From positions 434,001-498,000 of the forward strand of contig NZ_ALJF01000013.1 of assembly GCF_000300855.1 (NCBI RefSeq): a stretch of DNA of 64,000 nucleotides, written 5' to 3'. This document shows positions 1 to 64,000 of this stretch, piece after piece. Position numbers and translations under genes: made by a program. The number at the start of each line of letters is the position of its first letter. Positions within the stretch are counted from its first letter, which is position 1. This DNA is from Agrobacterium albertimagni AOL15. Lineage in GTDB: Bacteria > Pseudomonadota > Alphaproteobacteria > Rhizobiales > Rhizobiaceae. The notes under the pieces are model-generated. The model saw nothing but the letters and a program-made list of their open reading frames with translations, did not search any database and had not been told where the DNA came from.

Positions 1-1
1 C

Positions 2-1516
2 GGTCTGCCCTGGGGCAAGAAGTCCAAGGTCAAGATCGACCTGAACGCGGCGGAGAAGGTTCTCGACGAGGATCATTTCGGCCTCGACAAGGTCAAGGAG
101 CGCATCGTCGAATATCTCGCCGTCCAGGCACGCGCGACGAAGCTGAAAGGCCCGATCCTCTGCCTCGTCGGCCCTCCGGGCGTCGGCAAGACTTCGCTTG
201 CCAAGTCGATCGCAAAGGCGACCGGCCGCGAATACGTGCGCATGGCACTCGGTGGTGTGCGTGACGAAGCGGAAATCCGCGGTCACCGCCGCACCTATAT
301 CGGCTCCATGCCTGGCAAGATCGTCCAGTCGATGAAGAAGGCCAAGAAGTCCAACCCGCTCTTCCTGCTCGACGAGATCGACAAGATGGGCATGGATTTC
401 CGCGGCGATCCGTCTTCGGCTCTGCTTGAGGTGCTCGATCCCGAACAGAACTCGACCTTCATGGACCACTATCTCGAAGTGGAATATGATCTGTCGAACG
501 TCATGTTCGTGACGACCGCCAACACGCTGAACATCCCGGGTCCGCTGATGGACCGCATGGAGATCATCCGGATCGCCGGCTATACCGAGGATGAGAAGCT
601 TGAAATCGCCAAGCGGCACCTGCTGCCGAAGGCGATCAAGGAACATGCCCTGCGTCCGGAGGAGTTCTCCGTGGCAGACTCGGCGATCCTGGCGATCATT
701 CAGCAGTATACCCGCGAAGCCGGTGTGCGCTCCTTTGAACGCGAACTGATGAAGCTCGCCCGCAAGGCCGTGACCGAAATCATCAAGGGCAAGGTGACCT
801 CGGTCGCCGTGACCGGTGAGAACATCAACGAATACCTGGGCGTCCCGCGCTTCCGCCACGGCGAAGCCGAGGGCGAGGACCAGGTCGGCGTTGTCACGGG
901 ATTGGCCTGGACGGAAGTCGGTGGCGAACTGCTGACCATCGAAGGCGTGATGATGCCCGGCAAGGGCCGCATGACCGTCACGGGCAACCTGAAGGAAGTG
1001 ATGAAGGAATCGATTTCGGCCGCGGCGTCCTACGTCCGCAGCAGAGCCGTCGATTTCGGCGTCGAGCCGCCGCGCTTCGACAAGTCCGACATCCACGTCC
1101 ACGTTCCCGAGGGCGCTACCCCGAAGGACGGTCCGTCTGCCGGTATCGCCATGGCAACCGCCATCGTCTCCATCATGACCGGCATTCCGGTCTCGAAGGA
1201 TATCGCGATGACGGGCGAAGTGACCCTGCGTGGTCGCGTCCTGCCGATCGGTGGCCTGAAGGAAAAGCTGCTCGCAGCACTTCGCGGCGGCATCAAGAAG
1301 GTGCTCATTCCGGAAGAGAACGCCAAGGATCTGGCCGACATTCCGGACAACGTGAAGAACAACATGGAGATCGTTCCGGTGTCCCGCATGGGCGAGGTCA
1401 TCAGACATGCTCTGGTGCGCGTGCCGGAGCCGATCGAGTGGGATGGAACCGTTGAAACGCCGGCCATCGGCGTCGTCGATGGGGCCGATGAAACCGGTGC
1501 AACCATCGCTCACTGA
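2..1516 (+). CDS. lon: Lon ATP-dependent protease, 3' part (5' end outside window)
   Basis: Lon is a cytosolic AAA+ serine protease that degrades misfolded and regulatory proteins. The reading frame is open from base 2, so only the C-terminal roughly 500 residues are here. Visible in order are a Walker A motif (GPPGVGKTS, near base 172), a Walker B motif ([10 protein letters not shown], near 361), the AAA+ lid, and the Lon proteolytic domain. The proteolytic domain has the catalytic serine in PKDGPSAG (near 1120) and the lysine of the Ser-Lys dyad in the segment after [14 protein letters not shown] (near 1250). The gene ends in TGA and is followed by an intrinsic terminator. It lies directly upstream of hupB, an order common in alphaproteobacteria. 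Identity is certain; the N-terminal substrate-binding domain cannot be judged. Confidence 0.97.
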
Positions 1517-1558
1517 GGCAATTCTGCCATAAGTGAGCCACAAAGCTCCAAAACCGAC

Positions 1559-1591
1559 AAAAAGGCTGGCATTTTTGCCAGCCTTTTTTGT
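1559..1591 (+). terminator. Intrinsic terminator after lon
   Basis: A 10-bp perfect stem (AAAGGCTGGC / GCCAGCCTTT) with a 6-base loop is followed by a run of T. It lies about 45 bases after the lon stop codon, so lon and hupB are likely separate transcripts. Confidence 0.85.
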
Positions 1592-1641
1592 GAAAAGCCG
1601 CTTAAAAGGCTTGTTTTCCGGGGCTTTCGGGTGCTTTTGAG

Positions 1642-1669
1642 TTGCGAAGGGCAGAAGCTTTCGTATTCT
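1642..1669 (+). promoter_or_regulatory. Possible hupB promoter
   Basis: TTGCGA (1642-1647) and TATTCT (1664-1669) are spaced by 16 bases, upstream of hupB and downstream of the lon terminator. The match to sigma-70 elements is only moderate. Confidence 0.3.
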
Positions 1670-1722
1670 CCGCCCGACTTAATCTTTTGAGTCGTTTCAT
1701 ACCAATCAGAAAGGGTGGAAAC

Positions 1723-1998
1723 ATGAACAAGAACGAACTCGTATCCGCGGTCGCCGAGAAGGCTGGCCTCACCAAGGCTGACGCTGCCTCTGCCGTTGAT
1801 GCCGTTTTTGAAACGGTCCAGGCTGAACTGAAGAACGGCGGCGACATTCGTCTCGCTGGCTTCGGCGCCTTCACCGTCGCCCGTCGCGAAGCCTCCAAGG
1901 GCCGCAACCCGTCCACCGGCGCTGAAGTCGATATCCCGGCTCGCAACGTACCGAAGTTCACGGCCGGCAAGGGCCTGAAGGACGCTGTCAACAGCTGA
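1723..1998 (+). CDS. hupB: DNA-binding protein HU (HupB)
   Basis: A 91-residue histone-like nucleoid protein that bends and compacts DNA as a dimer. It has the full HU fold, beginning MNKNELVSAVAEKAGL, with the conserved GFGAF turn near residues 46-50 and the DNA-binding arm containing GRNPSTG near residue 62. The start at ATG 1723 is preferred over the upstream in-frame ATG at 1642. It has a Shine-Dalgarno-like AAGGGTGG at 1711 and gives the usual family length. Terminators on both sides make it monocistronic. Confidence 0.97.
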   Translation: MNKNELVSAVAEKAGLTKADAASAVDAVFETVQAELKNGGDIRLAGFGAFTVARREASKGRNPSTGAEVDIPARNVPKFTAGKGLKDAVNS

Positions 1999-2052
1999 TC
2001 CGTCGTGACCGTCGCCACCCTTCGGTGCCGATGGTCAGCTGACACCCTGGTT

Positions 2053-2081
2053 AGCCCGGCCTCTGTGCCGGGCTTTCTTTT
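2053..2081 (+). terminator. Intrinsic terminator after hupB
   Basis: An 8-bp GC-rich stem (AGCCCGGC / GCCGGGCT) with a 6-base loop is followed by TTCTTTTT, about 55 bases after the hupB stop. Confidence 0.85.
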
Positions 2082-2142
2082 TGTCCATCTTGCGCTGCAG
2101 CAAAACCTGTCATATTTCTGTTGTGCCGGATGTCCGGCATTC

Positions 2143-2289
2143 GTTCTCAGGGCGGGGTGAAACTCCCCACCGGCGGTAAGGAGGAAACTCCAAGCCCGCG
2201 AGCGCCTGGTCTTCCGAAGGGGAGGGCAGGGTCAGCAGATCCGGTGTAACTCCGGAGCCGACGGTTAAAGTCCGGATGAAAGAGAATGA
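2143..2289 (+). promoter_or_regulatory. FMN riboswitch (RFN element)
   Basis: The conserved RFN blocks are all present in order: TTCTCAGGGCGGGGTGAAA, CCCCACCGGCGGTAA, AGCCCGCGAGCG, GGTCAGCAGATCCGGTG, and GAGCCGACGGTTAAAGTC ending in GGATGAAAGAGAA. This aptamer binds flavin mononucleotide and lowers expression of riboflavin supply genes when FMN is plentiful. It sits 136 bases ahead of the downstream transporter gene rather than a biosynthetic gene, which supports assigning that transporter to riboflavin uptake. Confidence 0.96.
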
Positions 2290-2401
2290 GGTCAGGCTGC
2301 GCTTCTGTCCGTTTGACGCGGATCGGGCGGCGCGGCTGCGCGGTGCCGTCTCCGTCCTGGAGCGGCTTTTCGTCGTCCTCATCTGTCCTGATTTGTGTTG
2401 G

Positions 2402-2416
2402 TCCTTTGGACAAGGA
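2402..2416 (+). promoter_or_regulatory. Possible Shine-Dalgarno-sequestering hairpin of the FMN riboswitch
   Basis: TCCTT (2402-2406) can pair with AAGGA (2412-2416), the ribosome binding site for the ATG at 2425, across a 5-base loop. No clear intrinsic terminator is seen between the aptamer and the gene. Control of translation initiation is therefore the simpler reading of the expression platform, but this is an inference. Confidence 0.45.
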
Positions 2417-2424
2417 AACATGAC

Positions 2425-3327
2425 ATGAATCAGAGCTCCGTTTCAGTTCTGCGCTCCCGGGCCGTTGTCGGTGCCGGTTTTATGGTCTTGGCAGGTATTG
2501 CCTTTGCCATCCTCAATGTCGTCACCCAATGGCTTGCCATGACGCTCGGCTTCCCGCCGGCATCGACCGCCTTCTGGCAATATGGCTTTGCCCTCATCCT
2601 CTCGCTGCCGCTGCTCTTCCGTCTTGGCCTCCGCGCCATGAAGACCGCCTATCCGGTCCGCCACATCCTGCGCGTCCTGCTCGCCGCCTTCGGCGTTCAG
2701 GCCTGGATCACCGGATTGGCCACCGTTCCGATCTGGCAGGCGATCGCGCTCGTCATGACCTCGCCCTTCTTCATCATCATCGGCGCGCGCCTCTTCCTCG
2801 GTGAAACCGTCGGCCGTGATCGCTGGTTCGCAACGCTCACCGGCTTCGTCGGCGCGATGATCATCCTGCAGCCCTGGTCGGACAGCTTCACGCTCGCGGC
2901 CCTTTTGCCGGTGCTCTCAGCGCTGCTCTGGGGTGGCTCGTCGCTGATCATGAAGAACCTCACCCACTATGAGGCGCCGGAGACGGTAACCGTTTGGCTC
3001 CTCGTGCTGCTGACGCCGATCAATGCCGGTCTCGCGGTTGCCGGCGGCTTCATTGTTCCGGAGGGGCTGGCCCTGTGGCTGCTGCTCGCAGCCGGGCTTC
3101 TGACGGCCATCGGCCAGTATCTGCTGACGCTCGCCTACAATGCGGCGGATGCCGCCTATGTGCAGCCCTTCGACGACCTCAAACTGCCGCTCAACGTCTT
3201 TGCCGGCTGGCTCGTCTTCGGCTACGCGCCGAGCGGTTATCTCTGGCTTGGTGCTCTTCTCATCCTCGGCGCATCGCTCTTCCTGATGCTGCGAGAAGCA
3301 GGCAAGGAAACAACAGTGGCATCCTGA
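2425..3327 (+). CDS. ribN: Riboflavin transporter RibN (EamA/DMT family)
   Basis: A 300-residue integral membrane protein with about ten hydrophobic segments arranged as two EamA repeats (roughly residues 13-140 and 150-290). The RibN group of the DMT superfamily, described in rhizobia, imports riboflavin across the inner membrane. The assignment rests on the fold plus the FMN riboswitch in the leader. The ATG at 2425 is chosen because AAGGA lies at 2412-2416. A longer frame from 2395 would begin with non-conserved charged residues and lacks a ribosome binding site. No downstream partner gene is apparent. Confidence 0.88.
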   Translation: MNQSSVSVLRSRAVVGAGFMVLAGIAFAILNVVTQWLAMTLGFPPASTAFWQYGFALILSLPLLFRLGLRAMKTAYPVRHILRVLLAAFGVQAWITGLATVPIWQAIALVMTSPFFIIIGARLFLGETVGRDRWFATLTGFVGAMIILQPWSDSFTLAALLPVLSALLWGGSSLIMKNLTHYEAPETVTVWLLVLLTPINAGLAVAGGFIVPEGLALWLLLAAGLLTAIGQYLLTLAYNAADAAYVQPFDDLKLPLNVFAGWLVFGYAPSGYLWLGALLILGASLFLMLREAGKETTVAS

Positions 3328-3354
3328 TCGCTTGAATGGGGAAGAGTTCGGAAA

Positions 3355-3372
3355 CTGTCATCCGACTGTCAC
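3355..3372 (+). promoter_or_regulatory. PhoB binding site (Pho box)
   Basis: Two direct heptamers, CTGTCAT (3355-3361) and CTGTCAC (3366-3372), are separated by 4 bases. This is the 11-base periodic arrangement of rhizobial Pho boxes. It lies about 55 bases ahead of the start of an exported phytase-like protein, so phosphate-starvation induction is likely. Confidence 0.75.
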
Positions 3373-3424
3373 CGGACTGCCTCAGAACCCTCTTGTTCCA
3401 TTTCAGGATACTGGAGGTTTCCCG

Positions 3425-5623
3425 ATGACCCATGGTCTCTCCCGCGTCGCCCTCACGGCGGCGCTCTTTGCATCCGTGGCCCTGCCGGCCACGGCCGAAC
3501 AGGTTTTCAATCGCATCGCCACTTTCCCGGTCGCCACCAACCTTCCGGCCGACAAGGATAAGCTTTCCACTACCTCTGCCGAAATCATCACGGCCTCGGA
3601 AGACGGCAACACGCTGATCTATTCCGACAGCCCGCTCGGTGGCATCGGTTTCATTGACATCACCGACGCCAAGGCGCCGAAAGCTGCAGGCGCCCTGATG
3701 ATGGACGGCGAGCCCACCTCGGTTGCGGTTGCCGGCGCCAAGGTTCTCGTCGGCGTCAACACGTCGGAAAGCTTCACCAGCCCGTCGGGCAAGCTCGCCG
3801 TCGTCGACATCGCCACCAAGGCCATCGAGGCGACCTGCGACATCGGCGGTCAGCCTGACTCCGTTGCCGTGGCCAAGGACAACTCCTTCGTCGCAATCGC
3901 CATCGAGAACGAGCGTGACGAGGACGTCAACGATGGCGCCCTGCCGCAGATGCCGGCCGGCGATCTCGTCATCCTGTCCCTGAACAACGGCGTTGCGGAT
4001 TGCGGTTCGATCAAGCGCGTGGCCCTGACCGGTCTGGCAGAGATCGCGCCCGAAGATCCGGAGCCTGAATTCGTTGCGATCAACAGCCTCGGCGAGATCG
4101 CCGTCACGCTGCAGGAAAACAACCACATCGCCATCGTCGACGGCAAGACCGGCGAAGTGAAGAGCCACTTCTCCGCCGGCACGGTCGACCTCACCGGCAT
4201 CGACACCAAGTCGGACGGGGCGCTCAAGTTCACCGGTACCAAGGAAGGCGTGCTGCGCGAGCCTGACGCCGTCAAGTGGCTGGACGACAACCGTCTCGTC
4301 ATCGCCAATGAAGGCGACTGGAACGGCGGTTCTCGTGGCTTCACCATCTTCGACAAGACCGGCAAGGTGGCTTACGAATCGGGTGCTTCGCTCGAGCAGG
4401 CCATCGCCCAGATCGGTCATTTCCCCGACAAGCGTGCCCGCTCAAAGGGCGTCGAGCCGGAAGGCCTGGAAGCCGCGACCTTTGGCGACCAGGACTACTT
4501 CTTCGTGCTCGCCGAGCGCGCCTCGGTGGTTGGCGTCTACAAGGACACCGGTGCCGAGCCTGAACTGACGCAGCTTCTGCCGTCTGGCGTGTCACCGGAA
4601 GGCGCAGTTGCCATTCCCTCGCGCAACCTTCTGGCCACCGCCAACGAGGTAGATCTGGGCGAAGACGGCGGCCCCCGCTCGCATGTCATGCTCTACGAAC
4701 TGGCTGAAGGCACGCCGGCCTATCCGATGATCCAGTCGGCAATGGTCGATGGGGCACCGATCGGTTGGGGCGCGCTTTCCGGTCTCGTCGGCGATGCCGA
4801 AAAGGCTGGCACCCTCTATGCCGTCAACGACAGCTTCTACGCCATGCAGCCGACGATCTTCACGATCGACGCAACGCAGAAGCCGGCCGTCATCACCACG
4901 GCCCTGCCGATCACCCGTGGCGGCGCTGCAGCTCAGAAGCTCGACCTGGAAGGTATCACGCTGGACGGCAAGGGCGGCTTCTGGGTCGCCTCCGAAGGCG
5001 ATCCGGCCAAGCTCGTCGGCCATGGCCTCTACAATGTCGATGCCAAGGGCGAGATCAAGGCTGAAGTCGGCTTCCCCGTGGAACTCCTCGCCGGCCAGAC
5101 CCGCTTCGGTCTCGAAGGCATCACCAGTGTCGGCACCGGTGACGACATGACGCTCTGGATGGCTGTGCAGCGCGAATGGGGCGATGACGAAAAGGGCTCG
5201 GTCAAGCTCCTCTCCTACAACCCGAAGTCCAAGGAATGGGGTGCCGTTCGTTATCCGCTCGAAAAGGCGGATGCCGGCTGGGTCGGTCTTTCCGAAATCA
5301 CCGCCCATGGCGACCATGTCTACATCGTCGAGCGCGACAACCAGGTCGGTGACAATGCCAAGCTGAAGAAGCTCTACCGCGTTGCCATCGCCGATCTGAA
5401 GCCCGCCAAGCTCGGCGAAGAACTTCCGACTGTCGTCAAGGAAGAAGTCCATGACTTCATCCCGGACCTGAAGGCCGCCACAAACGGCTACGTCGTCGAC
5501 AAGCTCGAAGGCTTCGCCTTCGACGCCTCGGGCAAGGCCTTCGCCGTCACCGACAACGACGGCGTGGATGACTCATCTGGCGAGACCCTGTTCTGGGAAG
5601 TCAACCTGCAGGGCACCAACTGA
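3425..5623 (+). CDS. Exported phytase-like (esterase-like activity of phytase) protein
   Basis: A 732-residue periplasmic or secreted protein. A signal peptide covers residues 1-25 (hydrophobic core ALTAALFASVAL, cleavage after ATAE or ALPATA). The N-terminal half resembles beta-propeller surface-layer or choice-of-anchor repeats (GNTLIYSDSPLGGIGF, then VAVAKDNSFVAIAIENERDED). The C-terminal half carries the phytase-like domain with EPEGLEAATFGD, DLEGITLDGKGGFWVASEGDP, RFGLEGITSVG and DKLEGFAFD. The start at ATG 3425 follows GGAGG at 3413; the frame extends further upstream but without a ribosome binding site. The Pho box immediately upstream suggests a role in scavenging phosphate from organic esters. 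The substrate is not known. Confidence 0.85.
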   Translation: MTHGLSRVALTAALFASVALPATAEQVFNRIATFPVATNLPADKDKLSTTSAEIITASEDGNTLIYSDSPLGGIGFIDITDAKAPKAAGALMMDGEPTSVAVAGAKVLVGVNTSESFTSPSGKLAVVDIATKAIEATCDIGGQPDSVAVAKDNSFVAIAIENERDEDVNDGALPQMPAGDLVILSLNNGVADCGSIKRVALTGLAEIAPEDPEPEFVAINSLGEIAVTLQENNHIAIVDGKTGEVKSHFSAGTVDLTGIDTKSDGALKFTGTKEGVLREPDAVKWLDDNRLVIANEGDWNGGSRGFTIFDKTGKVAYESGASLEQAIAQIGHFPDKRARSKGVEPEGLEAATFGDQDYFFVLAERASVVGVYKDTGAEPELTQLLPSGVSPEGAVAIPSRNLLATANEVDLGEDGGPRSHVMLYELAEGTPAYPMIQSAMVDGAPIGWGALSGLVGDAEKAGTLYAVNDSFYAMQPTIFTIDATQKPAVITTALPITRGGAAAQKLDLEGITLDGKGGFWVASEGDPAKLVGHGLYNVDAKGEIKAEVGFPVELLAGQTRFGLEGITSVGTGDDMTLWMAVQREWGDDEKGSVKLLSYNPKSKEWGAVRYPLEKADAGWVGLSEITAHGDHVYIVERDNQVGDNAKLKKLYRVAIADLKPAKLGEELPTVVKEEVHDFIPDLKAATNGYVVDKLEGFAFDASGKAFAVTDNDGVDDSSGETLFWEVNLQGTN

Positions 5624-5650
5624 TCGAAAGATCAGGGCAGCCGAAACAGA

Positions 5651-5684
5651 AGAGGCCGGATGAGCGATCACCCGGCCTCTTTTT
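5651..5684. terminator. Intrinsic terminator between convergent genes
   Basis: AGAGGCCGG pairs with CCGGCCTCT and is followed by TTTTT, 28 bases after the phytase-like gene and ahead of the convergent aldo/keto reductase stop. The A-rich 5' flank is weak, so it probably serves mainly the plus-strand gene. Confidence 0.8.
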
Positions 5685-5704
5685 CATATCGTCACTGGTG
5701 CGGA

Positions 5705-6697
5705 TTACCAGCGATGATGCACATGCGGCGCGATCAGCCGCTCGTAAACCTCGCGCGATGCCGCCATGACGTCCGCCGACAGCGCCGCGAGATCAGACGC
5801 CGCAGCGTTTGCCTTGGCCTGCTCGCCATTGCGGGCACCGGGAATGACGACCGTGACCGCCTCATGCATCAGGATCCAGCGCAGTGCGAATTGCGCCATG
5901 GAGGCACCTGCCGGCACCAGCTTGCGAACTTCCTCGACGGCTGCGAGACCCGTCTCGAAAGGCACGCCGGCAAAGGTCTCGCCCACGTCGAAGGCCTCGC
6001 CATTGCGGTTGAAGTTGCGGTGGTCTTCGGCAGCAAACTGGGTGCTCGCGGTGATCTTGCCCGAAAGCAGGCCGCTTGCCAGCGGCACGCGCGCGATGAC
6101 CGCGACGTTACGGCGCTTGGCTTCCTGGAAGAAGAGGGCAGCCGGGCGCTGGCGGAACATATTGAAGATGATCTGGACCGAGACGACGCCCGGATACTCG
6201 ATCGCCTTCAGCGCTTCCTCAACCTTTTCGACCGACACGCCGTAATGCTTGATCTTGCCGGCCTTGCGGATCTCCGCAAGCCCCTCGAACATCTCCTGAC
6301 GATAGTAGACCTCAGTTGGCGGGCAATGCAGCTGCACGAGATCGAGGCTGTCGATCTCGAGGTTCTTCAAGGAACGGTCGATGAAAGCTTCGATGTTGGC
6401 CTTGGTGTAACCATCGGCCACATGCGGGTTGAGCCTCCGACCGGCCTTGGACGCCACCATCGGCCGCGCGCCGCCGCGCGCCTTCAGAACCTCGGCGATG
6501 ATCTTTTCCGAACGACCGTCGCCATAGACGTCCGCCGTATCGATGAAGGTCATGCCGGCATCAAGGGCTGCATTGAGCGCCGCCCGGCCGTCGGCCTCCG
6601 ATACTTCGCCCCAGGATCCGCCGATCTGCCAGGCGCCAAAGCCGATATCGCTGACGGTGAATTCCGTCCGGCCGAATTTATGTTCTCGCATCGTCAT
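5705..6697 (-). CDS. Aldo/keto reductase
   Basis: A 330-residue NADPH-dependent oxidoreductase of the aldo/keto reductase superfamily with a TIM-barrel fold. The catalytic tetrad is visible as D53 and Y58 (FIDTADVYG), K84 (VASKAG) and H124 (LVQLHCPP). The start is placed at the ATG at 6697, which follows GGGAGA by a few bases; an ATG six bases further in (6691) is nearly as good. The upstream frame to 6796 is rejected because it has no binding site and an atypical sequence. It is convergent with the phytase-like gene. The substrate cannot be deduced. Confidence 0.9.
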   Translation of the reverse strand: MTMREHKFGRTEFTVSDIGFGAWQIGGSWGEVSEADGRAALNAALDAGMTFIDTADVYGDGRSEKIIAEVLKARGGARPMVASKAGRRLNPHVADGYTKANIEAFIDRSLKNLEIDSLDLVQLHCPPTEVYYRQEMFEGLAEIRKAGKIKHYGVSVEKVEEALKAIEYPGVVSVQIIFNMFRQRPAALFFQEAKRRNVAVIARVPLASGLLSGKITASTQFAAEDHRNFNRNGEAFDVGETFAGVPFETGLAAVEEVRKLVPAGASMAQFALRWILMHEAVTVVIPGARNGEQAKANAAASDLAALSADVMAASREVYERLIAPHVHHRW

Positions 6698-6832
6698 GTC
6701 TCTCCCGTGATTGCGGTTTCGAGCTAGCAAGTGGGGCAGGGGGTGGCAAGCTTCAACTGCCTCGCCGCCTCGAAGTGATCCACGGTCACCGCCCATGCGA
6801 AGTGGGAGGTGAAATCAGCCAAGAGCCCCCGC

Positions 6833-6997
6833 ATGCCGAAGATGATCCGCAAGGGCGATCTGCCTCAAAAGACCTGCCCCGTCTGCCGCAAACCCTTTGC
6901 CTGGCGCAAGAAGTGGGAGCGGGACTGGGACAATGTCATCTACTGTTCGGAGCGCTGCCGTCGCACGGGCAAAACCGCTAACGCCGACAAGCCGTAG
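6833..6997 (+). CDS. DUF2256 small zinc-binding protein
   Basis: A 54-residue protein with two CxxC-type pairs, CPVC near residue 15 and a C-x3-C pair (YCSERC) near residue 38, separated by the tryptophan-rich block [14 protein letters not shown] that typifies DUF2256. A treble-clef or zinc-ribbon fold is likely. The ATG at 6833 fits family length; a GTG at 6809 overlapping GGAGG is the alternative. The function of the family is unknown. Confidence 0.8.
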
Positions 6998-7029
6998 ACC
7001 TTTTCAGAGAGTTAAGTGATCGGATCCCC

Positions 7030-8349
7030 ATGACAGACCAGGCCCCGTCGTCGAAGCGCCTTGCATTCTACGCGCTTCCCGCAATCCCGATGGCCGCCGT
7101 CGCGCTGCCCTTCTACATCGTGGTGCCGACTTTCTACGCCGATCACTTCGCCCTGTCGCTTGCGACCATCGGCACGCTTCTGCTGGCCATCCGGCTGATC
7201 GACGCGATCACCGATCCTCTGTTCGGCTGGCTGTCCGACCGCGTTCGCTCCCGCTATGGCCGCCGCCGCTTCTTCTTCGTCATCTCCACGCCGCTGACGG
7301 CGCTCGCCGCCTTCATGCTCTTCTGGCCACCGGAAGATGCCGGTGTCGGCTATCTCGCCTTCTGGGGCGTGGCGCTCTCGATCGGCGCCACCTGGTCGCT
7401 TCTGCCCTATACCGCCTGGGGTGCGGAGCTCGCGACCGGTTATCAGGCGCGGGTCAAGCTGTCGGCCTGGCGCGAGGGCGCCACCCTGATCGGCTCGCTG
7501 ATCGCGATCACCCTGCCATTCGTCGGCGGCTTGGACACGGCAGCCGGTTTTCACGGCCTTGCCTGGGTTGCCGTCTTCATTGCCGTCGCGCTACCGCTCG
7601 CGGGCTTGCTGGCGGTGGCCGTGGTGCCGGAACCGGTCGATCTCTCGCAACGCAAGCTCTCTCTGCGGGAAGGCTTCCGCCATCTGCGCGCCAACGGTCC
7701 CTTCCTGCGACTGGTCAGCGCCTTCCTCTTGAACAGCTTCGCGAATGCGATCCCCGCCTCGCTCTTCATCTATTTCGTCGGCCAGCGTCTCGATGCGCCC
7801 GCCATGCAGGGGCCGCTGCTCTTCACCTATTTCCTCTGCGCCATCGCCGGCGTTCCGCTGGCGGTTGCCACCGCCAAGCGCCTCGGCAAGCATCGCGCCT
7901 GGTGCTACGCGATGATGCTCGCCTGTGCCGTCTTCTCGGTAGCCGGCTTTCTGCGGGAGGGCGATGTGCTCGCCTTCACCGTCGTCTGTGTCGTCACCGG
8001 CCTGCTGCTCGGCTTCGATCTCACCCTTCCGCCCGCGATCCAGGCCGACGTGATCGACAACGACACGGTTTCATCCGGTGAGCAGCGCTCCGGCCTTTAC
8101 TTCGCCGCCTGGAGCTTCACGACAAAGCTTGCAGTGGCACTCTCTGCAGGCGTTGTCTTCCCGCTCCTCGATCTCGCCGGCTTCATCGGCAGTCAGACGG
8201 CCAGCCAGTCCCCGGAGGCGCTGACCGCACTTTCTGCCCTCTACGCCTTCCTGCCGATCCTCCCCAAGCTCGCAGCCATCGCGCTCATGTGGAACTTCTC
8301 CCTCGACGAGGCGGCCCATCAGAAATTGCGCGCAAGCCTCGGCGCCTGA
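7030..8349 (+). CDS. MFS transporter, glycoside-pentoside-hexuronide:cation symporter type
   Basis: A 439-residue inner membrane protein with about twelve hydrophobic segments. The MelB-like signature after TM2 is clear (DAITDPLFGWLSDRVRSR followed by YGRRRFFF), which marks cation-coupled sugar symporters. The second half has the matching loop (FDLTLPPAIQADVIDND). The ribosome binding site is poor. The gene starts 32 bases after the DUF2256 gene, so the two may be co-transcribed. The substrate is unknown, possibly a sugar or sugar acid. Confidence 0.85.
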   Translation: MTDQAPSSKRLAFYALPAIPMAAVALPFYIVVPTFYADHFALSLATIGTLLLAIRLIDAITDPLFGWLSDRVRSRYGRRRFFFVISTPLTALAAFMLFWPPEDAGVGYLAFWGVALSIGATWSLLPYTAWGAELATGYQARVKLSAWREGATLIGSLIAITLPFVGGLDTAAGFHGLAWVAVFIAVALPLAGLLAVAVVPEPVDLSQRKLSLREGFRHLRANGPFLRLVSAFLLNSFANAIPASLFIYFVGQRLDAPAMQGPLLFTYFLCAIAGVPLAVATAKRLGKHRAWCYAMMLACAVFSVAGFLREGDVLAFTVVCVVTGLLLGFDLTLPPAIQADVIDNDTVSSGEQRSGLYFAAWSFTTKLAVALSAGVVFPLLDLAGFIGSQTASQSPEALTALSALYAFLPILPKLAAIALMWNFSLDEAAHQKLRASLGA

Positions 8350-8479
8350 AGAAAGACGATCCGCTATCCGACCACCCGTCGCTGCGACCTGGCGAGAGGC
8401 TGTCATCCAGTCGTCGTCTCTTTCGGTCAAATGTGACGGCGTGAAGTTCAAGCGCGATTCTCTTCGGGAAGGGTCACGG

Positions 8480-9856
8480 ATGCGCATTGTGATGATCGGT
8501 TCGGGATATGTGGGTCTTGTCTCCGGGGCTTGCCTCGCGGCGCTGGGTCATGACGTGGTCTGCGTCGACAAGAGCCGCGACAAGATCGAGGCGCTGCAGG
8601 CGGGGAAGGTTCCGATCTACGAGCCCGGCCTTGAAATGGTTATCGCCGACAATTGTGCGGCTGGTCGCCTGAGCTTCTCCGGCGATCTCGTGGGGCCCGT
8701 GGCGGCCGCGGATGCCGTCTTCATCGCGGTCGGCACGCCGTCGCGTCTGGTCGATGGTCACGCCGACCTCAGCCACGTCTATGCCGCCGCCCGCGAGATT
8801 GCTGCCGCTGCCACCGGTTTCACCGTCGTGGTCACCAAGTCCACCGTGCCCGTCGGCACGGGCGACGAGATCGAACGCATCTTCCGGGAGGAATTCCCGC
8901 AAAAGGACATCGCCGTCGTCTCCAATCCCGAATTCCTGCGGGAAGGTGCGGCCATTTCCGATTTCCGCCGCCCGGACCGAATCGTGGTGGGCTCCGATGA
9001 CGAACGCTCCACCGAGCTCATGCGCGACATCTATGAGGCCCTCGATCTCAAGGAGATGCCGCTCTATTTCTGCGAGCGCCGCACAGCCGAACTGATAAAA
9101 TATGCTTCGAACGCCTTCCTCGCGATGAAGATCACCTTCATCAACGAAATGGCCGATCTCTGCGAGGAACTCGGTGCCGACGTGCAGAAGGTCGCCAAGG
9201 GCATGGGCATGGATCGCCGTATCGGCGACAAGTTCCTACAGGCCGGTCCGGGGTTCGGTGGCTCCTGCTTCCCGAAGGATACGCTGGCGCTGGTAAAGAC
9301 GGCCCAGGATTACGATCGGCCCTTGAAACTGATCGAGACCACGGTCGCGATCAACGAAAACCGCAAGCGGGCCATGGGCCGCCGGGTCATTGCCGCCTGT
9401 GACGGCAGCGTGCGCGGCAAGCGAATCGGTGTCCTCGGCCTGACCTTCAAGCCCAATACCGACGACATGCGCGAGGCGCCCTCGATCGCTATCATCAGAA
9501 CCCTGCTCGATGGCGGCGCGGATGTGCATGTCTACGATCCCGCAGGCATGGAGGCGGCAAGGGCGGTTCTCGGCGCGGTCAAATACCGGCGCAACGCCTA
9601 CGAGGTCGCCGAAGGTGCTGATGCCATCGTCCTCGTGACCGAATGGGATCAGTTCAAGTCACTCGATCTGCCGCGCCTGAAAGATCTGATGAAATCGCCG
9701 GTCGTGGTCGATCTGCGCAATGTCTTCGACGAAGACGAGATGATCGGCCACGGCTTCCAACTCGTGCCGCTCGGCAAGCGTCCCCGCTCGGCCTATCCGG
9801 CGCGCACCCTTTTCCATGCCGTTCCGCCCGAACTGGCCTGGAACCCGCTGCTTTGA
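8480..9856 (+). CDS. ugd: UDP-glucose 6-dehydrogenase
   Basis: A 458-residue cytosolic enzyme that oxidises UDP-glucose to UDP-glucuronate with two NAD+, supplying exopolysaccharide, capsule or lipid A precursors (often named rkpK in rhizobia). The NAD-binding GSGYVG motif is at residues 7-12, the catalytic cysteine is C263 in GFGGSCFPKD, and the C-terminal UDP-binding domain contains LGLTFKPNTDDMREAPS. The ATG at 8480 follows GGGAAGGG; the longer frame from 8441 places extra residues before the Rossmann strand and is unlikely. Confidence 0.96.
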   Translation: MRIVMIGSGYVGLVSGACLAALGHDVVCVDKSRDKIEALQAGKVPIYEPGLEMVIADNCAAGRLSFSGDLVGPVAAADAVFIAVGTPSRLVDGHADLSHVYAAAREIAAAATGFTVVVTKSTVPVGTGDEIERIFREEFPQKDIAVVSNPEFLREGAAISDFRRPDRIVVGSDDERSTELMRDIYEALDLKEMPLYFCERRTAELIKYASNAFLAMKITFINEMADLCEELGADVQKVAKGMGMDRRIGDKFLQAGPGFGGSCFPKDTLALVKTAQDYDRPLKLIETTVAINENRKRAMGRRVIAACDGSVRGKRIGVLGLTFKPNTDDMREAPSIAIIRTLLDGGADVHVYDPAGMEAARAVLGAVKYRRNAYEVAEGADAIVLVTEWDQFKSLDLPRLKDLMKSPVVVDLRNVFDEDEMIGHGFQLVPLGKRPRSAYPARTLFHAVPPELAWNPLL

Positions 9857-9986
9857 GGCGACGAGACACCGACGGGCCAGCTCGCCTGACCACTGACCGA
9901 CCTTCGAGGTTTTCCGGCCGGACTTGACTTTGCCCGCCGTTCGTCGCTGTGCTGGCCTGCAACCGAGGCAGCATACAGGTCGATGC

Positions 9987-10724
9987 ATGGGCGTGAACGA
10001 GACGGGCGGCACGGATGCCGACAATGGCAAGGGCGAGGGGGCACGCACCCGCGGCTCCGGCTCCGAATCGGTCTACAAGGCGCTGCGCCACGAAATCCTG
10101 ACCATGGAGCGCGCACCGGGCAGCCCGCTCGATGAGACGCGCCTCTCCGAACATTTCGGCATGTCGCGCACCCCGATTCGCGAGGCCCTGCTGCGGCTGA
10201 CCTCGGATGGCCTGGTCACCAGCCTGCCCAACCGCAACACGATCGTCGCGGTCATCGATTTCTCCAGCCTGCCCACCTATTTCGAAGCACTCTGCCTGAT
10301 GTATCGGGTGACGACCCGTGGCGCAGCAAAGCGTTCCGGCGATGCCTGGATGGCCGAGATCATAAGGCAGCAGCAGGCCTTTGCCCGTGCCGTCGAAGCC
10401 CAGGACGCCTTCGCCATGATCGAGGCCAACAGGGAATTCCACGTCGCGATCGCCGAACGCGCCGGCAATCCCTATTACACGACCTTCTTCGCCCGGCTCC
10501 TCGACGAGGGGCGGCGCATTCTCCGGCTCTATTATCAGACCTTCGATGACCGCCTGCCGCGCCGCTATGTCGAGGAGCACGAGAAGATCATCGAGGCGAT
10601 CCGTTCAGGCGATATCGAGGAGGCCGACCGGCTTTCGGTCGCCCATGCCGACCAGATCGTCCGCCAGATCCAGGACTACGTGGCCCGCAACATCGCCGCT
10701 GCCGCCGAACTTCCCGACATCTGA
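9987..10724 (+). CDS. GntR-family (FadR/FCD subfamily) transcriptional regulator
   Basis: A 245-residue repressor-type regulator. A winged helix-turn-helix occupies residues 29-90 (VYKALRHEILTMERAPGSPL, then MSRTPIREALLRL), followed by an all-helical FCD ligand-binding domain (residues 100-230) with the metal-binding histidine in FHVAIAERAGN. The start at ATG 9987 is inferred from homology-like spacing; the first about 25 residues are glycine-rich and poorly conserved. It is co-oriented with a DapA-family gene 98 bases downstream whose promoter contains palindromes, so it probably controls that gene in response to its substrate. Confidence 0.88.
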   Translation: MGVNETGGTDADNGKGEGARTRGSGSESVYKALRHEILTMERAPGSPLDETRLSEHFGMSRTPIREALLRLTSDGLVTSLPNRNTIVAVIDFSSLPTYFEALCLMYRVTTRGAAKRSGDAWMAEIIRQQQAFARAVEAQDAFAMIEANREFHVAIAERAGNPYYTTFFARLLDEGRRILRLYYQTFDDRLPRRYVEEHEKIIEAIRSGDIEEADRLSVAHADQIVRQIQDYVARNIAAAAELPDI

Positions 10725-10762
10725 AGTCCTGTCACGCCCATTTCAGCGGGTGTTGAATGACG

Positions 10763-10806
10763 TTGCTTGATTTTGTCGACAAACTGTATACTGTGATGTC
10801 ACCACA
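10763..10806 (+). promoter_or_regulatory. Promoter with two palindromic operator candidates upstream of the DapA-family gene
   Basis: A -35-like TTGCTT (10763-10768) and a -10-like TATACT (10787-10792) are 18 bases apart. The perfect 12-base palindrome TTTGTCGACAAA (10772-10783) lies between them. A second imperfect palindrome, TGTGATGTCACCACA (10792-10806), covers the expected transcription start. Both are well placed for repression by the adjacent GntR-family regulator. Which one, if either, is its operator is unknown. Confidence 0.5.
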
Positions 10807-10822
10807 TCAAAAGGAGCTTCCC

Positions 10823-11725
10823 ATGACCACCGGCTGGCACGGCGTTTTCCCCGCCGCAACGACTCAATTCCATGAAGATTTCTCGGTCGATATCGACGCC
10901 ACCCAGCGCGTGCTCGACGCCCTCGTCAACGATGGCGTCAACGGCCTGATCGTCATGGGCACCTGCGGCGAGAACAACTCGCTCGATCCGGAAGAAAAGC
11001 GCACCATCTTGAAGGCCACCGTCGAGGTGGTGAATGGCCGCGTGCCGATCGTCACCGGCGTGTCGGAATTCGACACCCGCCGCGCTTCAGCCTATGCACG
11101 TGATGCCGAAAAGATCGGCGCAGACGGCCTGATGCTCCTGCCGGCCATGGTCTATGTGCCGAAGCCGCATGAACTGGTTGCCCATTTCAAGACCGTTGCC
11201 GAAGCAACGGGCTTGCCGATCATGCTCTACAACAATCCGCCGGCCTACCGCGTCAACATCGGCGCGGAAGTGCTGGAAGCGCTCGACGGCGTGAAGAACA
11301 TCAAGGCCGTCAAGGAAAGCGCGCCCGACCCGCGCCGCTTCACCGACCTGATCAACGCCTTCGGTGACCGCTACGACATTTTCGCGGGCCTCGACGACGT
11401 TGCACTCGAAGGCCTGATGCTCGGCGCCAAGGGCTGGGTCTCCGGCCTCACCAGCGCTTTCCCGGCCGAATCGGTGGCGCTCGTCGCTGCCGCCGACCGT
11501 GGCGACTGGATGGAAGCCCGCCGCATCTACCGCTGGTTCATGCCGCTTCTGCATCTCGATGCCGAACATGACCTCGTCCAGTCGATCAAGCTCGCCGAAC
11601 AGATCATGGGCCGTGGCTCCGAGCGCGTCCGCATGCCCCGCATGCCGCTGGAAGGCGCCCGCCGTGCGGAAGTGGCGGCCATGGTCGAGAAGGCCGCAGC
11701 GACCCGGCCGATTGGCGGGAAGTAA
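10823..11725 (+). CDS. Dihydrodipicolinate synthase (DapA) family aldolase/dehydratase
   Basis: A 300-residue TIM-barrel Schiff-base enzyme. The pyruvate-binding motif appears as GTCGEN near residue 47, the catalytic tyrosine is Y136 (LYNNPP), and the Schiff-base lysine is K164 (KAVKES). Family members condense or cleave 2-keto acids. The GntR neighbour and inducible-looking promoter suggest a catabolic member (for example a keto-deoxy sugar acid or hydroxyproline pathway enzyme) rather than lysine biosynthesis. AAGGAG at 10811 fixes the ATG at 10823. The exact substrate is not determinable. Confidence 0.87.
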   Translation: MTTGWHGVFPAATTQFHEDFSVDIDATQRVLDALVNDGVNGLIVMGTCGENNSLDPEEKRTILKATVEVVNGRVPIVTGVSEFDTRRASAYARDAEKIGADGLMLLPAMVYVPKPHELVAHFKTVAEATGLPIMLYNNPPAYRVNIGAEVLEALDGVKNIKAVKESAPDPRRFTDLINAFGDRYDIFAGLDDVALEGLMLGAKGWVSGLTSAFPAESVALVAAADRGDWMEARRIYRWFMPLLHLDAEHDLVQSIKLAEQIMGRGSERVRMPRMPLEGARRAEVAAMVEKAAATRPIGGK

Positions 11726-11754
11726 GCCTTAAGAGACGTCTGAGTGAGTTTCAC

Positions 11755-11788
11755 AAAAGGCCCGCTGGAGTGATCCGGCGGGCTTTTG
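11755..11788 (+). terminator. Intrinsic terminator after the DapA-family gene
   Basis: An imperfect GC-rich stem (AAAGGCCCGCTGGA with TCCGGCGGGCTTTT) with a short GTGA loop, ending in TTTT, lies 30 bases after the stop codon. Confidence 0.7.
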
Positions 11789-11897
11789 GACGTTCTGCCG
11801 GCGGTGACTCTTTGTCAAACAAGCGATGCTAGGTTGTAGCCTGAGGAATTCTCCACTTGGGTCTGTCAACGGGGTCCGAGAACAACAGGAAGAAACC

Positions 11898-12618
11898 ATG
11901 GCAGCCGACAATCGCTCCCGACGCCTTGCAGTCCTGATCGACGCCGACAACACGTCGAGCAAGATCGCGGATGGATTGTTCGAGTACGTGGCACGCCTTG
12001 GCGAAGCGAGCGTCAGGCGCATATACGGCGATTTTTCCAGCTCACGCACCAAAGGGTGGGCCGACACGCTGACAAGACACGCCATCGTTCCGCACCAGCA
12101 ATTCGCCTACTCTCCCGGAAAGAACTTCACGGACATCGCTCTCGTGATTGACGCGATGGACTTGCTGTGGAGTGGTCGCCTCCGACGGATTCTGCCTTGT
12201 TGCCTCTGACGGTGACTTTACCCGCCTTGCAACCCGGATCCGTGAGGAGGGGTTATATGTTCACGGATTTGGTGAGCGGCGGGCGCCTGAATGCTTCCGT
12301 CTCGCCTGCGCTGAATTCACCCTCACAGAGCGATTCGTGACAGATATGCCTTCCCCGCCGAACCAGGAGGTCGTCAGGGTTTCCTCGGCCGCGACGGATG
12401 CAATCCGTATTCTGGAGGAAATATTGTCGCGAATGAAAAGTGAGGATGGCTGGGTTTCCCTCGCAGACCTCGGAAGCCAGTTGTCTAAAACTCAAATCAC
12501 GTTTGATCCACGAAAATATGGTTCGGGCAAACTCAGCAATATCCTGCGCATGACAGGAGCGTTCGAGCTCAAGCAGGCGGGCAACGCCATGCGTGTCAAG
12601 CGAAAATCACCAAGATAA
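11898..12618 (+). pseudogene. NYN (LabA/DUF88) domain protein with C-terminal LOTUS/OST-HTH domain, frameshifted
   Basis: The first frame, from ATG 11898 (AGGAAG just upstream), encodes an NYN ribonuclease-like domain with LAVLIDADNTSS and the acidic KNFTDIALVIDAMDLL. It stops at 12209. The protein continues in the +1 frame with DGFCLVASDGDFTRLATRIREEG and ends at 12618 with a LOTUS/OST-HTH-like region (residues DAIRILEEILSRM to the end). One extra C in the run around 12180-12183 explains the break; without it the protein would be about 240 residues. NYN domains are PIN-like RNA nucleases, and LOTUS domains bind RNA. It could be a true pseudogene or a sequencing error. Confidence 0.8.
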
Positions 12619-12632
12619 ACCAAGGGGAAAGA

Positions 12633-12708
<76 letters not shown>

Positions 12709-12954
12709 GTACGCTTGGCGGATCATGTCTGCCGCGTCGGTGGCCGTGATCTATGCGGATCGCGGAAAATCCGCAAGAGTGTTTGTGCAGATTTTTTGTT
12801 TTTTTGTCATGCGGTCGATCGGGCCATGTGGAAAAGTCAGCAGAATCCTTGTTTTGCGCCTGCGGCGCGTTGTCGCGAGCAGGGAGCCTCCGGCGAGCCT
12901 GGGGGAGGGGCGAGGGAAAAAATCGGGCGGTCACGGTTTTGTCTTGAAACCTGC
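12709..12954. other. Intergenic region between two tRNA genes
   Basis: About 250 bases between tRNA-Val and the tRNA-Asp promoter. No convincing open reading frame, repeat or terminator is seen. The region presumably contains the divergent promoter for tRNA-Val near 12710-12760. Confidence 0.5.
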
Positions 12955-12983
12955 TTGACACCTCCAGATGAACCCCGTAGAGA
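12955..12983 (+). promoter_or_regulatory. Promoter for tRNA-Asp
   Basis: A consensus TTGACA (12955-12960) and TAGAGA (12978-12983) are spaced by 17 bases, about 60 bases ahead of tRNA-Asp. A strong -35 with a tRNA downstream is typical of rhizobial stable-RNA promoters. Confidence 0.6.
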
Positions 12984-13044
12984 GCCGCTCATCGAACGGC
13001 AAGCCGCTCGACGGGGATCGCCTTGAACCCCGATTTGGAAATGC

Positions 13045-13121
13045 GCGGGTGTAGCTCAGTTGGTTAGAGTGCCGGCCTGTCACGCCGGAGGTCGCGGGTT
13101 CGAGCCCCGTCACTCGCGCCA
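13045..13121 (+). tRNA. tRNA-Asp (anticodon GTC)
   Basis: A full cloverleaf: acceptor GCGGGTG pairing with CACTCGC, D-arm with AGCTCAGTTGGTTAGAGT, anticodon stem CCGGC/GCCGG around loop CTGTCAC (anticodon GTC), T-arm with GGTTCGAGCCC, and an encoded CCA. The 260 bases from here to nuoA hold no recognisable gene and probably contain the nuo promoter. Confidence 0.97.
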
Positions 13122-13383
13122 CTTCTTATCTCCGGATCAAGTTCTCATCCAGTTCGCCTTTGTCAGCACGGTAAGCCTGCGTCTTTTTGCACTGCACGCG
13201 CGATTGCGCGAGACAGGCATTTTACCCGCTGGTAAGGTGCTCTCCGGTATCGGGTGAAAAGGCTTTGGTTGGACTTGCGCTGGCTGGCTGCCTGCGCTAA
13301 CCACGGCGCGTTGCAACTCTCTTTACGGCTTGTCGACTCCGCCCTAGATGCCTCATGGCATGCGAGACAAGCAGGGTGATATG

Positions 13384-13749
13384 ATGACTGAACTGCTCGG
13401 TTCTTACCTTCCGATCGCCATCTTCATCGGCATATCCTTGATCATCGGTATTGCGCTCCTGGTGGCGCCTTTTGCCGTCGCCTACAAGGCGCCCGATTCG
13501 GAGAAGCTGTCGGCCTACGAGTGCGGCTTCAACGCGTTCGACGATGCCCGCATGAAGTTCGACATCCGGTTCTATCTGGTATCGATCCTTTTCATCATCT
13601 TCGACCTCGAAGTCGCCTTCCTGTTCCCCTGGGCAGTGTCTTTCGGTGAAATCGGCTGGTTCGGCTTCTGGTCGATGATGGTTTTCCTCGGTGTTCTCAC
13701 CGTCGGCTTTATCTATGAATGGAAGAAGGGGGCGCTCGAATGGGAGTGA
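13384..13749 (+). CDS. nuoA: NADH-quinone oxidoreductase subunit A
   Basis: First gene of the complex I operon. The 121-residue membrane subunit has three hydrophobic segments (near residues 8-30, 62-85 and 90-112) and the conserved [12 protein letters not shown] loop (near residue 43) and [11 protein letters not shown] motif. It is part of the membrane arm at the quinone site. Tandem ATGs at 13381 and 13384 are both possible starts after AGGGTGAT. It overlaps nuoB by 10 bases, implying translational coupling. Confidence 0.96.
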
Positions 13750-14321
13750 TCCAGTCCGATACGACGATGATCGCGCCGCAGGCGAAGGGTATCATCGATC
13801 CCAACACCGGCAAGCCTGTTGGCGCCGATGACCGCTTCTTTGGCGAGATCAACAATGAGCTCGCCGACAAGGGCTTCCTCGTCACCTCGACCGACGAGCT
13901 GATCAACTGGGCCCGTACCGGCTCGCTGATGTGGATGACCTTCGGTCTCGCCTGCTGCGCTGTCGAAATGATGCAGCTGTCGATGCCGCGTTACGACGCC
14001 GAGCGCTTCGGCTTTGCGCCGCGCGCTTCACCGCGCCAGTCCGACGTCATGATCGTCGCCGGCACGCTGACCAACAAGATGGCGCCCGCACTCCGCAAGG
14101 TCTATGACCAGATGCCGGAGCCGCGTTACGTGATCTCGATGGGCTCGTGCGCGAATGGCGGCGGCTACTACCATTATTCTTATTCCGTCGTGCGCGGCTG
14201 CGATCGCGTCGTGCCGGTCGATATCTACGTGCCGGGCTGTCCCCCCACGGCAGAAGCTCTGCTCTATGGCGTGATGCTCCTGCAGAAGAAGATCCGGCGC
14301 ACGGGCACGATCGAGCGGTAA
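13740..14321 (+). CDS. nuoB: NADH-quinone oxidoreductase subunit B
   Basis: A 193-residue peripheral-arm subunit that binds the terminal N2 4Fe-4S cluster delivering electrons to quinone. The ligands are the adjacent cysteines in [10 protein letters not shown], the cysteine in [10 protein letters not shown] and the one in [11 protein letters not shown]. The ATG at 13740 lies inside the end of nuoA with GGGGGC/GGAG-like bases upstream. The frame starting further upstream at 13719 is not needed. Confidence 0.97.
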
Positions 14322-14339
14322 GGCGAAGGGACTGAAAAC

Positions 14340-14942
14340 ATGAGTGAAGCCCTGAACGAGCTCGCTTCCTACCTCGCAGAGGTCCGCGGTGCGCTGATTT
14401 CGTCGAGCGAGATCCGCTTCGGCGAACTGACGCTGACGGCGAAGTCGGAAAACCTAATCCCGCTCCTGACCTTCCTGCGTGACGACGTCCAGTGCGGCTT
14501 CGTCAATCTGATCGACATCTGCGGCGTCGATTACCCGAAGCGCGAAGACCGCTTCGACGTGGTCTACCACCTGCTGTCGCCGCGTCAGAACCTGCGCATC
14601 CGCATCAAGGTCGCAACCGGCGAGTTCAAGCCGGTCCCGTCGGCCTGCCCGGTTTTCCCCGGTGCCGACTGGTTCGAGCGCGAAGCCTGGGATATGTACG
14701 GCATTCTCTTCACCGATCACCCGGATCTGCGCCGCATCCTGACGGATTATGGTTTTGAAGGCCATCCGCTGCGCAAGGACTTCCCCACGACCGGCTTCGT
14801 CGAGGTTCGCTACGACGATAGCGCCAAGCGCGTCGTCTATGAGCCCGTCGAGCTCAAGCAGGAATTCCGCAATTTCGACTTCCTCTCGCCCTGGGAAGGC
14901 ACGGACTACGTGCTGCCCGGCGATGAAAAAGCGGCGAAATAG
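14340..14942 (+). CDS. nuoC: NADH-quinone oxidoreductase subunit C
   Basis: A 200-residue peripheral-arm subunit (30 kDa type) with the signature [20 protein letters not shown] near residue 115 and GHPLRKDFP near residue 142. It packs against NuoD at the base of the hydrophilic arm. It is separate from nuoD, as in mitochondria and alphaproteobacteria. Normally nuoD follows closely; here 484 bases separate them because of the repeat-flanked insert described below. Confidence 0.96.
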
Positions 14943-14947
14943 GATTT

Positions 14948-14970
14948 GGGCAATAGGCAATAGCCAGTAG
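14948..14970 (+). repeat. Left inverted repeat of the element
   Basis: Reads GGGCAATAGGCAATAGCC then AGTAG. On the minus strand it is three tandem heptamers (CTACTGG, CTATTGC, CTATTGC) ending in CC. It begins five bases after the nuoC stop codon. Confidence 0.75.
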
Positions 14971-14988
14971 ACGAGAAGGAGCACGCAG

Positions 14989-15369
14989 ACGACGATCAAT
15001 TCCTACCAAGATCTGAAGGTGTGGCAACGCGCGATGGATCTTGCGGTGGAGAGCTATGAGGTTACGAAGGACTTTCCGCGAGAAGAGGTGTATGGCCTCA
15101 TCTCGCAGATAAGGCGGGCCGCAAGTTCAGTCCCAGCCAATATCGCGGAGGGTCATGGTCGAAATGCTACGGGCTCTTACGTCCAGCATTTGAAAATAGC
15201 CCAGGGTTCTCTCAAGGAGTTGGAGACACATTTCATTCTGAGTTCCCGCCTTGGCTTCGTGTCGAAAGACAGAATTCACGTCGTCATGGCAACAAGTGAG
15301 GAAATCGGAAAAATGTTGAGATCGCTGATCCGCAGCTTGCAGGAAGAACGCAATGGTCGAACCACGTAA
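14989..15369 (+). CDS. Four-helix bundle protein (S23 / TIGR02436 family)
   Basis: About 126 residues with the family hallmarks YQDLKVWQRAMDLAVE at the N-terminus, SSVPANIAEGHGR in the middle and SYVQHLKIAQGSLKELETH in helix three, ending in a fourth helix. Members form homopentameric or similar helical barrels; relatives include the Avd accessory protein of diversity-generating retroelements and proteins in 23S rRNA intervening sequences. No reverse transcriptase is nearby. AAGGAG (14976-14981) sits 7 bases before an ACG codon at 14989 where an ATG would be expected, followed in frame by T-I-N-S-Y. If ACG is not used, translation must begin at GTG 15019, losing conserved residues. It may therefore be poorly expressed or decaying. 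Confidence 0.75.
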   Translation, partial: TTINSYQDLKVWQRAMDLAVESYEVTKDFPREEVYGLISQIRRAASSVPANIAEGHGRNATGSYVQHLKIAQGSLKELETHFILSSRLGFVSKDRIHVVMATSEEIGKMLRSLIRSLQEERNGRTT

Positions 15370-15377
15370 AAAAGCCC

Positions 15378-15407
15378 TACTGCCTACTGCCTATTGGCTA
15401 TTGGCCC
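15378..15407 (+). repeat. Right inverted repeat of the element
   Basis: Four tandem heptamers on the plus strand (CTACTGC, CTACTGC, CTATTGG, CTATTGG, starting at 15377) followed by CCCC. The last three are the inverted counterpart of the left end with only G/C swaps at every seventh base and one extra G. Confidence 0.75.
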
Positions 15408-15426
15408 CAAGGCGCGGAGCGCATTG

Positions 15427-16617
15427 ATGAACGAACACAACGTCCGCAACTTCAACATCAACTTCGGCCCGCAGCATCCGGCGGCGCACGGCGTTCTTCG
15501 CCTCGTGCTCGAGCTGGACGGTGAAATCGTCGAGCGCGTCGATCCGCATATCGGCCTGCTCCATCGTGGCACCGAGAAGCTGATCGAGACCAAGACCTAT
15601 CTGCAGGCGCTGCCATATTTCGATCGTCTCGACTATGTCGCGCCGATGAACCAGGAACATGCCTATTCGCTGGCCGTCGAAAAGTTGCTCGACATCCAGA
15701 TCCCGATCCGTGGTCAGCTGATCCGTGTTCTTTACTCGGAAATCGGCCGTATCCTCTCGCACCTCCTCAACGTCACCACGCAGGCCATGGACGTCGGCGC
15801 GCTGACGCCGCCGCTCTGGGGCTTTGAAGAGCGCGAAAAGCTGATGGTGTTTTATGAGCGCGCTTCCGGCGCCCGCATGCACTCCGCGTATTTCCGTCCC
15901 GGTGGCGTCCACCAGGATCTGCCGCATCAGCTGGTCGAGGATATCGGCAAATGGTGTGATCAGTTCCCGGAAAAGCTGGACGACATCGACGACCTCCTGA
16001 CCGGAAACCGTATCTTCAAGCAGCGCAACGTCGATATCGGCGTCGTCAGCCTCGACGATTGCTGGGCCTGGGGCTTCTCGGGCGTCATGGTCCGCGGTTC
16101 GGGCGCTGCCTGGGATCTGCGCAAGTCGCAGCCTTACGAGTGCTATTCCGACCTCGACTTCGACATCATGGTCGGCAAGAACGGTGACTGCTACGATCGC
16201 TATCTAATCCGCATGTTCGAAATGCGCGAGTCGGTGAAGATCATGAAGCAGTGCGTCAACCGCCTGCTGGGTGACGCGAAGACCGGCCCGGTCTCGTCGC
16301 TGGACGGCAAGGTCGTTCCGCCGAAGCGCGGCGAGATGAAGCGCTCAATGGAAGGCCTGATCCACCACTTCAAGCTCTACACCGAAGGCTATCACGTGCC
16401 GGCCGGTGAGGTTTATGCCGCTGTTGAAGCCCCGAAGGGCGAGTTCGGCGTCTTCCTCGTTTCCGACGGCACCAACAAGCCGTATCGCTGCAAGATCCGC
16501 GCCCCGGGTTATGCACATCTGCAGGCCATGGATTTCCTGTGCCGCGGCCACCAGCTGGCCGACGTCTCGGCGATCCTCGGCTCGCTCGACATCGTTTTCG
16601 GAGAAGTAGACCGCTGA
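15427..16617 (+). CDS. nuoD: NADH-quinone oxidoreductase subunit D
   Basis: A 396-residue peripheral-arm subunit (49 kDa type), related to NiFe hydrogenase large subunits, forming the quinone-binding cavity with NuoB. Conserved blocks include [15 protein letters not shown] near residue 12, [11 protein letters not shown] near 41, and the C-terminal PGYAHLQ and DIVFGEVDR. The ATG at 15427 follows GGAG at 15416. Its stop overlaps the next start as TGATG. Confidence 0.96.
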
Positions 16618-16859
16618 TGCTGAAGACCCTTGCAGCAGTGCTGATCTGTCTCGGCGCCACCCAGGCGGTGGCCCAGGAGAACAGTGCTGTCTCGTCGAGG
16701 GAAACAGTGTCGATGGCCAAGCTGATCCGGGATGGATACGAGATCAAGAGCTCCAGTTGGACCGGCTCGAAGCTCTTCGTATTCCTTCAGAAAGACAATT
16801 CGGCCTATGCCTGCGAATTCGCCAATGTGACGAATACGCGGTGTGGTTCCATAAACTGA
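16617..16859 (+). CDS. Small exported protein of unknown function within the nuo operon
   Basis: An 80-residue product starting at ATG 16617, which overlaps the nuoD stop by one base. Residues 1-19 form a signal peptide ([20 protein letters not shown]) with a likely cleavage after AVA. The mature 60 residues contain two cysteines (near residues 67 and 76) that could form a disulfide in the periplasm. It is not a complex I subunit known to me. Its tight coupling to nuoD suggests a conserved accessory role or hitch-hiking; the function is unknown. Confidence 0.7.
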   Translation: MLKTLAAVLICLGATQAVAQENSAVSSRETVSMAKLIRDGYEIKSSSWTGSKLFVFLQKDNSAYACEFANVTNTRCGSIN

Positions 16860-16877
16860 GACAAGGCGTGAGGAAGT

Positions 16878-18002
16878 ATGTCCGTTCGTCGACTAGCCGA
16901 AGAGCAATTCCAGCCAGAAGCATTCGCATTCAATGCGGAGAATGCCACTTGGGCTGAGGCCACCATTCGCAAGTATCCGGCGGGCCGCCAGCAATCGGCG
17001 GTCATCCCGCTTCTGATGCGCGCGCAGGAACAGGAAGGCTGGGTGACCAAGGCTGCGATCGAGTATGTCGCTGAAAAGCTCGACATGCCCTATATCCGCG
17101 TCCTCGAAGTCGCGACCTTCTACACGCAGTTCCAGCTGAAGCCGGTCGGCACACGCGCCCATATCCAGGTCTGCGGCACGACGCCCTGCATGCTGCGCGG
17201 TGCGGAAGACCTCATTCACGTGTGCAAGTCGAAGATCCATCCGGAGCCCTTCGAACGCAACGCAGACGGCACCTTGTCCTGGGAAGAAGTCGAGTGTCAG
17301 GGCGCCTGCGTCAACGCGCCGATGGTGATGATCTTCAAGGATGCCTATGAAGACCTGACGGTCACCCAGCTCGAGCACATCATCGATCGCTTTGCGGCGG
17401 GCAAGGGTGCGGACATCAAGCCGGGCCCGCAGGTCGATCGTATCTTCTCGGCACCGGTCGGCGGTCCGACCACACTGACCGACGACATCCAGCCGATCCG
17501 CTTCACCGACACGCCGGCGCCGGCAAAGACCGAAGAGGCCGCCGTGCCTCCGGCCAATGCTGCAAAGCCCGTGACGGATGCGCCCGAAACGGACACGAAG
17601 CTGAAGACCCCGGCGACCGCCAAGAAGGCTGCTGCCGAAAACGTCAAGCTGAAGGGCGACAGCGCCGACACGGCCCGTCCGGTCGAGAAGGACGTCGCGC
17701 CGGCTCCTGCGTCGGTCATGGACGAGAAGAACCGTCCGGCCGGCATCGAGCGTCCGGAAACGCCTGATGATCTGAAGATGATCTCCGGCGTCGGTCCGAA
17801 GATCGAAGCAACATTGAACGGCCTTGGCATTTACAAGTTCGAGCAGATCGCCAAGTGGAAGAAGGCAGAGCGCGAGTGGGTGGATACCTATCTCAAGTTC
17901 TCCGGCCGCATCGAGCGGGACGACTGGGTCAAGCAGGCCAAGGCGCTCGCCAAGGGCGGCGAAGCGGAATACATCAAGGTCTTCGGCAAGAAGCCGCGCT
18001 GA
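16878..18002 (+). CDS. nuoE: NADH-quinone oxidoreductase subunit E with C-terminal helix-hairpin-helix extension
   Basis: A 374-residue protein, about twice the length of the enterobacterial subunit. Residues 1-190 are the thioredoxin-like 24 kDa subunit with the N1a 2Fe-2S ligands in CGTTPC and CQGACVNAP. Next comes an Ala/Pro/Lys-rich linker (roughly 200-295), then a C-terminal domain (roughly 300-374) with [14 protein letters not shown] and [17 protein letters not shown], typical of a DNA/protein-binding helix-hairpin-helix fold. The same domain ends the protein encoded between nuoF and nuoG. Extended NuoE is, to my knowledge, usual in rhizobia. GAGGAAG precedes ATG 16878. Confidence 0.95.
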
Positions 18003-18013
18003 GAGGTTAGGTT

Positions 18014-19318
18014 ATGTTGAGAGATCAGGATCGCATCTTTACCAATATCTACGGCCTCAAGGACAAGTCCCTGAAGGGCGCGATGTCGCGCGGCCACTGG
18101 GATGGCACCAAGCAAATCCTCGAAAAGGGCCGTGACTGGATCATCAACGAGATGAAGGCCTCCGGTCTTCGTGGTCGCGGCGGCGCAGGCTTCCCGACCG
18201 GTCTCAAGTGGTCCTTCATGCCGAAGGAATCGGATGGCCGTCCGCACTACCTCGTCGTCAATGCCGACGAGTCGGAGCCCGGCACCTGCAAGGACCGCGA
18301 GATCATGCGCCATGATCCGCACACACTGATCGAAGGCTGCGTCATCGCGTCCTTCGCCATGGGCGCGCATCATGCCTTCATCTATGTCCGCGGCGAGTTC
18401 ATGCGCGAGCGTGAAGCCCTGCAGGCAGCGATCGACGAGTGCTACGACTACGGTCTGCTCGGCAAGAACAACAAGCTCGGCTATGACATCGACATCGTCG
18501 TGCACCATGGCGCCGGCGCCTATATCTGCGGTGAAGAAACAGCACTTCTCGAAAGTCTCGAGGGCAAGAAGGGCCAGCCGCGTCTGAAGCCACCGTTCCC
18601 GGCCAACATGGGTCTCTACGGCTGCCCGACCACGGTCAACAACGTCGAGTCGATTGCCGTTGCCCCGACCATCCTGCGTCGCGGTGCGTCCTGGTATTCG
18701 AGCTTCGGCCGTCCGAACAATGCCGGCACCAAGCTCTTTTCGATCTCCGGCCACGTCAACAAGCCGTGCACGGTCGAAGAAGCCATGTCGATCACCTTCC
18801 AGGAGCTGATCGAAAAGCACTGTGGCGGCATCCGCGGCGGCTGGGACAACCTGCTCGCCGTCATCCCGGGCGGCTCCTCGGTGCCTTGCGTGCCGGGCGC
18901 CCAGATGAAGGACGCCATCATGGACTATGACGGTCTGCGCGAACTGGGCTCCGGCCTCGGCACCGCCGCGGTCATCGTCATGGACAAGTCGACCGACATC
19001 GTGAAGGCCATCTGGCGCCTCTCGGCATTCTATAAGCACGAGAGCTGCGGTCAGTGCACGCCGTGCCGCGAAGGCACGGGCTGGATGATGCGCGTCATGG
19101 AACGCATGGTGAAGGGCAATGCCCAGAAGCGGGAAATCGACATGCTCTTCCAGGTGACGAAGCAGGTCGAAGGCCACACGATCTGTGCGCTGGGTGACGC
19201 GGCCGCCTGGCCGATCCAGGGCCTGATCAAGCATTTCCGTCCGGAGATGGAAAAGCGCATCGACCAATACACCCGCAACGCGATCGCCCACGGGGTGGTC
19301 ATGGAAGCGGCAGAGTAA
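18014..19318 (+). CDS. nuoF: NADH-quinone oxidoreductase subunit F
   Basis: A 434-residue flavoprotein subunit (51 kDa type) that oxidises NADH with FMN and passes electrons to the N3 4Fe-4S cluster. Visible motifs are the NADH-binding [13 protein letters not shown] near residue 54, the FMN-binding [19 protein letters not shown] near residue 170, and the cluster ligands [14 protein letters not shown] near residue 345, with a fourth cysteine in [13 protein letters not shown]. It starts 11 bases after nuoE. Confidence 0.97.
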
Positions 19319-19330
19319 GGGACAAAAGGG

Positions 19331-20095
19331 ATGACGAGCTCTTCGGACAAGGGCGGGAAGAAGGGGCCGGACGAGAAGGCTTCGGATGCTCGTGCTCCCG
19401 AAGGTCTCGACGACCTGATGACCAATCCGGCGGCCGCCATGGCCGCCGCAACCGCCTTCGGCTTCGGCGTGGCGGCGCAGATGAGCAAGCTCTTCCTCGG
19501 CTCTATCCAGGGCGCCATGGAAGTGGCCGGCCAGATTGCGCGGCAACTCGAGGACGAACGCAAGGCGGCGGAAGCCAAGCAGACGACCGAGCCCGAAAGC
19601 AAGGTAGAGGCGCCCGCCGAGACGCCCGAGCCTCAACCGGTCCCGGCAGAGGTCAAGGCGAAGAAGCCGGTCACGCCGAAGGTTAAGGCCAAGGCCGAAG
19701 CCCCGGTGAAGCCGGCACCAGCCAAGGCTGAAAAGCCGAAGCCGGCGCCGAAGGCCAAGGTCGCTGCAAAGCCGACCGCTCCAACGAAGGTGAAGGCCGC
19801 GCCGAAAGCGAAGGCTCAGCCGAGTGCGAAGGTCGAGCCCGCCGCGCCGGCCGCGAAGCCGAAAAAGGCCTCCGGCAAGGCCGACGATCTGAAGAAGATC
19901 GATGGCGTCGGCCCGAAGGTCGAGCAGGTTCTGAAGGGCAGGGGAGTGACCCGCCTCAAGGACCTCGCTGAGATGGATGAGAAGGCGCTTGTCGCGCTGG
20001 ACAAGGAATTGGGTCTCGACGGCCGCGTGCTGCGAGACGACTGGGCAGGCCAGGCGCGCCGGTTGGCGGGCGGCAAGGCTCGGTCAGGCAGGTGA
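19331..20095 (+). CDS. Nuo-operon protein with Ala/Pro/Lys linker and helix-hairpin-helix C-terminus
   Basis: A 254-residue protein not part of standard complex I. Residues 1-80 hold a mildly hydrophobic alanine-rich helix (MTNPAAAMAAATAFGFGVAAQ) and an amphipathic helix. Residues 85-180 are a low-complexity A/P/K/V linker. Residues 183-254 form a helix-hairpin-helix domain (DDLKKIDGVGPKVEQVL, ending LRDDWAGQARRLAGGK). That domain matches the NuoE C-terminus block by block, suggesting duplication or a shared partner. From memory, a similar extension occurs on ribosomal protein L21 in rhizobia. The role is unknown. About 140 non-coding bases follow before nuoG. Confidence 0.8.
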   Translation: MTSSSDKGGKKGPDEKASDARAPEGLDDLMTNPAAAMAAATAFGFGVAAQMSKLFLGSIQGAMEVAGQIARQLEDERKAAEAKQTTEPESKVEAPAETPEPQPVPAEVKAKKPVTPKVKAKAEAPVKPAPAKAEKPKPAPKAKVAAKPTAPTKVKAAPKAKAQPSAKVEPAAPAAKPKKASGKADDLKKIDGVGPKVEQVLKGRGVTRLKDLAEMDEKALVALDKELGLDGRVLRDDWAGQARRLAGGKARSGR

Positions 20096-20237
20096 GATTA
20101 AGGTTCGGCCGCGCGGGGGCGATGCGCCGGACTTGAGGGATAAAACCGGCAGTTTTCATCCGCTGCGGACGAAGACTGTCAGTCGCGGCAGCAATGCCCC
20201 GGCAGGATGCGCGGAAGCGTGAGGCAGGAAGGCGAAT

Positions 20238-22319
20238 ATGACTAAGCTGAAGATCGACGGAAAAGAGATCGAGGTTCCGGATCATTTCACGCTGTTGCAG
20301 GCGTGCGAGGAAGCCGGCGCCGAGGTTCCGCGCTTTTGTTTCCATGAACGGCTGTCGGTCGCCGGCAATTGCCGTATGTGCCTTGTCGAGGTGAAGGGTG
20401 GCCCGCCGAAGCCGGCCGCCTCCTGCGCCATGGGCGTGCGCGACATCCGTGGCGGACCGAACGGCGAACTGCCGGAAGTCTTCACCAACACGCCGATGGT
20501 CAAGAAGGCCCGCGAAGGCGTGATGGAATTCCTGCTGATCAACCATCCGCTGGATTGCCCGATCTGCGACCAGGGTGGCGAATGCGATCTGCAGGACCAG
20601 GCCATGGCCTTTGGTATCGATAGCTCGCGCTACACCGAGAACAAGCGCGCCGTCGAAGACAAGTATATCGGACCGCTGGTCAAGACCGTGATGAACCGCT
20701 GCATTCACTGCACGCGCTGCGTCCGCTTCACCACCGAAGTCGCCGGCATTGCCGAACTTGGCCTAATCGGCCGTGGTGAAGACGCCGAAATCACGACCTA
20801 TCTGGAGCAGGCGATGACGTCGGAGCTGCAGGGCAATGTCGTCGACCTCTGCCCAGTCGGCGCGCTGACCTCCAAACCTTTCGCCTTCACCGCTCGTCCG
20901 TGGGAACTGAACAAGACCGAATCGGTCGACGTCATGGACGCCCTCGGCTCTGCGATCCGCGTCGATACCCGCGGCCGCGAAGTCATGCGCATCATGCCGC
21001 GCGTCAACGAGCAGATCAACGAAGAGTGGATCTCCGACAAGAGCCGCTTCGTCTGGGATGGTCTGAAGACCCAGCGTCTCGACCGCCCCTACGTCAAGAA
21101 GGACGGCCGCCTGCAGCCCGCCACCTGGGGCGAAGCCTTCGCAACGATCAAGGCGGCTGTGGCTTCGACCTCCGCCGACAAGATCGGTGCTGTCGCCGGT
21201 GACCTCGCTTCGGTCGAAGAAATCTTCGCACTGAAGTCGCTGGTCAACGCACTGGGATCGTCGAATACCGACTGTCGCCAGGATGGGACGGCACTCGATC
21301 CGTCGCTCGGTCGCTCGACCTACCTCTTCAACGCCGGCATCGAAGGCATTGAAGCCGCTGACGCAATCCTGATCGTTGGCGCCAATCCGCGCTATGAAGC
21401 AGCTGTGCTCAACGCCCGCATTCGCAAGCGCTGGCGTCGTGGCGGCCTGCCGATCGGCGTGATCGGTGAAGGCGGCGAGCTGCGTTATCCTTACGAATAT
21501 CTCGGCGCGGGCACCGAAACGCTCAGCGAACTCGTCTCGGGCAAGAACAATTTTGCCGAAACGCTGAAGGCCGCGAAGAACCCGCTTGTTATCATCGGCC
21601 AGGGTGCGCTCGCGGGCGCCGACGGCAAGGCGGTTCTGGCAAACGCTGCCAAGCTTGCAGCCGATGTCGGTGCGCTCTCCGACGAGTGGAATGGTTTTGC
21701 CGTGCTGCACACCGCAGCTGCCCGCGTTGGCGCGCTCGACCTTGGCTTCGTGCCGGGCGAAGGTGCGGTTGCCGCCGGTGACATGCTTTCGTCGCTCGAC
21801 GTCGTCTTCCTGCTCGGCGCCGACGAACTGGATTTCTCCACCAAAACCGCAAAGTGCGTCGTCTATATCGGCAGCCATGGCGACAACGGCGCACACTATG
21901 CCGACGTCATCCTGCCGGGTGCGACTTACACCGAAAAGTCGGGCACCTGGGTCAACACCGAAGGCCGCGTCCAGATGGGCAACCGTGCCGGCTTCGCGCC
22001 GGGCGAGGCCCGCGAAGATTGGGCGATCCTGCGTGCACTCTCCGACGTGCTCGGCAAGAAGCTGCCGTGTGATTCGCTGTCGCAGCTGCGCGGCCAGCTC
22101 TATGAAGCTTACCCGCATTTCGCCGAGATCGACGAGATCGCGCCAGGCTCTTCGGCCGATATTGCTGCACTGGCGAAAAAACCCGGGAAGATGGGCAAGT
22201 CTCTGTTTGCGTCGCCGGTCAAAGACTTCTATTTGACGAACCCGATCGCACGCGCTTCGGCCGTCATGGCAGAGTGCTCGGCATTGGCCCGCAACAATTT
22301 CAAGGCCGCGGCAGAGTAA
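20238..22319 (+). CDS. nuoG: NADH-quinone oxidoreductase subunit G
   Basis: A 693-residue, 75 kDa-type subunit carrying the iron-sulfur relay of the peripheral arm. The N-terminal 2Fe-2S ligands lie in [18 protein letters not shown]. The His-Cys3 4Fe-4S site is [16 protein letters not shown], and a further 4Fe-4S site has [10 protein letters not shown] with the cysteine of [10 protein letters not shown] molybdopterin-oxidoreductase-like domain without cofactor function follows. AGGAAGG precedes ATG 20238. It is followed by nuoH after 12 bases. Confidence 0.97.
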
Positions 22320-22331
22320 GGGCAGGGGACC

Positions 22332-23375
22332 ATGGATAATTTCGTTTCCACCTATGTGTGGCCGGCGGCCATCATGATCGGGCAGTCCCTTCTGCTGCTC
22401 GTCTGCCTCTTGGTCTTCATTGCCTACATCCTGCTCGCAGACCGCAAGATCTGGGCGGCCGTCCAGCTGCGCCGTGGTCCGAACGTCGTCGGCCCCTGGG
22501 GTCTCTTCCAGTCCTTCGCCGACCTTCTGAAGTTCGTCTTCAAGGAACCGGTCATCCCGGCCGGCGCGAACAAGGGCGTCTTCCTGCTCGCTCCGCTCGT
22601 TGCCGTGACGCTGGCGCTTGCGACCTGGGCCGTCATCCCGGTCAACGCCGGATGGGTGATCGCCAACATCAATGTCGGCATCCTCTTCGTCTTTGCGGTC
22701 TCGTCGCTCGAAGTCTATGGCATCATCATGGGTGGCTGGGCTTCGAACTCGAAGTACCCGTTCCTCGGTGCACTTCGCTCGGCAGCGCAGATGGTGTCCT
22801 ACGAAGTCTCGATGGGCTTCGTTATCGTCACCGTCCTGCTCTGCGTCGGCTCGCTGAACCTGACCGATATCGTGCTTGCCCAGAACAACGGTCTCGGCAC
22901 TATGATGGGTCTGCCCGCCTCCTTCCTCGACTGGCACTGGCTGGCGCTCTTCCCGATGTTCGTGATCTTCTTCATCTCGGCATTGGCAGAAACCAACCGT
23001 CCGCCTTTCGACCTTCCGGAAGCAGAATCCGAACTCGTCGCCGGCTTCATGGTCGAGTACGGCTCCACCCCCTACATGATGTTCATGCTCGGCGAATATG
23101 CAGCTATCGTGCTGATGTGCTCGCTGACCACGATCCTCTTCCTCGGGGGCTGGCTGCCACCGGTCGACGTCTGGTTCCTCAACTGGGTTCCTGGCATCAT
23201 CTGGTTCGTGCTGAAGGCGTCGATGGTCTTCTTCATGTTCGCCATGGTGAAGGCATTCGTTCCGCGCTACCGCTATGACCAGCTGATGCGTCTTGGCTGG
23301 AAGGTCTTCCTTCCGATCTCGCTCGCCATGGTCATAATCACGGCATTCGTGCTGAAGCTGATGGGTTGGGCGTGA
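22332..23375 (+). CDS. nuoH: NADH-quinone oxidoreductase subunit H
   Basis: A 347-residue membrane subunit with eight or nine hydrophobic segments that forms the entry of the quinone chamber. Conserved loops include [21 protein letters not shown] near residue 36 and [20 protein letters not shown] near residue 220, both diagnostic. It joins the peripheral arm to the proton-pumping arm. AGGGGACC precedes the ATG. Confidence 0.97.
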
Positions 23376-23414
23376 TGACGCCCGGCCGTAACCTCAGCTG
23401 CATTGGAGAATAAG

Positions 23415-23903
23415 ATGGCAATTGCACAAGCTATCAATTCGCTCTTCCTGAAGGAGTTCGTCGGCGCTTTCTTCCTGTCGATGCGCTACTTCTTTAAGCA
23501 GAAGGCGACGATCAACTACCCGTTCGAAAAGGGGCCTGTCTCGCCGCGCTTCCGTGGCGAGCATGCGCTGCGCCGCTATCCGAACGGCGAAGAGCGCTGT
23601 ATCGCCTGCAAGCTCTGCGAGGCGATCTGTCCTGCCCAGGCCATCACCATCGAAGCTGGTCCGCGCCGCAACGACGGCACCCGCCGGACGGTGCGCTACG
23701 ACATCGACATGGTGAAGTGCATCTATTGCGGTTTCTGCCAGGAAGCCTGCCCGGTCGATGCGATCGTTGAGGGACCGAACTTCGAGTTCGCCACCGAGAC
23801 CCGCGAAGAACTCTATTTCGACAAGGCGCGCCTGCTCGACAACGGCGACCGCTGGGAACGGGAAATCGCGCGCAACATCGCGATGGACTCTCCTTACCGC
23901 TGA
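23415..23903 (+). CDS. nuoI: NADH-quinone oxidoreductase subunit I
   Basis: A 162-residue ferredoxin-like subunit (TYKY type) with two 4Fe-4S clusters, N6a and N6b. The ligands are in [12 protein letters not shown] near residue 63 and [12 protein letters not shown] near residue 102. GGAG at 23405 precedes the ATG at 23415; an in-frame TTG at 23403 is a less likely start. Confidence 0.97.
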
Positions 23904-23971
23904 TCCCTCGGGATCGATCGCCTAAGGCGGAGCGCGGGGCTTCGCCGGGGCACATGATGAAATTTGTAACG

Positions 23972-24000
23972 GGCGTGCCGATGGGGATATCGGTCACGCC
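23972..24000 (+). other. Hairpin in the nuoI-nuoJ gap
   Basis: GGCGTG-CCGAT can pair with ATCGG-T-CACGCC around a 6-base loop, giving an 11-bp stem with one bulge. There is no U-tract, so it is not a typical terminator. It may stabilise or process the long nuo mRNA. The 150-base gap here is otherwise empty. Confidence 0.5.
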
Positions 24001-24054
24001 TAATCGGGCGGCGGGGCAGGGCCCTCGTCCGGGGGAAGATGAAAAGGCACCAAC

Positions 24055-24669
24055 ATGGGTCTTCAGGCTCTCTTTTTCTATCTCTTCGCCTTTGTCGCGG
24101 TGGCTTCGGCCTTCATGGTGATATCGGCTCGGAACCCGGTCCATTCGGTCCTGTTCCTCATTCTGACCTTCATCAACGCAGCGGGTCTTCTGCTTCTCAC
24201 CGGAGCTGAATTCCTGGCGATGATCCTGCTGGTCGTCTATGTCGGCGCGGTCGCGGTTCTCTTCCTCTTCGTCGTCATGATGCTCGACATTGACTTCACC
24301 GAGCTTCGTGCCGGCGCTGCGAAATACGCACCCATCGGCGCGCTCATCGGCCTCATCGTTGCGGTCGAGCTCGTGGTTGTCATCGGCGGCACCACGATCA
24401 GCCCGGAAGCGATGAACGCGATCACCCAGCCGATCCCGGCAATTGCGGAACGTCAGAATACCCAGGCGCTCGGTGACGTGCTCTACACGGACTACGTCTT
24501 CTTCTTCCAGATTGCGGGCCTGGTGCTCTTCGTTGCCATGATCGGCGCGATCGTGCTGACGCTGCGCCACCGCACCAACATCAAGCGCCAGGACATCTCC
24601 GCCCAGGTTGCCCGCGCGCCCGAGACCTCCGTCAAGGTGGTCAAGGTCAAGCCGGGCCAGGGCGTCTGA
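24055..24669 (+). CDS. nuoJ: NADH-quinone oxidoreductase subunit J
   Basis: A 204-residue membrane subunit with five hydrophobic segments. The conserved [13 protein letters not shown] near residue 25 and the pi-bulge-containing third helix with [18 protein letters not shown] near residue 60 identify it. It belongs to the small-subunit cluster next to the quinone site. The C-terminal tail is basic and polar. AAGGCACCAAC precedes ATG 24055. Confidence 0.96.
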
Positions 24670-24697
24670 GCCGAGCAAGAGGTCAAGGAACAGAATT

Positions 24698-25006
24698 ATG
24701 GAAATCGGTCTTTCCCACTACCTCACGGTCAGTGCCATCCTCTTCACCCTCGGGGTCTTCGGCATCTTCCTGAACCGCAAGAACGTCATCGTCATCCTGA
24801 TGTCGGTCGAGCTCATCCTGCTCGCGGTCAACATCAACATGGTGGCCTTTTCGACCTTCCTCGGCGACCTCGTCGGCCAGGTCTTCGCGCTGTTTATCCT
24901 GACGGTCGCGGCCGCAGAAGCGGCCATTGGTCTCGCGATCCTGGTGGTCTTCTACCGTAATCGCGGCTCCATCGCCGTCGAAGACGTCAACATGATGAAG
25001 GGCTGA
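24698..25006 (+). CDS. nuoK: NADH-quinone oxidoreductase subunit K
   Basis: A 102-residue subunit with three hydrophobic helices. The conserved glutamates for proton transfer lie in [12 protein letters not shown] and [22 protein letters not shown] precedes the ATG at 24698, which is chosen over the longer frame from 24608 that overlaps nuoJ. Confidence 0.97.
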
Positions 25007-25013
25007 TCGGGTC

Positions 25014-27008
25014 ATGATCTACAAGGCTATCGTCTTTCTCCCCCTGATCGGCTTTCTGATCGCCGGCCTGCTCGGCCGTCAGATCGGCGCCAAGGCCTCG
25101 GAATACATCACGACCGGTCTGATGATCATCGTGGCGCTTCTGTCCTGGGTTGTCTTCTTCAACGTCGCCATGAGCCATGAGGCCCACGAGGTCATCAAGG
25201 TGCCCGTGCTGCGCTGGATCCAGTCCGGCGGCATCGATGTCGAATGGGCCTTCCGCGTCGACACGCTGACGGCGGTCATGTTCGTCGTCGTCAACTCGGT
25301 GTCGTGCCTCGTGCACCTCTACTCGATCGGCTACATGCATCACGATCCGCATCGGCCGCGCTTCTTTGCCTATCTGTCGCTCTTCACCTTCGCGATGCTG
25401 ATGCTCATCACGTCGGACAACCTGCTGCAGATGTTCTTCGGCTGGGAAGGTGTGGGTCTGGCGTCCTATCTGCTGATCGGCTTCTGGTACAAGAAGCCGT
25501 CCGCTTCGGCTGCTGCCATGAAGGCCTTCATCGTCAACCGCGTCGGTGACTTCGGCTTCATCCTCGGCATCTCGGCGCTCTTCGTGATGTTCGGCTCGGT
25601 CAACTTCGAGACGATCTTCGCTTCGGCCCAGTCCTATCTGCCGGCGGATCCCGCCGCATCGCCGGAAGTGGTCCTGAACCTCTTCGGCCTGCAGCTCGAC
25701 CGCAGCCATGCGCTGACCGGCGCCTGCCTGCTGCTGTTCATGGGTGCGATGGGTAAGTCGGCGCAGTTCCTGCTGCACACCTGGCTGCCGGACGCGATGG
25801 AAGGCCCGACCCCGGTTTCGGCGCTGATTCACGCCGCAACCATGGTCACCGCAGGCGTCTTCCTCGTCGCCCGCATGTCGCCGATCTTCGAATTGTCGCC
25901 CGATGCCCTGATGATCGTCACGATCGTCGGCGCGATCACGGCCTTCTTTGCCGCGACCGTCGGCCTCGTGCAGAACGACATCAAGCGTGTCATCGCCTAT
26001 TCGACCTGCTCGCAGCTCGGTTACATGTTCGTGGCGCTCGGCGTCGGCGCCTACGGTGCGGCCGTCTTCCACCTTTTCACGCACGCCTTCTTCAAGGCGC
26101 TGCTGTTCTTGGGTGCCGGTTCCGTCATCCACGCCGTCGATGGCGAGCAGGACATGCGTTACATGGGTGGTCTGCGCAAGCACATCCCCTACACCTTCTG
26201 GGCGATGACGATCGGTACGCTGGCGCTGACCGGCGTCGGTATCCCGGGCACGATCATCGGCTTTGCCGGCTTCTTCTCCAAGGATGCCATCATCGAATCC
26301 GCCTTCGCCTCGCACAGCTCGGTCGGCGTCTTCGCCTTCACCCTGCTCGTGATTGCGGCCCTCTTCACCAGCTTCTACTCGTGGCGTCTGGCCTTCATGA
26401 CCTTCTTCGGCAAGCCGCGCGCTTCCGCTGACGTCATGCACCACGTCCATGAGTCGCCGATGGTCATGCTGCTGCCGCTTCTTCTGCTCGGCATCGGTGC
26501 CGTCGTCGCAGGCGTGATCTTCCACGATTACTTCTTCGGCCATCACTATGCCGAATTCTGGAAGGGTGCGCTTTTCACGCTGCCCACCAACACGGTCCTC
26601 GAAGAGTTCCATGAAGTGCCGAAGTGGGTGAAGTGGAGCCCGTTCGTCGCCATGGCCCTCGGCTTCGTCACCGCCTGGTACATGTATATCAAGAACCCGT
26701 CGGCGCCGAAGAAGCTCGCTGAACAGCAGTGGATGCTCTACCAGTTCCTGCTCAACAAGTGGTACTTCGACGAGCTCTACGACTTCCTCTTCGTTCGGTC
26801 CTCGAAGGCGCTCGGCCGCTTCCTCTGGAAGAAGGGTGACGTTGCCACCATCGACGCCTATGGCCCGAACGGCGTTGCCTCGGCCGTCGGCGGCCTGACC
26901 CAGAAGGTCGTCCGCCTGCAGTCGGGTTACCTCTACCACTATGCCTTCGCGATGCTCATTGGCATTGCGGCCCTCGTTACCTGGATGATGCTCGGGAGCT
27001 CCCTCTGA
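25014..27008 (+). CDS. nuoL: NADH-quinone oxidoreductase subunit L
   Basis: A 664-residue antiporter-like proton-pumping subunit at the distal end of the membrane arm, with some sixteen hydrophobic helices and the long lateral helix at the C-terminus. The diagnostic segment is [20 protein letters not shown] near residue 258, followed by the discontinuous helix region and a lysine-bearing channel. Its stop overlaps the nuoM start as TGATG. Confidence 0.97.
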
Positions 27009-28519
27009 TGACCGATTGGCCCATTCTCTCGACGGTCACCTTCCTTCCTCTGGTCGGCGTGGCGCTGCTGCTGCTGACCCGTGGTGACACCTCTCTCGGC
27101 CGCCGCAACATCCTGAACGTCTCGCTGCTGACGACGGTCTTCACCTTCGTCGTGTCGCTCTTCATCTGGATCAACTTCGACAATTCGAACACCGGTTTCC
27201 AGATGGTGGAGAAGCATGGCTGGCTCGGCACCGGCATCTCCTACCATGTCGGCGTCGACGGCATTTCGATGCTCTTCGTCATCCTGACGACGCTGCTCAT
27301 GCCCTTCTGCATTCTCGCGAGCTGGACCTCGGTCGAGAAGCGCCTGAAGGAATACATGATCGCCTTCCTGATCCTCGAGACCCTGATGATCGGCGTGTTC
27401 GTCTCGCTCGACATCGTGCTCTTCTATGTGTTCTTCGAGGCCGGCCTCATCCCGATGTTCATCATCATCGGTGTCTGGGGTGGCAAGGACCGCGTCTACG
27501 CGTCCTACAAGTTCTTCCTCTACACGCTGCTCGGCTCGGTGCTGATGCTGCTTGCCATCATGGCAATGTACTGGGATGCCGGCACGACCGACATCGCAGC
27601 GCTTCTACAGCACGACTTCCCGCCGCAGATGCAGACCTGGCTATGGCTCGCCTTCTTCGCGTCGTTCGCGGTGAAGATGCCGATGTGGCCGGTTCACACC
27701 TGGCTGCCCGACGCGCACGTTCAGGCGCCGACCGCCGGTTCCGTCATCCTGGCGGGCATCCTCCTGAAGCTTGGCGGCTACGGCTTCCTGCGCTTCTCGC
27801 TGCCGATGTTCCCGCTGGCGTCGGATTTCTTTGCGCCCTTCGTCTTCACGCTGTCGGTCATCGCGATCATATACACCTCGCTGGTCGCCCTGATGCAGGA
27901 CGACATGAAGAAGCTGATCGCCTATTCCTCGGTCGCCCACATGGGTTACGTGACCATGGGTATCTTTGCTGCGAACCAGCAGGGTGTGCAGGGTGCGATC
28001 TTCCAGATGATCAGCCACGGCTTCGTATCGGGCGCGCTCTTCCTCTGCGTCGGCGTGATCTACGACCGTCTCCATACCCGCGAGATCGCGGCCTATGGTG
28101 GTCTGGTCAACAACATGCCGAAATATGCGCTCGCCTTCATGGTCTTCACCATGGCGAATGTCGGCCTGCCCGGCACCTCCGGTTTCGTCGGCGAGTTCCT
28201 GACCCTGATCGGCGTCTTCCGCGTCAACACCTGGGTTGCGCTCTTTGCCGCCACAGGCGTCATCCTTTCGGCAGCCTATGCGCTCTGGCTCTATCGCCGG
28301 GTCGTCTTCGGTGCGCTCGAGAAGGAGAGCCTGAAGAGCATGCTCGACCTTTCGACCCGCGAAAAGCTGACCCTTTATCCGCTGATCGCCCTCACCATCT
28401 TCTTCGGCGTCTATCCGGCTCCCATCCTCGATGCGACCGCCGCCTCCGTCGACAATCTGGTGAACAACTACTCCGCAGCCTTGCAAGCAGCCCAGTCTCT
28501 GGCGCTGATTGCGAACTGA
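27008..28519 (+). CDS. nuoM: NADH-quinone oxidoreductase subunit M
   Basis: A 503-residue antiporter-like proton-pumping subunit with about fourteen hydrophobic helices. Conserved landmarks are [18 protein letters not shown] near residue 140 and [21 protein letters not shown] near residue 232. It is translationally coupled to nuoL by a one-base overlap. Confidence 0.97.
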
Positions 28520-28537
28520 CGACAGGATCCTTTGGAC

Positions 28538-29983
28538 ATGACCGTTGAAACTCTCATTGCTAGCCTGCATCTGGTCACGCCGGAATTGATCCTGGCCGTG
28601 GGCGCCATGGTGCTGCTCATGATCGGTGTGTTTTCGGGCGATCGGTCGAACAGTGTCGTCACGGGGCTTGCGATCGCGCTTTTGATCTTCTCCGGTGCCT
28701 GGCTCATTTTCGCCGGGCAGGAGGGTGAAGCCTTCAACGGCGCCTATCTCGCCGATGGCTATGCCAAGTTCATGAAGATCCTCGCCCTCATCGGTTCGGT
28801 GACGGCGATGATCATGGCGGTCGGCCACGCCCGATACGACCACCTCGACAAGTTCGAATTCCCGGTCCTTCTCGTGCTGGCGACCCTCGGCATCATGCTG
28901 ATGATCTCGGCCAACGATTTGATCACGCTCTATATGGCGCTGGAACTGCAGTCGCTCGCACTGTATGTCGTCGCAGCCATCAACCGCGACAGCCTGCGTT
29001 CGACCGAAGCCGGCCTCAAGTATTTCGTCCTCGGTGCGCTCTCCTCGGGTATGCTGCTCTACGGCATGTCGCTGGTCTACGGTTTCACCGGCAATACCGG
29101 CTTCAACGAAATTGCGACCGTTCTCTCGGCAGGCGAACCTTCGCTCGGCTTGATCTTCGGCCTCGTCTTTGTGCTGGCCGGTCTAGCCTTCAAGATCTCG
29201 GCCGTTCCGTTCCACATGTGGACACCGGACGTTTACGAAGGCGCGCCGACCCCGGTCACCGCTTTCCTCGCCGCTGCCCCGAAGATCGGTGCCATGGCGA
29301 TCCTCGTCCGCATCGTCATCGACGCCTTCCTGCCGATCTTCGCCGAATGGCAGCAGATCGTCGTCTTCATCTCGATCGCTTCTATGGTCCTCGGCTCGGT
29401 TGCCGCGATTGGTCAGAGGAACATCAAGCGACTGATGGCCTATTCCTCCATCGGTCACATGGGCTATGCGCTGGTCGGTCTTGCCGCCGGCACGGACACC
29501 GGCGTCGCCGGCGTCCTGCTCTACATGCTGATCTATCTGGTGATGACGCTCGGCACCTTCGCCTGCATCATGGCCATGCGCCAGAAGGAAGGCGGCAATG
29601 TCGAGAACATTGACGATCTCGCCGGCCTGTCGACCACGCGTCCCTTCATGGCCTTCGTTCTGACGGCTCTGATGTTTTCGCTCGCAGGCATCCCGCCGCT
29701 CGCCGGCTTCTTCGCCAAGTACTTCGTCTTCGTCGCTGCAATCGAAGCCAAGCTCTATGCGCTGGCCATCATCGGCGTTCTGGCCTCGGTCATCGGTGCC
29801 TACTACTACCTGCGCATCATCAAGGTGATGTGGTTCGACGAAGCCAAGGGCGAGTTTGCCCGCACGGCGGTTGAACTCCGCCTCGTCTTCGGTCTCTCCG
29901 GCCTTTTCGTCGTCGGTTATGTCCTGATTGGTGGTCCGCTCGGCACTGCCGCTGAAGCTGCTGCAAAGACGTTGTTTAATTGA
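28538..29983 (+). CDS. nuoN: NADH-quinone oxidoreductase subunit N
   Basis: A 481-residue antiporter-like subunit completing the proton-pumping trio, with about fourteen hydrophobic helices. Landmarks are [17 protein letters not shown] near residue 130 and [21 protein letters not shown] near residue 225. The ATG at 28538 is preferred to the TTG at 28532, both after AGGATCC. Its stop codon overlaps the TTG start of birA. Confidence 0.96.
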
Positions 29984-30747
29984 CCAGCCTCGGTAGACCG
30001 CGCCGGATTTCGCTCGACGATTTCCGGCACGAAGCCCTCGACGAAGTTTCGTCCACCAATACGGAAGCATTCGCCCGCGCTCGCGCGGGCGATTCCGGTT
30101 TTCTGTGGTTGACGGCCGAGCGCCAGACCGGCGGCCGCGGCCGTCGGGGTCGCCCCTGGGTGTCGGAACGCGGCAATCTCTATTCGACCCTGCTGCTGAT
30201 CGACCCGGCTCCGGCAGATCAGCTGGGATCGCTGCCACTCGCCGTGGCACTCGCCGTTCATGCCGCCGTGCAAACGGTGATGCCGCCGGGTGGCGAACCC
30301 GTCGAGATCAAATGGCCGAACGATGTGCTGATCGGTCGGAAGAAGACGTCGGGTATCTTGCTGGAGGCGGAACGCATGGCAGATGGCCGCATGGCACTTG
30401 CCATCGGGATCGGCATCAATATCGCGCACCGACCCAACCTGACGCTCTATCCGGTGACCTCGCTCGCCGATCAGGGCGTACCGACCTCGCCGCCGGAATT
30501 CTTCGCCCATCTTTTCGCCGAGATGGCGCAAGTGCTTGGTGTGTGGGACGAGGGCAGGGGGATCGCCGAGATCGTGCGACGCTGGCGTCGCGTCGCCTGT
30601 GGCATCGGCGAGAAAATAACTGTGAATCTCCCGGACCGCTCGATTTCCGGTATCTTTTCCGGAATCGATGATAAGGGAATTTTGTTGCTCGACCGGGGCT
30701 CCGACGGAATGATGTCGGTTGCCGCCGGAGACGTGTTTTTCGGGTAG
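29980..30747 (+). CDS. birA: Biotin-[acetyl-CoA-carboxylase] ligase
   Basis: A 255-residue enzyme that makes biotinyl-5'-AMP and attaches biotin to carboxylase carrier proteins. The ATP/biotin motif region [23 protein letters not shown] is near residue 50, [17 protein letters not shown] near residue 108, and IGIGINIAH near residue 142. There is no N-terminal DNA-binding domain, so it is a monofunctional ligase. The most upstream start is TTG 29980, overlapping the nuoN stop by four bases (TTGA). This tight junction places birA at the end of the nuo transcription unit, as in other rhizobia. Confidence 0.92.
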
Positions 30748-30765
30748 ACTGGATCGGAACTGAGA

Positions 30766-32433
30766 ATGGCCAATAACGACGAACTGGTTTTCCTGCCGCT
30801 GGGCGGCGTGGGAGAAATCGGCATGAACCTCGCATTGTACGGCTATGGCCCGCCGTCCAATCGCCAGTGGATCATGGTCGACTGCGGCGTGACTTTCGCC
30901 GGTCCGGACCTGCCGGGCGTGGATCTCGTACTGCCCGATATCAGCTTCATCAAGAAGCAGAAGAAGAATCTCAAGGGCATCATCATCACCCATGCCCACG
31001 AAGATCACTACGGTGCGCTGAACGACCTCTGGCCGGGCCTCAACGTACCCGTCTACGCCTCGCGCTTCACCGCCGGCATGCTGGAAGCCAAGCGCGACTA
31101 TGAAGGCTCGCGCGCCGAGATTCCAATCACGCCTTTCAAGCAGGGCGACCGGATCAATGTCGGCCCGTTCGAGATCGAGGCGATCGGCGTCAACCATTCT
31201 ATCCCCGAGCCGATGTCGCTCGTCATCCGCACGCCGCTCGGCAATCTCATCCATACGGGTGACTGGAAGATCGACCACAATCCGTCGCTCGGCCCGCTGA
31301 CCGACGAGGACCGCTTCCGTGCCGTCGGCGACGAGGGCGTGCTGGCGATGTTCTGCGATTCGACCAATGCCATGCGTGATGGTGTCTCGCCTTCCGAAGA
31401 GGAAGTCTCTGCAGGCTTGCAGAAGATCATCGAAGCGGCGGAAGGCCGTGTTGCGATCACCACCTTCTCCTCGAATGTCGGGCGTATCCGTTCGATTGCC
31501 CAGGCAGCGGAAGCGGCCGGGCGTGAAGTCCTGCTGCTTGGCAGTTCGCTGAAGCGCGTCACGAACGTTGCTCAGGACATCGGCATCATGGAGGGCATCA
31601 AGCCCTTCCTCGCCGAAGACGAATTCGGCTTCATACCGCGTGACAAGGTCGTCATCATCCTGACTGGCAGTCAGGGCGAAGCGCGTGCAGCGCTCGCCAA
31701 GCTCTCGCGCGACGAGATGCGCAATGTGGCGCTGACGAAGGGCGACACGGTCGTCTTCTCCTCGCGTGCCATCCCGGGTAACGAGAAGGCGATCCTCGAG
31801 ATCAAGAACGGCCTCATCGAGCAGGGCGTCCACATCATCACCGACAACGACGCGCTGGTCCACGTTTCGGGCCATCCGCGCCGCAATGAACTCCTGAAGA
31901 TGTACGAGTGGGTTCGTCCGCAGTTCCTCGTGCCGGTGCATGGTGAGGCCGCCCATCTGGTCGCCCAGAAGGAATTGGCGCTTCAGGCCGGCATCCCGAA
32001 CGTTCCGCGTGTCCGCAATGGCGACATGCTGCGCGTGGCACCGGGTCCTGCCGAAGTTATCGCTCAGGCTCCCTTCGGCCGCGTCTACAAGGACGGCAAG
32101 CTCGTCGGCGACATCGAAGAAATGGGCATCGCCGACCGCAAGAAGCTCTCCTATGTCGGCCATGTTGCCGTCAGTGTGCTTCTCGACAGCCGCTTCGATT
32201 TCCTTGGTGATCCCGATGTGGTGGCTTTCGGCCTGCCCGAAGTCGACCATGAGGGGGAATTGATGGAGGATACGCTTTACGACGCCGTTCTCGGCGCCGT
32301 CGAAAGCATTCCCCGCAGCCGTCGCAAGGATCTCGACACCGTTCGCGAATCCATCCGCCGCGCGGTGCGCTCGACTGCAAACGAAGTCTGGGGCAAGAAG
32401 CCGATCGTCACGGTGTTCCTGACCAAAGTCTGA
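30766..32433 (+). CDS. rnj: Ribonuclease J
   Basis: A 555-residue metallo-beta-lactamase/beta-CASP nuclease acting in rRNA maturation and mRNA decay with 5'-to-3' exo- and endonuclease activity. The metal motif THAHEDHYGAL gives H76, H78, D80 and H81. The CSDSTNAM-like CDSTNAM, LTGSQGE and VSGHPRRNEL motifs of the beta-CASP region and the VPVHGE segment follow, and a C-terminal domain completes the usual length. It starts 19 bases after birA, so it is probably co-transcribed. Confidence 0.96.
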   Translation: MANNDELVFLPLGGVGEIGMNLALYGYGPPSNRQWIMVDCGVTFAGPDLPGVDLVLPDISFIKKQKKNLKGIIITHAHEDHYGALNDLWPGLNVPVYASRFTAGMLEAKRDYEGSRAEIPITPFKQGDRINVGPFEIEAIGVNHSIPEPMSLVIRTPLGNLIHTGDWKIDHNPSLGPLTDEDRFRAVGDEGVLAMFCDSTNAMRDGVSPSEEEVSAGLQKIIEAAEGRVAITTFSSNVGRIRSIAQAAEAAGREVLLLGSSLKRVTNVAQDIGIMEGIKPFLAEDEFGFIPRDKVVIILTGSQGEARAALAKLSRDEMRNVALTKGDTVVFSSRAIPGNEKAILEIKNGLIEQGVHIITDNDALVHVSGHPRRNELLKMYEWVRPQFLVPVHGEAAHLVAQKELALQAGIPNVPRVRNGDMLRVAPGPAEVIAQAPFGRVYKDGKLVGDIEEMGIADRKKLSYVGHVAVSVLLDSRFDFLGDPDVVAFGLPEVDHEGELMEDTLYDAVLGAVESIPRSRRKDLDTVRESIRRAVRSTANEVWGKKPIVTVFLTKV

Positions 32434-32488
32434 GGGACGAGGCGGGCAGGGATGACCTAATCTTTGCCCGCAACGACTGGAGGAAGAC

Positions 32489-32893
32489 ATGCTCGGCCGC
32501 GTCAATCACATCGCCATCGCCGTTCCGGACCTCACCGCTGCCACCGCGAGCTATCGTGATACGCTCGGCGCCAAGGTGTCCCAGGCCCAGGCGCTTCCCG
32601 AGCATGGCGTGACCGTCGTCTTCGTCGAACTCGAAAACACCAAGGTCGAACTCCTGGAGCCGCTCGGCGACGCCTCGCCGATCGCAGCCTTCCTGGAAAA
32701 GAATCCCTCGGGCGGCATGCATCACATCTGTTACGAGGTCGCCGATATCCTGGCCGCCCGCGACCAGTTGTCGGCCTCAGGTGCCCGGGTTCTCGGCAGT
32801 GGCGATCCAAAGATCGGCGCGCATGGCAAGCCGGTCCTGTTTCTGCATCCGAAGGACTTCTTCGGCACCCTGATCGAACTCGAGCAGGTCTGA
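32489..32893 (+). CDS. mce: Methylmalonyl-CoA epimerase
   Basis: A 134-residue vicinal-oxygen-chelate protein interconverting (S)- and (R)-methylmalonyl-CoA in propionate breakdown. Metal ligands fit H8 in GRVNHIAIAV, the glutamate of LLEPLG, H76 in GGMHHICYEV and the terminal glutamate of GTLIELEQV. GGAGGAAG precedes the ATG closely. It lies after rnj, an order common in Rhizobiales. Confidence 0.93.
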   Translation: MLGRVNHIAIAVPDLTAATASYRDTLGAKVSQAQALPEHGVTVVFVELENTKVELLEPLGDASPIAAFLEKNPSGGMHHICYEVADILAARDQLSASGARVLGSGDPKIGAHGKPVLFLHPKDFFGTLIELEQV

Positions 32894-33044
32894 GGCGCAT
32901 TCACGACGCGATGAAGTCTTGTTGATCGCGGCTCGATCAGGGCTGCGACGCTTTTGTCTTTGTGCCGGGCCGCTTCCGCGATTATAGGGGGGCGAGCGGC
33001 GCAGGCGGGACGTCTGGCGCCAGCTAAGTCTGGAGCGAAACATC

Positions 33045-33323
33045 ATGGCGATCCTGTCGGGACTGGCGGTCTATTTCGTGATCTGGTGGCTTGTGCTGTT
33101 TGCCGTGCTGCCGATCGGCCTTCGCACGCAGGACGAGGACCAGGAGGTCGTGCCGGGCACCGTGGCCAGTGCGCCGACCCGCTTCCGTGCGGCGCGCATC
33201 TTCCTGACGACGACCGTGGTCTCGGCGCTGATCTACGGCGCCTGGTATGTTGCCGGCACCTATTTCGACATCGGCTTCAACGATCTGCCCGTCATCATGC
33301 CGGGGCTTGAGCCGCGAGGCTGA
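33045..33323 (+). CDS. DUF1467 family small membrane protein
   Basis: A 92-residue protein with two hydrophobic helices (residues 4-24 and 54-74) separated by a polar loop rich in acid residues (RTQDEDQEVVPGT). DUF1467 proteins are widespread in alphaproteobacteria and of unknown function. TGGAGCG precedes ATG 33045. It is the last gene of the nuo-birA-rnj-mce run and is convergent with a minus-strand small RNA. Confidence 0.88.
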   Translation: MAILSGLAVYFVIWWLVLFAVLPIGLRTQDEDQEVVPGTVASAPTRFRAARIFLTTTVVSALIYGAWYVAGTYFDIGFNDLPVIMPGLEPRG

Positions 33324-33361
33324 CCAGCGCCACTCGGCTCGCTCCATTCCGTCAACAGGGC

Positions 33362-33389
33362 AAAAAAAAACAAGGTCAAAAGACCTTGT
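33362..33389 (-). terminator. Intrinsic terminator on the minus strand
   Basis: An 8-bp stem (33370-33377 with 33382-33389) and a 4-base loop, followed on the minus strand by nine consecutive T. The orientation means it ends a leftward transcript from the intergenic region, not the DUF1467 gene. Confidence 0.88.
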
Positions 33390-33508
33390 TCGAAGCTTCG
33401 CGTGATCCTTCACCAATTAAGGGGCTGCGAACGGGCGCGCCTAGATCTGATCCTCCCAAGACTTGACCGCGAGTGTGGCAAAGATTTGTACTCCCTGCCT
33501 CTTTTATG
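33362..33508 (-). ncRNA. Candidate trans-acting small RNA (possibly alpha-r45 family)
   Basis: On the minus strand a promoter-like pair is followed by about 147 non-coding bases ending in a clear intrinsic terminator: stem ACAAGGTC/GACCTTGT with a TTTT loop and nine T. No reading frame of note lies in it. Internal segments can pair, and a purine-rich GGGAGGATC stretch could base-pair with other RNAs. From memory, the alpha-r45 sRNA of rhizobia is of similar size and lies near proS; I cannot verify the family without alignment. Expression is inferred from signals only. Confidence 0.6.
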
Positions 33509-33514
33509 GGCTGA

Positions 33515-33542
33515 ACCTAGCCCAATCATTGGTCCTTGTCAC
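33515..33542 (-). promoter_or_regulatory. Promoter for the minus-strand small RNA
   Basis: Read on the minus strand, GTGACA (33537-33542) and CTAGGT (33515-33520) are 16 bases apart, putting the start of transcription near 33508. The rest of the gap up to proS at 33828 shows no gene. Confidence 0.45.
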
Positions 33543-33827
33543 CCCTGAATCTTGCAGATTTGTTACACTCATCCAAAAAAAATTTAATCATGCCGCTTTG
33601 TCGCATAAGGGTCATGCAATGACCTGATTTGCAGCTTTTGACGGAACATTGTCTTGCCGCCTGCGCATCCGAATGGGGCGCTTGTGGTGCCGGCTGTGGG
33701 CGAGGCGAGCGAACGGCGCTTGCGGGTTTTCTTCTCCAGTCCAACCGGCTATGAACGCTTCCTGACATCCCGTTTCAATCGCTGATTCCGCCGCTTTGGC
33801 GGCATCGACAACCATCTGGAATTCGTT

Positions 33828-35150
33828 ATGCGTCTGTCGCGCTACTTCATGCCGATCCTGAAGGAAAACCCCAAGGAAGCCGAGATCGTCTCTCACCGCC
33901 TGATGTTGCGGACGGGCATGATCCGCCAGCAGAGCCAGGGCATTTATTCCTGGTTGCCGCTCGGCAAGCGCGTGCTCGACAAGGTCAACGCCATCATCCG
34001 CGAAGAGCAGAACCGCGCCGGCGCCATCGAGCTTTCCATGCCGACACTGCAGTCGGCCGAGCTCTGGCAGGAAAGCGGCCGCTACGAGGACTATGGCAAG
34101 GAAATGCTGCGCATTCGCGACCGGCAGGACCGTCCGATGCTCTATGGTCCGACCAATGAGGAGATGATCACCGACATCTTCCGCTCGTCGGTCAAGTCCT
34201 ACAAGAGCCTGCCGCTCAACCTCTACCACATCCAGCTGAAGTTCCGTGACGAGATCCGTCCGCGCTTCGGCACCATGCGTTCGCGCGAATTCCTGATGAA
34301 GGATGCCTATTCCTTCGACTTGACCCAGGCCGACGCGATCCATTCCTACAACAAGATGTTCGTCGCTTACCTGCGCACCTTCGATCGCCTCGGCCTGCGC
34401 GCCATCCCGATGCGCGCCGATACCGGCCCGATCGGCGGCAATCACAGCCACGAATTCATCATTCTCGCCGACACCGGTGAGTCGGAAGTCTACTGCCACA
34501 AGAGCTTCGTCGATTTCGACATCCCCGCCGCCGACACCGATTTCGACAGCGTCGACGGCCTGCAGTCGGTTTTCGATAAGTGGACCTCGGTTTACGCCGC
34601 GACGTCGGAAATGCATGACGAAGCCGCTTTCGGTACGATCCCGGAAGGCGACCGCCTCTCCGCGCGCGGCATCGAGGTCGGCCACATCTTCTATTTCGGC
34701 ACCAAATATTCCGAGCCGATGGGCGCCAAGGTGCAGGGTCCCGATGGCAAGGAACACCTTGTCCACATGGGCTCCTATGGTATCGGCCCGACGCGCCTTG
34801 TTCCGGCCATCATCGAAGCCTCGCATGACGAGAACGGAATCATCTGGCCGGCTTCGGTCGCGCCTTTCGATGCCGTTGTCATCAACATGAAGCCGGGTGA
34901 CGAGGCTTGCGACACCACCTGCGATCGCCTCTATGTCGCGCTGCAGAATGCCGGCAAGGACGTGCTTTATGACGACACCGACGATCGTGCCGGCACCAAG
35001 TTCGCCACTGCCGATCTGATTGGCGTGCCGGTCCAGGTCATTGCGGGTCCTCGTGCCGTTGCTGCCGGCGAAGTCGAGCTCAAGGACCGCAAGACCGGTG
35101 CCCGCGAGACACTGACGATCGAAGCGGCGATCAACAAGCTGACGGCCTAA
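33828..35150 (+). CDS. proS: Prolyl-tRNA synthetase (short, editing-less type)
   Basis: A 440-residue class II aminoacyl-tRNA synthetase charging tRNA-Pro. Motif 2 region [24 protein letters not shown] near residue 140 and motif 3 [14 protein letters not shown] near residue 312 are intact; [14 protein letters not shown] is near residue 104. There is no roughly 180-residue insertion (editing) domain between motifs 2 and 3, as is usual in alphaproteobacteria. The ATG at 33828 gives the conserved MRLSRYFMP start; the ribosome binding site is weak. Confidence 0.96.
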
Positions 35151-35214
35151 GGCAAAAGCCTTACGCCGAACCAAGGTCGGGTCTTGAGACTTGATCCCGA
35201 GGCAAGGAGAAACC

Positions 35215-36522
35215 ATGGCGACGACGGCCGTTGGCAACGAGACGGTGGACACGGACAAGGCCGCAACTGCGCGCGCCTTTTCCGGCTTTGAACGCATGGT
35301 GGCCTGGCGCTATCTGCGTGCCCGGCGCAAGGAAGCCTTCATTTCCGTCATTGCCGGCTTCTCCTTCATCGGCATCATGCTTGGCGTGGCGACGCTGATC
35401 ATTGTCATGGCCGTGATGAACGGCTTCCGCACCGAGCTCGTCTCGCGCATTCTCGGCATCAACGGCCACATGATCGTTCAGGCTGTCGACCAGCCGCTGA
35501 GCGACTATGCTGGATTGGCCGAGCGGTTCGCAGCGGTTCCGGGCGTCACCATGGCACTGCCGCTGGTCGAAGGGCAGACGCTGGCTTCGGGACGTGAGGG
35601 TGCCGGCACAGGCGCCCTGGTACGCGGCATCCGCCCCGATGATCTGACGAAGCTGTCGGTCGTTTCATCCAACATCCGCTCCGGCGATCTGGTTGGTTTT
35701 GCCACCGGGGAGGGTGTTCTCATTGGCTCGCGCATGGCAGCCCAGCTGGGGCTTTCAGCGGGAGATACAATCACCCTGGTCTCTCCCGAAGGCGACGTGA
35801 CTCCGCTCGGCGTCAATCCGCGGGTGAAGTCCTATCCGGTCTCGGCCATCTTCGAAATCGGCATGTCTGAATATGATGCCTCGATCATCTATATGCCGCT
35901 CGAGGAATCGCAGATCTATTTCAATGTCGAAGGCATCGTTCAGTCGATCGAGCTCTTCATCTCCAATCCGGATGCCGTGGACGAGCTGCGTCCATTGATC
36001 GAGGAGGCCGCCGGCCGCCAGATCTTCCTCACCGACTGGCGCCAGCGCAACCAGACCTTCTTCTCGGCCCTTCAGGTCGAGCGGAACGTCATGTTCATGA
36101 TCCTGACGCTGATCGTGCTTGTCGCGGCGCTGAACATCATTTCCGGTCTGATCATGCTGGTGAAGGATAAGGCGAGCGATATCGCAATCCTCCGCACCAT
36201 GGGCGCGACATCCGGTGCCATCATGCGCATCTTCTTCATGACGGGTGCCGCGATCGGCACGGCAGGAACTCTGGCAGGTGTCGTGCTCGGCGTGATCGTC
36301 TGTCTGAACATCGAAAGCATCCGCCAGTTCTTCTCCTGGGTCTCCGGAACGATGCTCTTCGACCCCGAACTCTATTTCCTGAGCCAGCTGCCCGCGGACA
36401 TGAACGCCAGTGAGACCATCTCGGTTATCATCATGGCGCTCAGCCTGTCCTTCATGGCCACCATCTTCCCGGCCTGGCGGGCCTCGCGCCTGGATCCCGT
36501 CCAGGCTCTGCGTTACGAATGA
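35215..36522 (+). CDS. lolC: Lipoprotein-releasing ABC transporter permease (LolC/LolE family)
   Basis: A 435-residue inner membrane permease that, with LolD, extracts lipoproteins for transfer to LolA. TM1 lies at residues 40-65 after the conserved [29 protein letters not shown] large periplasmic MacB-like domain follows (residues 70-270). Three FtsX helices end the protein (residues 290-425), with [21 protein letters not shown] between them. AAGGAGA at 35203 sets the ATG at 35215. Many alphaproteobacteria have a single LolC/E-type protein working as a homodimer, so naming it C or E is arbitrary. Confidence 0.93.
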
Positions 36523-37226
36523 GGATGCCGAAATCAATGGCAAAAGACGTGGTTCTCTCGCTTGCCGGCATCGATCGCCATTATGGCCAGGGCGAAACCG
36601 TACTCTCGATCCTGAAAGGCGCGGACTTCACCTTGCGCACGGGTGAGACCGTGGCGCTGGTCGCCCCGTCGGGTACGGGCAAGTCGACGCTTCTGCATGT
36701 TGCCGGACTTCTGGAGCATCCCGACGGCGGCGAAGTGACCGTTGGCGGCGTTGCCTGTCAGGAACTGGGCGACGAGCAGCGCACGGCCATCCGCCGGAAG
36801 TCGATCGGCTTCGTCTACCAGTTCCATCATCTGCTGCCGGAATTCTCCGCGCTGGAAAACGTGATGATGCCGCAGCTGATCGCCGGGCTCACCAAGCCAG
36901 AGGCCGCCGAACGCGCCAAACAGCTTCTCGACTATATGCGTGTCGGTCATCGCGCCGATCACCGCCCGGCCGAACTTTCCGGCGGCGAACAGCAGCGCGT
37001 GGCAATTGCCCGCGCGGTCGCCAACGCTCCGCTGGTGCTTCTTGCCGACGAACCGACCGGCAACCTCGATCCCGAAACTGCAAGCTATGTCTTCTCGGCG
37101 CTCGAAGCGCTGGTCCGTCAGTCCGGTCTCTCGGCCATGATCGCGACCCACAACCACGACATTGCCCGCCGGATGGACCGCTGCGTCACCTTGGTCGACG
37201 GCAAGGTCGTCGAACTCGTCGTCTGA
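36519..37226 (+). CDS. lolD: Lipoprotein-releasing ABC transporter ATPase
   Basis: A 235-residue ABC ATPase energising lipoprotein release. It has Walker [10 protein letters not shown] near residue 51, a Q-loop in [18 protein letters not shown], signature [14 protein letters not shown] near residue 148, Walker [12 protein letters not shown] near residue 172, and the switch histidine in ATHNHD. The ATG at 36519 overlaps the permease stop (ATGA); ATGs at 36525 and 36537 are alternatives. An intrinsic terminator follows. Confidence 0.95.
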
Positions 37227-37266
37227 TCTCAGCCCGCTTTCTTCTCCTTTTTTCTGACGTCCCTGC

Positions 37267-37306
37267 GCCTCGGTGGAATTTGTTCCGCCGAGGCTGCGGT
37301 TTTTTT
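37267..37306 (+). terminator. Intrinsic terminator after lolD
   Basis: GCCTCGGTGGAA pairs with TTCCGCCGAGGC (12 pairs with one G-T wobble) around a short loop, followed by GCGG and seven T. It separates lolCD from the SOS-type promoter that begins a few bases further on. Confidence 0.85.
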
Positions 37307-37309
37307 AGG

Positions 37310-37338
37310 TTGACATTGGAACAAGAGCAGAACAAAAT
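37310..37338 (+). promoter_or_regulatory. SOS promoter: TTGACA -35 with LexA box
   Basis: TTGACA (37310-37315) is followed 17 bases later by a -10-like CAAAAT (37333-37338). Between and overlapping them is GAAC-N7-GAAC (37319-37333), in the fuller form GAACA-N5-AGAACA, which matches the alphaproteobacterial LexA box (GTTC-N7-GTTC on the other strand). LexA bound here would block RNA polymerase. The downstream genes are a 28-residue membrane peptide and then dnaE. Confidence 0.78.
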
Positions 37339-37366
37339 AAAAACATAAAGGGACAAGGAGACAGAA

Positions 37367-37453
37367 ATGACCGAAATTCTTCGTGACGTTGCTGCATTTG
37401 CCTCGATGGCGGTTTTCGTATCCAGCATGGCTTTGCTGATGATGGCGCTCTGA
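37367..37453 (+). CDS. 28-residue single-pass membrane peptide under LexA-type control
   Basis: The peptide begins MTEILRDVAAF and continues ASMAVFVSSMALLMMAL. A short charged N-terminus (E3, R6, D7) precedes one hydrophobic helix of about 20 residues reaching the C-terminus. AAGGAGA at 37355-37361 lies 5 bases before the ATG, an excellent ribosome binding site. The SOS promoter starts about 57 bases upstream. Caulobacter SidA is a 29-residue SOS-induced membrane peptide that blocks division; the analogy in size, topology and control is strong but I see no basis to claim homology. A leader peptide role for dnaE is another possibility. Confidence 0.7.
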   Translation: MTEILRDVAAFASMAVFVSSMALLMMAL

Positions 37454-37460
37454 CATTTTG

Positions 37461-37495
37461 GGGCGGCAAAGCTGGTGACCAAGGCCTTGCCGCCC
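37461..37495 (+). other. Hairpin between the SOS peptide gene and dnaE
   Basis: GGGCGGCAA (37461-37469) pairs perfectly with TTGCCGCCC (37487-37495) around a 17-base loop. The U-tract is poor (GACTTACTTCT), so it could act as a partial terminator allowing some read-through from the LexA-controlled promoter into dnaE. Confidence 0.5.
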
Positions 37496-37568
37496 GACTT
37501 ACTTCTGGACTTCGTGAGCCTGAAAGCCGAAAATCCCGACCGATTCAGAAATCAGGGAATGAAGCGGT

Positions 37569-40500
37569 ATGGGCGAGGACAGCGTCGACAGACAGGCGTC
37601 CGGTGGAGTGGGTGACGGTCCGGGTTTCGTGCATCTGCGCGTGCATTCGGCTTATTCGCTGCTTGAGGGCGCGCTGCCGCTGAAGAAGATCCTCGGCAAG
37701 GCTGTCGCCGACGACCAGCCGGCGATCGCGATCACCGACACCAACAATCTCTTCGTCGCGCTCGAGTTCTCGCAAAAGGCGCTCGGTGATGGCATCCAGC
37801 CGATCATCGGCTGCCAGCTGTCGATCGACATGGAGGATTCGACCGGCGAGAAGCGCGGCGGCAACGGTCATATGCCCGATCTGCCGGCCGTCGTCGTTCT
37901 GGCATCGGATGCGGAGGGCTATGAGCGCCTCGTTGATCTCGTCAGCCGGGCCTATCTCGGCGGCGACGCGGGTCAGCCGACCCATGTAAAGCTCTCCTGG
38001 CTCGAAGAGAGCGGGACCGAAGGCCTGATCCTGTTGACCGGCGCCGGTGGCGGGCCAGTCGATCGTATCCTGAAGGATGGTCACAAGGCCCAGGCCGAGA
38101 GCCGTCTGCTTGCCTTGAAGCGTCTGTTCGGCGATCGCCTCTATGTCGAATTGCAGCGGCATGGTGAGTATGATCGCACGCATGAGCGGCGCATGGTCCA
38201 GCTCGCCTATGAGCATGACCTGCCGCTGGTTGCGACCAACGAGGCCTTCTTCCCGGCCCGCGACGACTACGATGCCCATGATGCGCTGATGGCTGTGGCC
38301 CACAATGCCATCGTATCGAACGACGACCGCTTCCGCCTCACCCCTGACCATTATCTGAAGAGCCGGGCGGACATGATGAAGCTCTTCGCCGACCTGCCGG
38401 AGGCGCTCCAGAATTCCGTCGAGATCGCCCGCCGCTGCTCTTTCGTGCTTGATACCCGAAAGCCCATCCTGCCGCGCTTCACCGGTGGCAGCGACGATCC
38501 GGAGGAAGCCGAACGGGAAGAAGCACTCGAACTGCGCCGTCAGGCGGTGGAGGGTCTTGACCAGCGTCTGGCAGCCCTCGGCATGGCGCCGGGTTACGAG
38601 GAAAAGGAGTACCGCGACCGGCTGGAATTCGAGCTCTCGGTCATCGAACGCATGAAGTTCCCCGGCTACTTCCTGATCGTTTCGGACTTCATCAAATGGG
38701 CGAAGCAGCATGACATCCCGGTCGGCCCGGGCCGTGGTTCGGGTGCGGGCTCGCTCGTTGCCTATGCGCTGACCATTACCGACGTCGATCCCTTGCGTTT
38801 CTCGCTGCTCTTCGAACGCTTCCTCAATCCGGAACGCGTCTCGATGCCCGACTTCGACATCGACTTCTGCCAGGAGCGCCGCGAAGAGGTCATCCGCTAC
38901 GTGCAGCGCAAATATGGTCGCGAGCAGGTGGGCCAGATCATCACCTTCGGATCGCTACAGGCGCGTGCAGCGCTCCGCGACGTTGGCCGCGTGCTGGAAA
39001 TGCCCTATGGCCAGGTCGACAAGATCTGCAAGCTGGTCCCGAACAATCCGGCCAATCCGACGCCGCTCTCCAAGGCGATCGAGGAGGAGCCCAAGCTCCA
39101 GGAGGCCGCCGAAGAAGAGCCTGTCGTCGCGCGCCTGCTGGAGATCGCCCAGAAGATCGAGGGGCTCTACCGCCACGCCTCGACGCATGCCGCCGGTATC
39201 GTCATCGGTGACCGCCCGCTGTCTAAGCTTGTGCCGATGTATCGCGATCCACGCTCCGACATGCCGGTCACCCAGTTCAATATGAAATGGGTCGAACAGG
39301 CCGGCCTCGTGAAGTTCGACTTCCTCGGCCTGAAAACGCTGACGGTCCTGAAGACGGCCGTCGACTTCGTCGAGGAGCAGCGCGGTATCAAGGTCGACCT
39401 CGCCGCCATCCCGCTGGATGACACCTTGACCTACGAGATGCTCTCGCGCGGTGAAACGGTGGGCGTCTTCCAGGTGGAAAGTGCCGGCATGCGCAAGGCG
39501 CTGATCGGCATGCGCCCCGACTGCATCGAGGACATCATCGCGCTCGTGGCCCTTTATCGCCCGGGCCCGATGGAAAACATCCCCGTCTACAATGCCCGCA
39601 AGCATGGCGAGGAAGAGATCGCCTCGATCCATCCGAAGATCGACTACCTTTTGAAGGAAACCCAGGGCGTTATCGTCTACCAGGAACAGGTCATGCAGAT
39701 CGCGCAGGTCCTGTCTGGCTATTCGCTCGGCGAAGCCGACCTTCTGCGCCGCGCCATGGGTAAGAAGATCAAGGCGGAGATGGACCAGCAGTCGGTCCGT
39801 TTCGTTGATGGCGCAATGAAGAACGGTGTCTCGAAGCCGCAGGCGAACAACATCTTCGAACTGCTGGCCAAATTCGCCAACTACGGCTTCAACAAGTCAC
39901 ACGCAGCGGCCTACGCCATCGTCTCCTATCAGACGGCCTACATGAAGGCGCATTATCCGGTCGAGTTCCTCGCCGCATCGATGACGCTCGACATGTCGAA
40001 CACCGAAAAGCTCGTCGACTTCCGCCAGGATGCCGGCCGCCTCGGCATCCAAGTCGTGCCGCCTTCTGTCCAGACGTCCTACCGTCACTTCCAGACCGGT
40101 CCGAACCGCATCTATTACGCGCTGGCCGCCCTCAAGGGTGTCGGTGAAGGTGCCGTCGATCACATCGTCGAGGTGCGCGGCGACAAGCCCTTCGACAGCA
40201 TCGAGGATTTCTGCCTCAGGATCGACCCGAAGCAGATCAACCGACGTGTGTTCGAAAGCCTGATCGCCGCAGGCGCCTTCGACTGCTTCGGTCGCGACCG
40301 CGCCGAACTCGTCGGCAGCATCGATCGCATCATGGGCTATGCCCAGCGCGCCCAGGAAAATGCCGTCAGCGGTCAATCCGACATGTTCGGCACCGGCGGC
40401 GCAAGCGGCCCCGAGCGGATTGCCTTTGCACCTTATACGCCCTGGCTTTCCTCGGAAAAGCTGATGCGCGAATTCCAGGTGCTTGGCTTCTACCTCTCTG

Positions 40501-41069
40501 CCCACCCGCTCGACGCTTACAGAGACCTGCTCGACAAGCTGCGGGTCCAGAATTTCGCGGATTTCTCGGTGGCCGTGAAACAGGGCGCATCCGCCGGCCG
40601 TCTCGCCGGCACCGTCATCTCGCGCCAGGAGCGCAAGACCCGCACCGGCAACAAGATGGGCATCGTCACCTTTTCGGATGCCTCCGGCCAGTATGAAGCG
40701 GTTCTCTTCTCCGAAGGCCTGAACCAGTATCGCGACCTTCTGGAAGCGGGTAAATCGCTGGTCCTCACTGTACAGGCGGAGGAGCGGCCCGAGGGCATCG
40801 GATTGCGCATCCAGACGGCGCAGTCGCTCGAAGAACAGTCGATCCGCATGCAGAAGGCGATGCGCGTCTTCGTCCGGGATTCCGGTCCCTTGCGCGCCGT
40901 CGCTGCACATCTGAACGCAAGGGGCGACGGGCTCGTCTCCTTCATCGTGATCAAGGACGAAGGCCAGCGCGAAATCGAGGTGGAACTGACTGAACGCTTC
41001 CGCATCTCCCCCGAGATCGCTGCCGCCATGCGCTCGACCCCCGGCGTCCTCGACGTCGAACTGGTTTGA
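37569..41069 (+). CDS. dnaE: DNA polymerase III subunit alpha (replicative, DnaE1)
   Basis: A 1166-residue catalytic subunit of the replicative polymerase. The N-terminal PHP domain starts with HLRVHSAYSLLEGA near residue 22. The polymerase core has GPGRGSGAGSLVAYAL near residue 390 and the catalytic aspartates in MPDFDIDFCQERR near residue 430. Tandem helix-hairpin-helix and a C-terminal OB fold (GTVISRQERKTRTGNKMG near residue 1020) follow. The length and the full PHP domain separate it from the SOS mutagenesis polymerase DnaE2. It lies 115 bases downstream of the LexA-controlled peptide gene. No terminator is obvious after it. Confidence 0.96.
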   Translation: MGEDSVDRQASGGVGDGPGFVHLRVHSAYSLLEGALPLKKILGKAVADDQPAIAITDTNNLFVALEFSQKALGDGIQPIIGCQLSIDMEDSTGEKRGGNGHMPDLPAVVVLASDAEGYERLVDLVSRAYLGGDAGQPTHVKLSWLEESGTEGLILLTGAGGGPVDRILKDGHKAQAESRLLALKRLFGDRLYVELQRHGEYDRTHERRMVQLAYEHDLPLVATNEAFFPARDDYDAHDALMAVAHNAIVSNDDRFRLTPDHYLKSRADMMKLFADLPEALQNSVEIARRCSFVLDTRKPILPRFTGGSDDPEEAEREEALELRRQAVEGLDQRLAALGMAPGYEEKEYRDRLEFELSVIERMKFPGYFLIVSDFIKWAKQHDIPVGPGRGSGAGSLVAYALTITDVDPLRFSLLFERFLNPERVSMPDFDIDFCQERREEVIRYVQRKYGREQVGQIITFGSLQARAALRDVGRVLEMPYGQVDKICKLVPNNPANPTPLSKAIEEEPKLQEAAEEEPVVARLLEIAQKIEGLYRHASTHAAGIVIGDRPLSKLVPMYRDPRSDMPVTQFNMKWVEQAGLVKFDFLGLKTLTVLKTAVDFVEEQRGIKVDLAAIPLDDTLTYEMLSRGETVGVFQVESAGMRKALIGMRPDCIEDIIALVALYRPGPMENIPVYNARKHGEEEIASIHPKIDYLLKETQGVIVYQEQVMQIAQVLSGYSLGEADLLRRAMGKKIKAEMDQQSVRFVDGAMKNGVSKPQANNIFELLAKFANYGFNKSHAAAYAIVSYQTAYMKAHYPVEFLAASMTLDMSNTEKLVDFRQDAGRLGIQVVPPSVQTSYRHFQTGPNRIYYALAALKGVGEGAVDHIVEVRGDKPFDSIEDFCLRIDPKQINRRVFESLIAAGAFDCFGRDRAELVGSIDRIMGYAQRAQENAVSGQSDMFGTGGASGPERIAFAPYTPWLSSEKLMREFQVLGFYLSAHPLDAYRDLLDKLRVQNFADFSVAVKQGASAGRLAGTVISRQERKTRTGNKMGIVTFSDASGQYEAVLFSEGLNQYRDLLEAGKSLVLTVQAEERPEGIGLRIQTAQSLEEQSIRMQKAMRVFVRDSGPLRAVAAHLNARGDGLVSFIVIKDEGQREIEVELTERFRISPEIAAAMRSTPGVLDVELV

Positions 41070-41168
41070 TGTAAGGGTAGGATCACTCCATCGAATTTTA
41101 TCATTCAGATTAAGCTAAACGAAAGTGGCATGCAGCTATAGATTGAACCTCGAATCGGAGGTTGCTGT

Positions 41169-42761
41169 ATGTCATTTTCGTCTCGGACGCTCGAAAGTTT
41201 CAAAAATCAGGCAGTTCGAGCCATTCTGTGGGCAGCCGTTTTCGCCTGGGCGGTGACGTCAATCATCGATGTCAGCGTTGAACTGATGCCTTCGTGGCGT
41301 CCCATGCTGTTTACCGCGATTTTCTTGTTCCTGTATGTCTTCTCGAAGGTATATCCCGAGCAGCAACGTGTAACACTGCGTTGGACCTATGCTGCGACGC
41401 TGCTTCTCGCTGTCTGGTACATCTTGTACTCGCTTTTCGGCGCCGTCGACGTGCAGGCTATTCTGTTTCACCTGAACTACGACGTCGGGTCGGAAGCCGT
41501 TCAAGATCAGGCTTTCAAGCAGTCTCTGGTCGCAATCATTCCCTTTGTCCTGGCCATGATCAGTTGGTGGCAACTGGCCGGCATGTCTCGCGGCATGGCC
41601 TTCCTCAACCGATGCCTTCCAGTCGCCCTCCTGGCGCTCAATCCGCTCACTTGGCTCGGTGCCTCCAGCGCCTTGGCCTCTGCCGCGCCGCCGCCAATGG
41701 ACTTGAGCTTGGCCTTCAAGGACCCTGAGACGGACTTCGTGCCCTCCGGTCCGACGAAAAATCTACTGCACATATTCGTTGAAAGTGCGGAACTCACCTT
41801 TTGGGACGAAGAGCGTTTCGGAGATGTCGCTCGCCCGTTGAAGAACCTTTCCGCCAAGGCTTGGTCCGCTGAGAACGTCGAGCAAGTGGACCTGACCGGT
41901 TGGACGCTTGCCGGACATGTGGCATCGACCTGCGGCGTGCCGCTGTTGTCCTTGGGTGTCATCCATCGAAATTCCTTCGATCTCGTGGACGAAATTGTGC
42001 CGGGAGCGGAATGCCTGGGCGATATTCTCGAACGGAATGGCTACACAAATGTCTTCTTGAAAGGGGCGAGCCTCGATTTTGCCGGCACGCGGGGTTTCGC
42101 TGCCAATCACGGCTATCAACGCCTGCTCGGTTTCGATGAACTTCATGACCGTTTCCCCGGGCGCGTCAATCATTGGGGGCTGCATGACGAAGACATGCTT
42201 CAGGTTGCATATGAGCAGATTTCCGAACTTGAAATGCAAGGCGCGCCATACAGTCTGATGCTGACAACGCTGGGTGGCCATGCGCCGACAGGCCTCATAT
42301 CCCCATCCTGCGAAGCACTTCCACTCGTCACTCGTCAACCCAACGATACCCTCAAGGCCTTTGCCTGCACCAATTGGCTCGTTGAACGCTTTGTTGATCG
42401 CCTGGAGCGTGATGGCCTGCTCGAAAACACGGTGGTGGTCATCCAGAGTGACCATCTCGCCATGCGAAACGAGGTCTACGGAGACCTCCAAGCTTCCGAT
42501 CGCCGCAACATGTTCATGGTTCTGGGCACCGAACACCGCGACACAGTGAGCAAGCCTGCGAGCACAATTGATCTGTTTCCGACAATCCTTGCGGCCGTGG
42601 GCTTCTCTATACCGGATCGCCGGGCGGCACTTGGAGTGGACCTGCGCTCGAACATGCCAACGCTTGTCGAAAAGCTGGGCACGGACGATATAAACCGCGC
42701 GATCGCACAAGCAGATGAATTGCGCGACCGGGTTTGGGGACTTGATCGCCAGCTTCACTAG
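41169..42761 (+). CDS. Membrane-anchored alkaline-phosphatase-superfamily (sulfatase-like) enzyme
   Basis: A 530-residue protein. Four or five hydrophobic helices occupy residues 15-165, and the rest is a periplasmic sulfatase-fold domain beginning NLLHIFVESAELTFW near residue 198. The nucleophile is probably the threonine or serine in VASTCGVPLLSLG near residue 255; metal ligands are likely in GLHDEDML and VVIQSDHLAMRN. Relatives include phosphoglycerol transferases (OpgB, rhizobial CgmB acting on periplasmic glucans) and lipoteichoic acid synthase-like enzymes. A glucan phosphoglycerol transferase is plausible but unproven. GGAGG at 41156 precedes the ATG. It is convergent with the L,D-transpeptidase gene, leaving a 7-base gap. 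Confidence 0.8.
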   Translation: MSFSSRTLESFKNQAVRAILWAAVFAWAVTSIIDVSVELMPSWRPMLFTAIFLFLYVFSKVYPEQQRVTLRWTYAATLLLAVWYILYSLFGAVDVQAILFHLNYDVGSEAVQDQAFKQSLVAIIPFVLAMISWWQLAGMSRGMAFLNRCLPVALLALNPLTWLGASSALASAAPPPMDLSLAFKDPETDFVPSGPTKNLLHIFVESAELTFWDEERFGDVARPLKNLSAKAWSAENVEQVDLTGWTLAGHVASTCGVPLLSLGVIHRNSFDLVDEIVPGAECLGDILERNGYTNVFLKGASLDFAGTRGFAANHGYQRLLGFDELHDRFPGRVNHWGLHDEDMLQVAYEQISELEMQGAPYSLMLTTLGGHAPTGLISPSCEALPLVTRQPNDTLKAFACTNWLVERFVDRLERDGLLENTVVVIQSDHLAMRNEVYGDLQASDRRNMFMVLGTEHRDTVSKPASTIDLFPTILAAVGFSIPDRRAALGVDLRSNMPTLVEKLGTDDINRAIAQADELRDRVWGLDRQLH

Positions 42762-42768
42762 CTGATGC

Positions 42769-44001
42769 TCAGCCCCGCGGTTTGGCCCTGGTGACGGTGA
42801 TGAAGTCTGTACCGTCGCCGGTCTCCGGGCCGATGCCGGTATCCGAGATGGTGATCGAGGATCCCTCGCTCAGCATGGTTTCGATGCGGGCGCGCACCTC
42901 ATCCGGGATGTCGATGCGGGAAAGCGCGGCTTCGGCGGAGAAAATCGACTTGTCGTCCGCCGGGGTGACGATGCCGAGACGCTTCTGTGTCGATGCAGGC
43001 AGGTGGTCATCGAGCGTCACGCCGCGCCATTCCGCCTTGCGCTTGTAGCGATCGACAGCGGTCGCCTCGATGAAATGGGTGCCAAGTGCCTTTTCTGGCT
43101 CCCGGATGTCGACAGGGGCCGAAAAGAGTGGCGCGAATTTCTGCCGGATCATCAACTGGCCCGTCGGCGGGTGGTCCTCGCCGGCCTGCGCATAGAGCGC
43201 CCCGAGAAAAGTCTCGGACAGGATCTGGGCGTCCTTTTCGATGCCGTTCTTCTCCTTGAACGCCTTGATCGCCGCAATGGTCCGGCTGCCGAGCAACCCG
43301 TCGGAAATGCCGGCATCGAAGCCGAGCGTGCCAAGAAGCCGCTGGACGTCGGATACGACATCGCGCTGGGTGCGTCGTGTAATCAGAATACGCAGCGGAG
43401 GCGGTTCCGCGATCGTCACCTTTGTCTCGGCGCCGCTGCGCGGCGGAACCGCGTTCATCGCCACTTCGACGGGCGCCAGCCCCGCCTCGACGCGAGCGGG
43501 CCTGAGTTCCACGTCCGAGAGCAGCCCACCGTCGTCAACCGGCAGGCGCGGCGTGAATAGATTGGCATGGGTGATTGGCGTCGGGGCGACGGGATCGTCG
43601 GTGATGATCACATGCGCGCCACGCTTGGTCATGGAAAACAGCGTCTTGGCAAAGCCGTTCGGCAGGCGCACGCAGCCATGCGAGGCGGGATAGCCGGGCA
43701 GCTTGCCCTCGTGCAGGGCAATGCCCGACCATGTCAGGCGCTGCATGAAGGGCATCGGCGCGTTCGAATAGAGGTTGGACTCGTGATACTTGCGTTTCTC
43801 TAGGATCGAGAAGATCCCCGATGGCGTCGTGTGCCCGGGCTTGCCGGTCGAGACCTTCGTCGTCGCAACAACCTCGTCCCCGTCATAAACGGTCAGCGTC
43901 TGTTCCGCCTTCGAGATATAGATCTGCAGGGGCCCATCGGCAGCAAGCGCCGTGCTGGAGAGCAATGACAGGCTGATGGCGAGGGCGAAACGCTGAAACA
44001 T
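42769..44001 (-). CDS. L,D-transpeptidase (YkuD domain) with peptidoglycan-binding-like domain
   Basis: A 410-residue exported protein. A signal peptide covers residues 1-21 (ending TALAAD). The YkuD domain (residues 24-150) has the active-site motif SHGCVRLPN with H108 and nucleophile C110. A second region near residues 225-280 (DVQRLLGTLGFDAGISDGLLG) is a PG_binding_1-like fold, and a C-terminal L,D-TPase-associated region follows. Such enzymes form 3-3 crosslinks or tether proteins to peptidoglycan in the periplasm. The ATG at 44001 is chosen; a TTG at 44022 would add seven residues before the signal peptide. Confidence 0.92.
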   Translation of the reverse strand: MFQRFALAISLSLLSSTALAADGPLQIYISKAEQTLTVYDGDEVVATTKVSTGKPGHTTPSGIFSILEKRKYHESNLYSNAPMPFMQRLTWSGIALHEGKLPGYPASHGCVRLPNGFAKTLFSMTKRGAHVIITDDPVAPTPITHANLFTPRLPVDDGGLLSDVELRPARVEAGLAPVEVAMNAVPPRSGAETKVTIAEPPPLRILITRRTQRDVVSDVQRLLGTLGFDAGISDGLLGSRTIAAIKAFKEKNGIEKDAQILSETFLGALYAQAGEDHPPTGQLMIRQKFAPLFSAPVDIREPEKALGTHFIEATAVDRYKRKAEWRGVTLDDHLPASTQKRLGIVTPADDKSIFSAEAALSRIDIPDEVRARIETMLSEGSSITISDTGIGPETGDGTDFITVTRAKPRG

Positions 44002-44141
44002 GATCGACCATTCGAAACGCAATACACAACCGGTCGCAGTCTAAGCGACGATGTTTAAGAAAAGTTTCGCGAAAAGACCTCGATGCACCACTCACGCGGC
44101 TGTGATCGTCTGTCCACAGATGCCACGAGCAGTTACCCTGC

Positions 44142-44873
44142 TCACGGGGCAGGCGACGGGCGTGGTCTCAGTTGCGGCGAGGCAACGGCCAGCAGTAGGG
44201 CGGCCAGCGGCAGGGAAAAGGCATGGCCAATATGCTTGAACCCGAGTGCGCCGACGAGCCCGCCGAAGAAGAACATGCCGACAATGGGCAGGAGAATGCC
44301 GAGCTTGCGGCTGTCCGGTGCAAGTGGCGGATGATCCAGGAGCCGGCCGATGCGGCCATAGGCGAGCTTGCCCAGCTCGATGCCGACATCGGTGATCATG
44401 CCGGTCAAATGAGTGGTGCGGATGCGGGCGCCGGAAATCTTGGTGATCGTCGCGTTCTGCAGGCCCATCACGAAGCAGAGAAGAAGGGCGGTCATCGGCG
44501 CGGCCGAAGCCGCTGGTACCACGGCACCGATCCCGGCAAAGGCGATCAGCAGGCCGGATTCGAGCGCCAGCGGATAGGCATATTGCTGTCGCCGCGCATG
44601 GCGCCGGGCCCAGTTAATGAGAATGGCCGAGCAGGCAGCGCCCAGAGTGAAGCTTGCGAGAAGGGCGATGCCAGCGCCGACCAAACCGAAAAGACCGAGT
44701 GCCAGATTGTCGGCGATCGCCGAGACGATGCCGGTCATATGCGATGTGTAGTGGCCGATGGCAAGAAAACCGCCGGCATTCATCGCGCCAGCGACGAAGG
44801 CGAGGATGGCACCGAGCATGAGGTCGTTTCGGCGCGTGCGGCGATGGGCAGCAGCAATCCGCAAGAGCCGCAT
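44142..44873 (-). CDS. YoaK/DUF1275 family membrane protein
   Basis: A 243-residue protein with about six hydrophobic helices, starting RRNDLMLGAILAFVAGAMNAGGFLAIGHYTSHMTG, the typical DUF1275 N-terminus. Further conserved blocks are LLLCFVMGLQNATITKISGARIRTTHLTG near residue 125. The function of the family is unknown. The start is uncertain: ATG 44873 is used, but GTG 44936 would extend the N-terminus. It follows dinB on the same strand within about 70 bases and may share its SOS transcript. Confidence 0.8.
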   Translation of the reverse strand: MRLLRIAAAHRRTRRNDLMLGAILAFVAGAMNAGGFLAIGHYTSHMTGIVSAIADNLALGLFGLVGAGIALLASFTLGAACSAILINWARRHARRQQYAYPLALESGLLIAFAGIGAVVPAASAAPMTALLLCFVMGLQNATITKISGARIRTTHLTGMITDVGIELGKLAYGRIGRLLDHPPLAPDSRKLGILLPIVGMFFFGGLVGALGFKHIGHAFSLPLAALLLAVASPQLRPRPSPAP

Positions 44874-44944
44874 CTGGGCACCCTGGCCGCCCGTGCGCCG
44901 GCTCTGATCCTTGTTGATGGAGGGTGCTTGCGTCACGGAATCGC

Positions 44945-46228
44945 CTATCGCTTTGACGGGAATGTATAACCCGTCTGAACCGTACCCTTGCCGAACTTGT
45001 CGCGCAATTTGTCCATGGCGGCCTCTGCCGCTGCCCGCCGTGCAGCCTGGACATCGACAAGGTCCGGCGGATCGGCAATCGCCGGATCCTGCAGATCGCT
45101 GACACCGATCCCGATCAGCCGGAAGCGCGTTCCATCCGCCTCCTTCTCCAGGAGCGACATGCCGGTGCGGAAGATCCGGTCGGCGAGCTGGGTGGGGTCG
45201 TCGAGCCGCCGGTTGCGTGTCCTGAGCTTGAAATCGGCCGTCTTCAGTTTCAGGACGACGGTCTGCCCGGCGATCTCGTGTCGTTTCAGCCGCCATGCGA
45301 CCTTTTCGGACAGGGCTCGCAGATGCACCACGAGATCGTCGAGCCGGTGAATGTCGTCGAAGAAGGTCGTTTCGGCAGAGACGCTTTTGGCCGGGTCGTT
45401 CGGGTGTACCGTACGCTCGTCAACTCCCCGGGACAGGCGCGCCAGACGCTGCCCCATCGAGCCGTAGCGGCGCATGAGATCGCTCTCGTCCTTCACCTGC
45501 AGCTGGCCGATGGTCCGGATGCCGTCGGCCTGTAGCGTCGTGGCAAAGGCCTTGCCGACACCCCAGATCATCGTCACAGGCTTGTCGGCGAGGAAGGTCA
45601 GAGCCTCGGCCTCACCGATGACAGAGAACCCGCGTGGCTTCTGCAGGTCGGAGGCGACCTTGGCGAGGAACTTGCAGTAGGAAAGGCCAACGGAAACGGT
45701 AATGCCGATCTCCTGCTCGATGCGTCGGGCAAGCCTCGCCAGCACCCGCGCCGGCGGATCGTGATGCAGCAGTTCGGTACCGCGCAAATCCAGAAAGGCC
45801 TCGTCGATCGAGATCGGCTGCACGAGCGGGGTCAGCTCCTCCATCATCGCCCGGATTTCGCGGCCGACGCGCGAATACTTCTCCATGTCGGGCTTGATGA
45901 CCACGGCCTGCGGACAGGCCTCCAGCGCCTTAAACATCGGCATGGCAGACCGCACCCCGTGAATGCGCGCCACGTAGCAGGCGGTCGAGACGACCCCGCG
46001 CTTGCCGCCGCCGATGATCACCGGCTTGTCGATCAGCTCCGGATTGTCGCGCTTCTCCACCGAGGCGTAGAAGGCATCACAATCGATATGGGCGATCGAC
46101 AGATCGTAGAGTTCGGAATGGTAGACGAGCCTCGGGCTGCCGCAGGAGCGGCAACGCCGCGCACCATCGGCCTGCCCGGTCAGGCAGTCACGACAAAAGC
46201 CGGAATGATCAGGAGCAGCGCGCGTCAT
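44945..46228 (-). CDS. dinB: DNA polymerase IV (Y family, DinB) with N-terminal CxxC pairs
   Basis: A 427-residue translesion polymerase. Catalytic acids are in [19 protein letters not shown] (near residue 47) and [10 protein letters not shown] (near residue 140). The helix-hairpin-helix thumb has [16 protein letters not shown], and the little-finger domain follows. An extra N-terminal segment contains C12-x2-C15 and C26-x2-C29, a probable zinc ribbon, which as I recall is common in rhizobial DinB. A LexA box lies 5 bases upstream of the ATG, consistent with SOS induction. Confidence 0.95.
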
Positions 46229-46233
46229 GGCCA

Positions 46234-46248
46234 GAACAAAGGTTGAAC
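46234..46248 (-). promoter_or_regulatory. LexA box upstream of dinB
   Basis: GAAC (46234-46237) and GAAC (46245-46248) are exactly 7 bases apart on the plus strand, i.e. GTTC-N7-GTTC reading toward dinB. The flanks fit GAACA-N5-TGAACA. The position, next to a known SOS gene, makes LexA control very likely. Being so near the ATG, it implies a very short leader. Confidence 0.8.
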
Positions 46249-46318
46249 AAGGCGACCATAGGCCGCCCTTTGAACGCAGGCAAGTGCGGCAATGCCGGGA
46301 AGGGGGCTCGCCGCCAGA

Positions 46319-46954
46319 TTAGCCAGCAAAATGCGATCGGATCAGCTCGGACGCCTCTGCCCAGGTGCCGACACGCCGGACGGTTTCGGGTGGCTCGGGC
46401 GCGAAGCGGAAGATTTCGAGCGGTGGCGGAAGGTAGATCAACAGGCAGTCCGGCACGTGTTGGCCCACAGAGTGCAGATTGTGCACCATGTCGTCGACGA
46501 AGGCGACGGGAAGGGGCCTATTTCCCAGCAAGGCTGCCACCATCGGCCCCTTGGCCTCTTCCGTTGCAATCATCGGGAAGGTGAGCGTCAACTGGTCGAG
46601 CAGGCGTCGCCGCACCTCGGCGTGGCGAGGCGGCATGGCGGTGAGGAACACCAGATCGGCATCCTGGCCAAGAGCGTGGATGGTATCGACCGCATCGGCA
46701 AACGGCGTCTGCCAACGCTCCTGCTCGACGAAGAAGTCATCGATCAGCGCCTTGACGGCTAGCGCTTCGATTACGCTCTCGTCGGCGCCACTGACGATGT
46801 TTCCGGTCAGCTTGAAGGAGCGCGGGAGAAGCCTGTGGCCGCGGGTCTGCAGGAAGCTTTCGAACGGAGCGGCGAACTGCAGGACGACATCATCGACGTC
46901 GCACACGATCAAGGGCCTGTCCGTCAGGCGGATGTGGTCCAGATCCGTCAGCAT
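46319..46954 (-). CDS. HAD-superfamily hydrolase-like protein
   Basis: A 211-residue protein with HAD motif I CDVDDVVLQF near residue 18, motif II in VFLTAMPP near residue 104 (the threonine), and motif III/IV in PVAFVDDMVHNL near residue 148. The cap is small. HAD proteins are mostly phosphatases; the substrate is unknown. It overlaps the upstream DUF3572 gene by one base (TGATG), so the two are coupled. Confidence 0.8.
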   Translation of the reverse strand: MLTDLDHIRLTDRPLIVCDVDDVVLQFAAPFESFLQTRGHRLLPRSFKLTGNIVSGADESVIEALAVKALIDDFFVEQERWQTPFADAVDTIHALGQDADLVFLTAMPPRHAEVRRRLLDQLTLTFPMIATEEAKGPMVAALLGNRPLPVAFVDDMVHNLHSVGQHVPDCLLIYLPPPLEIFRFAPEPPETVRRVGTWAEASELIRSHFAG

Positions 46955-47247
46955 CAGAAATCGGCCGAATCGAAGCTCGGACCGGCGTAGCGGTGATAGG
47001 CCTCGACCACGGTTTCAGGCTTGGTGTCCGTCGCTGTGCAGAATTCCATCAGCGTCGGTTCGTGCTGCATCAGAAACTCCAGCATGCCAGCGAGAAAGGC
47101 CGGGTCGCCGACGGCCCGGCGCAACTGTGTCGGCTGCACGCCAGACAGCGCGAGGAAACGCGACAGCATCTCCGGTTCGTTTGCCAGCCAGCCGAGCACG
47201 GCAACTGCAGTGGCTTCGGCATCGGCAGGTATATCTCTGTTTTTCAT
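46954..47247 (-). CDS. DUF3572 family protein
   Basis: A 97-residue acidic, helical protein (AEATAVAVLGWLANEPEMLSRFLALSG at the N-terminus, ending HRYAGPSF). DUF3572 is confined mainly to alphaproteobacteria and has no known function. It starts at ATG 47247 and is divergent from divK, with 138 bases between them that must hold both promoters. Position beside divK-pleD is conserved in rhizobia as far as I recall. Confidence 0.82.
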   Translation of the reverse strand: MKNRDIPADAEATAVAVLGWLANEPEMLSRFLALSGVQPTQLRRAVGDPAFLAGMLEFLMQHEPTLMEFCTATDTKPETVVEAYHRYAGPSFDSADF

Positions 47248-47385
47248 AAAGTCTTTTCCTCTCGCCCTGGCAAATTACCGATTTCGAAACCAAATAGCAC
47301 TAGCATGCTCGAAGACGGAAGACGCAACTCGCGCTGGGTCCGGTGTTCCGGACTGAGTGAATGCGCGAGACAAAGGACCGGGTGA

Positions 47386-47757
47386 ATGCCGAAAAAAGTG
47401 ATGATTGTCGAAGACAACGAGCTCAACATGAAGCTCTTCCGCGATCTGATCGAGGCATCCGGCTATGAGACAGTGCAGACCCGCAACGGCATGGAAGCCA
47501 TGGATCTCGCCCGGCGCCACCGCCCGGATCTGATCCTCATGGATATCCAGTTGCCCGAGGTCTCAGGGCTCGAAGTGACCAAATGGCTGAAGGACGATCC
47601 CGATCTCCACGTGATCCCGGTAATCGCTGTAACAGCTTTCGCCATGAAGGGCGACGAGGAACGAATCCGCCAGGGTGGCTGTGAAGCCTATGTCTCCAAA
47701 CCCATCTCGGTCCCCAAGTTTATTGAGACGATCAAGACCTATCTCGGAGATGCGTGA
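47386..47757 (+). CDS. divK: Single-domain cell-cycle response regulator DivK
   Basis: A 123-residue receiver domain without output. Acid pocket E9-D10, phosphoacceptor D53 ([10 protein letters not shown]), T83-like threonine in AVTAFAM, and K105-like lysine in [11 protein letters not shown]. DivK works in the PleC/DivJ phosphorelay controlling CtrA and asymmetric division in alphaproteobacteria. It is followed 12 bases later by pleD, as in Caulobacter and rhizobia, which secures the assignment. Confidence 0.95.
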
Positions 47758-47769
47758 GGACTGAAAGCC

Positions 47770-49143
47770 ATGACTGCGCGTATTCTGGTCGTCGACGATA
47801 TTCCTGCCAACGTGAAGCTGCTCGAAGCACGGCTGATAGCGGATTATTTCGACGTGCTGACGGCAAGCAATGGCCGCGACGCACTCGACATTTGCGATCG
47901 CACCCAGGTCGACGTCATTCTCCTCGACATCATGATGCCGGAAATGGACGGCTTCGAAGTCTGCGAAAGGCTGAAGTCCAACCCGCGTACGGCGCATATC
48001 CCGGTGGTCATGGTCACCGCCCTCGACCAGCCCTCCGATCGCGTCCGCGGTCTGCAGGCCGGGGCCGATGATTTCCTGACGAAGCCGGTCAACGACTTGC
48101 AGCTCATCTCGCGGGTAAAGAGCCTCGTGCGCTTGAAGACGCTGACGGACGAGCTGCGTATCCGCCATGACACCACCCGCGAGGCCGGCATCGGTGATAT
48201 CTTGAGGCTGCAGGAGGGCCGCCTCGAAGAGCAGGCGCAGGTTCTGCTCGTCGACAGCCGCGGTGCTTCCCAGGAACGCATCATCAAGGCGTTGAAGTCG
48301 ATTGCCGAAGTCAGCGCCATGTCCGATCCGCAGGCTGCGGTGTTCGAGGCGGCTGAAAACCCCTTCGACCTGGTCATCGTCAACAGCAATCTCGAGGACT
48401 ACGACCCCTTGCGTCTCTGCTCGCAGATCCGGTCGCTGGAGCGCACCCGCTTCATCCCGATCCTGCTGATCACCGAGCAGGGGGATGAGCAGATGATCAT
48501 CCGGGCGCTCGATCTCGGCGTGAACGACTACATTGTCCGACCGCTCGATCCGAATGAAATGATTGCGCGAACGCTGACCCAGGTCCGCCGCAAGCGCTAC
48601 AACGACCGCCTGCGCAACAGCGTCCGCCAGACGATCGAGCTTGCCGTCACCGACGGCCTGACGGGTCTCCACAATCGCCGCTATCTCGACACACATCTGC
48701 GCACCTTGTTTGCCCGTGCCAAGGTACGTGGCCGGCCGCTGACGCTATGCATCACCGACATCGACCGCTTCAAGCAGGTAAACGATGTCTACGGCCATGA
48801 TGCCGGCGACGAAGTGCTGAAGGAATTTGCTGGCCGCATTCGCTCCACCGTGCGCGGTGCCGATCTTGCCTGCCGGTTCGGTGGTGAGGAGTTCGTGGTC
48901 GTCATGCCGGATACGCCGGCGGAAGTCGCGGCAACGGTGGCCGAGCGGTTACGCGGTATGATCGAGGCACGTCCCTTCCAGCTTCGTTCTGGTGAGAGCC
49001 CGCTGATGCTGACGGCATCCATGGGCATCGCCACGATCGGCCCAGGCGTTGAAACGCCCGAGCAGCTTCTGAAGCAGGCCGACCGCGCCCTCTATGAAGC
49101 GAAGAACTCCGGTCGCAACCGCGTCGTCGCCGCTGCCGCGTGA
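47770..49143 (+). CDS. pleD: Diguanylate cyclase response regulator PleD
   Basis: A 457-residue protein with two receiver domains and a GGDEF domain. The first receiver has D9, D10 and phosphoacceptor D53 (ILLDIMMPE). The second (residues 155-280) is degenerate, with VIVNSNLEDYD in place of the acceptor aspartate motif, and serves as a dimerisation adaptor. The cyclase has GGEEF at residues 371-375 and an inhibitory I-site RGAD at 362-365, so feedback by c-di-GMP is expected. It couples cell-cycle signalling to pole development and motility. Confidence 0.96.
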   Translation: MTARILVVDDIPANVKLLEARLIADYFDVLTASNGRDALDICDRTQVDVILLDIMMPEMDGFEVCERLKSNPRTAHIPVVMVTALDQPSDRVRGLQAGADDFLTKPVNDLQLISRVKSLVRLKTLTDELRIRHDTTREAGIGDILRLQEGRLEEQAQVLLVDSRGASQERIIKALKSIAEVSAMSDPQAAVFEAAENPFDLVIVNSNLEDYDPLRLCSQIRSLERTRFIPILLITEQGDEQMIIRALDLGVNDYIVRPLDPNEMIARTLTQVRRKRYNDRLRNSVRQTIELAVTDGLTGLHNRRYLDTHLRTLFARAKVRGRPLTLCITDIDRFKQVNDVYGHDAGDEVLKEFAGRIRSTVRGADLACRFGGEEFVVVMPDTPAEVAATVAERLRGMIEARPFQLRSGESPLMLTASMGIATIGPGVETPEQLLKQADRALYEAKNSGRNRVVAAAA

Positions 49144-49619
49144 ATTAAAGGCATGGGGCGCCACCGCCTCCCCATTCAGCGGGCCTCCGGAAAGATTTTC
49201 ACAGCTTTTTCAATTGCCGCCATCCTTGGCATGCCGGGTAATCTTGCTGACTTTTTGAGCAGTTACAAAACGACTTATTTTCAGTCACCAGAATAGTATT
49301 GATGCTGATCCTGCCGATGGCGTCCGACAGGATCGGGAATGTGCTTACTCGATTTTGTATTTAATTGAATATTAGGTTCCGCTGCAGCTGGCTGATCTCA
49401 CCCGGACAAGTCAGTCTCTGTGATCTTTTCAAACTAAGCTTGAGAAGATCCGAAATGTCTCACCGGTATTCTCAAGTCTCAATGTGTGTAGAACTGACTA
49501 TCCCGCGTGAATCGTAAGTTCATCTGAGCCTAATTTAACCATAAAGCAGTGAGGTTCCGCTAAGCAGTTAATAAACTGTTGATTTTTGTCTCTACTTGAG
49601 AGAACTTGCAGCCATCGGA
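49144..49619. other. AT-richer intergenic region with two hairpins
   Basis: No credible gene. The base composition is clearly lower in GC than the surroundings. Two stem-loops stand out: GATCCTG/CAGGATC at about 49309-49336 and GATCTTTTCAA/TTGAGAAGATC (one mismatch) at 49422-49450. Neither is followed by a T-run. The segment presumably contains the promoter for the downstream small RNA. Confidence 0.5.
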
Positions 49620-49793
49620 CAAGACCCCTTCGGAGGTCATCAATACCCCATGATGCTCAGGTCCGCCGCATCTCCTGGGTCGTGGGGTCGGTCGGTTGGT
49701 ATGCAACGTCAAAAACGGTTCCTCGTGCCGTGTTGTGTGCCGACCGACCCCCTAATCGAACACCGGTTTCCGCAAGGAAGCCGGTGTTTTTCG
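49620..49793 (+). ncRNA. Candidate structured small RNA between pleD and rpmG
   Basis: A 12-bp perfect long-range stem, GGGGTCGGTCGG (49684-49695) with CCGACCGACCCC (49740-49751), is followed by a strong intrinsic terminator at 49761-49793. A small ACCCC-TTCG-GAGGT hairpin at about 49624-49637 lies at the 5' side. No good reading frame with a ribosome binding site runs through it. The 5' end is not defined; I place it near 49620. From memory, a rhizobial sRNA family (alpha-r9) is reported in a comparable location, but I cannot confirm this. Confidence 0.6.
49761..49793 (+). terminator. Intrinsic terminator of the small RNA
   Basis: CACCGGTTTCC pairs with GGAAGCCGGTG (one wobble) around GCAA, followed by TTTTTCG. 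A GNRA-type tetraloop and T-run make it a very good terminator on the plus strand. Confidence 0.88.
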
Positions 49794-49834
49794 TTTGGCG
49801 TCAGTGTCCGGGCAGGCGAGGATCGCTGAAAAAG

Positions 49835-49869
49835 AAAAAGGCGCGTCGCTAAAAGCGACACGCCTTTTT
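49835..49869 (-). terminator. Intrinsic terminator after rpmG
   Basis: AAAAAGGCGCGTCGCT and AGCGACACGCCTTTTT form a 16-bp stem with one mismatch. On the minus strand it ends in a T-run, and on the plus strand too, so it can work in both directions. Confidence 0.85.
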
Positions 49870-49889
49870 GAGAAGCCCTCGATCAAGTC

Positions 49890-50057
49890 TTACTTGATCT
49901 TGGTTTCCTTGAACTCGACATGCTTCTTAGCAACCGGGTCGTACTTGGTCTTCGTCATTTTTTCCGTCATCGTGCGGCTGTTCTTCGTGGTCACGTAGAA
50001 GAAACCCGTGTCAGCCGTCGACAGAAGCTTGATCTTGATGGTTGTAGCCTTAGCCAT
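49890..50057 (-). CDS. rpmG: 50S ribosomal protein L33
   Basis: A 55-residue ribosomal protein, starting [20 protein letters not shown] and ending VEFKETKIK, the full family length. The zinc-ligand cysteines found in some L33 forms are absent (a cysteine-free type). AGGACG lies 4 bases ahead of the ATG at 50057; the frame upstream of it is not part of the gene. Confidence 0.97.
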
Positions 50058-50147
50058 GGTCGTCCTGCCTCTAATAAACGAAGCCGTGGACGACCGAACG
50101 AGGCCCACGGCAAATCTGGCGCGAAACTACAAATCGCGCCCGAAAAG

Positions 50148-51332
50148 TCAAGTGCGTTTCGGCTTAAAAAGCAGGCGTCCCAGGGAAAGCACCACATAGA
50201 GCGCGAAGAAGCCTGCAATTCCCCAGGCAAATCCGTCATTGCCGGTGATGTCGATGGCAGCGCCTATGGCCTGCGGACCCGCGACCGTGCCGACTGCATA
50301 GCAGAAAATGAAGGCCGCATTGGCAGCCGCCAGATCGGCGCCGGTGAGTCGCGATCCGAGATGGCTCAAGCCCACGGTATAAAGACCAGAGACGCAGCCG
50401 CCCCAGAATAGCAGAACCACTGCCATCAGTTGCCAATGGCCGGACAGCCACGGCAGCGTCAGCGAACCGGCAAGTCCGACAATGGCAAGAATCGACAGAA
50501 GCAGGCGCCGGTCACGCATGCGGTCGGAGAGCAGCCCCAGCGGGATCTGGAAGATCATGTTGCCGACACCCATGACGGTCAGGAGAAGCGCTGCCTGCGT
50601 CTCTGTAAAGCCGCTGCGGGTGGCATAGATCGGGAAGAGGGAGAGGCCACCGGCTTCCACCGCCCCGAAGACGAAAACTGCCACTGTCGCCGTCGGCACC
50701 AGGAAGATGTAGCGGAAGAAATGCATCTCCGGTTTTTCGCTCAGCACCGGGCTTTCGTTGCGGGCGATGTAGATCGGGATGGCCGCCGCAAGGATCGCGA
50801 TGGCGCCGACCGCAAAGGGCAGGAGCCCGTCGCTTCCGAGTACGGAGAAGAGCAGGGGACCGCAAGCAAACCCGACGGCGAGCATCGTCGCATAGATGCC
50901 CATCACCAGGCCGCGTCTGCGCGAAGGGGCAGCCGCATTGATCCAGAATTCGGAGAGGATGAAGAGTGTCGTGGTCGCACCGTGAAATACGATGCGCAGC
51001 GGAAACCACATCCAGAACTGTTCGGCATAGTAGAAGCCGATCGCGCTGATCGCCGAGAGAACAACCGCCCAAAGCATTGTCGGCACGACGCCGAGCTTGT
51101 GGGCGAGTTTGGTGGTCACGGGAGCAGCCGCCATTGCGGCGATCCCGGCCATCGCCGAATTGAGGCCGATCAGTGTCGAGGAGATGCCGCGCTTTTCCAG
51201 AATGATGCTGAGCAGCGGCAGGCCGAGGCCGATCGCAATGCCCACGGCGGAGATCGCCGAGATTGCCGCGAAGAGCGAGGGCCAGTGGATGTCCTCGCGG
51301 TCGCCGTTCAGGCCGCCATTGGTCTCAGACAT
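50148..51332 (-). CDS. MFS transporter (YcaD-like)
   Basis: A 394-residue inner membrane protein with about twelve hydrophobic helices. The loop after TM2 is AHKLGVVPTM, and the loop between TM8 and TM9 is GLLSDRMRDRRLL, a standard major-facilitator motif. The N-terminus is short and polar. The substrate is unknown; similar genes are annotated as drug or sugar efflux-type transporters. It is followed by rpmG, with no sign of coupling. The 240 bases upstream of it contain no gene. Confidence 0.85.
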   Translation of the reverse strand: MSETNGGLNGDREDIHWPSLFAAISAISAVGIAIGLGLPLLSIILEKRGISSTLIGLNSAMAGIAAMAAAPVTTKLAHKLGVVPTMLWAVVLSAISAIGFYYAEQFWMWFPLRIVFHGATTTLFILSEFWINAAAPSRRRGLVMGIYATMLAVGFACGPLLFSVLGSDGLLPFAVGAIAILAAAIPIYIARNESPVLSEKPEMHFFRYIFLVPTATVAVFVFGAVEAGGLSLFPIYATRSGFTETQAALLLTVMGVGNMIFQIPLGLLSDRMRDRRLLLSILAIVGLAGSLTLPWLSGHWQLMAVVLLFWGGCVSGLYTVGLSHLGSRLTGADLAAANAAFIFCYAVGTVAGPQAIGAAIDITGNDGFAWGIAGFFALYVVLSLGRLLFKPKRT

Positions 51333-51571
51333 CGGACACCCGGTCGTTCATGTCGCGTTCCTGCCTGAGGCATGACCGCAGGCGCGCAGGTGTCGAAATC
51401 TGTGATGGCATCGGCGCGTACCAGCTCCCGGGCATAGTCGATCGGCGCGGCATGTTCAGACTGGAAACCGCGCGCCTGTCAAGCGCTTCTGATCTCTCTG
51501 TCCGAATCAAGACTGCGCCTCTGGGCGACGTTTAACGACAAACCGCCACAGTCACGTGACGGGTCTATGAC

Positions 51572-52021
51572 TTAATCGCGGCTGTCGCCAAAGGCGTCCG
51601 GCTGCTCGTCATGCCCGCCGAAACCGTGCATGCGCAGCGCCCATTGCAGGCCAACCACGCCGCCCTTGATCGGCTGCAGGCACAGGAGGGACGTGACGAC
51701 GCCGATCGGTGCCCAGATGGCAAAATGCACCCAGGCCGGCAAGACGAAGACAAGATCGGTGGCCATGAAGCCGCCGACGAGAACGTGGCCTAGGATGAGA
51801 ATGACGAGATAGGCCGGCAGGTCGTCGGCCCGATGGTGATGATAGTCCTCTCCGCAGGCCTCGCAATTGTCCACCACCTTGAGATAGCTGCGGAAGAGCT
51901 TGCCCGAGCCGCAGGACGGACATTGATTGAGCATGCCTCGCTTGATCGAGCGCCCCAGCGGACGATCGGCCTTCTCGCCGTCACCATATTGGATCGTTGC
52001 CTGGGTCTGATTGCCGCTCAT
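51572..52021 (-). CDS. DUF983 family membrane protein
   Basis: A 149-residue protein with an N-terminal zinc-ribbon-like part (CPSCGSGKLF near residue 34 and CEACGEDY near residue 55) followed by two hydrophobic helices (residues 73-95 and 100-122). DUF983 genes are common in alphaproteobacteria; the function is unknown. GGAGG lies 6 bases ahead of the ATG at 52021. It follows rnr by 23 bases in the same direction. Confidence 0.88.
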   Translation of the reverse strand: MSGNQTQATIQYGDGEKADRPLGRSIKRGMLNQCPSCGSGKLFRSYLKVVDNCEACGEDYHHHRADDLPAYLVILILGHVLVGGFMATDLVFVLPAWVHFAIWAPIGVVTSLLCLQPIKGGVVGLQWALRMHGFGGHDEQPDAFGDSRD

Positions 52022-52044
52022 GTGCTGCCTCCGGGGCGAAAGTG

Positions 52045-54408
52045 TCAACGTCGCGAGCGCGGCGGACGTGTGCCGGGCTGCTTGCGCCCGTTCCGTCGTC
52101 CGGCCTTGTGGAAGGAACGCGTCGCCACCGGCATCTTGCGTCCCTCGCTCAGCATCTCGAAGCGCAGCGCGCCGGCCAGCGGGACCGCTTCCACAAGCTT
52201 GACCTCGACGACGTCGCCGAGCTGATAGCCGAGCCCGGACTTCTCGCCCGTCAGGGCCTGATGCGCTTCGTCGTAGATATAGTAGTCCCGGCCCAGTGTT
52301 GAAACCGGGATAAAGCCATCTGCGCCAAATTGCGGCAGGGCAACGAACAGACCGGACTTTGTGACGCCCCTGATCTGTCCTTCGAACTCATCGCCGATGC
52401 GCCCAGCAAGATGATGCGCGATCAGGCGGTTGACCGTGTCGCGCTCGGCCGCCATCGCGCGGCGCTCGAAGGTCGAGATTTCAGCGGCGATATCCTCGAG
52501 GCTCGCTTCCTCTTCTTTCGTGATCCCACCTTCGCCCAGACCCAGCGAACCCACCAGAGCCCGGTGAACAATGAGGTCGGCGTAACGGCGGATCGGCGAG
52601 GTGAAATGGGCATATTTCATCAGGTTGAGGCCGAAATGGCCGATATTGTCAGGGCTGTAGATCGCCTGGCTCTGGCTGCGCAGCACCATCTCGTTGACGA
52701 TCACCTGATGTGGCGTGTCTTCGGCTTTCGCCAGAATGCCGTTGAAGGAGTTGGAGCGCATGTTGCCGCCCTTCACCAAGGACATGCCGAGCGTGGCGAG
52801 GAATTCCCGCAGCACTTCCTGCTTGGCGAGTGTCGGTGCGTCATGGATGCGGTAGATCAGCGGCTGGCGCTTTTTCTCCAGCGTCTCGGCAGCCGCGACG
52901 TTCGCCTGGATCATCATTTCTTCGATCAGCTTGTGGGCGTCGAGCCTCTCGGGCACATGCACGCGATCGACCGTACCGTCTTCCTTGAGGATGATCTTGC
53001 GCTCGGGCATGTCGAGCTCGAGCGGCTGGCGACGGTCACGGCCGCGTTTCATCACCGCATAGGCATGCCACAGGGGCTTCAGGATCGGCTCCAGCAACGG
53101 GCCTGTCTTGTCGTCGGGCTTGCCGTCGATGGCGGCCTGCGCCTGTTGGTAGGACAGCTTGGCCGCGCTCTTCATCATGATGCGATGGAAGGTGTGGCTC
53201 GCTTTGCGGCCCTCATGCGAGAAGACCATGCGCACGGCGAGCGCCGGCCGGTCGACGCCCTCGCGCAGCGAGCAGAGATCGTTCGAGATCCGCTCGGGCA
53301 GCATCGGCACGACACGATCGGGGAAATACACGGAATTGCCGCGCTTCAAGGCTTCGCGATCCAGCGCCGATTTCGGCCGGATGTAGTAGGAGACGTCGGC
53401 AATAGCGACAGTGACGATCACGCCATCCGGATTGTCCGGCGACGTATCGAGCTCGGCATAGACGGCGTCGTCATGGTCCTTGGCATCATGCGGATCGATG
53501 GTGATGAGCGGCAGGTCGCGCCAGTCTTCCCGATGCGACATCGAGGCGGGCTTGGCTTCCTCGGCCTCCGAGATCACCGACTGCGGGAAGATATGCGGGA
53601 TGCCATGCGCATGGATCGCGATCATCGAGATCGCCTTTTCCGAGGCAACCGATCCGACGACGTTGAGCACCTTGGCCCGCGCCAGGCCGAAGCGGGCGCT
53701 GCGGCCGACCTCCACCTCGACGAGGTCGCCATCCTTGGCCTCGCCAATATCAGTGGCATCAATCTGCATTTCCTCGCCGCGCCGGTCGATCGGCATCAGG
53801 CGTGCGCCACCGTCAGGCATCTTCCTGACAACGCCCATGACGGCGCCGACATGGCGATCGAGGATCTTGATCACGCGGGCGGTATAGGCCGGGCCGGAGC
53901 GGTCCTTGTTGGCGAAGATCTTGGCGAGCACACGGTCGCCGAGGCCGCCGACGGCCGCCTTGCCCTTGGAGCGGTCGGAGCTCGACTGGCGGATCAGAAC
54001 GGCCGGTGCCGCGCCTGCCTCTTCGGGCCACTCCGCCGGTCGGCCGATCAACTCGCCGTCCTTGTCGCGCGTGGTGATATCGAGAACTGTGACCGGGGGT
54101 AGGGCGCCGGGTCGTGTCAGGGACTTGCGGCTCTTTTGCACGAGGCCGTCTTCTTCGAGATCCTTCAGCGCCTGCTTCAACTCGACGCGCTGCTCGCCCT
54201 TCAACCCAAAGGCCTTGGCGATCTCGCGCTTCGAGGCGCGATCCGGATTGTCGGTGATGAACTGCATGAGCACGTCACGGGGAGGCACTTCCCCGTGGAT
54301 GAGGGCGGTGGGGTTTTCGCTCCTCGCCTTGGCCGCGCCTTCCGCCCGCCGGCTCTTGCGGTTGCCGGAGCCGGGTGTCTCGGAGGGGTCGCGGTATCTC
54401 TTGCTCAA
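52045..54408 (-). CDS. rnr: Ribonuclease R
   Basis: A 787-residue 3'-to-5' exoribonuclease that degrades structured RNA. In order: an N-terminal winged-helix region (residues 45-100), cold-shock domains, and the RNB catalytic domain with LITIDPHDAKDHDDAVYAEL near residue 275 (metal-binding aspartates). A C-terminal S1 domain follows (FEGQIRGVTKSGLFVALPQFG near residue 660), then a basic tail. The likely start is TTG 54408, overlapping the topA stop as TTGA. The open frame running further upstream is the out-of-frame lysine-rich tail of topA and is not part of the gene. Confidence 0.94.
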   Translation of the reverse strand: MSKRYRDPSETPGSGNRKSRRAEGAAKARSENPTALIHGEVPPRDVLMQFITDNPDRASKREIAKAFGLKGEQRVELKQALKDLEEDGLVQKSRKSLTRPGALPPVTVLDITTRDKDGELIGRPAEWPEEAGAAPAVLIRQSSSDRSKGKAAVGGLGDRVLAKIFANKDRSGPAYTARVIKILDRHVGAVMGVVRKMPDGGARLMPIDRRGEEMQIDATDIGEAKDGDLVEVEVGRSARFGLARAKVLNVVGSVASEKAISMIAIHAHGIPHIFPQSVISEAEEAKPASMSHREDWRDLPLITIDPHDAKDHDDAVYAELDTSPDNPDGVIVTVAIADVSYYIRPKSALDREALKRGNSVYFPDRVVPMLPERISNDLCSLREGVDRPALAVRMVFSHEGRKASHTFHRIMMKSAAKLSYQQAQAAIDGKPDDKTGPLLEPILKPLWHAYAVMKRGRDRRQPLELDMPERKIILKEDGTVDRVHVPERLDAHKLIEEMMIQANVAAAETLEKKRQPLIYRIHDAPTLAKQEVLREFLATLGMSLVKGGNMRSNSFNGILAKAEDTPHQVIVNEMVLRSQSQAIYSPDNIGHFGLNLMKYAHFTSPIRRYADLIVHRALVGSLGLGEGGITKEEEASLEDIAAEISTFERRAMAAERDTVNRLIAHHLAGRIGDEFEGQIRGVTKSGLFVALPQFGADGFIPVSTLGRDYYIYDEAHQALTGEKSGLGYQLGDVVEVKLVEAVPLAGALRFEMLSEGRKMPVATRSFHKAGRRNGRKQPGTRPPRSRR

Positions 54409-57104
54409 GTCGCACTCTTCTTCGTTGTCTTTGCTTTCGTCGCGGTCTTTGCCGGCGCCTTCTTGGCGGCAGCGGCCTTCGGCTTCGCGGCCGTCTTCTT
54501 CGGCTTTGCCGCCGCACCGTCTTCCGACTTTGCCTTGGCAGACTTGGCCGGAGCCTTCTTGGCCTTGCTCTTGCCGCCGCCGTCCTTGGCCGCGCGCTCG
54601 GCGATCAGCACGAGGGCTTCCTCGACGGTCACGCTTTGCGGATCCTTGCCCTTCGGCAGGGTGGCATTCACCTTGCCCCAATTGACATAGGGACCGAAAC
54701 GACCTTCGCGGACCGTCATCGCGCCACCATCAGGATGCTCTCCGAGCTCCTTCAGCGCAACTGCCGCCGTGCGGCCACGGCCGCCCGGATTGGCCTTCTT
54801 TTCGGCGAGCACGGTCACGGCGCGGTTGAGGCCGATCGAGAGCACGTCCTCGATACCCTCGAGATTGGCATAGGTGCCGTCATGCAGCACGAAAGGCCCG
54901 TAGCGTCCGAGACCGGCCGAAATCATCTTGCCGGTTTCGGGATGCGCGCCCACGTCGCGCGGCAGCGACAGAAGCGACAGCGCCTTTTCGAAATCGATAT
55001 CCGCCGGCGCCCATCCCTTCGGCAGCGAGGAGCGCTTGGCTTCCTTGCCCTCACCGCGCTGGACATAGGGTCCGAAACGTCCCGAACGCAGCGTGATCTC
55101 TTCCTCGGTGACCGGATCCTTGCCGAGTGCCCGCGGCTCATTGCCGCCGGCTTCGGCTTCGGCACCGCCCTCGCTGGTCAGCTGGCGGGTGAAGTTGCAT
55201 TCCGGATAATTCGAACAGCCGACGAAAGCGCCGTATTTGCCGAGCTTCAGCGAGAGATTGCCGGTGCCGCACACCTGGCAGATGCGCGGATCGGACCCAT
55301 CCTCGCGCTTCGGGAAGACGAGTGGCGCCAGCGCCTCGTTCAGCGCGTCGAGCACATTGGTGACGCGCAGTTCCTTGGTGTCTTCGATCTGGGCGAAGAA
55401 GTCCTGCCAGAAGGCGCGCAGCACGTCCTTCCAGTTCAGCTCGCCGGCCGAGATCTTGTCGAGCTTCTCTTCCAGATCGGCGGTGAAGTCGTATTCGACA
55501 TACTTGTTGAAGAAGTTCTCAAGGAAGGCCGTGACCAGCCGACCCTTCGAATGCGGGATGAGCTTTCGCTTGTCCATGACCACGTATTCGCGGTCGCTCA
55601 GCGTCTTCAGCGTCGCGGCATAGGTCGAAGGCCGGCCGATGCCGAGTTCTTCCATCTTCTTGATCAGCGATGCTTCCGAGTAACGCGGCGGCGGCTCGGT
55701 GAAATGCTGGCTGGCATTCACCTTTTGCTTGGCCAAAGCCTCACGCGCATTGATCTCGGGCAGGCGACCATCCTCGTCGTCACCATCTTCAGGTGCTTCG
55801 CCTTCCTCGCGCTGGTCCGTATAAGCGGCGATGAAGCCGTCGAAGCGAATGACGGAGCCGACTGCACGCAGGCCTGCCTTCTCGCCGTTGTTGTCAGCCA
55901 GGATCTCGACCGTCGTACGCTCGATTTCGGCAGACGCCATCTGGCTCGCGATCCCGCGCTTCCAGATCAGGTCGTAGAGCCGCATCTGGTCGCTGTCGAG
56001 GAAGCGGCGCAGCTTGTCGGGCGAGCGGTTGAAATCGGTCGGACGAATGGCTTCGTGGGCTTCCTGGGCGTTCTTCGCCTTGGTCGAATAGAGGCGCGCC
56101 TTTTCGGGCACGTAGCGCGGGCCGAACTGGTCGAGCACCGCGGCACGCGCCGCCTCGATCGCCTCCGGTGCCATCTGCACGCCATCGGTACGCATATAAG
56201 TAATGAGGCCAACGGTTTCGCCGCCGATGTCGATGCCTTCATAGAGCTTCTGGGCGATCTGCATGGTGCGCGATGCCGAGAAGCCGAGCTTCGAGGATGC
56301 GGCTTGCTGCAGGGTGGATGTGGTGAAGGGCGGTCCCGGATTGCGCTTGACCGGCTTCGCCTCGACGCTGTCGACAGCAAAGGCTGCACCTTCGAGCAGG
56401 GCCTTGATGCCGGCTGCCTGATCACCATTGGTGACCGAGTTGCGCTGCATGCGCTTGCCCTGATGCGAAACGAGCCTCGCCTCGAACTCGTCGCCACGCG
56501 GCGTCTTCAGAAGGGCGGAGATGTTCCAGTATTCCTCGGCGACAAAACGTTCGATCTCGGTCTCGCGGTCGCAGACGAGGCGCAGCGCCACCGACTGCAC
56601 GCGGCCGGCCGAGCGGGCCCCCGGCAGCTTCCGCCAGAGAACCGGCGACAGATTGAAGCCGACGAGATAGTCGAGCGCACGGCGGGCGAGATAGGCGTCA
56701 ACCAGCGGCGTATCGATATCACGCGGATTGGCCATGGCATCGAGCACGGCCTTCTTGGTGATGGCGTTGAAGACCACGCGCTTCACCGGCTTGTCACCAA
56801 TCACCTTCTTCTTCTTCAGAAGGTCGAGCACGTGCCACGAAATCGCTTCCCCTTCGCGATCGGGGTCGGTTGCGAGAAACAGGCCGTCAGAGGATTTTAC
56901 CGCATCGGCAATGTCCCTCATGCGTTTCTGCGAGGCCGTATCGACCTCCCAGAACATCTCGAAATCCTGGTCTGGCAGAACGGAGCCATCCTTGGCCGGC
57001 AGATCGCGCACATGGCCGAACGAGGCGAGCACCTTGTATCCGGGACCCAGATACTTGTTGATCGTCTTGGCCTTGGCCGGGGATTCTACGACTACGACGT
57101 TCAT
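54405..57104 (-). CDS. topA: DNA topoisomerase I
   Basis: An 899-residue type IA topoisomerase that relaxes negative supercoils. The Toprim domain has VVESPAKAKTINKYLGPGYKV at the start and ATDPDREGEAISWHV near residue 78. The catalytic tyrosine is in VGLITYMRTDGVQM near residue 300. A C4 zinc motif follows (CQVCGTGNLSLKLGKYGAFVGC), then repeated topo C-terminal domains (GRFGPYVQ, GRYGPFVLH, GRFGPYVNWG). An alanine/lysine-rich DNA-binding tail ends the protein. It starts at ATG 57104 and overlaps rnr. Confidence 0.96.
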   Translation of the reverse strand: MNVVVVESPAKAKTINKYLGPGYKVLASFGHVRDLPAKDGSVLPDQDFEMFWEVDTASQKRMRDIADAVKSSDGLFLATDPDREGEAISWHVLDLLKKKKVIGDKPVKRVVFNAITKKAVLDAMANPRDIDTPLVDAYLARRALDYLVGFNLSPVLWRKLPGARSAGRVQSVALRLVCDRETEIERFVAEEYWNISALLKTPRGDEFEARLVSHQGKRMQRNSVTNGDQAAGIKALLEGAAFAVDSVEAKPVKRNPGPPFTTSTLQQAASSKLGFSASRTMQIAQKLYEGIDIGGETVGLITYMRTDGVQMAPEAIEAARAAVLDQFGPRYVPEKARLYSTKAKNAQEAHEAIRPTDFNRSPDKLRRFLDSDQMRLYDLIWKRGIASQMASAEIERTTVEILADNNGEKAGLRAVGSVIRFDGFIAAYTDQREEGEAPEDGDDEDGRLPEINAREALAKQKVNASQHFTEPPPRYSEASLIKKMEELGIGRPSTYAATLKTLSDREYVVMDKRKLIPHSKGRLVTAFLENFFNKYVEYDFTADLEEKLDKISAGELNWKDVLRAFWQDFFAQIEDTKELRVTNVLDALNEALAPLVFPKREDGSDPRICQVCGTGNLSLKLGKYGAFVGCSNYPECNFTRQLTSEGGAEAEAGGNEPRALGKDPVTEEEITLRSGRFGPYVQRGEGKEAKRSSLPKGWAPADIDFEKALSLLSLPRDVGAHPETGKMISAGLGRYGPFVLHDGTYANLEGIEDVLSIGLNRAVTVLAEKKANPGGRGRTAAVALKELGEHPDGGAMTVREGRFGPYVNWGKVNATLPKGKDPQSVTVEEALVLIAERAAKDGGGKSKAKKAPAKSAKAKSEDGAAAKPKKTAAKPKAAAAKKAPAKTATKAKTTKKSAT

Positions 57105-57349
57105 TGGACAGCTATACCTTCAACGCATCCGATCAGCGGCACCGCACCACAGTCTTCGGAACACGGTTTTCCGACATGGAGGGCGAAACGGCTGCGGTCA
57201 AGAGGCGCGGCCTATTTTCCGACCTATGGATATATGCAACCTGAGGGGGATCATAGGTAGATTGCAATCCTAGATAAATGATCTATTGTATTTCACAGGG
57301 GATGGCGAGGCCGGGTAGTGACGGCCTTTTCAGAAGACGGACAAGAGCG

Positions 57350-57583
57350 ATGGCACGAGACACAGTCGACATGAACGGTCGCGGAACCCGCACGATGGAA
57401 AACATCGCCTACATCCGCCAGATGCTCGCCGAGTTGCGGCTGGTTGCCGAAAATGAAGGCGCCGAGATGCTCTGTTATCTGATCGAGATGGCCTATGTCG
57501 AAGCCGGCGATGTCCAGTCCGGCCGCCGTGCGCTCTCAATCCATCATGCTCAGCGAGACAAACCCTCCCGCATGCCGCTCTAG
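57350..57583 (+). CDS. Conserved small protein of unknown function
   Basis: A 77-residue soluble, mainly helical protein: RTMENIAYIRQMLAELRLVAENEGAEMLCYLIEMAYVEAGD is its core. Weak AAGAG precedes ATG 57350; the frame is open further upstream to 57278. I do not recognise a named family, though similar small helical proteins are seen at this place in rhizobia. Its 3' end overlaps the 3' end of dprA by 48 bases on the opposite strand. The 245 bases between topA and this gene hold no other gene. Confidence 0.6.
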   Translation: MARDTVDMNGRGTRTMENIAYIRQMLAELRLVAENEGAEMLCYLIEMAYVEAGDVQSGRRALSIHHAQRDKPSRMPL

Positions 57584-58690
57584 GCGCCCGGCGATATCAA
57601 GTTCCAGCAAAACCAGATAGACCGAGGACGCCGGCAGGGCCGTGTGGCGGATGATGTCATCGATCTCGACGGGTGTCGGGCCGAGCGCCTGCACGATTAC
57701 GAGCCGTTCGTCATCATTCGGCGGAGGAGCAAGCGGTCTGTCTCCCGCCTCGTCGGCAGGCTCGTCTGCCTCGGTCGGACCGAAGAGATCGAGTTCGGAA
57801 ATCGGCGCCAGCGCCTGCAGCACATCCTGTGGTCTGGTGGTGACGGTCGCACCGTCCTTGAGCAAGCCGTTTGTGCCCTCGCAGCGCGGATCGAGGGGGG
57901 AGCCGGGAACCGCAAAGACCTGTCGACCGAATTCTCCCGCGAGCCTTGCGGTGATCAGCGAACCCGAGCGCGCTGCCGCCTCAATGACCACCACGCCCAG
58001 AGCCACACCAGCGATCAGCCGGTTGCGTCGGGGAAAATCGCGCGCCCGCGGTTCCCAGCCGAAGGGCATCTCGGAAATGGCGAGACCGCGACCGCCGCAG
58101 ATCTGGTCCAGAAGATCGATATTCTCGGGAGGGTAGGGCTGGTCGAGGCCGCCGGCCATGGCTGCAATTGTGCCGGTGTCGAGGCTGGCCCGATGGGCTG
58201 AGGCGTCAATGCCGCGTGCAAGGCCGGACACGATCGTATAGCCGGCACGTCCGATCTCCCGCGCCATCATCGCCGCGAATTTCGCACCGCTGATCGAGGC
58301 GTTGCGCGATCCGACGATGCCGACGGCCGGAAGGCTCGCGACCTCGAGGTCGCCCTTGGCTGCGACCAGGGGAGGGGCGGCATCGATCTGTCGGAGTGCG
58401 GCCGGATAGTCGGGCTCGCCGATGCCGATGAAGCGGGCGCCGAAACGCGTGGCAGTCTCGATTTCGCGCTCGGCATCACCAATGGTTGCGATGCGAATGC
58501 TGCGGGTCGATCCGCCGCGCCGCGAAAGCTCCGGAAGAGCCTCGATCGCCGTCTCGGCCGAGCCGAAGTGGTTGATCAGGTCCCGGAAAGTGGCTGGACC
58601 GACATTATCGCTGCGGATCAGCCTCAGCCAGGCGATCCTCTGGCGGTCCGTCAGCGCAATCCCTTTTCGTCTTGCGCCGCCTGACCCCAT
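57536..58690 (-). CDS. dprA: DNA processing protein DprA
   Basis: A 384-residue protein that loads RecA on incoming single-stranded DNA in natural transformation; it is also kept in non-competent bacteria. After an N-terminal SAM-like helical region (residues 12-60), the Rossmann core has VGIVGSRNASISGAKFA near residue 125, IVSGLARGIDASAHRASLD near residue 154 and FPRRNRLIAG near residue 222. A C-terminal winged helix follows (residues 325-384). It starts at ATG 58690, 10 bases downstream of plsY. Confidence 0.95.
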   Translation of the reverse strand: MGSGGARRKGIALTDRQRIAWLRLIRSDNVGPATFRDLINHFGSAETAIEALPELSRRGGSTRSIRIATIGDAEREIETATRFGARFIGIGEPDYPAALRQIDAAPPLVAAKGDLEVASLPAVGIVGSRNASISGAKFAAMMAREIGRAGYTIVSGLARGIDASAHRASLDTGTIAAMAGGLDQPYPPENIDLLDQICGGRGLAISEMPFGWEPRARDFPRRNRLIAGVALGVVVIEAAARSGSLITARLAGEFGRQVFAVPGSPLDPRCEGTNGLLKDGATVTTRPQDVLQALAPISELDLFGPTEADEPADEAGDRPLAPPPNDDERLVIVQALGPTPVEIDDIIRHTALPASSVYLVLLELDIAGRLERHAGGFVSLSMMD

Positions 58691-58699
58691 GGCTCTCCT

Positions 58700-59311
58700 C
58701 TAGCCCTTTTTGCCGATCTTGCTCTCGGTTCCCGCGATCAGCCGCCCGATATTCTCTTTGTGACGCCAGTAAGTGATGACTGTCATGACGGCCGTCACGA
58801 CCGCAGCCTCTTCAACCCCAAGTATCCACAATACAACCGGGATGACAAGTGTTGCGACGAGCGCGGACAACGAAGAGTAGCGGGTGATGAAGGCGACCGC
58901 GAGCCAGACGATGGCAAACACCAGCACCATCCGAGGCTCAACCCCGAGCAGCGTTCCGATATAGGTTGCGACACCCTTGCCGCCCTTGAAGCCGAGCCAG
59001 ACCGGGAAGAGGTGGCCAATAAAGGCTGCGAAGCCGCCGAAGAGAGCAGCGTTCTGTCCGAAGACCGCATGCGCGATCAGCGCAGCAGCCGTGGCCTTCA
59101 GCGCATCGAGGAGGAGGGTGGCGGCCGCGAGCTTCTTGTTGCCGGTGCGCAGCACGTTTGTCGCGCCGATATTGCCCGAGCCGATCGAGCGCAGGTCGCC
59201 GAGGCCAGCCATCTTGGTCAGCACCAGTCCGAAGGGGATGGAGCCGAGCAGGTAACCGAACAGGAGGACGATGGCGAGGTTGCCCCAGCCGAGGGCGGAA
59301 ATGTCGATCAT
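58700..59311 (-). CDS. plsY: Glycerol-3-phosphate acyltransferase PlsY
   Basis: A 203-residue membrane enzyme transferring an acyl group from acyl-phosphate to glycerol 3-phosphate, the first step of phospholipid synthesis. It has about five hydrophobic helices. Cytoplasmic motifs are [16 protein letters not shown] near residue 40 and [17 protein letters not shown] near residue 110. The start at ATG 59311 is preferred over the extended frame to 59494. It lies 22 bases after the dihydroorotase-like gene. Confidence 0.95.
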
Positions 59312-59333
59312 GTGTATCCCTGTCCCCTGTGGT

Positions 59334-60626
59334 CTAGAGCGAGTGGACGCACTGGCCTGCAACATAGGTTGCAACGGCCCGGCCCGAGAAGCGCGCATCT
59401 TCGAAAGGCGTGTTCTTCGAGCGTGCAAGAAGACTGTCGCGCGACACGAGCCACGGCTCGTCGAGATCGACGAGCGTGATGTCGCCGTGAGCACCCGGCT
59501 TCAGCGTGCCACCGGGAAGGCCAAAGATTTCGGCCGGCCTCGTCGACATGGCATCGATCAGCCGCATCAGCGAAACCTGGCCGGCATGGTGAAGGCGAAG
59601 GGCTGCCGACAGCATGGTTTCGAGGCCGATTGCGCCATCGGCAGCCTCGCCGAAGGGCAGGCGCTTGGTGTCGACGTCCTGCGGATCATGCGAGGAAACG
59701 ATGATGTCGATCTGGCCCTTGGCCAGCGCATCGACCATCGCCATGCGATCGTCTTCCGAGCGCAGCGGCGGATAGAGCTTGAAGAAGGTCCTGTATTCGC
59801 CGATGTCGTTTTCGTTGAGGCTCAGGTGATTGATCGAGATGCCGCAGGTGACCTTGGCACCGCGCTTGCGGCCTAGTTCGATCGCCTCGACCGATTCTGG
59901 AATGGAGATCTGCGAGGCGTGATACTTGGCCCGCGTCAGCGCCGCGATCCTGAGGTCCCGCTCCAGCGGAATGAGCTCGGTTTCACGCGGGATGCCGCCG
60001 AGCCCAAGCCAGCTTGCGAGCAGTCCCTCGTTCATCACGCCATTGGCAGCGATATACTTCTCCCGCGTTTCCAGCGCGATCACGGCGCCGAATTCGCGGG
60101 CGTAAGTCATGGCCCGGCGCAGGACCTGCGTATCGTTCAGCCCGTGGCGACCATTGGTGAAGGCAACCGCACCGGCCTGCTGCAGAAGGCCCATCTCGGT
60201 CATCTCGGCACTGATCATGCCCTTGGTCAGGGCCGCTGCCGGATAGACGCGGACATCGGCCGTATCACGGGCCGTCTTCTTGACGAACTCGACGAGCGCG
60301 ATGTCGTCGATGACGGGATCGGTCTCCGGCATCATGATGAAGGAGGTAATGCCGCCGGCCGCAGCCGCCCGGCTGGCGGATGCTATCGTCTCGCGATGTT
60401 CCGAACCCGGTTCGCCGACAAAGACGCGGGCATCGACGAGACCTGGGATGGCGGTGAGGCCTCTGCAGTCACGGATTTCGGCACCCTCGGGCGTGCCCTG
60501 GTTTTGCGCATCGGCACCTGAGGCGAGGATCTTGCCGTCGGCACCGACAATGATGGTGCCGATTTCGTCGCGCTTGCGCGAGGGATCGACGATGCGAGCA
60601 TTCTTGAGAACCAGAGGTTTTCTCAT
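59334..60626 (-). CDS. Dihydroorotase-like protein lacking metal ligands (non-catalytic PyrC' type)
   Basis: A 430-residue amidohydrolase-fold protein. The metal motif that is normally D-x-H-x-H-x-R-x-P-G reads D65-A-R-V-F-V-G-E-P-G, so both histidines are lost. The later HCED-like block reads IALETREK, and the DHAPH-like block reads SSHDPQD, so other catalytic residues are gone too. It is therefore very unlikely to hydrolyse dihydroorotate. In Pseudomonas an inactive PyrC' is required for assembly of aspartate transcarbamoylase. Overlap of the start codon with the pyrB stop (ATGA) supports the same role here. An active PyrC should exist elsewhere in the genome. Confidence 0.9.
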
Positions 60627-61579
60627 GCGCCCATCCCCTCCGAACGCGGTCCCTGGTTCTGCGAGACAAGCAGAGTTTCCATGACGGCCATGCGAACCGC
60701 AACCCCCATCTCGACCTGGCTCTCGATCACGCTCTGCGGGCCGTCTGCGACCTCGGAGGCGATCTCCACGCCGCGGTTCATCGGGCCCGGATGCATGACG
60801 AGCGCATCCTCCTTGGCGGCCTTCAGCTTTTCGGCATCCAAGCCATAGAAGTGGAAGTACTCACGAACCGACGGCACGAAGGAGCCGGACATGCGCTCGC
60901 GCTGCAGGCGCAGCATCATCACGACATCCGCATCCTTCAGGCCTTCCTTCATGTCGTGGAAGACCTCGCAGCCCATGTCGGCGATGCCGGCCGGCAGCAG
61001 CGTCGCCGGTGCGACGACGCGGACGCGGGCGCCCATGGCGTTGAGCAGCAGGATATTGGAGCGCGCCACGCGCGAATGCAGCACATCGCCGCAGATCGCG
61101 ACGATAATCCGCGACAGCTTGCCCTTGGCGCGGCGGATGGTCAGCGCATCGAGAAGCGCCTGGGTCGGATGCTCATGCTGTCCGTCACCGGCATTGACCA
61201 CGGAGCAGGCAACCTTTTGCGCAAGCAGGGCAGCAGCACCGGCGGAGGAGTGACGCACGACCAGCACGTCCGGGCGCATGGCGTTCAGCGTCATCGCCGT
61301 GTCGATCAGCGTTTCGCCCTTCTTCACGGAGGAATTGCCGACCGACATGTTCATCACGTCGGCGCCGAGGCGTTTGCCCGCAAGCTCGAACGAGGCTTGC
61401 GTCCGCGTCGAGGCTTCGAAGAAGAGGTTGATCTGGGTGAGGCCCCTCAGCGTGGAAGTCTTCTTCTCCCGCTGGCGGCTGATTTTGACGGCTTCGTCTG
61501 CCTTGTCCAACAGGAACGTGATGTCCTGCTCGGTAAGGCCCTTGATGCCGATGAGATGGCGATGGGGAAAGAAGACCAT
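60623..61579 (-). CDS. pyrB: Aspartate carbamoyltransferase catalytic chain
   Basis: A 318-residue enzyme condensing carbamoyl phosphate and aspartate in pyrimidine synthesis. Carbamoyl-phosphate motif [18 protein letters not shown] near residue 53, [13 protein letters not shown] near residue 108, [16 protein letters not shown] near residue 131, and [12 protein letters not shown] near residue 267. AGGAGG lies 6 bases before ATG 61579. It is the first gene of a pyrB-pyrC'-plsY-dprA run. No regulatory pyrI gene is near, in line with the PyrC'-dependent ATCase class. Confidence 0.96.
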
Positions 61580-61793
61580 GGACGTCCTCCTGAGATGTCA
61601 CGCGGTCTATAAAGTGTGGGATCGGGCCGGGCAAGCACATGCTAGGTGGATTGACGCACGGTCCCCATGTAATAGGAGCGAATGCACGGTAGGGAACACC
61701 GGCGGTTTCGCCCTGGATGCTCCAACCGCAATGGATGACGAAGACGAAGCGTTGGTTGGCCAACCTGCGTCTCCCACAAGATCGGCAGGATTG

Positions 61794-63437
61794 ATGAACC
61801 GGACGGAAGAAAAACTCGCAGCGCTCAACCAGCCCAAGCCCTGGTCCGGCATCAATGCCTACCGCGCCGATCCGCTGCTTGTTGATCTGACATCCTCACT
61901 GTCGCGTCCGCTACGCGAGGAATACGACGTCATCGGCAAATACGTGACCTCGCCGGAAGCACAGGAACTGGCGCGCATGGCCAATGCCAGCCCGCCGCAG
62001 CTTAGGACCCATGGCGTGCGCGGCGAGCGCCTCGATGTCGTCGAATTCCACCCCGCCTGGCATGCCCTGATGCGCCGTTCGATGGCCTCGGGCCTGCATT
62101 CCTCCGTCTGGGAAAATGCGCCGGAAGCCCGTGGCCACGAGCACAAGGCCCGTGCCGTCCGCTTTTTCCTGACGGCCCAGCTCGAATCGGGCCATCTCTG
62201 CCCGCTCACCATGACCAGTGCCTCGGTCGCCGCCCTCGTCGCATCTCCGGCCGTCCAGAAGGAATGGACTCCGCGGATCCTGTCGCGCAAATACGACAGC
62301 AGCAACAAGCCGCCGATGCAGAAGAGTGCCGTCACCATCGGCATGGGCATGACCGAAAAGCAGGGCGGCACGGATGTCCGCGCCAACACCACCATGGGCG
62401 AGCGGGTGGGTGAGGGGATCTACCGCCTTTCCGGCCACAAATGGTTCATGTCGGCTCCGATGAGCGACGCCTTCGTGATGCTCGCCCAGACCAAGGACGG
62501 TATGGGCTGCTTCCTCGTGCCGCGTCTCCTTGAGGATGGTTCCGCCAACGGCCTGGAATTCCAGCGCCTGAAGGACAAACTCGGTAACCGGTCGAACGCC
62601 TCTTCCGAAGTCGAGTTCTCCGAAACCTTCGGCTTCCTGCTCGGCACGCCGGGGGACGGCGTGCGCACCATCCTCGACATGGTGACGCTGACGCGCCTCG
62701 ACTGCGCGCTGTCCTCCGCCGGCATGATGCGCGCCTCCATGGCCGAGGCCGTCCATCACGTGCGCGGCCGCATGGTTTTTGGCAAGAACCTTATTGACCA
62801 GCCGATGATGACCCGCGTGCTCGCCGACATGGCGCTCGATGTTGCGGCAGCGACTGCACTCGCCTTCCGTCTCGCCGACAGCTTCGACAAGGCGCGCGAA
62901 AGCCCGATCGACGCGGCCTATGCCCGTGTCATGACCCCCGTTGCCAAATACTGGGTCTGCAAGATCGCCCCGTCCCTCATCTACGAGGCCATGGAATGCA
63001 TCGGCGGCAGCGGTTATGTCGAGGAGCGGCCGATCGCCCGCCATTACCGCGAAGCTCCGGTCAACGCGATCTGGGAAGGCTCCGGCAATGTCATGGCGCT
63101 GGATGTCCTGCGTGTGCTGAGCCGTGGCAAGGATCTCTTCGAGACTCTGTTTGCCGGGCTTGAGCGGGATCTCGGCCCGTCCGGCAAGAAGACTGTCGAA
63201 GTCTTGCGTGCTGCAACAGCGCTTGCCGAACGTGACGAAGCCGCCGGTCGCCTGCTCATCGAGCAGCTCGCGCTCGCGGCCGGTGCCGCCGAACTCTATC
63301 GTCTGGGGGCAGGCAAGATCGCCGATGCCTTCCTCGAATCACGCCTCGCGGGTGGCTGGCGCCATACCTATGGCGTGCTCGATGCGCGATTCGATTCGCG
63401 CTACGTGCTGGATCTCCTCTATCCGCCGGCTGCCTGA
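61794..63437 (+). CDS. AidB-like acyl-CoA dehydrogenase family protein
   Basis: A 547-residue flavoprotein. The FAD-binding GMGMTEKQGGTDVRANTT is near residue 182, the middle strand domain follows with HKWFMSAPMSDAF, and the helical C-terminal domain has LDCALSSAGMMRASMAEAV and the IGGSGYVEERPIARHYREAPVNAIWEGSGNVMALD block, which is typical of AidB rather than fatty-acid dehydrogenases. E. coli AidB belongs to the adaptive alkylation response and binds DNA. Whether that holds here is unknown. The ATG at 61794 follows AGGA; an ATG at 61731 would add 21 residues. Its 3' end overlaps the convergent transporter by 19 bases. Confidence 0.85.
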   Translation: MNRTEEKLAALNQPKPWSGINAYRADPLLVDLTSSLSRPLREEYDVIGKYVTSPEAQELARMANASPPQLRTHGVRGERLDVVEFHPAWHALMRRSMASGLHSSVWENAPEARGHEHKARAVRFFLTAQLESGHLCPLTMTSASVAALVASPAVQKEWTPRILSRKYDSSNKPPMQKSAVTIGMGMTEKQGGTDVRANTTMGERVGEGIYRLSGHKWFMSAPMSDAFVMLAQTKDGMGCFLVPRLLEDGSANGLEFQRLKDKLGNRSNASSEVEFSETFGFLLGTPGDGVRTILDMVTLTRLDCALSSAGMMRASMAEAVHHVRGRMVFGKNLIDQPMMTRVLADMALDVAAATALAFRLADSFDKARESPIDAAYARVMTPVAKYWVCKIAPSLIYEAMECIGGSGYVEERPIARHYREAPVNAIWEGSGNVMALDVLRVLSRGKDLFETLFAGLERDLGPSGKKTVEVLRAATALAERDEAAGRLLIEQLALAAGAAELYRLGAGKIADAFLESRLAGGWRHTYGVLDARFDSRYVLDLLYPPAA

Positions 63438-64000
63438 GCGGCGAGATAGAGCACGACGGGGATGGTGAAGAAGGCGGCGACCGTTTGCACGGTGGCCGCT
63501 GCCGCATAGAGATCGGCGTCGCCACCCATCTGCTTGGCGAGCACGTAGCCGTTCATCGCGGTCGGCACTGCGGCGCCCAATGCAATCATCACAAGGATTT
63601 CGCCTGAGAGACCGAAGGCAAGCGCGAGCAGCACCGCGACAGCCGGGAAGACCAGGAGCTTCAGCACGACCGTCATCAACACGCTCGGCTGCGGCTTCAG
63701 GGCATCCGCGACACGCAGACCTGCGCCGACGGTCACGAGACCCAGGCCGAGCGAAGCGCTGGCAATCAGGTCGACCGCGGTCATGACAGGCGCATAGATC
63801 GAAATCCCCGCAAAGTTCACGAGCACACCCAGCAAGGCACCGATGATGATCGGATTGGTGATGATCCTGAAGACAAAGGTCTTCAGACCCCGACTCTTGC
63901 CGGAGAACCATACCATCACCCCGACATTGATGAGATTGAGCGGTATGATGATCGATGCCATGATGATGGCGATAACGGATAGGCCCGTCTGTCCTGTCAG
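63419..64000 (-). CDS. AEC family transporter, 3' part (5' end outside window)
   Basis: At least 193 residues of a membrane protein of the auxin efflux carrier type, open to the window edge. Five or six hydrophobic helices are present, with the pseudo-repeat features ITNPIIIGALLGVLVNFAG and the C-terminal LGAAVPTAMNGYVLAKQMGGDADLYAA block that resembles bacterial malonate or malate exporters. The substrate is unknown. Its stop lies inside the convergent acyl-CoA dehydrogenase gene. Confidence 0.85.
   Translation of the reverse strand: MTGQTGLSVIAIIMASIIIPLNLINVGVMVWFSGKSRGLKTFVFRIITNPIIIGALLGVLVNFAGISIYAPVMTAVDLIASASLGLGLVTVGAGLRVADALKPQPSVLMTVVLKLLVFPAVAVLLALAFGLSGEILVMIALGAAVPTAMNGYVLAKQMGGDADLYAAAATVQTVAAFFTIPVVLYLAAQAAGG

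Follow-up and report, generated by a model that had tools for sequence, protein, structure and literature searches.

What is the 28-codon frame that lies between a lolD-type gene and dnaE in Agrobacterium albertimagni AOL15, directly behind a putative LexA box? The stretch of DNA analysed here (64,000 nucleotides of contig NZ_ALJF01000013.1; referred to as the window) carries this frame at 37310-37453, promoter included. We considered this segment to be a free-standing SOS gene and the rhizobial ortholog of Caulobacter sidA, the product of which would be induced by damage, inserted in the membrane, and block septation probably via FtsW; a probability of roughly 0.8 was assigned to this reading.

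Layout of the locus and coding potential of the frame

The features of the locus, all on the plus strand, were as follows.

36519-37226 (+): LolD-type ABC ATPase, the upstream neighbour; best model TIGR02211 (LolD), below its curated cut-off, with an ABC_tran match
37267-37294 (+): stem of the intrinsic terminator of lolD (12 pairs, 8 of them G-C; loop of 4; T-rich tail), with the T run extending to 37306
37310-37315 (+): -35 element TTGACA, from sequence reading and a promoter scan
37319-37333 (+): LexA box GAACAAGAGCAGAAC, GAAC-N7-GAAC (GAACA-N6-GAACA-A), in agreement with GAACA-N6-GAACA-W (the Caulobacter consensus read on the opposite strand)
37333-37338 (+): -10-like CAAAAT, at a spacing of 17 and with a one-base overlap with the LexA box
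37341-37348 (+): possible third, degenerate half-site AAACATAA, 11 bp on from the box, of putative role
37355-37361 (+): ribosome-binding site AAGGAGA, five bases before the ATG
37367-37453 (+): putative sidA-type gene for a 28-aa single-helix membrane peptide, MTEILRDVAAFASMAVFVSSMALLMMAL (ATG at 37367, stop at 37451-37453)
37569-41069 (+): dnaE, DNA polymerase III alpha subunit (NF004226 above cut-off), the usual downstream neighbour

The elements of the initial annotation (TTGACA, a direct repeat in the promoter spacer, AAGGAGA five bases from an ATG, and a hydrophobic frame of 28 codons) were all recovered where it had placed them. A scan of 37150-37650 for sigma-70-like promoters returned a single one, at 37310-37338 (score 10 of 12; shuffle mean of 0.1), and the same region contained two terminator-like sites (shuffle mean of 0.7): the strong one of lolD and a weak one of 5 pairs within the peptide ORF. 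The lolD terminator insulates the peptide gene from lolD; with this strong terminator and a single sigma-70-like promoter, the gene seems to form a separate transcription unit at its 5' end. On the 3' side, 115 bp separate the peptide stop from the dnaE start. A hairpin without a T run was observed directly after the stop (37461-37495; GGGCGGCAAAG...CUUGCCGCCC) and may have an effect on read-through into dnaE; the 120-nt stretch with this hairpin, the spacer to dnaE, had no unusual folding stability (z of -0.97). The helix of the peptide was predicted from a mean KD value of 2.1 over residues 8-26 (19 residues), and when a conserved helix face was sought in the peptide, none was significant (fraction of 0.16). 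Near the dnaE region, the window also contains two cell-cycle genes: a divK-like response regulator gene (47386-47757, assigned by eye) and, following it, pleD (47770-49143), the product of which was 50% identical to Caulobacter PleD.

The coding potential was evaluated in the loci of relatives. A peptide of exactly 28 residues was encoded in all 80 named loci (the best 80 of 162 confirmed), every one of which also had TTGAC within 70 nt of the ATG (80/80). The best box was exact in 70 of them, with one mismatch in 8 and two mismatches in 2 (L101 and L103). Since these loci were retrieved by a peptide pattern, residue identity among them is biased, whereas length, box, and silent-site pattern are unbiased. 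They comprised 74 distinct coding sequences for 37 distinct peptides, among which the median pairwise dN/dS was 0.24 (772 pairs with a pS of 0.1-0.5). Entropies at the first, second, and third codon positions of the 74 sequences were 0.67, 0.12, and 1.24 bits, respectively: variability peaked at the third position, and the second was almost invariant. Mean pN divided by mean pS gave 0.33 in frame versus 1.02 and 5.8 in the other two frames, in which 100% and 97% of the sequences contained stops. Furthermore, conservation at the DNA level was confined, in several relatives of the genus, to two blocks, the dnaE coding sequence and an island made up of the promoter and ORF (approximately 37299-37454), with the spacer between them being unaligned. 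Judged by these patterns of variation, the 28-codon frame is a coding gene. Codon-level conservation had been proposed as a check together with the initial annotation, and a synonymous bias was indeed found (dN/dS and third-position variability); a broken frame beside a retained box, looked for in the 80 named loci, was absent, all of them keeping the 28 residues.

No model of Pfam or NCBIfam scored above the cut-off for the window peptide or the relatives scanned (two scans of 10 proteins each, with two sub-cut-off matches in one), and a plasmid search with the peptide gave no match. Rhizobium-type loci were also observed under other organism labels, namely, a Nostoc sp. CHAB 5824 record (L061) and an Arenimonas MAG (L084), probably owing to contamination or mislabelled bins.

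The LexA box and other SOS sites of the genome

The LexA consensus of Caulobacter is given as (T/A)TGTTC-N6-TGTTC (PMC13384398), and the box at 37319-37333 agreed with it at all specified bases. The pattern GAACANNNNNNGAACAW had 17 matches in the 5.09 Mb genome versus 0 for a reversed control. The genome contains lexA, with an exact GAAC-N7-GAAC at -60 of this gene, and further sites were located between ssb and uvrA (fragment) and beside DNA polymerase IV (dinB), a YifB/ComM-type ATPase, and vsr; these assigned neighbours cover part of the 17 sites, and ImuA-like and ParE-like ones were named by eye, without an NCBIfam match. By our own estimate, roughly 3% of 90-nt stretches would contain a box with one mismatch or fewer by chance. 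The LexA site proposed at the outset therefore held: the box is perfect and lies between the -35 and -10 elements, the pattern is specific (17 versus 0), and boxes are found at lexA, ssb/uvrA, and dinB. Putative LexA control of the peptide gene is supported by these sites.

The number of half-sites varied among relatives. Agrobacterium-type and related loci (L102, L104, L106, L108-L113, and L034-L037) had three GAAC half-sites at 11-bp spacing, forming two overlapping boxes, which suggests tighter repression in all of these loci. The third half-site was a full GAACAT in Agrobacterium-type relatives and was degenerate in the window, and in A. vitis/Allorhizobium-type loci the box was degenerate.

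A second perfect LexA box in the window (46234-46250; GAACAAAGGTTGAACAA) is located directly upstream of dinB (DNA polymerase IV; 44945-46228, minus strand). A different regulation is reported for dinB in C. crescentus (PMC1839093). Elsewhere in the same genome, perfect LexA-type sites were found beside a PIN-like ORF near ruvA (L150), a ParDE-like pair adjoining radA (L151), a winged-helix-like protein (L149), and the vsr endonuclease (L147), all but vsr being assigned by eye; they are possible further SOS genes.

Counterpart in Caulobacter and proposed mechanism

SidA of Caulobacter is described as a 29-aa, SOS-induced inner-membrane protein that binds FtsW, and its overproduction is suppressed by ftsW mutations (PMC4211646). 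The sidA promoter is reported to respond strongly to mitomycin C (PMC5189948); the locus tag of sidA is CCNA_02004 (PMC10769358), and dnaE of C. crescentus is CC1926 (PMC1839093). The PleD sequence of PDB chain 9g85 was used to identify the family that it marks, and then the genomes with a near-identical PleD: identity to 9g85 was 100% in genome G1057 and 99% in a second genome. The species of chain 9g85 was presumed to be C. crescentus, and CC1927 and CCNA_02004 were taken to be one gene. Directly upstream of dnaE in G1057 (locus L394), GAACATCTTGTGAAC, a LexA box, was followed by a ribosome-binding site and an ORF for a 29-residue hydrophobic peptide, which we infer very strongly to be SidA. 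All 79 Caulobacteraceae genomes contained dnaE, and 50 of the 79 loci were read. A motif search found the 29-aa-type peptide in 42 of these 50, each with a box (exact in 30, a single mismatch in 12), and missed it in 8, including L403 and L408, which do show the peptide. A PDB search with the Caulobacter peptide gave no match.

Sequences were compared using alignment A2 (60 of 74 peptides, with near-duplicates and 33-aa forms left out) and the Caulobacteraceae alignment A3 (35 of 37 peptides). The rhizobial and Caulobacteraceae profiles were matched by hhalign at 91.7%, with columns 1-19 free of gaps and an E of 8e-7, a pairwise value that is poorly calibrated on 28 columns. Summed profile similarity was 24.1 in register 0 and 2.2 in the best other register (-6 to +6), and the observed score was attained by 18 of 40,000 column permutations, or by 322 of 40,000 in the weaker comparison with the membrane columns alone shuffled. 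Positions common to both groups were R6, D/E7, A/S10, F/L11, S13, I/V14, F17, and V18. Because the locus, length, box, and hydrophobicity are common and the core is gap-free, the rhizobial peptide is very likely a SidA ortholog; 28 columns alone are no proof. The comparison with SidA made in the initial annotation was supported more strongly than had been claimed, since the positional counterpart in Caulobacter turned out to be a LexA-boxed 29-aa peptide with a gap-free alignment.

On the other hand, all 35 Caulobacteraceae rows have W19 in an FVW motif, whereas the Rhizobiaceae lack this tryptophan and mostly have F[V/I]A instead, and the alignment is poor over the C-terminal third; the partner contact of the rhizobial peptide may thus differ from that of Caulobacter. 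A SidA-family peptide of the same origin and under the same SOS control might even have acquired another membrane partner in the polar-growing Rhizobiaceae, such as a polar growth protein or another divisome protein. The loss of the FVW motif invariant in Caulobacteraceae, the poorly aligned C-terminal third, and the length of 28 rather than 29 aa are consistent with a changed target of this kind; however, the N-terminal two thirds, the length, and the box have been retained, FtsW is present in these bacteria, and we regard such a change as unlikely.

If the gene instead acts as sidA does, the following sequence of events may be proposed. In the undamaged cell, LexA would occupy the direct repeat between the -35 and -10 elements and close the promoter; upon DNA damage, RecA-stimulated cleavage of LexA would release it. 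The 28-aa peptide would be synthesised and inserted in the inner membrane, with an N-in topology that is probable because of Arg6, and there, as SidA does, would bind a component of the septal peptidoglycan machinery, FtsW being the most likely one. Division would be held until repair is complete. The coding gene, box, hydrophobic helix, synteny, and homology in this scheme come from sequence, and from them we infer LexA occupancy, induction, topology, the FtsW target, and the division block. Since the peptide gene sits behind a DNA-damage switch at the apparent SidA position, rhizobia very probably carry the same damage checkpoint as Caulobacter.

Distribution, relation to dnaE, and comparison with known systems

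With a narrow profile (A1), 149 of 297 genomes of the Rhizobiaceae (in the GTDB sense) matched at E <= 0.1, a figure reflecting either common loss or divergence, or a profile that is too narrow. Ninety family loci were read, including that of the window (30 and then 60 of the remaining listed matches, chosen roughly by E-value with near-duplicates skipped), and their peptide starts were assigned by a simple rule. dnaE was located downstream in 76 of the 90. The box in these 76 loci was exact in 65, had one mismatch in 10, and more in 1 (L214); the peptide was 28 aa long in 69. Among the 14 loci without dnaE, seven had a box with 0-1 mismatches and seven had none, and the latter may be chance profile matches. 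With a wider profile and E <= 0.01, matches were obtained in 53 of the 297 order-level genomes. Twenty-five order and class loci were read (24 from this search, and L220 from the class search and another order), with an exact box in 22, one mismatch in 3, and dnaE downstream in 17.

Only 6 of 389 genomes were matched by a class-wide profile search, two of them in the family; the four others were a box-bearing relative (L220), a match without an exact box (L221), and two matches inside 268-aa frames (L222 and L223). Since little was found outside the family by profile, the class was surveyed by position: the 700 bp before dnaE were scanned in 80 alphaproteobacterial genomes from families other than the Rhizobiaceae, hand-picked among the matches listed of 245 genomes (mostly larger genomes, some families contributing several). 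A pair of exact half-sites, in one orientation or the other, was present in 22 of the 80 loci (shuffled regions: 30 of 1600). GAAC-N7-GAAC followed by a ribosome-binding site and a hydrophobic small ORF was present in 18 loci from 10 families (shuffled: 1 of 1600), the mononucleotide shuffle being a rough control; these ORFs encoded 32-47 aa when the shorter start was used where two were given. Because 58 of the 80 loci had no exact half-site pair, the box-peptide-dnaE arrangement, as read from these upstream regions, is widespread in the class and far from universal.

A translated ORF in the 5'-UTR of dnaE1, sORF25, was reported by ribosome profiling of Sinorhizobium meliloti 2011 and suggested as a possible uORF of dnaE1 (PMC10117765). 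A pSymB-like stretch was of similar closeness to S. meliloti in two genera, g70 (85-86%) and g96 (84-85%), and the species probably belongs to g70, or else to g96. In g70, a Sinorhizobium-type genus, the peptide was present in 32 of 33 genomes (31/31 when completeness was 90% or more and contamination 5% or less), with an exact box and dnaE in all 30 loci read; both g96 loci read (L174 and L178) also had the box and dnaE. As the loci of both genera carry the peptide with dnaE and S. meliloti is probably in one of them, sORF25 is most likely the same gene, and translation of the peptide is probably already on record.

The suggestion made for sORF25 may be generalised: the peptide could be a leader peptide or upstream ORF, with its translation or the LexA promoter mainly controlling dnaE. 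In favour of this, dnaE follows the peptide in 76 of the 90 loci read in the family, in 17 of the 25 from the order and class, and in all 30 of the Sinorhizobium-type genus; the authors of sORF25 regarded it as a potential uORF (PMC10117765); SOS regulation was earlier assigned to dnaE itself in C. crescentus (PMC3323433); and read-through from the peptide promoter into dnaE is possible. However, the peptide and a box with 0-1 mismatches were found without dnaE within approximately 1.3 kb in seven of the 14 dnaE-less family loci, and the peptide and box without dnaE within approximately 1.5 kb in each of the eight g98 loci that were read. A convergent gene comes next at four of the loci read (gamma-glutamyltranspeptidase, LipB-type ligase, BenE, and GCV_T-type), which leaves the peptide without a gene to lead. 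A LexA switch that served only dnaE would be lost where dnaE is not the neighbour, and thus the box that stays with the peptide in 15 loci without a dnaE neighbour argues against a leader. In addition, the spacer to dnaE is unaligned where the gene aligns and shows no unusual fold (z of -0.97), and the residues themselves are conserved, beyond mere translation. A role as a dnaE leader therefore appears quite improbable.

An obligate position of the peptide in the dnaE 5'-UTR was ruled out by the same 15 loci, which have the peptide and box with dnaE elsewhere, four of them beside convergent genes. The g98 loci (L224-L229, L234, and L235) have the peptide and LexA boxes near lolD (found in 5 of the 8) and away from dnaE, a natural separation of the module; in L226, the next gene is a co-directional peptidase M50-type gene.

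A type I toxin-antitoxin system, with a SOS-induced toxin that, like TisB or DinQ, would depolarise the membrane and be restrained by an antisense RNA, is improbable: the LexA box, length below 30 aa, and one hydrophobic helix would fit, and DinQ is described as a SOS-regulated toxic single-helix peptide (PMC3567139), but no minus-strand promoter of the sigma-70-like type was found in 37150-37650, the synteny is conserved, unlike that of mobile toxin-antitoxin loci, and there is homology to the Caulobacter peptide.

Returning to the free-standing SidA ortholog, we tentatively extend this reading, with less than even confidence, to the class: the LexA box, micropeptide, and dnaE may represent an ancestral alphaproteobacterial checkpoint, in which a single damage-inducible promoter would drive a brake on septation and, through read-through into dnaE, raise the supply of replicative polymerase. 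The "LexA-regulated dnaE" of earlier work would then correspond to the sidA promoter, and the brake would have been freed from dnaE, with its box kept, in several Rhizobiaceae.

SidA and the translated ORF before dnaE1 of S. meliloti are already known (PMC10117765 for the latter). Our literature search (mostly title-level, with few subscription papers) found no report joining SidA with sORF25, none describing SidA in rhizobia, and no earlier tie between post-damage division arrest in rhizobia or their relatives and a SidA-type peptide; genes of this type are easily overlooked because of their small size. The present gene offers a short, testable candidate that is present in Rhizobium, Agrobacterium, and Sinorhizobium-type genomes, a candidate function for sORF25, and dozens of naturally occurring variants with which a small inhibitor directed at the septal machinery could be mapped. 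The LexA site credited to dnaE may be reassigned to the peptide gene, and the distribution suggests that SidA is an old alphaproteobacterial checkpoint.

Among known systems, SidA (CCNA_02004), taken as the 29-aa ORF described above, shares with the window peptide a LexA box, a one-helix peptide (29 versus 28 aa), a position directly upstream of dnaE, and an ungapped core, and differs in W19 and the C-terminal part; FtsW binding and the division block are features of SidA that would apply to the rhizobial peptide by extension. TisB is a SOS-regulated hydrophobic micropeptide. DinQ is another (PMC3567139), and both resemble the window peptide in this respect, but are gammaproteobacterial and controlled by antisense RNA. 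sORF25 is likewise a small ORF 5' of dnaE (in the dnaE1 5'-UTR), matched by position and not by sequence, and differs in the uORF role proposed by its authors (PMC10117765). DidA of C. crescentus is similar as a small damage-induced membrane division inhibitor; identity with DidA was rejected, as this protein has 71 aa and is described as SOS-independent (PMC4211646), whereas the window peptide has 28 aa and a LexA box. YneA, SosA, and ChiZ are also SOS-induced small membrane division inhibitors; they belong to other phyla, some with extra domains, and are likened here by function, not by homology. AlphaFold 3 models reported for YneA, SosA, ChiZ, and SidA place their helices at TM7 of FtsW, without high confidence (PMC13396833).
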